From Ochromonas danica (taxonomy: Eukaryota > Sar > Chrysophyceae > Chromulinales > Chromulinaceae): DNA of 64,000 nucleotides. Below the pieces are notes generated by a model, which did not search any database, was not told the DNA's origin, and saw only the letters and a list, made by a program, of their open reading frames with translations. The DNA is taken from assembly GCA_015146655.1 (NCBI GenBank), contig VKHL01000097.1:42855-106854 (forward strand), read 5' to 3'. Positions 1-64,000 of this stretch are shown piece after piece. How positions within the stretch are numbered: the first letter of the stretch is position 1; every line of letters starts with the position of its first letter. The translations under genes and the position numbers were made by a program.

Positions 1-3000
1 TTTGATGAGATTATCTTGCTTTGCGAAGGCCACGTTATTTACCATGGTCCACGCGAGCAAATTATGGGCTACTTTGAAGCCTTGGGATATGTTTGTCCTT
101 TGGATGTAGACGAAGCAGACTTCTTGCAGGAGTTGCCCACCCCTGAAGGAAGGAGATTCATTTCTCGCCCAGACACACCACATCGAGCTGAAGATCTCGC
201 AAAAGTGTGGAAAGAGTCCTCCATATACAAGCAAATGATAGCCGAAATGCGCTATCCCGTGAATGACGAAGAAAAGGGGAAAAGCGAAACCAGCGCTCAT
301 CGACTTTCCTTGAGCAACACAAAGACATGGTATGAAGATCAATTGGAAGAGTTTCCCGCAACGTTTTGGACTTATTTTCTGCTTTGTTTGGAGCAACATT
401 TCAGCGTCATTGTTCGAGACGCTCATTTTGCGAATGCTCGTATTGGTCAGAGCTTGATCGTTGGTGCAATCACTGGTTCTCTGTTCAACAATATTGGCAA
501 AGAGGAAACCACAACAATGAACGGCTTTCTGTTCAACACTGTGCTATTCGGAGCTTTGGGTAGCTTTGCGATGCTTCCTATAGTGTATGAGCAGAAGGCA
601 GTTTTCTACAAGCAGAAAGACGCTCTGTTCTATCCAACTGGTGCCTTCACTTTGGCCCAAACGATTGCCTTGATACCATTGCAGTTGTTGGAAACCATTC
701 TCTATGTCACCATTGTTTATTGGTCAGCAGGCCTGGCTAAACAAGAGAATGGCTCCCGCTTTTTGACGTTTATGGTGCTTTGCTTTGTTTTTGCAATGTG
801 TGTTTGTCAACTATTCCGCGCAATTGCCTCAGTTCTACCCGATATGCGTGCTGCATTGCCTGTTTCGGGTGTGATAGTAGTCATCATGGTGCTCTTCAGT
901 GGCTTCATCCAGCCAAAAACAGTCATTTCGGACGGCTGGATTTGGTTTTACTGGATGAACCCGATCTCCTGGGTGTTGAAGGCTGTGACGATTAACGAGT
1001 TTTCGGCTCCACGTTATGACTTCCTGACCTGTTTAAACACTGCTTGTACTCAATCTGAGCGATATGGTGATTTTGTCTTGAAGTCTTACGGCAATCCCAC
1101 CTCAATGAAATGGATTTGGTATTCATTTGCTGTGATAATTGCCGAGTACTTCTTCTTCCTCCTCCTGACTTATCTGGCTCAGAAGTACATCCATGTGGAA
1201 CCAACGCCACCACCGCCTGTGCGCTATGAGTTGGATGAACCTGTCTTCATCCAGCCTACTTCCAGCAAAGAGGTAGTTGTGGCGGATCCAAGAGTGGTGA
1301 AACCTGTGGGAGAGGAGAACAAGGGCAACGCAGAAGAAGACCAAGAAGATGTGGAGGCTCTCGCTCCTCGCCAACACTATGGTGCCGCAAACAAGAAGTT
1401 CGAGCAATTACCCTTCGAACAAATTTCGTTTGCCTTCCAAAATATCGGTTATACGGTCACATTGCCGAGTGGAGAGGATGTAGAGCTTCTGCAGGATGTG
1501 AACGGCTTCTTCGAACCCGCGAGCATCACTGCATTGATGGGTTCCTCTGGCGCAGGCAAAACCACTCTCCTCGATGTTCTAGCTGGCAGAAAGAATACAG
1601 GTGTGGTCCGCGGAGAAATGTTCTTGAATGGCTTACCGAAAGTGGACGCCTATTTCCGTCGTATCATGGGATATGTCGAGCAATTCGACACCTTACATGC
1701 TCGATCTACTCCTCGTGAGGCAATTCAATTCAACGCGGAGCTTCGTCTCGCTTCGGACATCACCACGTGAGCTTTTAAATTTTCATTCATGCCTATTGGG
1801 TTGCCAAATCTCACATCTATGTAATGCACCGTACAACAGGGAACAGAAGAACGTTTGGGTGGATTCTATCGTCTCGATGATGGATTTGGAACCCATTCAA
1901 AATGATCTGGTGAGTGGTTTATACGCTGTATCTTGGTGATCTAACTCTGATCAAATTGATCTGTATGTTCAACCCGATCAGATTGGTTTGTCTGGAGCGG
2001 GAGGCATGAGTTTCGAACAACGCAAGCGTGTTTCTATTGGTACAGAATTGGCTGCCAATCCTTCCATCCTCTTCCTTGATGAGCCGACCACAGGATTGGA
2101 CTCTCGTGCTGCTCAAGCTTTGGTGGTAAATATCCGGCGTATTGCAGCATCTGGTCGTTCAGTTGTCTGTACTATTCATCAACCGTCCACAGCCATTTTC
2201 AATTCCTTTGACAGTCTGCTGCTGTTAAAGAAGGGAGGCAGAACTGTTTTCTTCGGTCCTTTGGGGTATCGAGGCAAGGGGTTGGTGGACTTCTTCGAAG
2301 CCATTCCTGGGGTGTCTCCCATGCCTGTGCATATGAATCCCGCCACGTGGATGTTGGATGTGATTGGTGCTGGTACTTCTGCTCAAGCCAGTCAGGTGGA
2401 TATCGATTTTGTGAGCAATTACAACTCGTCTACTCTGTGTGATGTCAGCAAGCTCAAGCTAGAGACCCTCACTCGTCCTAACAGTGCTTCGAAGAGACTC
2501 ACGGATGATGAGATTCAAGTGTTGCAAGCGGATGTATATCGCACTTCTTACCACAAGCAATTCTATCTGCTGTACAAGCGCTACTTGGTCTCTTATTGGC
2601 GTTCTCCAAGCTACAGCGTGATGAGACATGTGACCAACATTGTGATCGCTTTGATTTTCGCTTCTGCCTTTCCCTTCCAAACCTACAATGATTATATCAA
2701 AACAACTTCTCGCGCTGCAGTCATCTATATCACTGCTTTCTTTTGTGGAGTCATGGCCATGAATTTGTCTATTCCAATCACTGCAAGTGATCGCCCTGTC
2801 TACTACCACGAGCAACAAGCTCGCATGTATAGCACCTTCTTGTATACTCTGGCACAGCTGCTCACCGAGATTCCCTACCTTCTCATCGGAGCGATTTCCT
2901 TCAGCTTGCCGTTCTTTTATATTGTTGGTCTGAACAATGTGGGTGCAGTGACTCAAAAGTTCTTCTGGTTCTGGATGTTTAACTTTTTGTTGGAAGCCAC

Positions 3001-3464
3001 GATGTTGTTCTTGGGTGTGTTCTTTGTTTACTTGGCCCCTGATGAGGCAACAACTCATGTGTTCACGGGCTTAACCAATACTTTGCTGGGTCTTTTCTGC
3101 GGATTCTTGATTGCTGAACAAAACTTCCCGCCTTTCTGGAAGTTCATGTATTGGCTGGATCCTTTACATTATGCTCTGGAAGGACTCTTTGTCTCCATGT
3201 TCCACGAAGATACCACCAAGATTAAGTTGATGAATGGTGACATCACCACTGCTGAGAAATATGTTCGTCATGATTTGTTCACCACCTGGATGTATGGCCA
3301 TGTCGGTTATGATGCAATGGCCTTGGCGTTGTTCGCGGGTGGCGCAGTGTAAGTGTTTCCCTTCCTTCTTCATGATCAGCAAACCTTCTTTACCGTGCTT
3401 TCATATTCACAATAGGGTTGGAAGCTACTTGTGTTTGGCGTATTTGAACCACGATAAGCGATAG
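1..3464 (+). CDS. PDR-type ABCG transporter, copy 1 (5' end outside window)
   Basis: Predicted exons are <1-1766, 1840-1909, 1982-3348 and 3416-3464, with three GT-AG introns of 67-73 bp. The visible part starts just after the first ATP-binding domain. It holds the first membrane domain, a cytosolic linker, the second nucleotide-binding domain and the second membrane domain. NBD2 has Walker A GSSGAGKT, the linker motif MSFEQRKR and Walker B LFLDEPTTGLDS. Full-size PDR/ABCG proteins are plasma-membrane exporters of lipids and hydrophobic drugs in fungi, plants and oomycetes; the substrate here cannot be inferred. The gene is followed in the same orientation by a second copy that is identical over this whole stretch, introns included, except for one divergent patch in the first membrane domain. 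The stop is TAG after the residues NHDKR. Confidence 0.93.
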
Positions 3465-3658
3465 GAACAACACGAATAACCGGATGGTGTTCCGATTGGA
3501 GACAGCTAACCGTCTGAAATGATTGGACGGTGGTCAAGCATATCGAAGAATGAGAATAGTCCTAACGAGAGTTGCAATGTTTTTGTTGTTTGCCAGTTTT
3601 GCTTAGTATTCGTTGACCTTAGGGAGTCAGTTGAAATTGTAAATTAGTTGTAACTCGC
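1..3658 (+). repeat. Direct repeat, copy 1 of the transporter duplication
   Basis: Bases 1-3658 match 5750-9407 at a constant offset of 5749 bp. The match covers exons, all three introns and about 194 bp beyond the stop codon. By eye the only differences lie between about 773 and 988 (about 23 substitutions, no indels). The left end of the repeat lies outside the window. Confidence 0.95.
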
Positions 3659-4592
3659 AGATCTTTTTTGTGATGAAAATTTCCCTTTTCCTTACTCTTG
3701 TTTGCTCCATACAGAGATTTTATCCGTCAGCAGACATCACATGCTCGGAACATTCAACATATTGTAAATAATGTACATATTCAACATTAGACAACGCCGC
3801 GAAAAAACTGCCACTTCAGGCGGGGAAAGCGAAATTGCGTGAAAACGTTTATTGTCGATAACTTTTGATGTAATTAACTTTATGCAATAATTTCAATTGT
3901 ATTTGATTCAGTATTTAATTGATTCAGTATTTAGTATAGGAACTGACATTTCCTCGTCGATCGATCCTCTTCAGACAATTGCTCGATATTCTATGAGGCA
4001 TGGCTGCAATCCTTTTTAACCAGAGATAAAGCATGACTAGTGCTACGAATAGACGCAGTTTGACGATTCATTGTTGACTGTGTCTTGCTATATCTCAGTT
4101 TTTGACGAATTTCAAAAAACGTTTTCAGATTTCATTTTTGAGGCTTCAATTGCAGATATTGCACGGCAAATGCCGTTTCTCTGTTTTCTATAACCATTCA
4201 AATATATGATCAAACTTTCAGTGAATTTAATGAAGTAGTCATTGAGAATTCTTCGGAAATGGCGAAAATGAAAAATGCCGCAGTTTCGCTTTCCCCGCCT
4301 GCTTTTCGGTTTTTGACCATTTTGACGCGCCGTTTTCGTGTGACTGGGACTATTTAACTTAACACTACACACCGGTCTGGTCTTCGCGGCTTCTCTCTCC
4401 TGACCCTTTGTCGCCACACTCCTGGTAGAATGCTCACATATGAAGAGAAAATGCAGATCGTTGGCCATTCATTATCTAATACCACCACTCCCTGCCCACC
4501 AAGCTCCACGAATAGTGACTTCTTTGGGTGGAAACCAAGTAAAAACAAGAAAAGTTCCATAGATCGCAAATCACACCGACAAAAATCGGAAA
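3465..4592. other. Spacer between the two ABC transporter genes
   Basis: No credible gene is seen in these 1.1 kb. The first 194 bp belong to the duplicated 3' flank; the remaining 934 bp are AT-rich and absent downstream of copy 2. This part must contain the promoter of the second transporter. It also holds an 18-bp perfect inverted repeat, listed separately. Confidence 0.7.
3817..4301. repeat. 18-bp perfect inverted repeat in the transporter spacer
   Basis: CAGGCGGGGAAAGCGAAA at 3817-3834 reappears as its exact reverse complement at 4284-4301. Similarity continues a few bases past each arm. The arms are GC-rich inside an AT-rich spacer and lie about 450 bp apart. It could be the ends of a decayed foldback or MITE-like element, or a pair of oppositely oriented protein-binding sites. 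No target-site duplication was identified. Confidence 0.6.
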
Positions 4593-7500
4593 ATGTCTTC
4601 TGCCACCTCGACAAGCGAAGCTGAAGATGCGAGAAAAAGCTTCTCTGCAGTCTCCTACAGCGCCATCTCCAATCAAGAGGTTCAGGCCGTCTTGACCAAG
4701 GAGTTGAGCGACACGAGGAAGTATGTGGAGGAGCTGGAGGGTGAGTTGAAAGAGCATGGCCTGGAGTTGCCCATCAAGTTCCAATCCTCCCTGTCCTCTG
4801 TGACTTTGCACGAAGTCGCGAAGGCCAAAGCGATTCTGGAAGATGGCAACATCGATGAAATCCGTCAGATCATGCAGAGAAGCAAAAGACTGTGTCGCGA
4901 GCAGGACATCTCGATCGAGTACCATAACCTCAACTTCTACACCAAGGTCGAAGCAGAGCGAGAGATCTCTACGGTGTACACCTGGTTCCGCAGCTTATTG
5001 ATGTTCTGGTCGCCTCGGCCTCGGAAGAGAGTCGACATCTTGGCCAATGTCTCTGGCCGCATCTTGCCACGAAAGATGACTTTGCTGATTGGTCCCCCAG
5101 GCTCTGGCAAATCAGGTATTGAAGCTTTCTGCATTGCTTGCTGGTCCATTTGTGTTTATATTGTTGTGTTTATTGTGTGTTGCTTGCAGTGCTTTTAAAG
5201 GCGTTGGCTGGGCGATTGCGTGCGGCGGGCAACGCCAAGTTTAGCGGAGACGTCTTCTACGATGGAGACAACATTAAGTCAGGCAAATTCTTGTTGCCCA
5301 AAGTTGCAGACTATATCGAGCAAGGCGATACTCATCAACCTGTGCTAACTGTCGAAGAGACTTTGAAGTTTGCATGGACATGTACCTCTGGAGGTCATCA
5401 CAGCTATGGCCGAGCAAAAGATGAGGAGACGGGAGCGATTTTGAATCAAGATGATGACACCTTTGCTGTGGTGCAGAATGTGCTGACAGGTTTGGGTTTG
5501 AAGGGGTGCAAGGACACTTATGTGGGTAATGCTCACATTCGCGGTGTTTCTGGAGGACAGAAGCGTCGCGTGACTATTGGAGAGATGGCAGTCTGTCCTC
5601 GTCCTGTCAAGATGATGGACTGTATCTCCAATGGCCTCGATACCGCCACCACCTTCGACATTATCCAAGCCATTCGTGTTATTAATGAAGGATTGGGACA
5701 GACTTCAATGATCTCTCTGCTTCAGCCTCCTCCTGATGTGTACAACTTGTTTGATGAGATTATCTTGCTTTGCGAAGGCCACGTTATTTACCATGGTCCA
5801 CGCGAGCAAATTATGGGCTACTTTGAAGCCTTGGGATATGTTTGTCCTTTGGATGTAGACGAAGCAGACTTCTTGCAGGAGTTGCCCACCCCTGAAGGAA
5901 GGAGATTCATTTCTCGCCCAGACACACCACATCGAGCTGAAGATCTCGCAAAAGTGTGGAAAGAGTCCTCCATATACAAGCAAATGATAGCCGAAATGCG
6001 CTATCCCGTGAATGACGAAGAAAAGGGGAAAAGCGAAACCAGCGCTCATCGACTTTCCTTGAGCAACACAAAGACATGGTATGAAGATCAATTGGAAGAG
6101 TTTCCCGCAACGTTTTGGACTTATTTTCTGCTTTGTTTGGAGCAACATTTCAGCGTCATTGTTCGAGACGCTCATTTTGCGAATGCTCGTATTGGTCAGA
6201 GCTTGATCGTTGGTGCAATCACTGGTTCTCTGTTCAACAATATTGGCAAAGAGGAAACCACAACAATGAACGGCTTTCTGTTCAACACTGTGCTATTCGG
6301 AGCTTTGGGTAGCTTTGCGATGCTTCCTATAGTGTATGAGCAGAAGGCAGTTTTCTACAAGCAGAAAGACGCTCTGTTCTATCCAACTGGTGCCTTCACT
6401 TTGGCCCAAACGATTGCCTTGATACCATTGCAGTTGTTGGAAACCATTCTCTATGTCACCATTGTTTATTGGTCAGCAGGCCTGGCTAAACAAGAGAATG
6501 GCTCCCGCTTTTTGACGTTTATCGTCATTTGTATTGCCTTCTCGATGTGTACTTGCCAGCTGTTCCGCACAATTGCTTCAGTTCTACCCGATATGCGTGC
6601 TGCATTGCCTGTCGCAGGTGTGATAGTAGTCATTATGGTGCTCTTCAGTGGCTTCATCCAGCCAAAATCAGTCATTTCGGACGGCTGGATTTGGTTTTAC
6701 TGGATGAACCCGATCTCCTGGGTGTTGAAGGCTGTGGCGATTAACGAGTTTTCGGCTCCACGTTATGACTTCCTGACCTGTTTAAACACTGCTTGTACTC
6801 AATCTGAGCGATATGGTGATTTTGTCTTGAAGTCTTACGGCAATCCCACCTCAATGAAATGGATTTGGTATTCATTTGCTGTGATAATTGCCGAGTACTT
6901 CTTCTTCCTCCTCCTGACTTATCTGGCTCAGAAGTACATCCATGTGGAACCAACGCCACCACCGCCTGTGCGCTATGAGTTGGATGAACCTGTCTTCATC
7001 CAGCCTACTTCCAGCAAAGAGGTAGTTGTGGCGGATCCAAGAGTGGTGAAACCTGTGGGAGAGGAGAACAAGGGCAACGCAGAAGAAGACCAAGAAGATG
7101 TGGAGGCTCTCGCTCCTCGCCAACACTATGGTGCCGCAAACAAGAAGTTCGAGCAATTACCCTTCGAACAAATTTCGTTTGCCTTCCAAAATATCGGTTA
7201 TACGGTCACATTGCCGAGTGGAGAGGATGTAGAGCTTCTGCAGGATGTGAACGGCTTCTTCGAACCCGCGAGCATCACTGCATTGATGGGTTCCTCTGGC
7301 GCAGGCAAAACCACTCTCCTCGATGTTCTAGCTGGCAGAAAGAATACAGGTGTGGTCCGCGGAGAAATGTTCTTGAATGGCTTACCGAAAGTGGACGCCT
7401 ATTTCCGTCGTATCATGGGATATGTCGAGCAATTCGACACCTTACATGCTCGATCTACTCCTCGTGAGGCAATTCAATTCAACGCGGAGCTTCGTCTCGC

Positions 7501-9213
7501 TTCGGACATCACCACGTGAGCTTTTAAATTTTCATTCATGCCTATTGGGTTGCCAAATCTCACATCTATGTAATGCACCGTACAACAGGGAACAGAAGAA
7601 CGTTTGGGTGGATTCTATCGTCTCGATGATGGATTTGGAACCCATTCAAAATGATCTGGTGAGTGGTTTATACGCTGTATCTTGGTGATCTAACTCTGAT
7701 CAAATTGATCTGTATGTTCAACCCGATCAGATTGGTTTGTCTGGAGCGGGAGGCATGAGTTTCGAACAACGCAAGCGTGTTTCTATTGGTACAGAATTGG
7801 CTGCCAATCCTTCCATCCTCTTCCTTGATGAGCCGACCACAGGATTGGACTCTCGTGCTGCTCAAGCTTTGGTGGTAAATATCCGGCGTATTGCAGCATC
7901 TGGTCGTTCAGTTGTCTGTACTATTCATCAACCGTCCACAGCCATTTTCAATTCCTTTGACAGTCTGCTGCTGTTAAAGAAGGGAGGCAGAACTGTTTTC
8001 TTCGGTCCTTTGGGGTATCGAGGCAAGGGGTTGGTGGACTTCTTCGAAGCCATTCCTGGGGTGTCTCCCATGCCTGTGCATATGAATCCCGCCACGTGGA
8101 TGTTGGATGTGATTGGTGCTGGTACTTCTGCTCAAGCCAGTCAGGTGGATATCGATTTTGTGAGCAATTACAACTCGTCTACTCTGTGTGATGTCAGCAA
8201 GCTCAAGCTAGAGACCCTCACTCGTCCTAACAGTGCTTCGAAGAGACTCACGGATGATGAGATTCAAGTGTTGCAAGCGGATGTATATCGCACTTCTTAC
8301 CACAAGCAATTCTATCTGCTGTACAAGCGCTACTTGGTCTCTTATTGGCGTTCTCCAAGCTACAGCGTGATGAGACATGTGACCAACATTGTGATCGCTT
8401 TGATTTTCGCTTCTGCCTTTCCCTTCCAAACCTACAATGATTATATCAAAACAACTTCTCGCGCTGCAGTCATCTATATCACTGCTTTCTTTTGTGGAGT
8501 CATGGCCATGAATTTGTCTATTCCAATCACTGCAAGTGATCGCCCTGTCTACTACCACGAGCAACAAGCTCGCATGTATAGCACCTTCTTGTATACTCTG
8601 GCACAGCTGCTCACCGAGATTCCCTACCTTCTCATCGGAGCGATTTCCTTCAGCTTGCCGTTCTTTTATATTGTTGGTCTGAACAATGTGGGTGCAGTGA
8701 CTCAAAAGTTCTTCTGGTTCTGGATGTTTAACTTTTTGTTGGAAGCCACGATGTTGTTCTTGGGTGTGTTCTTTGTTTACTTGGCCCCTGATGAGGCAAC
8801 AACTCATGTGTTCACGGGCTTAACCAATACTTTGCTGGGTCTTTTCTGCGGATTCTTGATTGCTGAACAAAACTTCCCGCCTTTCTGGAAGTTCATGTAT
8901 TGGCTGGATCCTTTACATTATGCTCTGGAAGGACTCTTTGTCTCCATGTTCCACGAAGATACCACCAAGATTAAGTTGATGAATGGTGACATCACCACTG
9001 CTGAGAAATATGTTCGTCATGATTTGTTCACCACCTGGATGTATGGCCATGTCGGTTATGATGCAATGGCCTTGGCGTTGTTCGCGGGTGGCGCAGTGTA
9101 AGTGTTTCCCTTCCTTCTTCATGATCAGCAAACCTTCTTTACCGTGCTTTCATATTCACAATAGGGTTGGAAGCTACTTGTGTTTGGCGTATTTGAACCA
9201 CGATAAGCGATAG
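4593..9213 (+). CDS. PDR-type ABCG transporter, copy 2 (complete)
   Basis: Five exons (4593-5115, 5190-7515, 7589-7658, 7731-9097, 9165-9213) give 1444 residues, the normal size for a full PDR protein with NBD-TMD-NBD-TMD order. NBD1 has an intact Walker A (GPPGSGKS, about residues 167-174; the first intron falls directly after it) and signature VSGGQKRR near 293. Its Walker B reads KMMDCISNGLD near 315, so the usual catalytic glutamate is a cysteine. NBD2 is complete: GSSGAGKT near 874 and LFLDEPTTGLDS near 1005. Membrane domains span about 480-755 and 1160-1430. The role is probably ATP-driven export at the plasma membrane, with NBD2 doing most of the hydrolysis, as in other asymmetric PDR proteins. 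The start is the first ATG in frame with a typical soluble N-terminus; substrate unknown. Confidence 0.95.
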
Positions 9214-9407
9214 GAACAACACGAATAACCGGATGGTGTTCCGATTGGAGACAGCTAACCGTCTGAAATGATTGGACGGTGGTCAAGCATATCGAAGAAT
9301 GAGAATAGTCCTAACGAGAGTTGCAATGTTTTTGTTGTTTGCCAGTTTTGCTTAGTATTCGTTGACCTTAGGGAGTCAGTTGAAATTGTAAATTAGTTGT
9401 AACTCGC
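5750..9407 (+). repeat. Direct repeat, copy 2 of the transporter duplication
   Basis: This is the second member of the pair described at 1-3658. Identity stops abruptly at 9407: copy 1 continues AGATC and copy 2 continues TGGCC. The patch that differs between the copies is at about 6522-6737. Confidence 0.95.
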
Positions 9408-9550
9408 TGGCCTTGTTTGTGGCTGTTGTTTGCTCTGTTCGACATCAAAATAGTCAACAAGCAGCATTGGCTCACTCCAACACGATGATAATGGATGATA
9501 GCTAGCCATAACAGAGGCATTGACACTGTGTGCCTGCTGGTTCTCGTCAA

Positions 9551-11344
9551 TCAAGAGGTAGAGGTTGTGCCCGTCTGTTGCAGTCGTCTGCGCAAATTGT
9601 CTCTCTCTTGGGCTAGTTTGAGGAACGAGAAGACTGCGTGCGGGTGGCTGGGCGCGAGGTCCAGCGCGGTCTCGCCGTGGGCGTTGCAGATGTCCACCGC
9701 CGTCTCTCTCTCCCCGCAGAGCATCGCCACGATCTCCTCGTCTCCTAAGCGACTGGCGTAGTGCAAAGCAGTGTTGCCATAGTTATCCTTCGCGTTAACA
9801 TCCAGCCAGCTGTTCTTCCTTCGAATGGTTTTCATCTGATTAGTTTGCTTCTGATTCTGTTGCGTCACGTCATCTTTGTCAGACTCTTCGTAATGGAAGT
9901 AGTGCAGCAATAGATAAACTGCTTGGCGATGCTTCTTGATGACTCCGATGTGCAGGGGAGTGTATCCCGTGTCCTTCTGGGGAATGTTTGGGTTTATCTG
10001 CAAGTCGCCGAGGCGGTGCAGCGTGGGGAGATCATTCAACGCCACGGCGGCATAGAGAGCAGTCACGGCCAAGTCCGCCTCTGGCAAGCCGTGACGATAG
10101 CCCGCGACTCGCTTGAGATCTCCGGCGGCGACGGCGGCGCGCTCGCTCAACGCCCTGCGCAGGCACTGGCCGTCCACACAGCGACCCAGCAGGATGTGCT
10201 GCGAGACGTCGCATCCCTGGCCCAGGCAGCCCGCCTCGCAAAGGTCTTGGGCAGTCCAATCGTGAAGTCCATGTGTCACTTTGTTTGCGTGGCTGCTGGC
10301 GGTGGGGTTGGAGGAGGAGGAGGAGGAGGAGGGCTGCAGAGGAGGTAGTCGAGCCTCGAAGAGACGCGTTTGGTCATACGCCCCGGGCCCTGGCGTTGCG
10401 TTGAGGCCGTTAGATTCCTTTTCCTCCTCGAGGCGAGGAGCGTGTGCGAAGCGAAAGCCTTGGCGGCCAGCGATGACTGACGGCCTCGTGGCCTCGACTG
10501 CGGGGCTTGACCTCGACGAGCGCGGCGCCGCTGGACCTGCTGGACCTGCTGCAGCTGCCCGCTCGAACCTCTTGGCGCTGCTGGCAAAGGCCACGAGTCC
10601 TCCAGACCCCACAGCGGCTGGCGAAGGGTCGAAGGCGGAGGGCAGCGGCGGGATGTCGCAGGACTGCGTGACTGCTCGCTGCCGCCCCAACAAGCGACTG
10701 CTTTGAGAGAAGGAACAGCCTGGACCACCACCCCCACTACCCCCAATAGCAACAGACTTGGCGGGGAAGACTTTGTTGAAGGAAGAGTCCATCGCCGCCT
10801 CGTCTGCGGGCTGCACGCCAAGAGAATCTCTCATGAGGACACGCGGCGCGGCGCCTTCGCCCAGCAGATCCAAGCCGAAGAACAGCTTCCCGCGACTACC
10901 TCCTCCTCCTCCTCCTCCTGCTGCTCCTCCTCCTCCTCCTCCTCCTCGCTGCTTCTGCTTCTGTCTCTTGGGGCTGGACTTCCTCAGTCTCTCCTCCTCC
11001 TCCTCCTCTAGCCGCAGCAGCTCCTCCTGGCTGATGCGGTCCAGCAAGGTCTTCTCCTTGTGCCAGTGCTTCCAATAGGCCGCGCGGAACTTCTGCCGGC
11101 GAATGGACGGCCCGCCCAGTCTGTCTCTTCGCTGCCGGTCCGCAGAGGCGATGGCCAGCGACTGCGTGACGATGGCGTCCTGGCGGCGGCTGTCGAAGTC
11201 TCTGTGGAAGATGTCGTGCCTCAGGCCCTTCACCTCCCGCACTAGCAGACTGTGAAGCCTCGAGGCGGAGGCCTCCAGAGAACGAGTCAGCTGCAACTGC
11301 TTCTCCTCGCTCTCCTCGTACAAGGCATTGATCGCCTCCATCAC
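9551..11344 (-). CDS. Ankyrin-repeat protein with SHIPPO (PGPGAY) motif
   Basis: A single-exon gene of 597 residues, with a helical, charged N-terminus (about 1-130, coiled-coil-like, ending in a run of glutamates). Then come glycine tracts encoded by GGA/CTCC-type repeats (about 134-155), a serine/proline-rich middle, the motif TPGPGAYDQ near 316-325, and ankyrin-type repeats from about 410 to 580 (TPLHIGVI, NTALHYASRLGDEEIV, ETALDLA). The PGPGAY pattern is typical of SHIPPO/STPGR proteins that line or bind flagellar microtubules, so a cytoskeletal or axonemal role is plausible. Only one clear copy of that motif is seen, which weakens the case. The start could be either of the first two methionines. 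The gene converges on the downstream end of transporter copy 2, about 340 bp away. Confidence 0.8.
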   Translation of the reverse strand: MMEAINALYEESEEKQLQLTRSLEASASRLHSLLVREVKGLRHDIFHRDFDSRRQDAIVTQSLAIASADRQRRDRLGGPSIRRQKFRAAYWKHWHKEKTLLDRISQEELLRLEEEEEERLRKSSPKRQKQKQRGGGGGGGAAGGGGGGGSRGKLFFGLDLLGEGAAPRVLMRDSLGVQPADEAAMDSSFNKVFPAKSVAIGGSGGGGPGCSFSQSSRLLGRQRAVTQSCDIPPLPSAFDPSPAAVGSGGLVAFASSAKRFERAAAAGPAGPAAPRSSRSSPAVEATRPSVIAGRQGFRFAHAPRLEEEKESNGLNATPGPGAYDQTRLFEARLPPLQPSSSSSSSNPTASSHANKVTHGLHDWTAQDLCEAGCLGQGCDVSQHILLGRCVDGQCLRRALSERAAVAAGDLKRVAGYRHGLPEADLAVTALYAAVALNDLPTLHRLGDLQINPNIPQKDTGYTPLHIGVIKKHRQAVYLLLHYFHYEESDKDDVTQQNQKQTNQMKTIRRKNSWLDVNAKDNYGNTALHYASRLGDEEIVAMLCGERETAVDICNAHGETALDLAPSHPHAVFSFLKLAQERDNLRRRLQQTGTTSTS

Positions 11345-11891
11345 TACAACGTACTACTAGGCTACTACTACTACCTCTAGAGGGTACAGTATTGTAGAGG
11401 GTACAGTAACAGTGGCAAGTTACAGTGTTAACTATTATTACGAGGCGCTGGCCTCTATGAAACGGTCAACTCAGCACCACTACTGTTCACTACCGGTATG
11501 ATAACAATAAATACAATAACAATGATAATAGAAGAGTAGATACCAACAGAGAACCCTAGATGAGCTCTTATTGACGCTGACAAACTATTAATTAACTTGA
11601 TTAATTAATGACTTCATTCTAGACTCTAGACTCGACCTAGAAAGCCAGACATCTAGACATCTAGAAATCTGGAATTATGTAAATACATAACTCCACGAGA
11701 ACCGCGTAGTGTGGGTCGTAGGCTACACTTCTTGCACACATATCGTATGTGACACGCTACTTCACTAAACCTAGAGGGGACTCTCATAAATAACTGTTAA
11801 CAGCAATCTCTAGCCTCAGAGAACAGATCACAATAATAACTGTACAATACAATGTAGTGCAATGTAGTGGTAGTAGTCTCGCTATACTGTG
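11345..11891. other. Intergenic region, no gene seen
   Basis: This is an AT-rich 547-bp stretch with short CTAGA-type repeats and no open frame that looks coding. It lies upstream of the ankyrin/SHIPPO gene and downstream of the unrecognised minus-strand gene, so it should hold the promoter of the first and the terminator of the second. Confidence 0.6.
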
Positions 11892-12758
11892 CTATGTTGA
11901 GGGGAGCTCTGTCACTCGGTCACTGAGGCAGCTCTCGTCTCGCTTCTCTTCGCCCTCCGCAGACGACTCCGACTCCTCACGAACAACGTCGATGCGGTAG
12001 ATGCGATGGTTGTTGTCCAGCCAGTATGTCTTGGTGACGAGCATGTCCAGAGGCTTGGGGTACAGCTGGGGCTGCAAGAGGCGGGGCTGGCAGGCGCCTT
12101 CCTTCCCCAAGAAGAAGGCCTCCATGCAGCTCGAAGACAGCACGTGCACCTGGTCCTGCTGGTCCACGTACTGGTGGTTCGTCTCGTACAGGCGAGTGCC
12201 TCGCATGCGCGACAAAACGATAATTTGGCTGCCCGCTTCGTCCAGCGTCTGTCTGATCCCCACGTTCTTTATCTCCAGGACGAAGTCTGGCATGAGGTTG
12301 ACCTGCTCGAGCATTGGCGGCAGAATGCTCTGCAGGCCGAGCCAGCTGAGCACCTCTTGCCGCGTGAGGCTGAGGAAGTTCATGCGGCAGCTGGACACTC
12401 CGTAGCGAGAGAAGAACCCAGAGATCATCTCCGGCTCGCCCGAGTTGAGCGCGTTGGAGAACATCGTGGCCAGGCTGCGGCGGATGTCTGACTTGAGCAG
12501 GCGGGGAATGGGATGCGCTCGGCGCCACGCACGGCGCGTCTTGGGCTTCTTGCTCAAGTCCACTTCGTCACTCAATTCGCCACTTTCTGTTGAGGGATTG
12601 CAGCACTTGCGCTTCTGCAAAGAGGTGGAGGAGGAGGAGGAGGAGGGAGAGAGAGCCGAGGACTCGCAGTCACTGTAGATGTCCTCAGTCAGAAGGTCCA
12701 TGATAAAGCCCGAGAGCTCATCGTCCGCTTGATTCGAGGTCATATCGATCGAAATCAT
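11892..12758 (-). CDS. Unrecognised protein, possibly nuclear
   Basis: A 288-residue single-exon frame that I do not assign to a family. The N-terminus is acidic and serine-rich (about 1-60). A basic stretch follows near 68-82 (KKPKTRRAWRR) that could act as a nuclear localisation signal. The centre, about 85-265, reads like one folded globular domain with regular hydrophobic spacing, and the C-terminus is acidic and low complexity. An acidic tail, a basic patch and a compact domain resemble many protist transcription-related proteins, but no DNA-binding motif is visible. It is divergent from UBC13, with 283 bp between the start codons, so the two may share a promoter. Confidence 0.7.
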   Translation of the reverse strand: MISIDMTSNQADDELSGFIMDLLTEDIYSDCESSALSPSSSSSSTSLQKRKCCNPSTESGELSDEVDLSKKPKTRRAWRRAHPIPRLLKSDIRRSLATMFSNALNSGEPEMISGFFSRYGVSSCRMNFLSLTRQEVLSWLGLQSILPPMLEQVNLMPDFVLEIKNVGIRQTLDEAGSQIIVLSRMRGTRLYETNHQYVDQQDQVHVLSSSCMEAFFLGKEGACQPRLLQPQLYPKPLDMLVTKTYWLDNNHRIYRIDVVREESESSAEGEEKRDESCLSDRVTELPST

Positions 12759-13041
12759 CTGAAATCGTATTAATCAATGAGGCACATCGCCCACCGAACA
12801 CAGCCTTACTATTAATTAATTAATTAATTGCCAGGTGAGCATCTGCGCGGTGTGTGTTCCGTTTTCATTCCATGGTGGACAAGTTAACCATCTAGTCTAT
12901 TCCATGGAATGTATTGGGGAAGCCGTCTGCTGTGTTTGCTGGGTGGAGGCTTTCTTTGACTTCTCTCTCACAATCCAAACACATTTGACGTCCTTCCCTT
13001 CCCTTTTCTACTGCCTTCTTCCTTTTATTCTCCTCTAGAAG

Positions 13042-13765
13042 ATGGCTGTGGCGAACACTCGAATTAAGAAAGAGACGGAGCGGCTGCTGGCTGAGCCCGT
13101 CGAAGGCGTCAGCGCCACGCCCTACGAGGACAACACGCGGTACTTCAACGTGGCCATTGCGGGGCCCATCGACTCTCCCTACCAAGGTTAGTGCAGGACC
13201 TTCTCCCTCTCTCCCCTCGCTCAGCTGTCTGTCTGTCTGGCAGGCGGTCTGTTCCGTCTGGAGCTCTTCCTGCCCGCCGAGTACCCCATGGGCCCTCCCA
13301 AGGTGCGCTTCCTCACCAAGATCTACCACCCCAACATAGACAGGTAGACTTCACTTCCTCCTCTGCTCCTGCTCCTGCTCCACCCTCTAATGCCTCGCCG
13401 TTGTCTCTTCTCTCTCAGGCTGGGCAGGATCTGTCTGGACATCTTGAAGGACAAATGGTCTCCCGCTCTGCAGATCCGCACCGTGCTGCTCTCTATCCAG
13501 GTACTACCAGACCCTCTCCACTGCTCCTCCTCCTCCTTCCCTCTCTGACGTGTTCTGTGAAGGGTCTGCTGTCCGCCCCCAACCCTGACGATCCCCTCGA
13601 CAACAACGTGGCCGACCATTGGAAGCGCAACGAGGCCGACGCCGTCATCAAAGGTCAGTCAGTTAGTCCTCTGCCTCCCCTCCTCCTCCTGCCTGTCTGT
13701 GTCTATTCTGCTCACCTTCGCCTTCACTTGCAGCTCGAGAATGGACTCGCAAGTACGCGAGCTAA
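13042..13765 (+). CDS. UBC13: Ubiquitin-conjugating enzyme E2 N (UBC13)
   Basis: Five exons (13042-13186, 13244-13343, 13419-13500, 13563-13653, 13734-13765) encode 149 residues, close to the usual 150-153. The core is unmistakable: [16 protein letters not shown] with catalytic Cys87 in the same position as the human enzyme, then [17 protein letters not shown] and [14 protein letters not shown]13 pairs with a UEV partner to build K63-linked ubiquitin chains in DNA-damage tolerance and signalling; no UEV gene is visible here. Introns are 57-80 bp with pyrimidine-rich acceptors. A TCTAG acceptor-like site lies 3 bp before the ATG, so a 5'-UTR intron is possible. Confidence 0.97.
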
Positions 13766-13958
13766 GCGCCTGCCCTTCTCGCCCACTGCCGCTCCTCCCC
13801 AGCCCGCCTCCAGCCTGTCTAACCATTAACTCCTCCTCTTCTACTACCCTATCCTATCTTATCCTATCCTAGTCTAGCCTCACTGCTTCTCTCAGACATC
13901 TCGAGTCACCAACACATGAGAATCAATTGTTACTTACAAAGACAGAGAGAGCGACACA

Positions 13959-14510
13959 CTAATTGCCCAGCAGGTCGTAGTCGTCGACCTTGTCGTGGTA
14001 CTGCTGGATGGCTCGCTTGATGCGCGACGAGTCGACCCAAGTGACGAAGTCCTCGAAGGGCCGCGAGACCAGGAAGGCCGGGTCCGTCACCACCTGGGGA
14101 CCCACGCGCACGTGGCCCTGCTCTACCATAGTCGCCGCCTCCTTGATGCTCTGCGCCATCTTGCACTTAACCATGACCACCGGCAGGCGGCGCAGGCACA
14201 GGCGCGAGACGGTCAGTCGCTCGGCGGCGCTGAGGCTGCTGGTCTTGTCGATGAGGCCCAGCCCGTGCAGCTTCTGCAGCATCTGCTCGGAGATCTGCTG
14301 GCGCAGAGGGTCGTCCTGCTTCAAGTCCCTCAGCTTGGCCACGAGCTTCGTGACGAGGCCCACCACTTTGCTGTACTTGCTGTAGTCCTCGCGGTCTTGA
14401 AGGCGGAACTTGCGAATGACCTGCGCCTCGCGGAGGTTTTGGTCTTCCTTCCAATTGAAGAAGTCGACCTTCTTCAAGAGCTTCTTCTCGTGATGCTTGA
14501 GGACGCGCAT
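13959..14510 (-). CDS. IMP3: U3 snoRNP protein IMP3 (S4-domain, uS4-like)
   Basis: A single-exon gene of 183 residues, the same length as IMP3 elsewhere. The N-terminus has the family motif HHEKKLLKKVDFFNW. The S4 RNA-binding domain carries MVEQGHVRVGP and VTDPAFLVSRPFEDFVTWVD, followed by SSRIKRAIQQY and a short acidic end. IMP3 joins IMP4 and MPP10 in the small-subunit processome and helps pair U3 snoRNA with pre-rRNA in the nucleolus. The ATG chosen matches the conserved N-terminus exactly. It is divergent from the SH3-FKBP gene, with 179 bp between the two start codons. Confidence 0.95.
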   Translation of the reverse strand: MRVLKHHEKKLLKKVDFFNWKEDQNLREAQVIRKFRLQDREDYSKYSKVVGLVTKLVAKLRDLKQDDPLRQQISEQMLQKLHGLGLIDKTSSLSAAERLTVSRLCLRRLPVVMVKCKMAQSIKEAATMVEQGHVRVGPQVVTDPAFLVSRPFEDFVTWVDSSRIKRAIQQYHDKVDDYDLLGN

Positions 14511-14689
14511 GGACTCTTCGATGACTGATGGCTGGGCGGTGAGAGAGAGAGGAGCCAGAGGGACAGATTTGGCTATCTGGCTTTGGCTGTTTGGCTATCT
14601 GGTCTCTCCCGCGCAATAACAATCTCTCCTAAGGCTCAAAGCGCATCGCATTTCTGCATCTTCGCGCTGTCAGCCTCTCAGCAGTGACC
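14511..14689. promoter_or_regulatory. Divergent promoter region, IMP3 / SH3-FKBP
   Basis: These 179 bp separate two start codons on opposite strands and must serve both genes. They contain TCCCGCGCAATA near 14607-14618. The same 12 bases occur in the divergent promoter at 33081-33383. Direct CTGGCT/GGCTATCTGG repeats are also present. Confidence 0.55.
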
Positions 14690-15815
14690 ATGGCAGAAGA
14701 ATATGAAGTGCTCTATGACTGGGAGCCTGAGGTGAGCCTGTCCGCACTCTTCTTTTCTCTTTCCTACGCGCCGTTGACTGTTGGATACGCTGGGGCAGAA
14801 CCCAGAAGACCTGCGGCTCTTCGCGGGCGAGACCATCGTGGTCTTGCAGACCTATGACCACGGCTGGTGGCTGGGGTCTGTGGACCGCGAGGGAGAGGTG
14901 ATGAAGGGCTACTTCCCCAGGAATTACGTCAAGCCGCTGCCCAGGCGAGTGGCTCCCCCCGCGCCGCGCCCGCCGCCTCGCCCGCTCTCCCTCGCCGCCA
15001 CTCCCTTGGACGTGGGCAAGGTGGCTGCCTCGGTGGCTGCTCTCTCGGTGAGGGAGGAGAAGGCGGCGGCGGAGCAGGAGGAGGGCAGGGCGAGGCCTTT
15101 CTCGATCAAGTCGCTGCCCGCCTTCGACCACCTCATGGAGAAGGGCTTCTCCGTGGAGATCGACGGAGCCTCTCCCAGTGGCAGTGGCAGTGGCAGTGCA
15201 GAGAGTGAGGCAGGCCCAGTCCTCCCTCGCCGCGGCCAGGAAGTCTCTGTGGACTGCGTGGCGCTGCTGTGGGACGGCGCGCACAGCTCGGCGAAGGAGT
15301 TCACCGCGGGGCCTCTGCGCTTCAAGCTGGGCAAGCAAGCCGTGGTGCCGGGTCTCGAGGCGGCTCTCTACTCCATCCCCGTGGGGCGGTCGGCCACAGT
15401 GACGTGCTCCCCGAGCATGGCCTACGGCAGCGCCGGCTGTCCGCCTCTCGTGCCGCCCAACGCCTTCGTCGTCTTTCTGCTCACTTTGCAGGCCGTGAGA
15501 GAGCCAGACGAGGGAGAAGAAGAAGCTGTTCCCCAGGCGCCGGCGGGTATTTTCGTGTCCGATCTGCCTCAGGCGCGACGAGCTTCGCTGCAGCGCAAGA
15601 GAGACCGCCTGGTGCTATCCTCCTCCTCCTCCTCCGCTGCCCAGCAGTCTGGCTTTGCTTTCCCTGACGACGCGGCAGCTGGGACTTCTGCCTCTGGTGA
15701 TGCCTCGGCTGTGCCTCCTCCTCCTCCTCTCCCCGCCCAGCCCGCGCCTTCTCTCCCTCCCTCCCCACCTGAACAACAACTTCAAGCTGACGCCCCCGAG
15801 CCTTCAGCTGTTTAG
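14690..15815 (+). CDS. SH3 domain fused to FKBP-type isomerase domain
   Basis: Exon 1 (14690-14731) and exon 2 (14799-15815) are joined by a 67-bp intron inside the SH3 domain and give 352 residues. Residues about 4-62 form an SH3 domain: ALYDY-type start VLYDWEPE, then the aromatic GWWLGS and GYFPRNYV. Residues about 158-246 are FKBP-like: FKLGKQAVVPGLEAAL, SIPVG, AYGSAGCPPLVPPNAFVVF. Compared with FKBP12, the Tyr26, Phe36/Asp37, Phe46 and Trp59 positions look substituted while Tyr82 and Phe99 are kept, so isomerase activity may be weak or lost. The C-terminus (about 250-352) is low complexity and proline/serine-rich. A cytosolic scaffold that recruits proline-rich partners is the simplest reading. 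Confidence 0.88.
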
Positions 15816-16011
15816 CCTCTCATGCTACAGTGTGCTGAGTGCTCTCTGTTTTAGATCTGCTTCCTTGTTGTAACTATTCTATCCCGCACATCATCGTCAA
15901 ACATTACCGTTAGACCATACAGCTACTGTACACTACACACTACCTACACTCTACACTACCTACACTCTACAGTGCTCTACATGACCAGCTAGCTAGCTAG
16001 CTAGCTCTAAG
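15816..16011. other. Short convergent gap with CTAG repeats
   Basis: This is the 3' flank shared by the SH3-FKBP gene and the convergent kelch-like gene. It contains TACACTCTACACTACC repeats and a (GCTA)n run near 15988-16008. No gene is seen. Confidence 0.6.
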
Positions 16012-17812
16012 TTAGTCGAAGTAGAGGCGAGAGGCAAACAGCGTCATGAGCAGCGATGCCAAAGCGACGGGCAAAGCGCGAAGAAGCGGAGCGCTCGAGT
16101 CGGTGCCGATGTATGTTTGGCAGTTGGTGCCTGTGTAGGTGGAGTTACAAACACAACCAGAGGACGAGCAGGAGCCCCTGTAATCATTGTCAATCATGAG
16201 ATAAGGAAGGAGGAGGAGGAGGAGGAGGAAGTCACTCACTGTCCGTTGCAGACCACGCCGCTGATGTCGCAGAAAAGTCCGTCGAGGCTGCGGAAAGTTT
16301 CGGCTGACATGTCTCCCCCGCCTGTGAAGTCCCCCGCGATCAGAATGAAGTCTCCAGGATACTACCACACAACAATAACAATGACAATAACAATGACAAT
16401 GACGTTGAGCAACGGCTAGCTAGCATGACAGAGTGAGGACTAGCTGACTAACTGACTAACTAGCTGACTAACTGACCTTCTCCTTGGTGGTGAAGTTGAA
16501 GGAGTGCACAGAGAGGCCCCACTTGCCCAGGTGGGCGTTGGCGCTGTCGACAGTCGTGGCGGACCATTCCTGCGAGGAATAGAAGGGCACCGTGGAGGTT
16601 CCTCCGCCCTCCTCGTAGGAGATCTTGACCCAAGTCATGCCGTCCCTCGACCAGTACGCGTCAGCATATCCAGACATGGAAGTCACGCGCTTCGGGCTGG
16701 CCGTGGAGTATCCGATGTATCCTCCTCCGAATACATAGATCTTCGGGGGCTCTGCAGTGCTTTTCAAAGGAATGTCGATACAGGCGTTGTCTGCGTGCAT
16801 GACGGCCATGCCAAACCAGGCACGACCGCTGATGGCCGAGCTGTTCAACTTCGTCCATGTCCTGCCATCGTAGCTCTCCCAGCTGTCCCCTCGGCAATAG
16901 AATCCGTCATAGGCAGAGGCGTTGGCGCCGTAGTTGAGCCATCCGCCATACCCACCCAGCAACACCAAGCGCTCCTTGCCGTCAGAATAGGTCTGCGAGG
17001 AGGAGTCCCAGTAGCACTGAGAGACCAGCCCAGCGCCCACTCGGGGGGACCAGGGAGCGTCTGGCAGGCGAGTCCAGTTGAGTGAGTAGGTGTAGTTCGA
17101 GTACAGAGAGCGAGTGAGCGGCGCCACGCGGCTGACTTTCGTCACGTTGTTGAGCATCCAGACCTCGTTGTTCAGCGGCGTGCCGCCCATCATCCAGAGC
17201 TTTTCTTTGAAGATCGCCGTCGCATGCCAAGCACGCGCAGACCACGGAGCCGTCCCCGCATACCTACCGCAGACCAGTCGTCAAATTGCCAACGCGGAGG
17301 AGGAGCAGGAGGAGGAGGAGGTTGACTTACAGCCAGTTGTTGCCGTTCTCGGTGACCCAGAGGTCGTTGGAGGGGAAGGGCGAGAAGCCGCCCATGAGGA
17401 CCATGAGGTCGTCCACGCCGTCGCCGTCGATGTCCACGGCGTCCAGACTGTGTCCGTACCTCTCGAACCACGGAGCGATGGATCCCGGCTGCACCACGTC
17501 AATGTTCTGCGCGTAGAAGTCCCCCGTGAGAGAAGTCTCCTGCACCCACGTGGCGCCATCGGAACTCTTCCAGACGTCCGCCACCTTGTAGGAAGAGTCC
17601 AGGTTGTACTTGGTGTAGGAGTTGGTGCGTCCGCCCGTCACCCAAATCTTGCCCTTGAAGATGCACGAGGCGTGAGCGTTGCGGCCGGAGAATTTGACGC
17701 CATCGGGACTGGGCAAGTCGTCCCAGCAGGAAGACGTCGTGGGCGTGCCTGCGATGTGGATGAGATGGTGGAGGAAGAGACAGAGACAGAGACAGTGTAC
17801 GAGAGACTTCAT
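16012..17812 (-). CDS. Secreted kelch-like / EGF-like cell-surface protein
   Basis: Four exons read on the minus strand (17812-17331, 17263-16477, 16361-16240, 16177-16012) give 518 residues. The start at 17812 puts a clear signal peptide at the N-terminus (MKSLVHCLCLCLFLHHL); an upstream in-frame ATG at 17884 would hide it. The body has several kelch-type blades ending in VTGGR, LMGGF, MMGGT, LLGGYGG and VFGGGY. One segment, DIDGDGVDDLMV, resembles an FG-GAP or calcium-binding loop. Near 455-485 sits an EGF-like cysteine cluster (CSSSGCVCN, TGTNC). The end is hydrophobic (ALPVALASLLMTLF), giving a single membrane anchor or a GPI signal. It is probably a cell-surface adhesion or coat protein; the ligand is unknown. 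Intron 2 (115 bp) contains CTAACTGA repeats. Confidence 0.85.
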
Positions 17813-18027
17813 GCTCTTCTTCTTCCAGCAAGGAAGCCAACCTTCCCCATTCGATTCCAATTCCATCGCATTCCACAGCAGCACAGCGAAACCGCAACCG
17901 CAGCAGGAGAAGCGCGTTTCTCTTTGCTATCGCGTTTCTATGCTTTATCATCGCGTTTCTTGTCAGCGGCAGCGCGGCGAGTGAGAAAATCAAAAACGAA
18001 AACCAAAACATCGAAACAAGAAATACG
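17813..18027. promoter_or_regulatory. Divergent promoter with three CGCGTTTCT boxes
   Basis: The 215 bp between the start codons of the kelch-like gene and the CHTOP-like gene hold CGCGTTTCT three times on the plus strand, at 17913-17921, 17931-17939 and 17952-17960. The spacing is about two DNA turns. The related palindrome AAGAAACGCGTTTCTT occurs upstream of the SCLT1-like gene. This suggests a bound factor, not a chance repeat. Confidence 0.55.
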
Positions 18028-18687
18028 ATGAGCGGCAAGCTGAGCGAACGATTTGCTTCTTTGAAGCCCGCTACCCCTCCACAGTCCGCGGGAGGTCGAG
18101 GCGGCGGCAAGCCCTCTCCTCGCGATAACCGCGTGAGCAGTCGCATTGCGGCGCAGAAGGCTCAGCGCTCCTCGCAGACGCAAAGCCGACGAGGACTCGT
18201 CACCGTCCCTCCTGCTGCTGGTACCACTTCCAGAGGAAATGCCCCTCGAGGAAAAGGAAACGCAGCCAAGACAGTCCGCAGGCCAAGAGGTACCCGTCCC
18301 CCCCCCCTGTACCCCCTGTACCCCCTAATACACACAGACCCCCTCATGACTCACTCTTTCTCTCTTCTGCAGTGGAGGGAAAGGGTCGCCCTGCCAAGGC
18401 GAAGGGCGGCAACAAGCGCCAGCCCAAGAAGAAAGTCTCGCAGGAAGACCTCGACAAGGAGATGGACAGCTGTGAGCCTCCCCCTCCTCCTCCACCTTCT
18501 CCTCCTCCTGCTTATCTCACTGGTTCGCCTGTCACGTGACACAGACTGGTTCGCCGCGGGCAAGGGTCCCAACCCTGAGGTGGTCTCTCTGGACCGCGAG
18601 ATGGATGACTACTTCAAGACCCGCAGCACTACCTTGGAGGTGACAGCGCCTGCTGAGAGCGCGGCTATGGAGACAACCACGAACTGA
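18028..18687 (+). CDS. CHTOP/FoP-like mRNA-export adaptor
   Basis: Three exons (18028-18289, 18373-18471, 18545-18687) give 167 residues. The N-terminus, KLSERFASL, resembles the SLNERF box at the start of CHTOP. The middle is basic and rich in R, G, S and P. The C-terminus has the duplicated acidic motif of the FoP family, LDKEMDSYW near 120 and LDREMDDYF near 140. In animals this module binds the helicase UAP56/DDX39B and couples mRNA processing to export within TREX. An ALYREF- or UIF-type adaptor carrying the same C-terminal motif is an alternative, but no RRM domain is present. An 11-bp direct repeat (ACTGGTTCGCC) spans the end of intron 2 and the start of exon 3. Confidence 0.75.
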   Translation: MSGKLSERFASLKPATPPQSAGGRGGGKPSPRDNRVSSRIAAQKAQRSSQTQSRRGLVTVPPAAGTTSRGNAPRGKGNAAKTVRRPRGTRPPPLYPLYPLIHTDPLMTHSFSLLQWRERVALPRRRAATSASPRRKSRRKTSTRRWTAVSLPLLLHLLLLLLISLVRLSRDTDWFAAGKGPNPEVVSLDREMDDYFKTRSTTLEVTAPAESAAMETTTN

Positions 18688-18903
18688 TCTAGCCGTTAGA
18701 ACTACCAGACTTTTATGGACACCCACGCAGACATACACGATCTTATCGTGAGTCATCTATGCTTTAAATTACTTCCTCTACCATCCCATCCCATCGAACC
18801 CATCCCTTGGTATTCACCGTTGCGATGGGTTGATGATGCAATGTTGATTACATTATCAACACCTAACATAGACCGTTATGCCTTCCAACACTAACAGCAA
18901 CCC

Positions 18904-18943
18904 AGATATTTAGAATCTGGAACTTTAGATATTTAGAATCTGG
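18904..18943 (+). repeat. 23-bp direct repeat upstream of cereblon
   Basis: AGATATTTAGAATCTGG occurs at 18904-18920 and again at 18927-18943, with a further partial TATTTAGAAC just after. It ends about 60 bp before the cereblon ATG, so it could be a promoter element or a small tandem duplication. Confidence 0.6.
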
Positions 18944-19001
18944 GTATTTAGAACTCAGCCATCCTGGCCAAAGGGTACAGTGCATGTAGCCCAGCTGGAC
19001 G

Positions 19002-20676
19002 ATGACGACTATCGCCTCCCTGCCCGAGCCCGCGAGTCACAGCTACCTTGGAGGACATCTGGAAGACGTGCGGAGCGGTGACCAGCTGGTTCCAGGCGAG
19101 GTGTACGATCTCCTGCTGCTGCCCCTCGAGGGCGTCGTGCTCTTCCCCGGCGAGACGCTTCCCCTGCGAGTGCGTCAGAGAGAACTTGTGCAGCTGCTGT
19201 CACTAGAAGGCGGCTCGCAGGCGAGAGAGGGCGTGCAGCGCGTGGGCGTGGTGGATCTGATCTGCTCGCGTGGCCGGCACTCCCTGCGCCGCCTGGGCAC
19301 CACCATAGAGGTGCGCGCGAGGGCCCCGCACATGCCGCAGCAGGAGGAGGAGGAGGAGCTGCTCTGCGTGTCGAGAGGAAAGCAGCGCTTCGAAGTGCTT
19401 TCCTTCCAGATTGGACGCGCCGTGAAGGCGAGCGTGCGTGTGCTGGAGGAAGCGCTTCCTCGCCGCCGCCATTCCTCGCTGCCCATCGCCTCCTGCTGCG
19501 ACGCCATCCCTCGCCTCGCCTACGAGGCCTGCGACCCTCACAGACTTGCTCGCAGGGCATACGACCTCGCCGTCGCCTCTCTCAGTCAACAGGTATTACC
19601 CACCTATGCCATCCCATCCCATCCCATCCTATCCCTTGCCATCTGATGTTGTCATGCAATGCGCGGCAAAGGACTTGGGCCCAGTGTGGCGGCGATGGGG
19701 TCCTCAGCCTGACGACGGCATCTACGGCGCCGAGGCCGACCCCTTGGCCTTCTCGTACTTCTTGGCAGGCAATCTGCCCGTCGCCTCCGCCGCCCTTCAC
19801 AGCCTCCTTCGCGCCTCCTCTGCCACCCATCGCCTCAGGCTGGCGATGGAGCTGTTGGTGGCAGGCCGCGAGAAGCATCTGGCTTGTGTCCGCTGCGCAC
19901 AGCGCCTGGCCTCGTGCTCTGCGCTGGTCAACGTGCCGGGGGCGGAGGGAGTGGCGGGCGCTTACGTCAATCCGCATGGCGTGGTGCATCAGACGATCAC
20001 TGTGCGCCAACTGCTGCCGCAGACTTCAATCACTCTAGAGGGCTCGGCCTGCGCCAGAGACAGTTGGTTCCCTGGCTATGCCTGGACCATTCTCTACTGC
20101 GGCAGATGTGGCAATCATCTCGGCTGGAGGTTCACGGCTCTTCGCAGACAGCAGACGGCGCGATCGCTGCGGTCAGAAGCGGAAGAAGAGCGCCTGAGAG
20201 ATCGCCTTGTCTTGGATTGGCTGCAGAGCGCGGGATTGACTCCCGAGGCTTTGTCTTCTGTCCGCGCGGGATCTTTCATCGAACAGACGCGACAGGCTGT
20301 AATGGAAATCATGCAGTCTTCCTCACTTCCAACAACGGAGGATGACCACGAGGAAGAGGAGGAGGAGGAGGAGCAAGAAGGGGAAATGAGTGAGTCCCAC
20401 ACTGTGGACACTGAGGACGAGCACTCTGTCTGGGAAGATGTTGACGATGACCACACACATTCAGATAACTCGGTGGATGATGACGATGATGACCACACGC
20501 ATTCAGAGCCTTCTCTCATGACTGCAGCGGTAGAGGAGGGTCAGCAAGCCTCCAGCCTGGTCGAGTTCTGGTGAGTCAGTCTTTCCTTCTTCCCGCTGCT
20601 TCTGTCGCTCTGAAGTGCTAACACAGCATGTTGTCTTGCCAGGGGTCTTCGTCGAGCTGCTCTCACCGAGGTCTAG
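19002..20676 (+). CDS. CRBN: Cereblon (LON + CULT domains)
   Basis: Three exons (19002-19592, 19672-20570, 20643-20676) give 507 residues. The LON-like domain spans about 35-200, beginning LLLLPLEGVVLFPGETLPL. The CULT domain follows, with zinc pairs CVRC (near 266) and CGRC (near 340), AYVNPHG, and the ligand cage SWFPGYAWT plus GWRF, so all three cage tryptophans are kept. The residue after AWT is isoleucine, matching the mouse rather than the human drug-site residue. Human His378 appears to be Asp here. The final helix motif FWGLRRAAL is encoded across intron 2 into a tiny last exon, yet it is separated from GWRF by about 140 mostly acidic residues that are absent from animal proteins. Cereblon is a substrate receptor of CRL4 ubiquitin ligases. 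Confidence 0.95.
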
Positions 20677-21765
20677 AGCTTCTTGTTGCCTGAGAGGTTG
20701 ACCAACCATTGGCCATCACTGTTGGCCTTCACCATCTACATCAGAGACATCAGAGACAGACAGAGAGGTCTGGCATTGCTTGACTACACATCGCAACACT
20801 TCTCCCAGTCTAACTGTGCGAGGAAGAGAAGAGTAACGGGGAAATGCAACACTAGCTTTGGCTATGGACAACATAACAACACTGTTACTGCTAACACTGT
20901 TACTGCTAACACTGTTAGTGCAGCAACTGGTACAGTACAGTACAGCATGCAGCATACTGAAGAGGCTCTGTCAGATATGACTGTGTAGCATCATGGCCCT
21001 GCTGCTCCCAATCCTGCCTAATCATATCTACTGGTCTAGTCTAGTCTAGTACTGTACTGTCTATACTGAGCAGGAGAACAAAGAGCGTGCAGTCTACACA
21101 AACTAGTAATGATTCTTTCTTATAATATCATCATCTTTGTGACCTCTCGCATAGAAGATGGGAGCGATGAAGATCCCCGCTAGTTATGTTACATGCTCAT
21201 AGGTGAACAATTCAAATTGATGGACAATGCACTAGACCACCAGACCACAGACATGATATGATATGTCAGATGTCAGACATTGTACATTGTGCCATAGTGT
21301 TCTAAACTGCCTCATATTGACAATCGTTTCCATCGACGACATGTTCCTCACAGCGAAGTTTGAACATTCCCCGGCAAAGACCCCACACACGACAACCTTC
21401 TTACTTGCTTGAACAATTGAACAACACTTAGACAGCCTGGGAAAAGCTTTTGCTACTCTGCTGGTACTACTACTCTGACTCTACTGCTACTACAACTAGA
21501 CTATCAATAGAAGTTAACTAGTTACGCAGCAGGAGACACCAAACATATTGTTGTGTTGCGTGTGGATCGAAAGCCGTCTAGTTTGATTTATTTCTCAGGA
21601 AATGAGACTTTTCCTCAGCACATCTTCTTCAAGCACATTGTTCTGCTGCATTGTGAAAGATTCCTGCCCTTCACTTCTTCACAATCAAATCAATCGCCAG
21701 CCAGCCAGTCCCACTGCCTTTGGCTGCCTTGACTGTTGAACACTACTCACACTAGCTTAAAGAAG
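20677..21765. other. Intergenic region, no gene seen
   Basis: This stretch is 1.1 kb with stop-rich frames. Small tandem repeats include (CACTGTTACTGCTAA)-type units at about 20878-20920 and CTAGT runs near 21035. The right end should contain the promoter of the aldo-keto reductase. Confidence 0.6.
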
Positions 21766-22864
21766 ATGCCACTTGTTCCTCAACGCCCCCTGGGATCTCA
21801 AGGCCTCGTCGTCTCTGCGCAAGGACTGTAAGTAATATCAGAATCTGATGATGGCAGACAACTTGATGACATGGCTTCAACACTAAACTTGTCGTAGAGG
21901 CGCGATGGGAATGACTGCTTTCTACGGAGACTTTGACCGCGATGCCCAAGAGCCTGAGTCTCTGCGCACGATCGCCAAGGCGCTGGAGCTGGGCATCAAC
22001 TTCATCGACACGGCGTGGATCTACCAGAACTTCTCCAACGGCAAGCTCTACACCAACGAAGAGCTCGTTGGCAAGGCTATTGCTATCCATGGACGAGAGA
22101 AGTTCATCATCGCGACCAAGTTCGGCATCGCCGTGGATGCGCAAGGCGTGCGAACCATTTCCGGCAAAGAAGAAACCATTCGCTCGCAGCTGGCGGACTC
22201 CCTTCGCCGACTGGGCACTGACTACATTGACCTCTACTACATGCACCGCATGGATCCCAGCACCCCTATCGAAGAGACGATGGCAGTGCTGAAGTCCTTG
22301 GTGGCGGAGGGGAAGATCCGCTATGTGGGTCTGTCGGAATGCACACCCAGCGAACTGCGCCGAGCCCATGCTGTGCATCCCATCACTGCTGTCCAGATGG
22401 AGTGGAGCTTGCAGAGCCGTGATATCGAAGACAGCGTGGTACCAACAGCTCGAGAGCTTGGCGTGGCGATTGTCCCTTACTCTCCCTTGGGCAGAGGATT
22501 CTTGGCAGACCTCGCCACTTTCGACAACCTCGGCACCACTGACTACCGCCGATTGGGCCCTCGTTTCTCAGGAGATGCTCTCGATGAGAATAGAAAGCGA
22601 GTCGCTCGTTTCTACGAGCTAGCTCGCGAGAAAAGCTGCACTCCTGCCCAACTGGCGCTCGCCTGGGTACACAGTCGAGGAGAGGATGTCTTCCCCATTC
22701 CTGGCACCAAATCTGCCAGTCGGCTGGAGGAGAACGCCAAGGCCATCACGGAGGTGCTTCCCAGACTGACCGCAGAGGATCTGTTGGCGATCGAGAGTTC
22801 TGTAGAGACCTTGGTTGGCGCTCGATATGCTGGAAATGCTGGCACATTCAATGAACGTCTCTGA
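21766..22864 (+). CDS. Aldo-keto reductase (AKR13/YakC-like)
   Basis: Exons 21766-21827 and 21898-22864 give 342 residues. The intron splits the GLGAMGMTAFYG motif, and joining restores it exactly. The catalytic tetrad is visible: Asp and Tyr in FIDTAWIYQ, Lys in IIATKFGI and His in YYMHRMDP. The C-terminal cofactor-binding part has VPYSPLGRGFL and PIPGTKSASRLEEN, typical of NADPH-dependent perakine reductase/YakC-type enzymes. The expected reaction is reduction of aldehydes or ketones in the cytosol; the substrate is not predictable. No targeting signal is visible. Confidence 0.93.
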
Positions 22865-23217
22865 AGACGCAGCTCTGAATGAATCGCTTTGATTGTGCTA
22901 GTAGTACAATCAGCATGCATCTTGTAATTAATGACAGTGACTGTTGGAACCAAAGTCAGTCTTATTAAGGGAATCACATTAGTTTACTCACGACCCAGCT
23001 AGTCAGTGTGCAGACAGGAGACTGCACAATGTAAGGAGGTGATAGAGGACGACTGTTCGGCAAGCATGGGCTGGGCCAGTACGGAGTATGTCAGTCAGAG
23101 ACAAAAAGGATAGTGTATTGTATGCTGAAGGCTTACATCTACTCATGATATCGATAAATATATAGGACAAGTTGCTTTGGGTGTGTGGTAGTAGCTATAT
23201 ACAATGTAACGAGTTGA
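22865..23217. other. Convergent intergenic gap, nothing seen
   Basis: These 353 bp lie between two converging stop codons. They are AT-rich, with no open frame or clear repeat; both 3' untranslated regions must lie here. Confidence 0.55.
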
Positions 23218-25428
23218 TTAAACGAGGTCTGCCAGGCGATTGCCGTCTACAGTGGTACCATTGCCGGAGTCTTCATCACTATCCTCACCCTCACTCTCAC
23301 TGTCAGTGAACAAACCTGAATGTGACGCCTTGCGAGACCCTTCATGCATAAGTTCCATCTGCCTCATACCATCTGTTGCGGGCATATGAGCCGACTCAGA
23401 GTTAGAAGAGGGGATGGGATGGTTTGTGCTTTGGCTTTCGGCTGTAGTACAGGACAAGAGAGAAGAAGAAAAGGATTGGGAAGGCGTCAGTGGAGAAGAT
23501 AAGAAGGGCTGAGACAGAGGTGGTGGTGGAAACTGAGAATAGGTCATCGCAGCGCCAGAAGGTGTCTCAGTAGAAGGAGCAACAGGAAGAGGAGCGGTCA
23601 TGCCAACGGGTTGACCCAACACCATCGTCAAGAGGGAAGGATTCACAGGAGAGCCCCACGACACATCATTGATGTCATCTTGATCAATGCTGCTTTCCAT
23701 TTGACCATCGCTACTGCTGCCACTGCCAGTGGACGCATCGTCCGCATTAACAATGGCATCATCAGCCGCCGCAGACTCCTCCTCTTCCTCGGACATTTCC
23801 TCTTGGTCCTCCTCATCTTCATCTTCTTCCACTTCTGCTTCGCTGCTACTCTCATCCTCCTCGACCCCTTCTTCCATATCACTCGACATCCAGGGATGAG
23901 CATAAACCTGTTCTCGACGATTCCGCAGCATCACCATCTGCACATTGCATTGGTAGAGCAGGACAGTCAGTCCAGAAACACTCTCCAACAGAAGCGAGAG
24001 AAAAGATAGTGATGAGTATCGATTATACCCTGAAGATATCTCGCTCGCGCTCAGCAATCCTACGAGCAGATTCGGCAACACGCAAGCGCTCCTCGGCTCT
24101 CTGCCTCAAAAAGCGTTCAGCCAGCAGCTCAGCGCGAAGAGCTAGAACTTCATCTTTAACAACAAACCAATCTCTAAACCAAGTCAAACAGCCAAGTCAC
24201 CCCAGAACTGCACAAGATAGCTAACACATGATACCTGGTTGTATAGGACAGGATGTGAAACCATACGGGGGTAGGCAACAACGAGCACAAAGGTCTCCCT
24301 CTTAGAAGTTCGTGACTATCACGATGACTCTTCACTTCAGGGTAGCGGTTGGCAGCGCATAATAACATTAAAACGACTTCTTGGAATGCCTTCGGGAACT
24401 GCTTGTGACGGGAATAGACAGGCGCCCAAACAACAGCAGGTAAGGTGATGGCTCGATTGTTTCTTCTCGAGGAAGAGTTAGACGAAGAAGCTGAGGAAGT
24501 TGTGGAGGCAGTCAAGGAGTCGTTAGGAGAAGAGGCGTAAGAGTTCACACCAGTTCTTCGACGCACTGATCGCACGACAACCAAGTGATCTCGCTCTTGC
24601 TCAAAGATCTCCTCCAAGGAAGAAATGTTAGAAGGGCTTTCCTCAACAACCTCCAACACATCTTGTCCAGCTTCGGTTCCAAGCAAAGGGGCAAAGTGAA
24701 CGTGAGAGATCAAACGAGAGGTGAAGACTTGGCCGTAGAGCTTTCGAACTGTGACCATCTCATTCGTTTCATTGATAGGCACAACCAAGATACCATTGTC
24801 GGCGAGAAGGTGAAAGAAAAACTCTTTGCGTTCTTCAGGACAGCCTGCCCCGACATAGATTCTGTCGTAATGTTGACAAGTGGTCGGGTCCAAGTCGAAG
24901 CAGTTGCCATGAACAATAGCAATGCCATGATCAACAGAACCATTCTTAACATCGAGAGGATAGGTCTTTTTCATCCAGGCATCGACACAGGCCTCGCTGT
25001 GAGACGCGGCGATGGCGGATATCTCCACGCCATGGTTGACGGCATGGCGGCCCAAGAGGCATGAGGCCAAGCAGCAGAGGTAGCCAGAGCCACTGCCAAT
25101 GTTTAAGAAAGAAAGGCCTTGATCGAGCTCCAAGGCATTCAAGACGGTAGCGTACATGTGGGGTGCAGATATGTGGATGCTCCCTCGCTTGAAGGGGCGG
25201 TCCAGGTAAATGATCGATCTGCTCGCCATGGCGCACAGAATCCTTAAGAAAAGGAAAGAGAGCAAGGAAATTACAGGTGAAACAATACCTGTCCTCTGGA
25301 GTGACGAAATCTCCTCTGTCAGTGCGCAGAAAGGCATTTAGAACAGGTCCAGGAGAGAGAACACCATGCAACGTCATCTTCTCGCAGAGTTCTTCATTGG
25401 AATTGCCCACGCTGAGCCAAGCCATCAC
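23218..25428 (-). CDS. PIMT/PCMTD-like methyltransferase with F-box-like motif
   Basis: Four exons read from 25428 (25428-25289, 25242-24235, 24173-24029, 23937-23218) give 670 residues. The first intron is only 46 bp. Residues about 60-270 are an isoaspartyl methyltransferase domain with family motifs SIHISAPHMYATVL and the SAM loop FLNIGSGSGYL. The layout is closest to PCMTD1/2, the variants tied to Elongin-type ubiquitin ligases. Near 355-390, created by joining exons 2 and 3, is an F-box-like helix (LLPTPVWFHILSYTTRDWF). A charged coiled coil follows (about 390-435), then a strongly acidic stretch (445-500) and a disordered tail. I infer a SCF-type receptor that recognises isoaspartate-damaged proteins; whether it methylates is open. 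Confidence 0.82.
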
Positions 25429-26236
25429 AGAAATTAGGAACGCTAAGGAGCGCAGAGAGTGGGAGCAGGGAAGGAGTCAGATCTTGTGCAGGTTGGCGAG
25501 GATTTGCTCTTGTCGTTCCAGTCGCTGTGCAGGCGAAGGCGAAGGGCAGCAGACGCCGCGGGCAGAGGAGAGAGAGACAGAGAAGAGCACCTTCAAGCAA
25601 CCCACTTTTCCGGATTTCGAACTTTCGTTCGGAACAAACGACCGCTGGACAGTGAGAGAAAAATGCAAAAACCCGTTTTGACTGTTGCCGAAAATCCTGA
25701 AATCGGAAAAGCGGATCGTTTCCCGCTCCCCTCTCTCCTCTGAACAGAAGATGTCGACAAGGTCATGATGGAGGCAATCAATAATGTCACTGCGGCTGCA
25801 CTACTTACGATAAACTCGTCCGTTTACTTCGTGCCAACATCGCTCAAAGTATCTCCAGTCACTGTTCAAGGCAACGAATCCCAATGTCTCAACTATTAAG
25901 GATTAACCCAAAGACAATCGCCATAAACAAGCGACAACATCATACATTTACATTATACATAGTCTATATACAGCACAGAATAATTTGCCTAAACAAGAGC
26001 ATCGCTAGAGTACAGAAAAGTGTAGAGAAGTACAGAGAAGAGAGAACATCGCCAGTGTATAAAACATCGTTTCAACAACAGCAAAAGAAACAGCTAGAGC
26101 AAGACACCAGTCACATAGAGAGGTCGTTCTATCGAGTAATAGCATTTGGAGAGTATGCGGTGGAACAGAACAAAGAGTAACGTGCGGTCGCCATCAACTG
26201 ACGACCAAAGCTAAGAACAAATATACACTCAAGAGA
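25429..26236. other. Intergenic region, no convincing gene
   Basis: These 808 bp hold the promoter of the PIMT/F-box gene (left) and the 3' end of the EF-hand gene (right). A 98-codon plus-strand frame at 25884-26180 has lysine/glutamine-rich, noncoding-looking composition and no start context, so it is not annotated. Confidence 0.55.
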
Positions 26237-27986
26237 TTAAATACTGCCTCGTCTCGCAGGTTTAGGACGAACATGGAACTCCCGATGACCATTAGCAATG
26301 CGTTGGTCGATAACATGCGCTTCCACAATTCTGAAGCCACCGGTGCCATCAGAGGGATCCTCCGCGGCATCATGCAAGGCTGCCACATGACTCGCAATCT
26401 GCTTGATTTGCTCGGCTTTGTCATCTTGTGGATTACCACCTGCGCCGGCGCTATTAATAATGAAAGACGAGGCGGTCGACTTACGTTTTCCTGGCTTCGC
26501 ATTTGCATCGGAAGGAGGGGCAGCTGTGATTGTCGTAGCAGCACTTGGTGTTGCCGCAGTAGTCATAGTTTGGGTGGGATTGGTAGCATCGCCAGGCTTC
26601 TGACGAAGGGGAAGGAGAGGCATGCTTCGGCCATGCATGCCACGAGTATCTGTTCCCTCCAGCACGGAGGGATCCACGGGTGTTACGGTACCGACACTCT
26701 TCCTACGCTGTCTTCCAGCGGGACCCGTGCCTTCGGCAGCCTTGCTCTGAATCAGACCAGCCATGGACAATGGCCCAGGAGAGATACCAGGAGAGAAATC
26801 AGGAGGACTGTGGAGATCTCTCTCCAAAGCGACAAGCTGATTCGTCGCAGTAGTGGCGCCGTCATTAGATTTGCGGGGCTTCAGGGAAGGCTGACTGCTA
26901 TTGTGCGTGGCGACAGATCTGTTGTCCCCGCCGCTTGACTCATTGAAGAGGCGGTCTCGATAGGCCTGATCGTATGCACCATTAACAGCCGCTACAGCCT
27001 GCTGTGCCTCTGCTCCCATCGTACCATTTTGAGAGCGACGTCGTCTTTCCGCCTTGACGCCAGTGGACTCATAGGCAATCTGAGCCTCGCCCGATTGGAC
27101 AGGAGAAGTTGAACCTTCCATGCTGCTCTTGACGTGCATGGCTAGAATATCCTTTATCTTGATGTACTTGTTGCTGGACGTCTTCACTCGTCGCTCAGAA
27201 TGCTTCTCCCAGAAGGACACACCAAGAAGAGACTTCTTCAGAGCCAGCTGCAGCTGAAAAGCTGGAAAGAGCAGCGAGTGATGAGTTCGAGAGAATTCGA
27301 GGAATCGCCCAAGAGTAACATCTCCACCACCCCGCAGCTCTCGCAGGTCGACAATCACTCTGATCCCCACAGCACAACATAGCCCAACATAGCATAGCAT
27401 AGCAATCCATGAGACAAACGAAGAGACTGGCCAAGGAGAGAGATGCTCTTACTGTCTGGCGTAGTGGTTAGTTCCAGCATGCCTGCCGTAGATGTCATGC
27501 AACATCATTTCCAGGTCTTTCTCTTCAAGAATGCCTGTGGAGTCTCGATCGTACAGGTCGAAGGCAAACATTCCTAACACAAACAAACAAACCACACGAC
27601 AAACCAGTCACAGTCAGACAATCACAGTCACAGCAGTGATAACGATATAGAAGAGCGAGCCTACCTAGAGTGACCTGGCTGAGAGTACAGTAGTTCCACA
27701 GCGCCAGCACGAACTCGCCGAAGTCGATCTTGCCGCTGTTGTCTTCGTCGAAGATTGCGAAGACTCGCTCGGAGAAGCGCGTTCGCTCCACGTCAATGGC
27801 CGTGAGCAACTCCACCAAGTCGATTGTCCCTCCTCCGTCCATATCTGCCTTGGCAAAGACTTTGTAGAGCTTGCGCACTTCCCCCGGAGTGATGCGCAAG
27901 GCTTGGAATTTCCTCATCCACACTTGAAACTCTGCAGTGTGGGAGAGCTTCTTGAAAGACTCCGCTTTTGATCCTGAACAGCCCAT
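26237..27986 (-). CDS. EF-hand protein with predicted N-myristoylation
   Basis: Three exons (27986-27665, 27573-27453, 27359-26237) encode 521 residues. The chosen ATG gives MGCSGSK, a classical glycine-2 myristoylation and cysteine-3 palmitoylation signal; an upstream in-frame start would bury it. Calcium loops are DMDGGGTIDLVE (near 48), DEDNSGKIDFGE (near 83) and DRDSTGILEEKD (near 116). A fourth, degenerate hand ends in FLEFSRTHHSLLFPAFQLQ. The remaining roughly 340 residues are low complexity, rich in S, T, A and P, without a recognised domain, ending in a basic tail (RPKPARRGSI). The family is calcineurin-B/CBL-like calcium sensors attached to membranes. The long tail is unusual. Confidence 0.85.
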
Positions 27987-28154
27987 GGATAGCAATAGCA
28001 GCCTGTCAAGATGGCCTAGGTCCTAGTAGATGTTAATAGCTGGTCTGTGGTCTAGTCTATGGTCTACTCTAGTAACTCAACTTGCTGCTGTTGCTTTGCA
28101 CTGCCACAGCACAGGAGATGAGGGAGCAGTTCTGAAAAACACGACTGCTACAGC

Positions 28155-28169
28155 AAGAAACGCGTTCTT
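28155..28169. promoter_or_regulatory. ACGCGT palindrome upstream of EF-hand gene
   Basis: AAGAAACGCGTTCTT lies about 170 bp before the EF-hand start codon. It is a near-perfect palindrome centred on ACGCGT. Related sites occur at 17913-17960, 53928-53937 and 58441-58456. Confidence 0.45.
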
Positions 28170-28304
28170 AGATGAAACTGCTGTCTAACTTCGCACATCT
28201 AGCCTAACTTAAGTTAACTGATAGTTACTAAACGAATACCCAGAATAAACTCCCTACCTCCGACTACTAATAGATAGAGGTAGAAGGTAGTAAATTCTTT
28301 GGAT

Positions 28305-28364
28305 CCAATCCAATCCAATCCAATCCAATCCAATCCAATCCAATCCAATCCAAGCCAAGCCAAG
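28305..28364. repeat. (CCAAT)9(CCAAG)3 tandem array
   Basis: There are nine perfect CCAAT pentamers (28305-28349), followed by three CCAAG units. It lies about 320 bp upstream of the EF-hand gene, which is transcribed away from it. CCAAT is the NF-Y recognition core, so it might act in a promoter, but it may be plain slippage. Confidence 0.85.
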
Positions 28365-28630
28365 CCACTGGTCAACAGCCGCAGTTGTTATTCTGCATGT
28401 GTCATGTGATCACAACCATGAGTATCGCCTAGACCTCCAATCGAGGAACTGAGTTAGACTAGCATATATAATAGTAATCGATAACGTTACTACGTCAAGC
28501 AATGATATCTGGTGGTCTACTTGTACCTCCCTGTTACTCACAGTATGACATCTGCTGGTGCAGTAAATGATAGTCGTACATACCGCGCTAGACTGCTGAC
28601 AGTCAGCAAAGCAGAGAAGAGGTGGCTGGA

Positions 28631-29089
28631 CTACTTCCTCTGCGGCAGGGGAAGCTGTTCGAGATTTCTGATACGCTGCGTGATGTATTCGATGACGCGG
28701 TCACCCACAGTGAAGATGCTTGTGCCCAGTCGACCAGAGGAATCAGCAGAATAGAAGACACGCTGATATCCCTGAGCAGCAATGATCTGCTCGATCTCAG
28801 CGAAGGCCTCGTCGACGACTTCCTTGACGTGTGTTGTGAGGTCCGCATAGCCTCCTTTGGAAAGCGTGCCTGTGGGGATGCCACAGCTACGAGGCTTTTT
28901 GACCTTCTTGCTGTGCTTGTTGAACTGGCGAATGACGGCATTGCCAGCGCCACGCCGCGCGGTGTGATGGTCTTCTTCGTTGTCGTTGAAGAGAAAGAGA
29001 CTGTCTTGATAGTCCTCGCGGGAGATCATCCAGTTAAAGTCTCCAAACTGATCACGCCTAACAAACTCTGTCCCCACCACTACGACCAT
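28631..29089 (-). CDS. Small orphan protein
   Basis: A 152-residue single-exon frame I cannot name with certainty. It is compact and well-folded-looking: VRRDQFGDFNWMISREDYQD at the start, a polar GAGNAVIRQF segment, CGIPTG in the middle, then VVDEAFAEIEQII and a conserved-looking end (VFYSADSSGRLGTSIFTVGD). The GNAVIR...GIPTG...YSA...GTSIF spacing resembles small proteins I associate with bacteria and large DNA viruses, so it could be a laterally acquired gene. It has no intron, and its codon use does not look different from its neighbours. Confidence 0.72.
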   Translation of the reverse strand: MVVVVGTEFVRRDQFGDFNWMISREDYQDSLFLFNDNEEDHHTARRGAGNAVIRQFNKHSKKVKKPRSCGIPTGTLSKGGYADLTTHVKEVVDEAFAEIEQIIAAQGYQRVFYSADSSGRLGTSIFTVGDRVIEYITQRIRNLEQLPLPQRK

Positions 29090-29559
29090 GGCTAGCTTCG
29101 AGTTAGTGAGGCTGCGGAATATGCAGACAACTCTCGCCAGACAGCTAGATAGGGCGGAATCTGGATATCTGGATCAGTCTCCTTACATCTATAAAAACGC
29201 GATTACTAATAAACACTTGCAAAAGGGGCGGTTGAACATTGAACCTCCAGAATGGATTCTGTTCAAGTTCCACCGAAAATTCTTGCTACTACAGAGTACC
29301 GATGTGGGGAGTGAGCATATGATGATAATGACAATGATAATGCCATCTATTTGCTAGCTTTTCTTGCTTTACCCTTCACTCTTAACTCTTAGTAGTCTAG
29401 CTGCTAAGAAAGAGTCAAAGAGTTTTCACACATATAGACCTTCTTCGATCACATAAACTATAACTACAGAGCAGAGAGATCCCCGAGTTCTCATATACAA
29501 ACAGCCATCAAACAGCTGGTCTCATCTGATCTGATTTGATTTGACTGGCTAGGAACAGT
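29090..29559. other. Intergenic region, no gene seen
   Basis: These 470 bp lie between two minus-strand genes. They contain a TAAAAACGCGATTAC motif near 29193 and (GATAAT)-like repeats near 29323-29345. The left part should be the promoter of the small orphan gene. Confidence 0.5.
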
Positions 29560-32500
29560 TTAGACATCTTTGAAGTCTTCCTTCAGATTGTGAAGCTTCC
29601 CCCCATAAGCATAGCCCTGGGCACTAATTCCAGAGAAAAGCAGCTGCAGATCACCCAGAGGAATGGTCAGTACATGATCCTCTTCGCCAACACAATGGCT
29701 GGGATCCCACGAATCGTTTCTCCCAGCAGCTCCAGCAGGCAAATGCTTCGCCTCTGACCTGTCTTGGAGATCTTGGAGTCTATCTCCAGTTTGACTATCA
29801 CGATTGCGACTTAATAGTCGCCTACCACTACTACTACTGTTCTCATCTCTATTCTTGCGAAATGATTCTCGCAGGGGAGGGTGGACACCATTGATGTCAT
29901 TGCTGCCAGTCCATGCCTTGAGGTCTTGATAGTCAGCCATGACACCAAAGTCGCCACGGAAATGTACATCAATCAATAAGGAGACGATGTAGGTGAGCAA
30001 CGCACCAGATGACGCCAAAGACAGGAAGAATGAAGAGTCCATGGGGAAGCGCAAGTGCGCGTTGTACACCAAGCTAGCCTGCAGCGCTGCTAGGAAAGGC
30101 CCAAAGATATCCACAATGACCATCAAAGCGCGACGCACAGTGGCTGGAGAAGAAAGCGAAGAGGCCAAAGAGAGCTGCAAGAGAGCCGTAGCAGCTCGTC
30201 GGGAGAAGAATGCCGAAGCAATCACTACGGCGATGAGAGTGGAAGGAACAAGCAAAGCCGAAGTGCTTATGCTTGGCAGAACATTTCCCAGCCTCTGCAA
30301 CACACCCATCTCTCCACTCCAAAGACTGCTATGAAGGTGAATGGAGTAACCCAGATGAGAGGAGTCCACCGGCGACTCTGTGTCGCTATGGTGGTGCAGA
30401 ATATCTTCGATGGGAAGTGTGCATTGGCGCATGTAGAAGAGCAAGAGTAAGGACGATAGCACAAAAATGCCCATGCTAATGCGCAATGCTCGAACCGGAG
30501 AGGCCTGCAAAATGGCTACCATACGCGGACCAATCAAAGCCTGCAAATGTAGCAATAACAGACCACTAGAGGACATTAGAAGAGCTAGATCGCGGACCCC
30601 ATAACCCAATCCTCCAGTGCGTAAGGGACTTGCAAGCCAGACAGGTATGCATGTGACAACAGAGATCTGGATAGCTGAAGCAAGCAAAAAGATGGATAAG
30701 ACCACAAGGAACAACTGTGCTGGAAGTTTGCTAAGATGCGCAATCGAGCTGGAGGTGCCCGTTCCTTGTGCTTGATTGCGTGGCTGGCCTATTGTAGACA
30801 ACAGCCCATCACTCTCATCAGCTTGTGACTGTCCTTCTTCTAAAGTTGCCGGAGAGAGCGTCCTCATTTTCGAGGCATAATGCGCTGCATGAATGGCTAA
30901 TAGCAGACCGTGTTCTTCCACTGATTCTGTATCATCCACTGCAGGAGATTTCTTCTTCAAGTTAGCCGAAGAGGCAGATCGGGCGGACAGTGACCGCGGT
31001 GTTGTCTCCTTCTCACCATATTTACGAGCAGCAGACTTCGGACTCAAAGCTCCTTGAGACAGACTGCGCGGCAAGGCAGCACCTGTGGAGACTGACAGAT
31101 GACCATTGCCTGAACCTGATGACTCCATGCCTCTCAGAGCATTCTCAGACGGTCTAGATGCCATAAGACTCTTCGCCGAGTTCTCAAACTCGCCTTCCTC
31201 CTCTTCTTCTTCGCCTTCTTCGTGATCCAGTTCCCATCGCCCAGTGGCTGCATTGTAACGATAAGTATTCTTCTCACCCAAGAAAGCCTCGCGCTGTGCA
31301 TCGCCACCAGACAGTTTACTTCGAATCCAGCCAAATATTCCTCTTTTCTCGCTACTCTCACCAACAGACTTGTCCGCCTTCTTTGTTCCATTCCCAGCCA
31401 TTGTGCTCGCCTTATTCTCCTTTCCGCCCACAGCCGATGCATCCTTTTGATGCAGAGCAAGGTAATCTTCTTCTTGCTTCTTCCAATCTTCTGACAATTG
31501 CAAGAAACTCCGATGACCATACCATGAACCCAGAGGCACATCTGTTCCATCATATTCCGCGGGGCGTTGAGAGGGATGGATGTACTTGTCCAACCCCTTA
31601 GCATCATAGAGAATATCCACCTGTAGAACAACACTTTAAGGAACAATTTGGACAAAACAGCAACAAAGACATCACCAACCTTCTTCTGCACGGCCTCTGG
31701 CAGCACTCGAGCGATAACAGACCAAATAGCAGAGAACCACCTCGGTGCTTTACAAACCACAAGGCGAGCTACTTGCTCAGGATAATACAAATCAATCGTC
31801 TCTCCATTCTTTTGAATGAACGCTAAGACATCCGTTGTAATGGAAGACATGGAGATGCCTTGCACGTCGATGACGGCCATTAGGCGTGGCACAGTTGTCT
31901 TCATAACCCCCTCTGTGGGGATAGGCCCTCGCTTGTAAGGAAACGGTGTTGGTTGAATTGCGCCAGGCACCGCTTTGGAGACAGCCTCTTGCACTCCCTC
32001 ATCAGTCGCCAGCCTTTTGAAGATATGCTCATTTCGCAAGTTGAAGTGCCAAACCAACTCATCCATAGAGATCCCTGTGGCCTTCAATGCGCCAGCATTG
32101 CCTTTACCAAGCAGCTCATAGACAACAGTGCATCCATCAAGCGAGTGTCCATGGATCGCATGGGGATAATAGCGCACAACATTGTCGAAGCATGGCTGAG
32201 GAATAGCAAAGATTTCATCCACATTATACTTCTTTCTCCATGCCAACATCCTACCATACATCTTACGAGCCTTCGCAAGATCTCCATAACAGGCAGAAAG
32301 GAAATTGAGTGGAACCTCTCCAGCGTAATCCACGCCTTGTCCATCGAGGTCACGATCACTTGTGGTCACCGCGCGACTAGGCAGTCCAGGGATGGTAACA
32401 TTATTTCCTTTACTTCCAGCTGGATTTGGCCCTTTCAAGACCTTGACTTTGCTCTGAGCGGAGTAGTTGAGGAAGAGGAAGTAGATGGCTGAGGTGGCGC

Positions 32501-33080
32501 AGGTGATCATCCACAGCACCGCCAGAGAGAAACAAGGAAACTCTGCGTCTGTACCGTTATTATAAAGAAATCCCGTGAGTAAAGTGGAGAAAATGAAGCA
32601 AATGATGTTCCAGTCCAGGTGGTCCGGGCAGTCCGAGGCTTTCCTCTGGAAGGCCACGGGTCTGCAGCTGTCCACGGCCAAGTAGAATGACGTCAGCATC
32701 CCTCCAGAGAAGCCAACTAGCCAGAAGAGCAAGATGATGAAGAACATGCGGTTGACGAAGACCAGTCCAGCGTAGGAGGTGGCGAGGAGGAGGAAGAGCG
32801 AGGCGTAGGACAGCTTGGACAGCTGCTTCATGTAGGAGGCCACGCCCCGCCCGGAAAACACTCCCACATTCATCGTACTAAGTAGCAGGCCATAGAGCGT
32901 GACGACCTGCGCCCAGGATTCAAACTTCCTAGTGCGGAAGTAGATTAGGATCCAAGGGAGGATGGAGTATTGGGTGAAGGCCACCAGACCGAAAGTGATC
33001 AAATAGGACATGCTCAATCTACTTGAGGACCGTGACGAAAAGACATTAAATCGCGACATTTCCACAGGCTCTATCAACAA
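29560..33080 (-). CDS. MFS-like membrane protein with internal CRAL-TRIO (Sec14) domain
   Basis: Two exons (33080-31680 and 31620-29560), joined by a 59-bp intron, give 1153 residues; an alternative start at 33059 is equally good. Residues about 25-215 hold roughly six membrane helices (MSYLITFGLVAFTQYSILPW, FFIILLFWLVGFSGGM). About 240-490 is a Sec14-type lipid-binding domain: YDLDG-like HSLDGCTVVYELLGKGN, VIDVQGISMSS, APRWFSAIWSVIARVLP. It ends in KYIHPSQRPAEYDGTD, which is completed only by splicing. A long disordered, charged region follows (about 500-750). Then come six more helices (about 760-1020; LFLVVLSIFLLASAIQI, WLASPLRTGGLGYG). The two halves read as a split 12-helix MFS transporter carrying a cytosolic lipid sensor in its central loop. 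Confidence 0.82.
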
Positions 33081-33383
33081 TCTAATTGGTCATTATTCCC
33101 TCACTGTAAAGTACCGCCTGATGCTTGTCTTCTCCTTCCCTTCGCCTTGCATCACTCACTGTGCACAGTGCCCACTCAACGAGCAAGTGAGAGAAAAAGT
33201 CATATTTTGCTAGATCAAACTAGTATCAAGCAAATCTCCTAATATGAGACTTTAAACTCTCGATTTTGATTCGAGCACAGCTTATTTTCATAATTTCCCG
33301 CGCAATAGCAATGTTTCATCATCGTTAATTTGCTAGACAAGGAGTACTACTTCTCATTCGATTGCTGGAGTTGAAGATACTCT
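33081..33383. promoter_or_regulatory. Divergent promoter region, MFS-CRAL-TRIO / ankyrin-PP2C
   Basis: These are 303 bp between start codons on opposite strands. They contain ATTTCCCGCGCAATAGC near 33292-33308, which includes an E2F-like TTTCCCGC core and shares TCCCGCGCAATA with the IMP3 / SH3-FKBP promoter. Confidence 0.5.
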
Positions 33384-36300
33384 ATGTTCTCTTATCTCTT
33401 TGGAGGGAAGCTGGGAGACCTTCTCGCTCCCAGACCACACAATCGAAAGGAGATATGGACCTATCTAAAGGTGAGCCACCCTTGCCCTCATCCACTGGCC
33501 AGCCAGCCCGCAATTCGAATTACCATGACAGCTCTCTTTGTTTCTCCACAGGCTGGTCTCTTTGATAAAGCTTTGAAAGCTCTGTCAAAGCCGAACCATG
33601 GCTTTGACGTGAATGAGCGAGATGAGGAGACGGGCATGGTGCCTCTGCACTACGCCAGCGGCGCGGGGAAACTGGTAGCCAGCTGATACCCTTGTGCTCT
33701 CTTCCCTCCCTCCTTGCCACGCTAACTCACAGCGACTGTCATGATCTAGGATCTGATGGCCGAATTACTCGCTCAAGGAGCTGACCTTCGCATCACAGAC
33801 AAGCAGGGCAACTGCGCGCTGCACTACGCGTCCATCAACGAGCAGAAGGGAGCCATCGAGATCCTGCTGCGGTCAGGGGCCGATCCGACCATACCCAATG
33901 AAACTGGTACGCTACCCGTCGAGCTGTCTGAGTCTCCCATGGTCAAGGATCTCTTCATCCGAGAGCCCACACACATCTTCTCGCCTATGGTGCAGGCCAG
34001 AGCCTTGTTTCACGACTATGTCCAACAGCTGCACGAAGCTGACCAACAGACTCTTCAAATGGAGAATCAGAAGCATTTCTTCCCCGCTCTAGCAGAGCAG
34101 AGTGAAGGCGCAGTGAGCACTGAGGACACAGCCAGCAGCTCGGTCTCGCCCGAACATCTGCTGGCCACGAACTTGAATTCTGAATTTGAGAAATCGGACC
34201 AGCCTTTGACTGATGACTCCTTGCCTCTGAGTGTGGACCATTCAAAAGCCTCGGATGCATCCTCTCAACCTGTTATTGCGGCCAATTCTCCAATTAATAA
34301 TACCGCTGCCAACGAAGTCACGCCAAGCAGGTAGGTCCTTCATACAGTTCATTTCCGCGAGGTCTACTGTGTTTTAATACCTTCTGCAATGTGAAAAAGT
34401 GCTCCCGCTTCTCCTCGAAAGGTTGAAGAAGTCGCGGTCATAGTGACAACACCCACCCACACCGCCGCCTCCCCGCCACTGCTTGAACCACACCAGCAGC
34501 AATCTGATCTCCAAGAGTACTCAAGGCTGCCACCATCCATCCTTCAGACCTTGACTGCGGGAAGAGCCGCGGCGTCTTCAGTACCCCCCACTACTCCACT
34601 GAGCTCTTACAATGTCCTGCCCATGATGACACCATCAACTGCTTTGGCAGCAGAATCACTGGGAGCTATTCTCACTCCTTGGGAACTGGAAGAGCTGCAA
34701 GATAAGCGAGAGATTCAACAAGCAGTGTTGAAGGCAGCACAAGAAACAGCCGCGCTTGTCCTTCTGAATGTTGACGAAAAACAAATCCGATTTGACCTCG
34801 TCAGAATGTGCCAACGGCTTCCCAATGACCGCGAGTTGCGTCGCTTGCTCGCCTACGATCCAACCCTTCCAATGTGTAGGTTGTCAACGTTGGGTGTCAT
34901 CTGTGTGGACGGCCAGACGCCAATCCACGTTGCCGCCAAGTTTGGAAATGTCAAGACATTGCGGGTCTTTCAGGAGTTGGGACAAAACGTTACCTTCTGG
35001 GTGAGAGACTTGCAAGGTCGCACTCCTCTTCATCTCGCGGCCATGAGCAAGGCTGAAGGCACCCTGCAGACCATCGAGTTCCTGCGAAAAGAGATGTATA
35101 AAGAACGGAACTACGATCCTATTGGGTGCAAAGCTCCAGTTGATTTAGCTGGAATGACTCCTTTAGGCCATGCCAAAATTGAAGTAAAAGGCAAGGTGTC
35201 TGCTCCTATTGAGAGCGCCTTGTTCTCTCCTGGCGATAAGAGCATTCTCCCGCTGACTCCTCATGAGAAGCGCACAGGGAAGAGTCCGTGGAAGGCGCCG
35301 CTTTCTATGTATGCTCAGAACAGTCGCGAGAATGTAATCTATGCTATGAGTGAGGCGCAAGGATGGACTCCTGCCATGGAAGATCGCCACGCCATTTCCT
35401 GCCCTGTTCCTGGTCGGCCATCTTGGGGACTGTTTTGTGTTTTTGATGGCCACGGTGGCTCATATTCTTCAAATTTCCTGTCAATAACCTTTCCTGATAT
35501 TATTGCAAAACTGGCCGCGGACTTGGATAAAGAGATGGGGTCGTCGTATCTCCCCGGGGGAACAGCGAATGACAGTGACGTTACCCCCGAGGTATTGGAC
35601 GATCTGCTCGTTCAGGCCTGTATTTTCGCAGATGACTTGCTTGCTCAACAGCCTCGAATGAAAGTCGAGCCCAAGTCTAATAGTGACAAAAGGTTGATTT
35701 GTTTGGATCGCTCTGGCTCCACGGGAATCATTACTCTCATCACCTCCAAATACATCGCAACAGCGAATGTTGGAGATTCACGTGGTGTAATGGGATTGAA
35801 AGGCTCGGCTGCTCCCAAAGCGGCTGATTTAATGGCAAGCCCATTTGCTGCCGCCATCCTTGCCAAAGAGAAGGAAAACGAAAAAGAAGTGGAAGACGTG
35901 ATCGCAGAGGGCGACGATGTGACCGCTTCGCTCGAAAACCTTTCTTTAAGCCGCACAAGAAGCAATTCAGGGCCTCGCTCCCCAAGCAAAGGTGGTAAGA
36001 AGAGCATTGGAACGAGCATTCTCACTGTGGTAGAACTGTCTCGTGACCATAAGGCTTCTATTCCGGAGGAGAAGCAGCGCGTGGAGAAAGCTGGCGCTGA
36101 AGTTCGTGTTATCTCTTCTGGCGATGACAGCAATGCAGAAGTCTCTGAAATATTCACACCACTATTCGAGGAAGTCAAGCTTCGCATGACACGCAGCTTT
36201 GGAGACTTCTACCTGAAACATAATACTAGTCTGTCTGTCGCTGATCAGGCTATTATTGCTGTGCCCGAAGTTCGCGTCATCACTCGTTCCGCGGCGTAAG

Positions 36301-37147
36301 TCTATCATGATTTGCTTCTGTCTTGTACGGATCGTAATGACGAATCTGTCTCTAGGGATGCCTTTGTTATTTTGGCTTGCGATGGGGTATGGGATGTGAT
36401 GACCAATCAAGAAGCGGTGGACTTCATCGCCGACAATCTGGGCTTCACAGGTCCGTGCCACTAACCTTCTCCACAGTCACTAATCGCAACTAACTACATT
36501 CGTGTTCTTGTTGAATAGCCTATGGCGGTCCTGTTGGTGGTGTGAGCACTGCAATGGCTGCCAAAGCCTGCGATGATTTGCTTGCTTTCGTGCTGTCCCG
36601 AGGAAGCACTGACAATCTCACAGTCATTCTGATTATTCCCGGCGCGCCGCCGGCAGTCAGTGCCACCCAGCTGGGATCGCCGGAACACAGTTTCTATCGT
36701 CTCCACAGCGTGAGAAGTGTCAACTCCAGCGATGAGTCATTCAGCGGGAAGGCTGTTCCTCACAACTTTGGCAGTCCAACGCCTTTCAACTCTTTCGCCT
36801 CCCTGCCTATGACAAACTACACGCCATCAAGCAATATCCCTCCGTCCAATAGAAAACCCTCCAGCATCCTCACATCTGCATTGCGTAACAACGCTGCCGC
36901 TTCTTCCCTCTCCTCCAAAATGGAAATTGATCTCCCTTCGCTCTCGACTCATCCTTCTTCTCAGTCGGGCGGCAAAATCAGATTTCCTTCCGTCCTGTCC
37001 ATGGAGCGCACCTCCACAGACGAGGACATCACAACTCCTCAGAGAGCAACAAGACTTCCTATCGAAGACGACGAGTCTACCTCGCCTATAAATTCAGCTC
37101 TTGGAACCAGTCGAACTCAAAGGAGGTTACAGTTCCTAGACGCGTAA
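33384..37147 (+). CDS. Ankyrin-repeat PP2C protein phosphatase
   Basis: Six exons (33384-33470, 33552-33674, 33750-34330, 34400-36295, 36356-36450, 36519-37147) give 1136 residues. Ankyrin repeats occur at about 40-120 (GMVPLHYASGAGKL, NCALHYASINEQKGAIEIL) and again at about 434-520 (GQTPIHVAAKFGNVKTL, GRTPLHLAAMS). The PP2C domain runs from about 575 to 960 with all metal-binding aspartates: AMEDRH, FDGHGG, ACDGVWDVM and STDNLTV. It also has GSTG, ANVGDSRG and TRSFGD. An insertion of about 80 residues rich in K, E and S interrupts it after GDSRG. It is a Mg/Mn-dependent Ser/Thr phosphatase, expected to be targeted by its ankyrin part. The C-terminus is disordered and serine-rich. Confidence 0.93.
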
Positions 37148-37236
37148 CTAGACCTGCTGATAGTAAATTAACTCATCCCAACCACTTTATTTACATTACA
37201 GACACGCTGACAGCCTTGCTTAACACAGCAGCAATC

Positions 37237-37615
37237 CTAAGACTGAGGAAAGATCTGGTGAGGCAAGACTGTGCTGGAGTTGGTCTTCTGCGAGGCGATG
37301 GCGTGCAGAGTGGAGCCTTTGCTCTCCGCGGGCAGAGCGCGGTCCATGCCCAGGTCGTTCCAGCTCTCTTTGTCCTCGCTCTCTTCCTCTCCCTCCTCCA
37401 AAGGATCGACATCGCCTTCAAGCTCTTTCGGAACGATGATCTCTGTCAAAGACCAGACAGTCCAATCAATCCCACACAATCAGAATAAAGCAGAGAGATA
37501 GATAGTTGCAGTTAATACCATCGTCACTCAAATAGTCCTTCTCCCAGGCATCATCGATCACATCTAATAAAGCACGTTGCTTTTTAGTTACTGCATAGAA
37601 GCATGAATCAGACAT
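37237..37615 (-). CDS. ANAPC13: Anaphase-promoting complex subunit 13
   Basis: Two exons (37615-37519 and 37442-37237, 76-bp intron) give 100 residues. The conserved APC13/Swm1 signature LLDVIDDAWEKDYLSDDEI is split by the intron and restored by splicing. It is followed by IVPKELEGD, an acidic stretch and ESWNDLGMDRAL, matching the WTDLAL-type box of animal APC13. APC13 is a small structural subunit that stabilises TPR subunits of the APC/C ubiquitin ligase. The gene is tail-to-tail with the PP2C gene (under 100 bp) and divergent from the ELM2-PHD gene (205 bp). Confidence 0.88.
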
Positions 37616-37820
37616 GATTGACCCAACAATTGGAATTCGATTTGATGAACAAATGAACTAACACAGATATTCCACCGCATCGCAACAATATGTCACTATT
37701 GTTGCTCCTACGCAATGGCAGAGAGGTGAGTGCTCGGATCCCATCATTTGAGATTTACTAGCTATCTATTGCCACTTTGAGTGCTGTTCGTCATCATCTG
37801 AACGCACTTTTGTGTCTATT

Positions 37821-40800
37821 ATGGATAACAGTGTTTCAGAGAGTGTCGGCGGACGTCCAGCGGCACTAAAAGCCTACCCTTACATTCCACCCCGCCTCGA
37901 TGCCGACCAATTTCAAGCAAATGTGCCTGCCTGGGACGGTAAATTCTCTCCCTTTAACCCATGCAGTTGGACAGCTGATCTAATACAGATTTGTCTGCGG
38001 GGTGATATTTCTCGATGTAGGTGAAGTCTTGAGAGACGATCGGCGCGTGCCTTCGCCCTCCGCGGCTGCGGCGCTGTCAGACCTTTCGCCGCTCTACTCG
38101 CTGGGCAGCGCCCCTCCCGACGCCTCGCAGGGTCAGCCCCACTCCCACCTCTTCTCCTTCCTCCTACCTGCTTTAGCTCTTTGATAATCACTCTCTCTTG
38201 CTGTCTTTTGGCGGGTCATAGAGTATTTGCTCTTCAGTCGACAGCTGCTGCGCGGCCACGGCGGCGGGGCGGGCGAGACAAATCCCGCTCTGCCCCTGCA
38301 GTCCGACGCCAGGGCTCTGGAGTTCCTTGCCTTCTATAACTATGAAGTGGATCATGCTAATTTCGCTTTATATAACGATCTAGCCTGTGGGAAAGGTAAG
38401 CAAGCACAATTATTGAAGATGATGCGAGTCCTCACGATATTCTCTGCGCAGAGCTGCACTTCACTGAATTAGCGACATCTTTCATCGACAAAAACCCAGT
38501 CAATGCTCTTTTCAATGAATACAAGGAGCGCTATCATCGCAATCAGTCCAAACCATTCTTCGGGTCATTTGTCTCTGCGCCGCGTGTGGGAGAGACCAGC
38601 GCGCCGCCTTCCTCTCTTGTCACCTCATCGTCATCTGCTTTGTGCGACAATAGTTGTAACGGTGCTTTGGACAATGCTAATGATGAGTCTTTGAATCCGA
38701 ATACTGGACGATCGTCTCATCGGGTAGCCAACAGCGAGCGACTGGAATCTCGCAAGCGCTGGATGACATTGCTGGAGACCACCCAAAGCGTCCTTTTTGC
38801 TCCTCGCCATTCCCAACATCGCCTAGATTTGCGATCTGCTCAAAGCCTGCTAGATGAAGCAGTGTCTATCCCTTTACCTCTCGCGATGTTGAGCGGGGCA
38901 GGCAGCGCTGCACAAGCCACGGAGGACTTTGCCGCCATCGATCGCTTGAGATCTAATCTTGGAGAAATTGTGAAGGTAACGCAGCCTTATCCTTGGTCGT
39001 AACTATTACCTGTGACTCCCTCACTCTCACTGGCTGTATGACTAATGTGCTTGCTATGCTGTGCAATGTTGTATTGTATTGTGTTGTTTAATGCTGGTTA
39101 TAGCGTGTTGTTTTGTCACGAGAGTGGACAGCTGATGTGCGAGATACTCTTTATCGCAAAGAGATCGACCTTCTAGTGCACGATCCCATAGTGCGCAGAC
39201 ATGCCACTTCTCTGTCGACCTTGTCAGAGCTCGTCAGACGTGGTGAGGGCTTGGACTGTCCCGACACGACCGTTCTAGATCGCTTCAAACAAATCGTGCA
39301 GAATTTGCATCAACTGCAACAAGAGCTGCGCACTTTCTTTTCTCATCTCTCAGCCTCTCCTTTGCGTCCTTTCTATCACCTCCTCAAAGGTAACGCCACT
39401 GCTAACACTATGGGAATCACTGGAATTGGTGGGACAACGCAGCCAGCACTTGGTTCGCTTTATCAGAAGAAGTTCATAAATACAACTTTCAGCGCTGCTG
39501 AGGTGGAGGATCGCCTTGCTGTGCAGTACAGCTGGCCCTCGCTCAACACTCCTGCGCTCTCTGCCGAGGATGTGGGCATCATGCTCGTTTCCTATGAAGA
39601 GCTGCTGGAGAAGCCGCAATCTTTAGTGTCCAATAGCGAGGCACATCTTCAAGGAGGCGCTGACGTCCCTCCTTGGCACAACAGTCCTGCCAGTGGAACT
39701 CGAGGAAACAACCACAAGAACAAGATGACGCTTGCGGAAGTAGATCGATTGCTCAGCTTGTATTCCAAAAGTGCATCTGAAGCACAAGTTGCTGAGATTG
39801 CTTATCTTCATACAGTGCGGCAGGTAGCGAATCAGTTAGCCACATTGGCACAGAGAATTCTCAATAACTTCTGTGACCTACAGCGACGAGAAAAGGTGCC
39901 CATGCCAGCTGGCACCTTGGGGGCGATGGGTAATAATGGTGCAGAGCCACCCAAAGTCAGAGGGTCGCATAATCATTACCAAGTGCCCATCCTTTCTTTG
40001 GCGAGGGTGACTCGCTTCTGTCAGGCTGCTCTACAGTATCCCTTGGTGCTCCCTGCTGTGCAGCAACTGCAGCAGCTGCTCGACAAAGTGTATGCCTGGA
40101 AGCGAGAGGTGCGCGCTTTGCCTGCTTCCCCAAATGCAGCCTCTGGAGCGCTGCCTACTTCCGAGACAACGACAAGCAGTCGTCGATCTTCCCGCAAGAC
40201 TGGATCTGATTCAACTTCAGGCGGCACTAATGGGAAAGCTGTGTCCATGAAGCGAGTCGAAGCTCTGCTGCAAGAGGGCCTGCGCTATCCTTTCACTTCG
40301 GATCGGGAAATCGCCATCTTGCGCGAGAAGAAAGAGCAGGGCAAGATCTGGCTCGATCGATTGAAGCGAACCTTCGGCATGGCTACTGCCTCCTCCACTG
40401 GCAAGAACTCTCGCGCTTCTCGCAAACAGCAATCTTTGAGTGCTTCCTTAAACACCTCCTCGACCACCGACGGTGCGGATGACGGCAATAGCAAGCTGAC
40501 TTTGGATGAGATGAGGCTAATGGTGGCTGAAGGAGAAGCTTTGTACCAAGAAGCGGAAGATTCCGCTGCCTTGGAGACGACAGGAAGCAGCAATTCCCGC
40601 ACTACCAAGGGAGTGCCTCGAGGTGTATGGAGGGATATCGATCGGGCTCAAAGTGTCATCGAGACTGCCTCCCAATGGGTAGACCGCGTGCGTCAGGCTG
40701 TGACCAATCAAATGGCTCGCGGCTACCATGGATTGGGACTCGCGGCTCCAGAGAAAGAGCCCAAAAGAGAGTCGTCCCCTGAAGACAAAGAGATGGAGCT

Positions 40801-43800
40801 ATTGGATCACCTGCTTGAGGTCGAAGAGGATAACGTTAAGGAGGAAGAAGAAGAGGAGAGCGAAGAAGTGCTCCTGGAGGAGCGATCGGATCTTGCCGCC
40901 TCACTGACGGCCTTATTGGAGGAGGCAGATGCCATGCCTGTGGTGCTGGAGGAGACAGACTGTCTGCGCTTGCAGTTGTCAGCCTTGCAGTGGGCGATCA
41001 AAGCCCGCCCTGTTCTCCTTCGCTGCATCTCTCAGCCTTCCGAGCAGCAGCTTGAAGGACAGGCATCGGTGGAGCCTCACGACCTCACCACCATCTCTTC
41101 TGAGCGTCTCCTAGTTGCCTTGCATGGAATGAAGTTGCCAGTTACTGCCAGTGCTGTTGGCGGTGTGAAGCAAGAGCAGCAGGAGATCGAACAGGAAGAC
41201 GATACCGTTACCCCTCCTTCCTATGTTGAGCTGGTGGAGTTGAAGCAGGAGATCTCACGCATTCGAGATCGTTGGGAGGATCAGCGCGCAACCTCAGCCT
41301 CTCTTGAGCTTGACCTCCACCTGTTACCCGAGGAGGTGGTGCTGGGTAGAATGCTGCAGCGCGCCGGGGAAATCGTGCAAAGCGTGAAGAAATGTGTAGT
41401 GGGTCGCGAGATTCGACGAGGCACCAATCTACACCAACTGCTCAATCAGCTCTGCCTCGCTACCTCTCTGCCGGTAGTGCTAGACAACGAACTCAAAGCT
41501 GCTCGACTTGCAGCGCGTGCGGCGCTAGACTGGATGGCTGACTGGAGCCAGATTCTGGACTTTCTAGGAGTCTGGGATCCTGTAGATCGTCTTCTCGTGC
41601 AACGCAGTCGCTACCCCAACTCTAGCACTAGTGGTAGCAGCAGTAGTGCATCGAGGAAGACCAGCTCGGCCTCATCGCAGGCGAAGGAAGAAGAAGAACT
41701 GCCAAACCAGACGCGTATTGATGATACTACGGTCGCTAAAGCTGAAGTCCCAGATTCTACTCCAGCGAGAGAAGAGAAGGAAGAAGAGGAGCAAGAGGGT
41801 GCGGCTGGTTGCTCTCATGCTGAGTTCGATCGACTTCAACGCACTTTAGCGGCTTCGATTGTGGTTGACTTCCCCACTGCAAGGTAGCAACAGTACCGAC
41901 CCATGCACTGACTTTGCGCATATTAAAGAACTGTCTGTTTTGGCTGATAGAGCGGTGAAAGGACGAGGCTTTGAGCTGGCGAGCTGGTTAGGGAAAGTAC
42001 GACAGCTGGCACGCGACCATGCAGACCTTCTCCAGCGCCACGGAAACCTCTTGACTGGACAGACAACACGCAAGAAGCGCGTCGCCCCTTCTGCTGTTGG
42101 TGGTAATGACCAGCCAGCTGCTGATGCAATCAGCGGTAGCAGTGCGGTTCCTTCCTCTGAGCAAAGTAGCGCAAGTAGTGCGAATGCTCCTGTGGATTGG
42201 GAGCGGTTGTTGCTGTCAAATGGAGGAGAAGAAGTTGGTGAAGGCCAGCAGGAGGGCGGCGAGCAAACACTCTCCGTTGTGGTGCTTGATAACCTTCTTG
42301 CAGCTGGCCAAGTGCTAGGCATCGAGCTAAGCGAAGAGAGTGCTCCTTTAGTGCAGCTGCATTCCTTGCTCTCCCTCTGGCTCGCCGATCGCGGACAAAC
42401 ATTCCCTTCGCGTTTCCACGCACTCCTCCAGGCCGTCCACCAGGAGATGCGCGAGGTTTGCCATGGCCACTACCTGCCTCTGCTTGAAGGCGCGCCCATT
42501 GGCGATGCAGAGAAACAGCCGCTCTCTCTTGAAGCTCTCGCCCCTTTCCCTCTGGAGCCTCAGCTCACTCAGGACATCCTCGCTTTCCAGAAGCGCGTAT
42601 CTGAGGGATTGAAGTTGCGCGTATCTGCGAATGATGAAGTGGCGATGGAGTGTGGATTGGTCTACCGCCAGCTGCTACTCGTAGACCAGGTAGTGCGCAG
42701 ACTTATCTTCGGCCCTCCCCCTCCTGCGCCAATCTACCATTGGGGAGATGTACCCGCAGATCTCGTCAGCGGGCTGCAAGACCTTATCACTTCGCTGCGC
42801 GGTGTCATTGTTGAGGCCCGTGGAAAAACGAGCACGATCGAGGCTTTTACCGCGACTTTCACCACCACGTTTGGTTCTTTTCTCGGCCTTTCCACACAAT
42901 CTGAAGACACGGCGATATCAGGAGAAGAGGCGCGAAGAGAGGGAGAGCAACAGCAGCTGCAACAACAGCAGGAAGAGGAGAAAACAGCTGAGTCAGAAGC
43001 GATGGAGCAGGAGGTAGAGCATCAGGAGGAGGGAGCCATGGAGGTTGCCGTCGAGGAGACCCAAGAGGAAGCCCCTGCCCCTCTTCCTGCGGCTGCCGCA
43101 CGTGGGACGAGATTGGCGAGTGGTATCCACAAGCGCAAACGCGATGCTGACTTCGCTGATACTACCCGACTGCACATCCTCAGAGGTGTTGCCCCAGCTA
43201 CCACTGCCGAGGCGGCTGAACCTGCAAGGGAGTTACCCCCTGCTCCGGCTCCCAGCAGCAGCAAGAAGCGACGCACCTCTGCCTCTACCGCTGCAGAGAA
43301 CACCGCAGATCCTCCTGCTTCCAAGACTAGCGCATCTAGCAGTGGCGACACTCCTTGGGTGGTGCTGTGTAAACAATGGGGAATCTCGCTGGACCTCCCC
43401 GCGCAGTACCACCACCTGCTATCGCGACTTCAAGACACTTCCTGCGATGCCACAGAGGAGGTGTTGCTCCAGCTCTACGACCTCTATCTCGTTCTTCTCT
43501 CGACCCTGCAGACACGTCTCCGCGAAGTAGCCACATGGAGACAAGCGGTCGCTAAGGCCCAGCACACCCTCTCCTCTACCACCACCTCCTCGCACCCCTT
43601 GGTCCACCTCTTCGAATCTGCTCGCCTGAGGGGTCTTCGTTGCAGTGAACGTGTTAAACTGGAAGAAGACCTCACCTTCTCGCAGGAGTGGTTAGCTCAG
43701 GCTCAGCGCTTCCTCGGAGGTGCGACAGACAAGTGGTCGCTCGAGGCCGTGAAGGATTTCCTGAAGTCTGGAGACCGTGTCTTACTTCCTCACTCTGAAG

Positions 43801-46134
43801 AGGTAGCCAAGCTGAAGTTGGAGCTGAAGAAGTTCAAGACGTGGAAGCACGCTTATGATGCTTATCTGCAACAAAGCCAACAAGGCGGTAGTTCCACCTC
43901 GACGAGCCGCCCCGTCGACGAAGAAGAAGGAAGTGGAGCTAACCCCCCTACGGGCAATGGCGGTACTACAGCCGACAGTCTGCTCGCGGAGGCAGAGCAG
44001 CTCCTCATCAACCTTTCTGACTACACAGAGGTGCTGAACCAGGCCAATCGTCGTTACTGCCTCTGCCGCAACATCTATCACGGCCAAATGATCGGCTGCG
44101 ACAGCTGTGACGACTGGTACCATCTTGCTTGCGTTAACCTCACTCCCGCGCAGGCTGACAAGTACGATCGCTACACTTGTGTTCGATGTGCTTTACGCAG
44201 TTCCGTTGCCAAGTACGCACTATCTTACCATTCCTCTCTCTCACTCACTGCATTTCCATCACATTCTGTGTACATGCATGACTTACTAGAACTGCCAATG
44301 AGATCGTGACGATGTCGAACAAGTGGACGGACAAGTCCTCGGCATTACGCCCGCGTGAGCAGATGATCGAGAAGCTTCAGAAGCGGCTGGATCGCCTCGA
44401 GCAGAAGGACTCACATCACCTCGTTCTCCAGCACCCATCCGCTGCTACCGCTGCTGCTGCCATCTCCGTCTTAACTACTGGCGCAACCTCTCCTACTCTG
44501 GTGAAGTTGCCTGGGGATGGTGCGGTTGGAGCTGTAGCAGGTAGTGCTGTAGCTTATGTCACTCCCAAACAACCCGCGGCAGTGGCGCCCAATCAAGAGG
44601 CGGAGCGAATGCGCGCGGAGTTGAGCGCACTGAGGAGAGAACGCAATCGGGAACACGCCCGCTTTCGAGACATTGCCTATTGGATGGCTGCGCTACAGCG
44701 TCTACTAACAAGTGCTAGCAGAAGTGTCTCTGCACAGGAAGGAGTAGCAGGTAGCAGCAGTGACCATGTCCATGGTCAGGGTAGCGCTCTGTTGTCCAAG
44801 TTCAGCCAACCCTTCGACCCCTTCGATGAGGCGTACTACCCCTTCCTCCTCCTCAACCCGCTTCTCCTATCTGTCCCTCCTCAACCCTTTCCCGCAGCGT
44901 CTGGCCCTGTTTCTAGTCTAGTCTGGTCCAGTGCGAGTGCTCAAGATGCACCAGCAGCAGTAGCAGCACCAGCAGCAGGTCCTGTCGAGGCCAATCCTCC
45001 AACTGCACCCCCTTCTCCTCCTGTCGAGCTCCTGCTCGAACACTATGGGCCGGGAGTGCAAGCAGCCTACCAGTGGCTCTTTCAGCGCAACAACACTCCC
45101 TCTTCTACCTCTCCTCCTCCCGCTATGTGCGCCTACCCTGGCCGAGAGAATGACTTTGCGCGAGGGATGCGTGCCCTGAGCCACCACCTTTCCTCCGGCA
45201 TGCTCTGCCTTGGTAGTGCAGCGCTCGCCCTGGAAGCCAAACGACTGGCTTTGGAGGAGGTGGAGGAGGTTGTCGTTCTCATTGACGCTCTGCGCTCCAT
45301 GAATTGGTGCAGTGCAGCGCTGCAACTCCTACGTTACCCACCGCCAACGCCGCTTCTGAAGCAGCTGGTCGAGAGCAGCAAGAGCCTCCACTTCCTGGAC
45401 GAGAAGATCGTGCGCTTCCTTCTCCTCCTCCTCCAGCGCCAAGCGGGATGGAAGGCGAAGGTGAGGCGGTACGCGACACAGGCCAAGAAGTTAGAGGACC
45501 AGAAAGTTGTTTCGCTCACTCTCGAGGCCAACGCCATGCCTTTCACCTCGCGAATCAAAGACTACATGCGACGATTAGCACAGAAGCATTTGGGCCCCAC
45601 CAACGCCTTGCTAGGCGAAGGAGCAATTAGTGCAGCGCCAGTGCCGACAACAGTCACTGCCAGTGAAGGTGCCGGTGGTGCTGGCAACACAGAGGGCCAA
45701 CAAGCAGCGGCACCCACTGGCCCTGGGCGACGAGCCTCTGCCTCCAAGGCTGCAGCACGAACTGCTCTGCTGGGCAGCGGCGCGGCTGCGGGCAAAGTGG
45801 TGCTCACCGATCTGCCCGACTCCTCTGACGAAGAAGATTCCTTCCAAGCCTCTCGATCAGGTGCGAGGGTCTCTTAGTGTTGTTGTTATCATCGCTCAGT
45901 GTTCTTGTATTTACAGTGTCTCCTTCCTTCCTAATAGGCGACCACGTCACTGCCCCGACCACAACCTTCCCCTCCTCTGGCGTGCGCAGGGGATACTCTC
46001 AGAGGTGGGCTGAGCGGTTCTCTTATCCTGACGGAGCTGACTTGGCCAGCGCAGTGGCGCCTTCGCAGCCCGCGGCCTGGCCTCCAGTCCTCACCACTCG
46101 CATGGCTCTGCCCACTGCCAACACAGAGCGCTAA
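37821..46134 (+). CDS. Giant ELM2-PHD chromatin protein
   Basis: Eight exons (37821-37938, 38021-38131, 38222-38395, 38452-38975, 39104-41883, 41951-44212, 44290-45860, 45938-46134) keep phase throughout and give 2578 residues. About 20-135 resembles an ELM2 domain: RLDADQFQANVPAWDGE, then a helix ALEFLAFYNYEVDHANFAL. The very long middle is alpha-helical with acidic and polyserine linkers, reminiscent of the PLU-1 region of KDM5 proteins. A PHD finger sits near 1938-1982 (YCLCRNIYHGQMIGCDSCDD, WYHLACV, CVRC) with aromatic residues placed as in H3K4me3 readers. No JmjC catalytic core is present, so a reader or scaffold role is inferred. The start at 37821 was preferred over an ATG at 37690 whose exon cannot join in phase. 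Confidence 0.82.
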
Positions 46135-46535
46135 CTAGTCTAAGGAAGAAAGTGAAGTAGAACAACGTCACACTAGCTCGAGACCTCTTCCTCTTCTCAT
46201 GATGATGATGATGATGAGATGGGGTGTAACACAGAATAGTTAGTCAAGCAGAAACCCAAACCATTGAAAGCAAGCACAGCTAAGCTAGTCTACAACGAAA
46301 CACTAGACTAACAGCTAGTCTACCATGACACCATACTATACCATACTATACTATTCTTATCTTACACGAGGATAGTCAATACTTCCTCCTCCTCCTCTGA
46401 GGAAAGTCACACAGACAAGACAAAAAAACCAATCCAATTCAAAACAAAACTCATACCTAATACTACTAAATCCAGCCGAGGAGGATCTTTGTGAGAGATC
46501 TCAACTGCTCTCACAGGCATCGCCTCTCATTCTGT
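46135..46535. other. Convergent intergenic gap with ATG repeats
   Basis: These 401 bp lie between converging genes. They contain (ATG)6 near 46199-46216, CCATACTATA repeats near 46330 and an A/T-rich segment. No gene is seen. Confidence 0.55.
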
Positions 46536-47636
46536 TTAATCGCGTTGACCGATCTTGTTAATGATTCCAAGAGGAACATCGAAGCCAGGATCGTCCAGGA
46601 TGACGATGTCGAACTCCTGTGCGTAGGTGTCGAGGCGCTCCTGCACCTTGTCATTGAGAAAGCCGATCTTGAGCAGGTCCAGCTCGGGCACTACCGTCTC
46701 CATGCCCTCTGCCATGTGCACGTCCCCCAAGGAGTCTCCAATGAGCAAGACGTTGTGGCGCTTCCGACAATCCGCACGAGCGAAGAAGGCGGTGTTGAGG
46801 AAGTGCGCGGCTTTCTTGTTGAAGACGTGAATGATAGGCTCAGGGAAGGCCTTCAGCACCTGTCCCTCGAAGATGCAGCGGTTCGAGATGACATAAGGAG
46901 GATGTTGGCTGAAGTCCACGAAGTGCTTGAGCACGGCCTCCAAGACATCCGCGATGCCCGCAGAGAAGACGAGCAGAGGGACTTTCTCCTTCTGCACCGC
47001 CTCGAAGAAGCTCACGAGGTGTTGGCGTAGTCGAATCTCCTCTCGTGCTACGGCGTTATCAACAGCTTGTTGTAAGAGGTCGCGAGTGAGGCCATACTTG
47101 ACGAGCAGCTCGTGCGAGCGATGCGCCCATTCGATCATCAGCGGTAGCCTCGTGGCCTGGTCCAAGGTGGGGTCGATCTCGATCGGGTAGTAGTGTGCCT
47201 GCACTGCCTGGGCCTGCTGGTGGTATTCATGGCAGAGAAGTCCGCTGTCCTCCAGCAGCTTGTGACAGGAACAGCCGCGCTCGCCGCGTTTGTTGTGGAA
47301 GCGACTGAGCGTGAAGTCGAAGTCAGTGATCACCGCTAGACTCTGGCTGCCGTCGTCTTGGAACTTCTTCAGTTTGTCCAAGACCTTGGCTTTGTGAGCG
47401 ATGAAGACCTTGCAGCCGTAGAGCAGGTCGTTGTGCAGGGCGGGCGTCTCCACCGCCACCGCAGAGGCCGAGGCAGCCACTGAGGCAGCAGCCGCCGCGG
47501 CCACGGCACTGGCCAGCAAGGGCCCGGTCTGTGGCTGGGCATCAGAAGAGAGGGTCGTGGTCGTCATGGTAGTCGTGATGGTTGTCGAGCTGTAGCGAGC
47601 AGAGGCGAAGAGTAGAGGCGATCGATTCACAAGCAA
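46536..47636 (-). CDS. Cytosolic-type pyrimidine 5'-nucleotidase (UMPH-1/NT5C3)
   Basis: A single exon of 366 residues. The HAD motifs are those of the UMPH-1 family: ITDFDFTLSRFH (nucleophile DFD), then FSAGIADVLEAVL, KKAAHFL and LLIGDSLGDVHMAEG. The enzyme dephosphorylates pyrimidine nucleoside monophosphates. The N-terminal 75 residues are an extra Ser/Thr/Ala-rich extension beginning MLVNRSPLLFASARYSS. It could be a mitochondrial targeting peptide, with the methionine at residue 23 as an alternative cytosolic start. Dual targeting by alternative starts is possible but unproven. Confidence 0.92.
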   Translation of the reverse strand: MLVNRSPLLFASARYSSTTITTTMTTTTLSSDAQPQTGPLLASAVAAAAAASVAASASAVAVETPALHNDLLYGCKVFIAHKAKVLDKLKKFQDDGSQSLAVITDFDFTLSRFHNKRGERGCSCHKLLEDSGLLCHEYHQQAQAVQAHYYPIEIDPTLDQATRLPLMIEWAHRSHELLVKYGLTRDLLQQAVDNAVAREEIRLRQHLVSFFEAVQKEKVPLLVFSAGIADVLEAVLKHFVDFSQHPPYVISNRCIFEGQVLKAFPEPIIHVFNKKAAHFLNTAFFARADCRKRHNVLLIGDSLGDVHMAEGMETVVPELDLLKIGFLNDKVQERLDTYAQEFDIVILDDPGFDVPLGIINKIGQRD

Positions 47637-47776
47637 AGTGAAGAGCGCGGAGAGAGGGGCAATGCGCGTTATTCTAACAAGGAGTGAGGGAAGGGCTATA
47701 GGCTGTAGGCTGTAGGCTGTAGGGCAGAGCTGGGAGGAGGAGAAGACCTTCCGCGTTGTTTCGATTCTGCGCTACC

Positions 47777-47806
47777 CTGCTGTGCTTCTCTCACTCTCAC
47801 TGTGTG

Positions 47807-47849
<43 letters not shown>

Positions 47850-47900
47850 GTGCCAGAGGAGAAGCACAGCAGAAGACACACACACAGCACACAGTGAGAG
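47777..47900. repeat. (GT)n tract flanked by two interleaved inverted repeats
   Basis: A (GT) run of about 40 bp (47808-47845) is flanked by two inverted-repeat pairs. CTGCTGTGCTTCTC at 47777-47790 pairs with 47859-47872. A second 24-bp arm at 47794-47817 pairs with 47877-47900. The order is A-B-A'-B', so the pairs interleave instead of nesting. It lies 140-265 bp upstream of the nucleotidase gene. Confidence 0.8.
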
Positions 47901-48295
47901 CACAGCACAGAAGAGTGGCAGGAGAAATTGCCTGCCTGTCTCTTACCGGGAAATAAGACTTAGAAGTCATACTTTATGACTTTTGAAAAAGTACTTCAAG
48001 AATGAGATGCGTGGTGCACATCTTCTAGTTAAAAATCCAGAAATGATACTTCTACTGGGCAATAGTGATGAGATCCGTTGGAAAGGACTTGACAACTTTA
48101 CCATAGCCCGTTACCTGTTAGCTATGACTTAGCAATAAGAGATAGGTAGGGAGAAAGGAAGGGAACGGAAGGTCATCAACAAAGTTCAGGTGGTTTTACT
48201 CTCACATCATACAAAAGCTGGTCATGGTCAATCTATACACAAGAGACAGACATTTGATCTGTCTCCTCGATATGGGTCTTCATTGCATTATGTCA
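47901..48295. other. Intergenic region, no gene seen
   Basis: These 395 bp lie between two minus-strand genes: the 3' flank of the MFS carrier and the distal upstream region of the nucleotidase. No repeat or open frame of note. Confidence 0.5.
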
Positions 48296-50023
48296 TTATT
48301 GGTTGTAAGAAGATTGGGAAATAGTCAAGAGGCGCGCCTGGATCTTGTCCTCCGTCTCTTCCTCTTCATCACTATCGCGTGGGATGGCAAAGTGACCTGC
48401 CGCACCAGAGGTGTGACCCAGTGTGGCCCCCGTGGTCTCTGGCAGGAGGTAGGCGGCGAAGGAAGCGCAGCAGTTGGCTACGCCCAGGAGAATGCCAACA
48501 GAGGCTGCAGACAGCGGCGACAGCACCACATAGGGCGCTACGAAGGACCCGACCTTTGACAAGCATGTGCTCACAGAGTGCCCCAGTGTGCGCAGTTCTG
48601 TGCTGTATAGCTCTGGCGTGGCGACCCAGGTGGCGTTCTGTTTTCAACACACACAGAGACACAGACAGACACAAGTCAGCTCTCAGCAAGCAGCTACAAG
48701 GCGACAGCTACTATAAGAGATGCACTCACCGAGGCACACATGACTGCCATACGACCCGCCACAGAGAGCACCATCAACAAAGAAGTGTTGGAGCGCAACA
48801 GACCCATGCCCACGGCTGCCACACCAGCGATGAAGTAGAAGATAGTCTGCATGCGAGACCTGGTCATTCACACGGTAAGACAGCTCTCGTCAATACACCC
48901 AATGACACAGAACAACAGCAGACCAACCAACTCACCGTCCCAAATAGTCCAACAGAATCGCTCCTAGAGCACAGCCTGCGAGCTCAGAGGCGGCACTCTC
49001 GAAGAGAGCGGCATAGTCGAAGGAGCACTGATTGTCGTCGCCGTCATCGTCGCTGCCACTGCCTTCGAAGAGACGAGTGGAGAAGAGGATGATTCCGTAA
49101 TAGGTGAAGCCGAAGAGCATCCAGACTGACCAAAGCGGCAGAGACAAGCGTCGCGCTTGTGGCGTAGAAACCAGCTCCCAATAAGACGCCTTCTCCACCT
49201 CCTCTCGAGTCTCGTGTGGGTCTTGCAGGAGGCGAATAGGCGGCAGGAAGGACTTGTTGACTCTCGCAGCTGCGTGGAGGATGGCCTCCGCCTCTTCTCT
49301 TCTCCCACAGGCAAGCAACCAGCGAGGACTCTCGGGCAGGTAGCAGACGCACAAGAGAGAGACCACCGCCACGGGGATAGCCGTATAGAGGGCCAAGCCT
49401 CGCCAGCCCGAGCTGTCCAGAGTGGCCCACGCCACACCGTTCACATACATTGACCCGAAGGTCCAAAAGAACTCAATACAGATGAGGAAGACACCACGCT
49501 GGGAGACGGGCATGAACTCTGCCAAGAGGTCAAAGGCGATGCCCGCGCCGCCAATGCCAAAGCCCACGACCAGGCGAATGACCAGAAGCCAGGCGAAGGA
49601 AGGAGCAGCTGCAGTGACGAAGCCACCGGTGGAGATGATGACGCAGGCCAGCAGGAAGGCCATCTTGCGTCCATAGCGATTGGCGAACATGCCGAAGAAG
49701 TAGGCGCCAATCATAATGCCGGCGAAGACGACCGAGGAGACCGAGGCCTCCTCCGTGGTGCTCAGGTTGAAGTCTGCGCTGGCACAGGCAGAGAGGAAGG
49801 ATAGCAGGTTGACCTCGAGCGCGTCGGACATGAAGGCCAGGCCGCAGAGGAAGAGCATGCGGTAGTGGAAGGGGCCCAGGGGAATCAACTCCAAGGCATC
49901 GTCTAGAGTCATCGCCTCCTCAACTGCGCTCTGCTCCTGCTCCTGCTCCTGCTCCTGCGCCTCTTTAGAGGTCTGCCTGCTATTGGAGTGGATGGGGTGG
50001 CGAATCTCACAATGATCCCCCAT
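48296..50023 (-). CDS. MFS transporter, SV2/SVOP-like
   Basis: Three exons (50023-48936, 48859-48730, 48637-48296) give 519 residues with about 12 membrane helices. The sugar/organic-ion porter signatures are clear: NRYGRKMAFL after helix 2, RLVVGFGIGGAGIAFDLLAEFMPVSQRG around helices 4-5 and LPESPRWLLACGR at the end of the first half. A central loop follows, then DYLGRSRMQ (completed by splicing) and TPELYSTELRTLGHS. The N-terminal TLDDALELIPLGPFHYRML is typical of SVOP-like carriers of organic ions or metabolites. The N-terminal (EQ)n repeat is a coding microsatellite. The substrate is unknown. It is divergent from the FAD monooxygenase gene. Confidence 0.92.
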
Positions 50024-50455
50024 CGTCTACTAGTCTACTAGGATACTATTATTAATAATATTATTACTACAGAGGTCTGCCTTCTTCTGTCACCACTCAC
50101 TCTACTCAATCAATCACTGTGTCTGTCTATCTCTTAGTGACTCACCGTCCGTCAGTCCGTCAGTCTGTCAGTCTGTCTGTTTTGTTTCTTCTCTTGGGAA
50201 TGCTCGAGGCAGACCGACAGTACGGCCAGGCCAGATCTTCAAATAGCCAGATGGGAATTCCAGATTTTTCTTTCCTCAACCAACCAATTACTGCTTGCGC
50301 GCGGAATGAGTTTCGGAAGTTTGGAATTTCGAATATTCGACTGTTAACTTAAGAGGGAGGGTTAGGTGGCGGAGGGCGATCTGAGGGACCTGATGGTTGA
50401 ACAATCAAATCTTGCCACCATCCTCACCTCTGTCTATCCTCACCACTAAAGCAAG
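50024..50455. promoter_or_regulatory. Divergent promoter region, SVOP-like / FAD monooxygenase
   Basis: These 432 bp separate divergent start codons. They contain GTCAGTCCGTCAGTCTGTCAGT tandem heptads near 50148-50180 and a TTGCGCGCGGAA motif near 50294. No gene is seen. Confidence 0.45.
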
Positions 50456-52009
50456 ATGATAGGCATTCTATTGCTTATGCTATTGCCTGCCATCCTTGGC
50501 CTTCCCCGATTTCATGCAAAATCATCCTTTGGCAGAGTGTTTTCTCCTGCGCAGCTTTCCTCAGCCACAGCCACAGCCAGCAGAGTGAGTGATCAGCCAG
50601 CAGGTCTACAGCCTTTTCCCCAGGAGGTGGTCATTGTTGGCAGTGGCCCCATCGGCCTGGCCTCTGCGATTCTCTTGGCACGGCGCGGAGTGCAGAAAGT
50701 GCGAGTCTTCGACCAGCTCGCCGAGCCTCCGCGACCAGACGACGCCAACTTCTGGGGCACCTTCCGCTCTGAGAGGAGCTACAACATTGGCCTGTCCGGC
50801 CGCGGCCAACGAGCGCTGAACTTCCTGGACGCCTGGGCGACTGTGAGGAAGTATTCCGCGCCGCTGTGGGGAGCCGCTTTCTGGACTCCAGGCAGCGACA
50901 GCCCCGCCTTAGAGCCTGTCTTGGGCCGCAAGTATCGGACACAGTGCATTGAGCGCGACCGACTGGTGGGAGCACTCCTCGAGGAGGTGCGCGAGCGGTA
51001 CCGCGACCAGATCGACGTGGCCTTCAACACGCGCTGCACCAATGTGACGTGGTCCAACCTCGGCCAAGAGAGCGAGCAGGTGCATCTCAAGCTGGTCAAT
51101 GAGAATGGCTCCTTTGACCTTTCCACCTCGTGGGTGATCGGTACCGATGGCGCGCGGTCCACTCTGCGCGATGCCATGGCCGTGCGGACGACTTCCTTCG
51201 AGGACGTCAATTGCTACCTCTACCGCACCTTCCCTTTGCACTTCCCCTCTGAGAACTACTCTCACTGGCTGCCTGAAGGCATGCACATGAGTTTCTCCGT
51301 GCGATTGAAGGAGAACATCCTCTTGGAAGGGCTGCCCACGAAGGAAAATGTCCACCTCGCCGCGCTGCTCTACAAGCCCAACAACTCGATCATCTCCTCC
51401 ATCAAGACCGTCGACGACGCCAAGAAGTTCTTTGCTGACTACATGCCCATGGTCTCCACGGCCATTGACGAGGCTGGCTACCAAAAGCTTCTCTCTGCGC
51501 CAGAGGCTCGCTTCCCCAAATTCCAATTCGTCTCACCCAAACTGCATTACTCGCGCAGCGCTTGTCTCTTGGGAGATGCGATCCATTCAGTCAAGCCATA
51601 CTTTGGACTAGGCGTGAATAGCGCCTTTGATGATATCATGGCCTTGAATGACTGCCTGGACGCGACCAAGAATGACGTCCCCAAGGCTCTGCAGAGATAT
51701 TCCAAAGTGCACGCCAAGGAGGCCAAGGCGTTGGTCAGTCAGTCGCAGCGCATGGATCGAGGATTCATCTACTTCGTCTTGCCGATCATCATGGACTCTA
51801 TCTTCGGCAAGCTCTTCCCGGGTGTCTTCGCTGGCAGTGTGGTGAGATGCTTCCAGAACGAACAGTTCTCCTTCACTGGCGCGCTGCGGAAGAAACTCTT
51901 CGACCGCACCTTGCAGATCGGCATCCTCGCCTCCCTCGTCACTGGCATCTTGTACGGCTTCACAGCTGTCTTGAAGAAGCTGAAGGTCTTCAAAGCCTTC
52001 GCATTCTGA
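50456..52009 (+). CDS. Membrane-tailed FAD-dependent monooxygenase (KMO-like)
   Basis: A single exon of 517 residues. An N-terminal signal or anchor (MIGILLLMLLPAILGL) is followed by a Ser/Arg-rich stretch, a pattern also found in bipartite organelle targeting. The FAD dinucleotide motif VVIVGSGPIGLASAILLARR is at about 57-78. An RDRL-type arginine helix follows (RTQCIERDRLVGAL), then GTDGARSTLRDAM, and the second FAD motif LLGDAIHSVKPYFGLGVNSA near 368-388. A C-terminal hydrophobic segment (IGILASLVTGILYGF) near 490-505 would anchor it in a membrane. This is the flavoprotein aromatic hydroxylase fold, with kynurenine 3-monooxygenase the best-known relative that shares the membrane tail. The true substrate is unknown. 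Confidence 0.85.
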   Translation: MIGILLLMLLPAILGLPRFHAKSSFGRVFSPAQLSSATATASRVSDQPAGLQPFPQEVVIVGSGPIGLASAILLARRGVQKVRVFDQLAEPPRPDDANFWGTFRSERSYNIGLSGRGQRALNFLDAWATVRKYSAPLWGAAFWTPGSDSPALEPVLGRKYRTQCIERDRLVGALLEEVRERYRDQIDVAFNTRCTNVTWSNLGQESEQVHLKLVNENGSFDLSTSWVIGTDGARSTLRDAMAVRTTSFEDVNCYLYRTFPLHFPSENYSHWLPEGMHMSFSVRLKENILLEGLPTKENVHLAALLYKPNNSIISSIKTVDDAKKFFADYMPMVSTAIDEAGYQKLLSAPEARFPKFQFVSPKLHYSRSACLLGDAIHSVKPYFGLGVNSAFDDIMALNDCLDATKNDVPKALQRYSKVHAKEAKALVSQSQRMDRGFIYFVLPIIMDSIFGKLFPGVFAGSVVRCFQNEQFSFTGALRKKLFDRTLQIGILASLVTGILYGFTAVLKKLKVFKAFAF

Positions 52010-52139
52010 TGAGGTCATGATGACGAGGTTAGTCTTCCGTCTATTTGATGGAAATATAGTGTATGTAAGTCACTCTGTAAGATTTCACGGTGACCAAGAA
52101 CAGAGCAGAGCGTTCCAATTAACAACCAATTAGCCTTTA

Positions 52140-53826
52140 TTAAAATTGAGGGAACTCAAACTTTTTATACGCTGAGGCTGGCAGGGCATCGTGTTCAGCG
52201 AAGCGGTCTGGATAGTCCAGATTCAACACCACCTTGCGCAGCTTGAAGGGCTCCGTGGACTTGGTGAGAGCATATTGGAAGTCGTCCAAGTCGAAGAGCT
52301 CGTAGAAGAAGCTCAGCTTCTCGTCCTTGATCAGCTCGCCGATCTCCGCGAAGAGAGCCTCGCGCTCCTCGAGGGACGCGTTCTCGAACCAGTTGGAGAT
52401 CCAAAAGCCCTGGGCATGGATCTTCTTCTGGGCCACAATCTCACTAGGCAAGGAAACAGGTTGCTTGGACATTCCACCGTAGGTGATGACGGTGCCGTTG
52501 ACTGCCAAGGAGCGCACCAAGTCAGTCGCCACTTCGCCGCCCACAGAGTTGAAGCCAACCTTGATAGGAGGCAACTCAGCCAAGATCTGTGCAGCAAAGC
52601 GTTTACAAGAATGAGTACAAGCCATAGAGAAAGCAGACGTGTCAAGGCTAAGGCCACTCTACCTCTTGGAAGTTGTAGGTGGGGAGGTAGTTGGCGGGGA
52701 TGTTGATGTCACCGCCCAGGTTGGTCAAGAGCTGCAAGACGTCGTCCACATCGGGTCTATACACAGCCAATGCACCGCCCATTCAATCATCATATCCCAT
52801 GCTTTAACAAGCAAAGATCCCCCCATACCTATCTGAGCGAACGACGTTGAGAGTCTTGATTCCCATCTCTCTCGCGATCTGGATGACCGCCAGGCCCACC
52901 ATACTGTTGGCGCCGTTCTGAATCAGCCAGTCGCCAGGCTTGAGGCCGTAGTCCTTCAGCAGGCGCATAGCTGTGCCCATGTTAACTGCCATGGTGGCAG
53001 CGTAGGCAGCGGGAATGTCATTTCGAACACGAATCCACTGCTTCTCATTGGCACGAGCCTCTTGCCTCCAAGTACCTGCACCACAGTAGAGAGAGAGAGA
53101 GGTTAGACATGTACTATCATAAGAGAGAGAGGTCTCACTGACCGAAAGGAGCCACAGCAGGCAAGACCCAGTCTCCCTCCTTGACGCGCTTCACGTCCTT
53201 GCCCACCTACAGCACACCAACACGACAGACAGACAGACATTGGCCATGCCACGGCACTGTGACTGGGACAGACTAGGCGATGCTAGGCGATGCCGGATAC
53301 CTTGGTGACGACAGCCACTCCCTCATTGCCACCCACAGCTGGCAGCGCAGGTTTCTTGCCGTAGACCCCCTCAGCCTGTATGAGAGAAGAGAGGCGAGGT
53401 CAGAGAGAAGGAGGAGGTGCAGCAGGGAAGAGGTCATTCCTACCAGGTTAATATCGGATGGATTGATAGGCGCTGCTAGGAACTTGACCTGCACCTCGTC
53501 GTTGGCCAGCGGGGCAGTCAGAGGCTCCACAGTCTCCAACCTGACCAACACACACACACAAGACACACAGCACCAAATGAGAAAATAGCTCTGAGACAAC
53601 TTGCAAAACAAGAGTCAGGAAGAGCAGGAAAAATCCTCTCCGGGCAGCAGGAAGGGCTCGAAATTAAATCAGACAGACAAGCAGACAGAGTGACTCACTT
53701 GTAGACGTCCGCTGGGGCGCCGTTCTTATGATATCTCACAGCCAGGGCAAGCTGTCGAGAGAACGGCTTGAATCCTCGATGGATCGCAGCCGAGACTGCA
53801 GACTTGGGGAACAAGGATGGCAGCAT
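52140..53826 (-). CDS. MECR: Mitochondrial trans-2-enoyl-CoA/ACP reductase
   Basis: Seven exons (53826-53699, 53540-53444, 53375-53301, 53206-53143, 53075-52829, 52756-52663, 52586-52140) give 383 residues. The N-terminus is a typical mitochondrial presequence (MLPSLFPKSAVSAAIHRGFK). The MDR fold follows with family motifs INPSDINLV-type (here INPSDINLAEG), VGGNEGVAVV, GDWVLPAVAPFGTWR and the cofactor loop IQNGANSMVGLAVIQIA. Later come GFNSVGGEVATDLVRSL and the GFWISNWFENAS box. MECR/ETR1 performs the last step of mitochondrial fatty-acid synthesis, which supplies octanoyl-ACP for lipoate. The longest intron (158 bp) follows the presequence exon. Confidence 0.95.
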
Positions 53827-54007
53827 GGCGGAGGGTTAGGATGATTGTTTCCACAGCGTCGTCAAAGCGAAGGCGAGACAACAACCCAACACAGTGGTAG
53901 CAGCTTCCCTCTTAAGTTAAACATAAAGAACGCGTTTTTTATAATTAGGTAATTGCTTTGCACTGCCTAGTAGTGTATTTCATAACAACTAGCTGGAGTG
54001 GGTTGGT
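53827..54007. promoter_or_regulatory. Divergent promoter region, MECR / GT8
   Basis: These 181 bp separate divergent start codons. They contain AAAGAACGCGTTTTTTATAA near 53926-53944, with an ACGCGT core, about 105 bp from the MECR start and 75 bp from the glycosyltransferase start. Confidence 0.5.
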
Positions 54008-55216
54008 ATGAATGAGAACTGGATGAGAAAGATGATAGCAGAGAGGAGATGTTTGCTATGGTTATGGAGGATTCTATTCCTTTATCTCTTATCTTGGATG
54101 AAGGGAGGGCGGTCCTCAGTGAACATCGTCTCTATCGTGGACGAGCACTCCCTTGTCAATGCCTTCGTCAAGGTGCAGTCCCTGCTGGCCTACGCGCAGC
54201 GCCCCGCACAGCTGCACTTCGCCTTTCTTGTCTTCGAGTCACCCACTTTCAACCACTCAGTGGTCCAGGCAGTGATGACAACGCAGTGCTTTAACTTGAC
54301 CCCCCAGCAAGTCACTGTGAGGGCCTGGCAGGCGCCACGTGGCCTGCGCGATCTGCTGCGCCACGAGCGCTTCGAGTCCGAGCTGATCTTCAGTCGATTT
54401 TACCTGCCCATGCTCTTCCCTGCCTTCGACCGCCTGCTCTACCTGGACAACGACGTGGTGGTGAACTGTGACGTGGAGGACTTCTACTCCCTGCCCCTCA
54501 GGACAAGTGCTTCTGCCTCTGCTCTGCAGGCGGAGGATGGCAGAGGAGTGGCGCTGCCCCGCGGTGCACAGCGTGCTGGCCAGGCTGTGATAGGCTTTGT
54601 CTTCGAGCGCCACGCGCACTACCGCGACTACCTGCAGCACCACTTCAACCTCTCCAACCCCTTCGTGCGGCGCAAGATCGGCAGCGTGGAGGGCGACGTC
54701 TTCCTCAACGCTGGCGTCTTCCTCTTAGACTGCAAGCTATGGCGCGCACAGGCAGTGACTATGGAGGCTGAGAAGGTGCTGGCGAGGCATCACGACCCTC
54801 TCTTAGGACCGCTTTTCTCCACCACCGCGGGGGACCAGGGCCTCTTCTTCCTCCTGCTGCAAGGAAGAATGGCATTTCTTCCTTCTCGACTCAACATGCG
54901 CCGCCTGCCTCGTAGGTCGATGACCTTGTTAGAGCAGGGGCAGACTGGAGTGGTTCACTTCGCTGGCACTCTGCAAGGCGATCAGATGCTTTTGTGTCGC
55001 TATCCTCTGCTACACCCCGTGCTCTGGCCTGCTGCCTTGCCTCTCTACCTCACTGTAGTGCTCTCCTTGCAAAGGAAGTGCCCCTCTCTGTCTCCTGAGA
55101 GCTGGAGTCTGTGTCGCGAGGCAGTCAGTCAGCTGCTGAAGACCTTCCAATCGCATCCTGTGCCGGTGCACTTCTATGAAGGACCTGCTCACTTGCTATG
55201 GCCTCCACAGCTGTAG
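54008..55216 (+). CDS. Glycosyltransferase family 8, type II membrane protein
   Basis: A single exon of 402 residues. A cationic N-terminus and one hydrophobic segment (LLWLWRILFLYLLSW) form a Golgi signal-anchor. The catalytic domain starts NIVSIVDEHSLVNAFVKVQS and has the nucleotide-sugar/Mn motif LLYLDNDVVV (DND as the DxD), followed by FLNAGVFLLDCKLW and the GDQGLFFLLLQG box. A late HF motif occurs in GVVHFAG. GT8 enzymes are retaining transferases, such as galacturonosyltransferases (GAUT/GATL-like) and glycogenin. The short catalytic core resembles GATL-type Golgi enzymes. Donor and acceptor cannot be read from sequence. Confidence 0.9.
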   Translation: MNENWMRKMIAERRCLLWLWRILFLYLLSWMKGGRSSVNIVSIVDEHSLVNAFVKVQSLLAYAQRPAQLHFAFLVFESPTFNHSVVQAVMTTQCFNLTPQQVTVRAWQAPRGLRDLLRHERFESELIFSRFYLPMLFPAFDRLLYLDNDVVVNCDVEDFYSLPLRTSASASALQAEDGRGVALPRGAQRAGQAVIGFVFERHAHYRDYLQHHFNLSNPFVRRKIGSVEGDVFLNAGVFLLDCKLWRAQAVTMEAEKVLARHHDPLLGPLFSTTAGDQGLFFLLLQGRMAFLPSRLNMRRLPRRSMTLLEQGQTGVVHFAGTLQGDQMLLCRYPLLHPVLWPAALPLYLTVVLSLQRKCPSLSPESWSLCREAVSQLLKTFQSHPVPVHFYEGPAHLLWPPQL

Positions 55217-55318
55217 CCTATCTATCTGTATCACTGTATCACTGACGGTCATCTTCCTATTTACAATGTGTTCCTCACAGTTGAGACTAATACTGCAGCT
55301 GCTGCAGCTGTTGATGCT

Positions 55319-58158
<2,840 letters not shown>

Positions 58159-58172
58159 TCCTGTCGTCTACA

Positions 58173-58240
58173 CCCCAGCCATCACATCCCCAGCCATCAC
58201 ATCCCCAGCCATCACATCCCCAGGCATCACATCCCCAGGC
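58173..58240. repeat. 15-bp minisatellite, about 4.4 units
   Basis: The unit CAGCCATCACATCCC (with a CAGGC variant in the last copies) starts at 58176, 58191, 58206, 58221 and 58236. It sits just upstream of the SCLT1-like start codon, within its probable 5' UTR or core promoter. Confidence 0.9.
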
Positions 58241-58440
58241 AGTAAGTCAATTTGAATGACGAGGTCAGACTGTGTGGGGAAGACTCACTTTCTCTTCTTC
58301 TCGCTTGCCGAGAAGATCTTCTCGTTGATTGGATTGCCTGGGACCCCATAGACGATCTCGTTCTGACTGAGGGCCACTCAATTTCATCTCAATGCTATTT
58401 CAATTAATTTCTCTTTTGCCCTGCCAAACGGCTAAACAAG

Positions 58441-58456
58441 AAGAAACGCGTTTCTT
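58441..58456. promoter_or_regulatory. 16-bp perfect palindrome AAGAAACGCGTTTCTT
   Basis: A perfect palindrome centred on ACGCGT, about 285 bp upstream of the SCLT1-like start. Half-sites or near copies occur in three other upstream regions of this window. ACGCGT is the core of the yeast MluI cell-cycle box; the protein that would bind here is unknown. Confidence 0.55.
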
Positions 58457-58718
58457 TGTCCTTAACTTAAGACGGAAGTCTCCCCCACTGTCTTAATTAA
58501 CTCTTCACGTTAGACTGAGAATGACTTTATCTTACATCAACTATTATCTTCTGTTATCATTAGGGTATTAATTTATATTTGAAACCAATCTAATGGCTAG
58601 ACTAGAGTAGCTTAATATATTCACATTTCAGAATTATCCTTACTATTGTGCTGCTGTGATACAGTGTTGCAATCTCTTCTCACTGAGCAGCATCAAAGTA
58701 GTGCAACTTCGGGTCACT

Positions 58719-60717
58719 TTACTTCTTTGGGTGTTTGAAACATTGATCTAGCCTCAATTGCCCTTTCTCTGATGTTGACTCTTCGCGCTGTCTCTTAGAC
58801 TTAACAGTAGCCGGTTTGCTCTTCCTTCCTGCAGTCTCACCACCATGACTGTGGCCCTCATCATCACCTTCTTCTTCGCCACAGCTAGATTGGTTTGCAG
58901 CATAAGCAGCTTTCATCTTGGCCATGTTCTCTTTACTGGCAATCGCATGATCCACCATTGGCAGAGGGTAGTCACGACCAATGATGCATCCTGCTTGCTC
59001 TTGTACAGCGCGTGGAGCCGTCCACGGCTCGAAGATGTAGCGGCTGGGCATGAGAGACAGCTGAGGAAGCCAGTGGCGAATGTAATCTCCATTTGGGTCA
59101 GTCTTCTTGCCAAAGCTGATCGGCGAGTAAACCCGGAAATACTGTTTATCGACAGCAGCGAAATGACATTATCAAGCATCAACAGTGACATTGCCAAGAC
59201 ATTAGCAAGCAATCTGCAGTACCTGATAGAAGAAAGCTGAACAAGACAGCCATTGCCAGTTAGCGTTGTTCAAGGCCCAGTCACTGTCTAGCAGATACAA
59301 ATCAAACACTCTCACACCCTAGAAGAGGTCCACAGCAATAACATCAAACCCTGATAACAACTATACCGCACAGCAATCACAAGTCTACTGTACCTCCTCC
59401 CAGTGCTGGTAGAGATCGCCTCGAGTGAGGAAGCAAGCGACTGCATGTCTCGCCAGGTGATGAATCCATCCTTCCACTCTCAATTGAGTCATGATAGCGT
59501 CGATGAAGGGGAAGCCTGTCTGTGCTAGCTTCCATCGCTCGATCTTCTCTTGGTCCCGCTCCCAGGGGATCTGCCGACATTGGGCATTGCCTTCCATGCG
59601 ATCGAATCTTGGATTATGATAGCCTTGAAGATAGAAGAACTCTCTCCAGAGCAGCTGGCCTGTGAGTGAGACTGGTGGCTGTGTGTGGGATGGCGCAGTG
59701 GAAGTCAACGAGCGCAACAAATGGAAGAACTTCGCTGGAGAAAGACAGCCAAACTTCAAATAGGGCGACAGTACCTAGCACAAGAAGACCGCACCAACAA
59801 TCAAATCCATGACTCCCAGCATAGCAAGTGGGGTGATGGCTTACAGTTGTGGAGGGTTGCAGTGAGTTGGGGGAAGTGTCTGGCTTAGAGAAGCGAGCCA
59901 CCCATTGCGGCTGCTCAGCTACAAACCGTTGCATGCGTGCCAACGCCTCACTCTCACCTCCTCTGTAAGAAGTTGTGGGACGCTCATGGTACCCCATCTC
60001 TTCCAAAGTAGGCACACCATAGCTTTCCTCCTCCAACACCTCCAGAGGCATGGAGGGCAAAGAAGAAGGCGCTTCTTCGTCCTTCCTCGGAGAAGGCAAG
60101 GAAGAGAAGACTTTGAGGAAGGCCTGGTAGCTATTGGGCGGGGGAGTGGGGTAGCGATCCAATGCATGCAGCGTGTGCGAGGCGAAGGTCTGCACTCTCA
60201 CGCCTCGCCCTGCCAGCAGACCTCGCAGAGTCTCATCGCGGACCTTGGCATAGGGCTCGAAGTCTGACTCGAAGGTGACGAGGTTGACTCGCCAGCGCTC
60301 AATGGCCTGGACCAGCACGTCTTCTGGAGAGCCTCTCAAGACAACGAGTCGACTGCCCAGACGGCGCAGACTGCGATCGAGATCTTCGAGTGACTCCAAT
60401 AGGAAGGAGTATCGATTGACTCCAATGACATCTGGCTGGGCAAAGTGAGGGTCTATGCAGAAGACAGGATAGACTGTCTGTGCTTGCTGGGCTGCGAAGA
60501 GTAAAGCAGGATTGTCATGAAGTCTCAGACCCTTGCGGAACCAGTGCAGGGCCACTTGGCTCTTCTGTCCTGACCCTACCCCTACCCCTGCTCCTGGCAA
60601 TGGCAATGGCCCTAACCCCATGGCTATGGCAGTGGCAGTGGCAGTGGCAGTGGCAGTAGTAGTGGTAGTGGTAGTGGCAGTGGGTCTAGTGGTGGCCATT
60701 GACTTCTTCAACGCCAT
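58719..60717 (-). CDS. (6-4) photolyase / animal-type cryptochrome
   Basis: Four exons (60717-59845, 59774-59394, 59318-59223, 59141-58719) give 590 residues. The N-terminal antenna fold starts [18 protein letters not shown]. The FAD domain has [19 protein letters not shown] (exact after splicing), [15 protein letters not shown], the histidine pair in [17 protein letters not shown], and [20 protein letters not shown]. These match the (6-4) photolyase/animal cryptochrome clade, which repairs UV (6-4) photoproducts or acts as a light or clock sensor; the conserved histidines favour repair. The first 50 residues are a Thr/Ala-rich repeat from a (GGCAGT/GGTAGT)n coding tract at about 60625-60690. 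The last 70 residues are acidic, then basic (a likely nuclear signal), ending QLRLDQCF, which resembles a PCNA-binding box. Confidence 0.95.
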
Positions 60718-61278
60718 CGATACACAGCCTGAGAGAAAGATACCAACAAGAGAAAGTGCTTTCAGTTTTCAGTTTTCAGTTTTCAGTTTTCCGTTTTCAC
60801 AAGACCACTTTCATTTTTTCTTTTTTCCTTCCGGCTTTCTCTCTTTGTTTGCGATTTTGAACTCGTAAAATTAGACTTTCCTGATCACTCAAGCCTTTCA
60901 CATTTCACAACAAGAGAATGAAAACTGAATGAATCCCAATGGAATGGGGTGATGGGATTCCAATTTCATTTCCCAGCAGAGGATATTATGATATTGGCAT
61001 TAGAATTGACAGAGACCTCTTCAATCTTTTTATCCTTAATCAACATTGTTATTTGTGGTTGAGATAAAGATGAGATAATAACAGAAGTTTATAGGTTATA
61101 CTTTACTTTGGTTGTTGTTATGAATAAGCTATGTACCATGTGGTCTATGCTGAAGTCAAGCTGGAAGAACAACGCCTACTAGGAATCAGTTGGCGGCAAG
61201 TCTAGTCATTGCAGTGATCATCCGGTCACCGATTTACAACTTTGGAAGTCTAGAGCTAATATTGCACAGAATAATGCT
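60718..61278. other. Intergenic region with TTTTCAG heptad repeats
   Basis: This is a 561-bp AT-rich upstream region of the photolyase gene. (TTTTCAG)4 lies at about 60760-60796, close to the start codon. I looked here for the missing part of the neighbouring kinesin fragment and found no motor motifs. Confidence 0.6.
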
Positions 61279-61614
61279 CTACCTCATCTTTTCCCTAATA
61301 GTGTACAAGTAGTGCAGAGGGCAAACAGTCTCCTCGCAGACGAGGTCGTTGCCATCATCCTCCGAGAAGACTCGGTCAAAGACAAAGCGATGCTGAGTCA
61401 TGGAAATCAGCCTTCCATTTCGCGGTAGTCGTCCATCATGAAGAAGGATGACCTCGTGCTTGTTCATGATGCGAGCGACGTCATAACAGCCTTGGCTCAC
61501 CTCGAAGGCGAGCGACGGCCTCTTGCGCAGGCAGATGCGGAAAAGCGCCTCATCTTCACCTGCTTTGGAACAGAAGAGGTCGTCAAGATACCTCACCATC
61601 TCTCGCTGATACAT
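61279..61614 (-). pseudogene. Truncated kinesin motor fragment (kinesin-13-like)
   Basis: About 110 codons read like the start of a kinesin motor domain: FRICLRKRP (the first beta strand, as in kinesin-13), a VILLHDGR strand, then RFVFDRVFSEDDGN and VCPLHYLYTI. The frame then stops at TAG, before the P-loop (GQTGSGKT), switch I and switch II. None of these appears in the 560 bp downstream, which end at the photolyase start codon. A TAG directly precedes the open frame, so an upstream exon joined at that AG is possible. It is most likely a decayed or partial duplicate; a functional short product cannot be excluded. Confidence 0.65.
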
Positions 61615-62497
61615 CAAGGCAGGCACGAGGAGGGGTCGCTGATACTACATCGAGGGGTCGCGCGATGAGATGGGCCAGGCCATCGTCCAGACCGTAGAAC
61701 GCACTCGATCTGCAGCAATGGACGTATTGCAACTATTCGAGCTATTGAAGATGGTGGTGACGGACACTATGATTAATTGCAATGTATGCAAGCGTCCTCA
61801 TCACCTCACTCAATCTGTGCTATTCTATTTTCCAACTACGTCATCAGTTATCTCAAAAACAAAATTTGCTCATAAAGGAGGCAGAGGAAAACCATAGCAT
61901 AGCATAGTATCCGTGGTCCACGAATACTTTCTTCTCTCTTGATTGAAACATGCCCAAAAAGGAGTGTTGCACTACTTATGCTGAGTGGTATTCTGTGTCT
62001 TCGGAACAATCGACAAATGCTCATCAACTCAATGACTACATCTAAATGGCTGGCATGACGATCGTGTCTTCCATCAGGTATCTCAATCAAAGACTTATTC
62101 TCTAAAGGTGTAAGTATATATATGAATGTATTTAAACGAAAAGAAAGCGAAGATGATGAAATGTTATGACAAAATACATGACAAACCTTTCCCATGACAA
62201 ACCTTCAACACGCAATAAACCATGACAATACAACAATCAATACTCTAGACTACTTCTTAGCATTCCTCTGCTGCTGTTATGACAGCACCAACATACTGCT
62301 GGAAAATCTTCAAGTCTTCTCTAATATTTTAGTAGTGGAGGAGCTCATTAGTGGTTAAGAGGAGCTCTGGAATGTCAATAAGGCTTTCTAAAGACAGTCA
62401 AATCTGGCTATCTGGTAGTTTGGCTCAGGGGCGATGATGTTTGGACTGGTTAGGTAGGTTAAGGTATACAATGAGAAGGAAGAAACTGGCTCTAGCT
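61615..62497. other. Intergenic region, no convincing gene
   Basis: These 883 bp are AT-rich. A 115-codon minus-strand frame at 61848-62195 has no recognisable domain and irregular composition. A CATAGCATAG repeat lies near 61894. If the kinesin fragment once had 5' exons, they would lie here, but none is recognised. Confidence 0.5.
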
Positions 62498-63491
62498 TTA
62501 GAGGTCAGAGCGTAGATTGTGCTCTCTGTAATAGTCCTCGACCACTCTAATGAGGTCCTGCTTCTCATTCAGTCCCACTGCCTTGTCGACTAGCCCTAGT
62601 CCCCTAATAGCTTCCTTCAACTCCTTGACAGACATCTCCTTAGGCAAGGGGGGAGGCACAGGAGCACTTCCCTCAGCGGGCAGGACAGTGGAGAGGAAGC
62701 GCTGCGCCTCCTGCAAGATCTCTCCATTCACACTGTGGCCTAGGCCGCGGTAGACCTTCAGCTCGTAATGCTCCATGCCCTGATGAGACAAACACCTCGT
62801 GCATTAGGAACACTAGCGTGAGAGAAAGAAGGCCTGGCCTAGTGGTCTTACCGCTTCGTCGAGGAAGGTTTTTGTCTTCTGTGCCCATTCCAGACGAATC
62901 TTAACAGACAGAAGAGAAGATCAACAACAGAGAAGAGCAGCAGATAGAGGAAGAGGAGGAGAGACTTACCATTTGGTCAGCGTCTCCATGGCAGTGTAGC
63001 ACAGGTACAGAGCGGTAGTCGCCGTGCAGAGTGAAGGAGTGCACTTTGGGCAAGTAGGCAGAGAGGATGAGCAGCCCGCCTAGAGGACCTTCCTCCTCCT
63101 CCCCCGCTGACTCCCTGGGCTTCTACAACCCAGAGAACAAGGAGAGCGCTCCTCCCTGGGAGAAGCCAGCCAAGACGATGCGCTTGCGGGGCAGTCCCAA
63201 GGCCTGCTCGGCACGCACGAGGGACTGCACGAAGTCTGCGCTGTCCTCCAGACCCTCGCAGGGGTCTTGGTAGCGGTCGCTGTTGCTGTTAATATTGAAC
63301 CAGGCAGTGGTGCTCTGGCCCATAAAGCGAGTGATGGCTCGGGTGGGGGCGGTGGGCAGCACGAACTTGACGTGTGGCAGCTGCTGCCTCCAGGCCTGGG
63401 CCAAGTCCTCCAGACCCTCCGCAGAGTCTCCCAGACCATGCATGAGAATGACTGTGGCGGAGTGCTTGGCGAAGGCAGCGGGCAGGACAAG
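62498..63491 (-). pseudogene. Acyl-protein thioesterase (APT/LYPLA-like), apparently broken
   Basis: Three exon-like blocks (63491-62970, 62899-62852, 62779-62498) with 70- and 72-bp introns encode most of an alpha/beta-hydrolase thioesterase. These are LMHGLGDSAEG, the nucleophile GFSQGGALSLF, the acid CHGDADQM and the histidine GLGHSVN, so the whole triad is present. Two defects are visible. An in-frame TAG lies at 63123-63125, shortly after the nucleophile elbow, with the same frame open before and after. There is also no in-frame ATG before VLPAAFAKHSATVIL, because the homology stops at an AT-richer insert. After the hydrolase, about 45 residues (MSVKELKEAIRGLGL...) form an extra SAP-like helical tail. 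APTs remove palmitate from proteins. It is probably a pseudogene; readthrough or a base error could rescue the stop. Confidence 0.7.
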
Positions 63492-63727
63492 CAACCGTTA
63501 TTTGAATCTCGAATTACTTTATAAGCGCGACAACCTCCATCATCCAAAATTAGTAAACCAACAGAATGAAGTCCACACTTGTTCATCAGAAGGAATAGGT
63601 AAGTTTCTAACTGATGTTCGCATTCCTCTTTGGGTTTTCCGCCTGATTGTTTCACAATCACACACAAATAGGGATTAGAATGCGCTGTGCGGTAATAATA
63701 GTGTGTGGGCGAGCAGTTTGCTTCCAT
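63492..63727 (-). other. AT-richer open insert next to the thioesterase
   Basis: On the minus strand an ATG at 63727 opens a frame of about 78 codons across this whole stretch. It then runs into the thioesterase region in the wrong frame. The peptide is not low complexity (NPYLCVIVKQSGGKPKEE, ETYLFLLMNKCGLHSVGLLI, CRAYKVIRD) and looks like part of a folded alpha/beta domain, possibly nuclease-like, but I do not recognise it. The base composition is clearly more AT-rich than both flanks. It may be a fragment of another gene or mobile element inserted at the 5' end of the thioesterase. Confidence 0.5.
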
Positions 63728-63903
63728 TGGCGGCTCAGCAGGCGAAGGAGTGGCTGGGAAGAGTCCTCAGACCACTCGGACAGAACTCTGAGCAGCAGCC
63801 AGCAGAGAGAGAGAGAGAGAGACTGAGATCCACTGATCGAGAGAGAGAGAGGCAGCAGTCGGTGGTCCAGCAGGGATCAGGAGTAAACTCCAAGGCGAGA
63901 CAG

Positions 63904-64000
63904 ATGAAGATGATGGCCATGATGATGAGAGCTCTTGCAGTGGTCATGCTGGCTTGGGGCGTGGCGTGTCTCTTGGCAGATGACCACAAGCAGTTCTATT
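63904..64000 (+). CDS. Start of a signal-peptide protein (cut by window end)
   Basis: An ATG opens MKMMAMMMRALAVVMLAWGV, then ACLLADDHKQFY, to the window edge. This is a strong signal peptide with likely cleavage after ACLLA. The DHKQFY beginning of the mature part would fit a TM9/nonaspanin-type protein, but 33 residues are too few to decide. A CT/GA-rich tract (63809-63852) lies upstream. Confidence 0.6.
   Translation, partial: MKMMAMMMRALAVVMLAWGVACLLADDHKQFY

What the first reader, a model, noticed from the sequence alone, without database searches (positions are those of the whole stretch)
19002..25428. Cereblon and a PIMT/F-box protein one gene apart: a possible protein-damage ubiquitination locus
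Cereblon's natural degrons include C-terminal cyclic imides formed when Asn/Gln residues break down. PIMT-family proteins recognise isoaspartate, which forms through the related succinimide. In this window a full cereblon (19.0-20.7 kb) and a PIMT-type domain joined to an F-box-like motif (23.2-25.4 kb) are separated only by an aldo-keto reductase. Both would feed cullin ligases (CRL4 and SCF). The families and their chemistry are established knowledge; the functional link is inference, and physical proximity in eukaryotes may be chance.
Basis: partly seen in the sequence, partly recalled or inferred. Interest (0 to 1): 0.72.

Follow-up and report, generated by a model that had tools for sequence, protein, structure and literature searches.

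The report
Cereblon near a PCMTD-type methyltransferase gene
Two genes related to how cells handle chemically damaged proteins sit close together in a small eukaryote genome; both are real, but the claimed F-box is not supported and nothing yet shows that their closeness is more than chance.

Summary
The first (19002-20676, +) is a 507-aa cereblon with the CULT pocket residues intact; the genome also has DDB1 and CUL4-type genes. The second (25425-23218, minus strand, four exons, 669 aa) carries a PCMT domain whose nearest solved relative is human PCMTD1, not plain PIMT. In the PDB, PCMTD1 is solved with Cullin-5, and a paper names PCMTD proteins SOCS-box receptors of CUL5. A SOCS box is not detectable either, so the cullin attachment is open. 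The chemical link between PIMT and cereblon is already published for human PCMT1. Here the PCMTD-type protein is the only gene found with the PCMT1-like ISAPHM motif; the genome's other PIMT is bacterial-type, on another contig. Gene order in other eukaryotes could not be tested. In bacteria, a PIMT lay near a CULT gene in 2 of 24 loci, and in 1 of 20 after dropping the four loci that raised the idea. Verdict: real, mostly ordinary genes; linkage unproven.

The parts
19002..20676 (+). Cereblon gene, 507 aa; exons 19002-19592, 19672-20570, 20643-20676
   Evidence: Splice model with GT-AG introns; PDB cereblon E 6.3e-33, covering LON-type and CULT parts; on the unspliced ORFs Pfam LON_substr_bdg E 6e-5 (below its curated cut-off) and Yippee-Mis18 E 2.9e-6 (above it)
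19873..20160 (+). CULT (imide-binding) domain, about residues 265-360: three cage tryptophans and four zinc cysteines present
   Evidence: W60, W66, W80, C5, C8, C71, C74 invariant over window and four bacterial CULT proteins (their roles in the pocket are recalled); residues 217-360 align to PDB cereblon
21766..22864 (+). Aldo-keto reductase gene between the two, 342 aa; exons 21766-21827, 21898-22864
   Evidence: Pfam Aldo_ket_red E 5.9e-72 on the main ORF; splice model
23218..25425 (-). PCMTD-type gene, 669 aa; exons 25425-25289, 25242-24235, 24173-24029, 23937-23218
   Evidence: Splice model, three GT-AG introns of 46, 61 and 91 nt; PDB best match human PCMTD1 (9oma) E 1.7e-30, next best Drosophila PIMT (1r18, organism recalled) 2.2e-14
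24675..25401 (-). PCMT methyltransferase domain (residues 9-235), with ISAPHM motif as in plain PIMTs
   Evidence: Pfam PCMT E 1.8e-21; ISAPHM aligned with the PIMTs of 1r18 and 2pbf, LSAPCI in PCMTD1
24243..24278 (-). LPTPVWFHILSY (residues 368-379): the stretch read as an F-box; matches only the first helix of an F-box, also has the LPxP form of a SOCS Cul-box
   Evidence: Aligned part of the local F-box model; only LPxP in the protein; no Pfam family at E<=10

Best explanation
The stretch holds two independent, conserved eukaryotic genes that happen to be near each other. One makes cereblon, the substrate receptor of a CUL4-DDB1 ubiquitin ligase that reads C-terminal cyclic imides. The other makes a PCMTD-family protein: an AdoMet-binding PIMT-like domain that recognises or modifies damaged Asp/Asn sites, with a C-terminal extension that most likely ties it to a ubiquitin ligase as in human PCMTD1/2, though by a contact not identified here. 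Shown: gene models, domain identities, the PCMTD1 affinity, intact cereblon pocket residues, and DDB1-, CUL4-, CUL3-, Elongin C- and Skp1-type genes in the genome. Inferred: AdoMet binding, ligase attachment of the second protein, its substrates, and that the adjacency has no function.
For: CRBN to PDB cereblon 6.3e-33; CULT residues invariant; DDB1 E 2.8e-61, CUL4B E 3.7e-52, CUL3 E 8.4e-100, Elongin C E 6.3e-29 in the same genome. PCMT domain groups with PCMTD1 at 100/99 support and 36% identity in an 11-row tree; PDB E 1.7e-30 for PCMTD1 against 2.2e-14 for the next PIMT. PCMTD1 entry 9oma also contains Cullin-5. PCMTD2 and PCMTD1 with CUL5: PMC10798966 passages. PIMT found near CULT in only 2 of 24 bacterial loci. 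The two genes point towards each other with a third gene between, which does not favour a shared promoter.
Against: No BC-box by the strict pattern and no significant alignment of the C-terminal part to the PCMTD1 BC-box or Cul-box, so attachment to a ligase is not shown. None of the four cullins classified has CUL5 or CUL2 as best PDB match. The tree has few rows and long branches, PCMTD1's own the longest at 4.97. For the specific pair, close spacing is rare: about 4 in 10,000 if this 31.2-Mb genome has some 10,000 genes, an estimate from 20-25 genes that I count by eye in the 64-kb window, not a gene count.
Confidence: 0.68

Rival explanations
1. Writer-reader pair: the PCMTD-type protein methylates C-terminal Asn/Asp (or isoaspartate) and so makes or clears the cyclic-imide mark that the neighbouring cereblon reads, and the genes stay together for that reason.
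For: [quoted passage not shown] PMC13001092 passages). The window protein keeps ISAPHM like plain PIMTs and is the only gene of that type found in the genome: the PF01135 search gave this gene, one bacterial-type PIMT on contig C6 and three matches at E 2e-4 to 5e-4 that pass the curated cut-off but carry no ISAPHM and look by eye like other methyltransferases; a search with the protein itself found only itself.
Against: It groups with PCMTD1, which does not appear to have L-isoaspartyl methyltransferase activity (PMC10798966 passages). A bacterial-type PIMT is elsewhere in the genome. An unrelated reductase gene lies between and the genes are on opposite strands. No linkage in most bacterial loci.
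Confidence: 0.07
2. PIMT/F-box fusion: the second protein is an SCF receptor.
For: Residues 368-379 align with the first helix of F-boxes from this genome; the segment scores 6.5 bits, reached by 1 of 500 shuffles. Two Skp1-type genes are present: PF03931 matches L030 and L031, told from Elongin C by eye.
Against: No Pfam F-box at E<=10 on the spliced protein; not among the 28 places listed at E<=1 in its genome; scores below all 13 real F-boxes tested; the second half of the motif does not fit; the closest relative is a SOCS-box protein.
Confidence: 0.1
3. The second protein has no ligase attachment and is a free PIMT-like enzyme with a disordered acidic and serine-rich tail.
For: Neither F-box nor SOCS box is detected; residues after about 430 are acidic and serine-rich by eye.
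Against: An LPxP motif and a hydrophobic stretch before it (residues 335-379) lie where an adaptor-binding element could sit; such motifs are weak and easily missed.
Confidence: 0.15

Closest known systems
Cereblon (CRBN), CRL4 substrate receptor
   Same: LON-type part plus CULT domain with the tryptophan cage and zinc cysteines; ends in FWGL..AL, as I recall for human CRBN (recalled, not from a call)
   Different: About 135 residues, largely acidic towards their end, between the CULT domain (to about residue 360) and the C-terminal FWGL at 496
PCMTD1 / PCMTD2 (human), CUL5-Elongin BC substrate receptors
   Same: PCMT domain, 36% identical to PCMTD1 over 210 columns, best PDB match; C-terminal extension after the domain
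   Different: No BC-box or Cul-box found; ISAPHM instead of LSAPCI; extension of about 430 residues, against about 135 in the 358-residue PCMTD1 chain
PCMT1 / PIMT repair enzyme
   Same: Fold family by Pfam PCMT; MAW.SVG start and ISAPHM motif shared with PIMT 1r18
   Different: Falls with PCMTD1 in the tree, has an insert after DRGDF and a long extension
F-box proteins (SCF receptors)
   Same: LPxxxxxxILSY, first helix only
   Different: No family-level match, second half absent

Membership tests
Cereblon | CULT domain with three Trp and four zinc Cys | tested here: met
   Invariant in alignment A1 of 5 rows; PDB cereblon match 6.3e-33
Cereblon | LON-like N-terminal domain | tested here: met
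   Residues 10-150 align to PDB cereblon domain 1, 18.8 bits; Pfam LON E 6e-5, 23.5 bits, under the curated cut-off of 28.7: weak on its own, carried by the PDB alignment
Cereblon | Partner DDB1 and CUL4 genes in the genome | tested here: met
   DDB1 E 2.8e-61; CUL4B E 3.7e-52
Cereblon | Binds DDB1 and cyclic imides | not testable with these tools
   Needs binding assays
PCMTD1/2 | PCMT domain closer to PCMTD than to PIMT | tested here: met
   11-row tree, long branches
PCMTD1/2 | C-terminal SOCS box (BC-box plus Cul-box) | tested here: not met
   No strict BC-box; alignments of residues 236-430 to the PCMTD1 Cul-box and BC-box no better than shuffles (713 and 1848 of 2000 as good), and the best Cul-box alignment is not at the LPTP motif; PF07525 has no match over its cut-off in the genome and its one weak match is elsewhere
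PCMTD1/2 | Elongin C and a CUL5-type cullin available | tested here: inconclusive
   Elongin C present, 6.3e-29; of four cullins classified, best PDB matches were CUL3, CUL4B, CUL4A (weak, divergent) and CUL3/CUL1; the PF00888 places on C182, C79, C11 and C1 were not classified
PIMT (PCMT1) | Catalytic Ser in the ISAPHM motif (PCMT1 S60, inactive as S60A in PMC11974815) | tested here: met
   ISAPHM aligned with the PIMTs of 1r18 and 2pbf; that S60 is this serine is recalled
PIMT (PCMT1) | L-isoaspartyl methyltransferase activity | not testable with these tools
   Needs an enzyme assay
F-box protein | F-box domain by HMM | tested here: not met
F-box protein | SKP1 binding | not testable with these tools
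   Needs a pull-down

The most novel reading that the evidence does not exclude
In this lineage the PCMTD-type protein, which kept the PIMT-like ISAPHM motif and is the only PCMT1-like gene found, makes or senses the cyclic-imide mark and hands substrates to the neighbouring cereblon. The pair would be a selected writer-reader locus for protein damage, and PCMTD proteins would owe their ligase tie to this older role.
Probability: 0.05. Interest if true: 0.75.

Novelty: new member of a known kind. Interest (0 to 1): 0.3.

Why it matters
Natural substrates of PCMTD proteins are little known, and human PCMTD1 is reported not to show isoaspartyl methyltransferase activity (PMC10798966 passages). 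A relative that keeps plain-PIMT motifs in an organism with an intact cereblon could be used to ask whether PCMTD proteins once wrote or read the mark that cereblon acts on. That needs biochemistry; gene closeness alone does not show it.

Tried and rejected
F-box reading: tested with Pfam on the spliced protein, PF12937 over the whole own genome, and a model of 13 of the 14 places over the PF12937 cut-off, with leave-one-out and 500 shuffles (447 of which got a score); rejected as a domain claim.

SOCS-box reading: PF07525 over the own genome, BC-box patterns and local alignment to the PCMTD1 boxes; not supported. Two loose-pattern BC-box hits at residues 47 and 100 lie inside the methyltransferase domain and were set aside.

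Other copies of the C-terminal segment in the genome: only itself.

Viral contigs: no relatives of cereblon or of the PCMTD exon.

Structure prediction of exon 2 alone, single sequence: mean pLDDT 35.1, too poor to use; no fold search was run on it.

CULT-PIMT linkage in bacteria: four CULT loci from genome contigs, one (L010) with a PIMT about 4.5 kb away. Enlarged with 20 new loci, from the 21 of 398 genomes in the phylum of G002 (the Methylococcaceae genome of L011, itself the twenty-first) that matched: PIMT within the fetched stretch in 2 of 24 loci, L010 and L105 (8.5 kb away). At 7 PIMTs in 17.4 Mb and 359,168 bases examined I expect 0.14, so 2 looks high (Poisson 0.0095). Without the four loci that suggested the test it is 1 in 20 with 0.13 expected (0.12). 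Many contigs ended early: 11 of the 20 new loci had the full 20 kb. Only two PIMT queries were used at E<=1e-4. Rejected as evidence of linkage.

Full report
What is there. The window lies in contig C97 of a 31.2-Mb, 337-contig genome; the cullins, Elongin C and introns make it a eukaryote. The organism could not be named: seven tries at a ribosomal RNA search did not complete.

Cereblon. Three exons (19002-19592, 19672-20570, 20643-20676, +) give 507 residues. PDB cereblon chains match at E 6.3e-33, with both the LON-type part (18.8 bits) and the CULT part (96.9 bits) aligned. On the unspliced ORFs Pfam gives LON at E 6e-5, under its cut-off, and Yippee-Mis18 at 2.9e-6, over it. The tryptophans and zinc cysteines of the imide pocket are invariant across this protein and four bacterial CULT proteins. 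The genome holds DDB1 (E 2.8e-61), CUL4 (E 3.7e-52) and CUL3 (E 8.4e-100) genes. PF03226 finds only one other place, on C56, not further examined. I take this as a working CRL4 receptor; that it works is inferred.

The second gene. It lies on the minus strand, four exons from 25425 to 23218, 669 residues. Residues 9-235 match Pfam PCMT at E 1.8e-21. The best PDB match is human PCMTD1 (9oma, E 1.7e-30); the PIMT of 1r18 (Drosophila, recalled) is next at 2.2e-14. In a tree of 11 rows the window protein pairs with PCMTD1 at 100/99 support, 36% identity over 210 columns; branches are long, PCMTD1's above all, so this is good but not strong evidence. Unlike PCMTD1 it keeps ISAPHM as in the PIMTs of 1r18 and 2pbf, and its start resembles that of 1r18.

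The motif. No F-box family reaches E 10 on the spliced protein or on a 100-residue piece (HMMER's filters drop most matches above about 0.1). Over the whole genome, PF12937 lists 28 places at E<=1 and this is not one, though an intron cuts the site there. A model of 13 F-boxes from this genome gives 6.5 bits for the segment and 1.8 for the whole protein; each of the 13, left out in turn, gives 13.0-32.9; 1 of 500 shuffles of the segment reaches 6.5. Only LPTPVWFHILSY aligns. The LPxP at residue 368 also fits the start of a SOCS Cul-box, as in PCMTD1 (its C-terminus checked), but local alignment to that box is no better than shuffles (713 of 2000 as good) and does not fall on the LPTP; the BC-box does no better (1848 of 2000), and no strict BC-box exists. 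PF07525 has no match over its cut-off anywhere in the genome. The attachment to a ligase is therefore unknown. Elongin C is present (E 6.3e-29). Of the four cullins classified, none has CUL5 or CUL2 as best match; other PF00888 places (C182, C79, C11, C1) were not classified.

What is known. [quoted passage not shown] that cited paper is not held. PDB 9oma holds PCMTD1 with Cullin-5. PMC11974815 (passages) reports that PCMT1 acts on C-terminal asparagine to promote the cyclic imide that CRBN reads, and that the S60A mutant does not; it cites Zhao et al. (doi 10.1038/s41589-025-02106-9), not held. PMC13001092 (passages) also says that PCMT1 generates these aspartimides. Among the titles and abstract starts listed in searches (for 9, 29 and 35 only part of the hits was listed: 20 of 53, 40 of 98, 15 of 18) I saw none that describes a CRBN-PCMTD gene neighbourhood; one search returned nothing.

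Is the closeness meaningful? The genes are on opposite strands, end to end, with an aldo-keto reductase between. GC at third positions differs: 0.713, 0.644, 0.519. No eukaryotic collection was on hand. As a stand-in I asked whether bacterial CULT genes sit near PIMT genes. In the first four loci one did (L010). Enlarging to 24 loci gave two. Against 0.14 expected this looks high (Poisson 0.0095), but leaving out the four loci that raised the question it is 1 of 20 against 0.13 (0.12). I do not count it as support.

The genome's own PIMTs. PF01135 gives five matches: this gene, a bacterial-type PIMT on C6 (E 1.7e-56), and three at E 2e-4 to 5e-4, over the curated cut-off. The three carry no ISAPHM in the fetched stretches and by eye look like other methyltransferases. 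The window protein itself finds only itself. So this is the only gene found here with the eukaryotic PCMT1-like motif, which keeps the writer-reader idea alive, at low odds.

Verdict. The genes are real, the F-box is not supported, the second gene is better called PCMTD-type, and the functional locus is unproven.

Noticed in passing
window 1988-3352 and 7737-9101 (+): Two PDR-type ABC transporter ORFs are 100% identical over 1365 bases: a very recent tandem duplication or an assembly artefact.
   Followed up: partly
L010 2773-3750 and 8154-8582: In a Syntrophobacteraceae MAG a PIMT gene lies about 4.5 kb upstream of a small CULT protein on the same strand; uncommon among bacterial CULT loci (2 of 24 with a PIMT).
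   Followed up: yes
genomes of the phylum of G002: 21 of 398 genomes carry a CULT-domain match at E<=1e-6, in open frames of 135-316 aa; the role of bacterial CULT proteins is unknown to me.
   Followed up: no
G000:C41 (L018, L023) and C182 (L020, L022): Two cullin genes that look alike by eye and are divergent: the N-terminal part of the C41 copy matches PDB cullins only weakly (best E 1.1e-13). Possibly a lineage-specific cullin pair; its adaptor is unknown.
   Followed up: partly
window 14781-15815 (+): ORF joining an SH3 domain to an FKBP-type prolyl isomerase.
   Followed up: no
window 18-22 kb: GC falls from 0.60 (18-20 kb) to 0.49 (20-22 kb) just after the cereblon gene.
   Followed up: no
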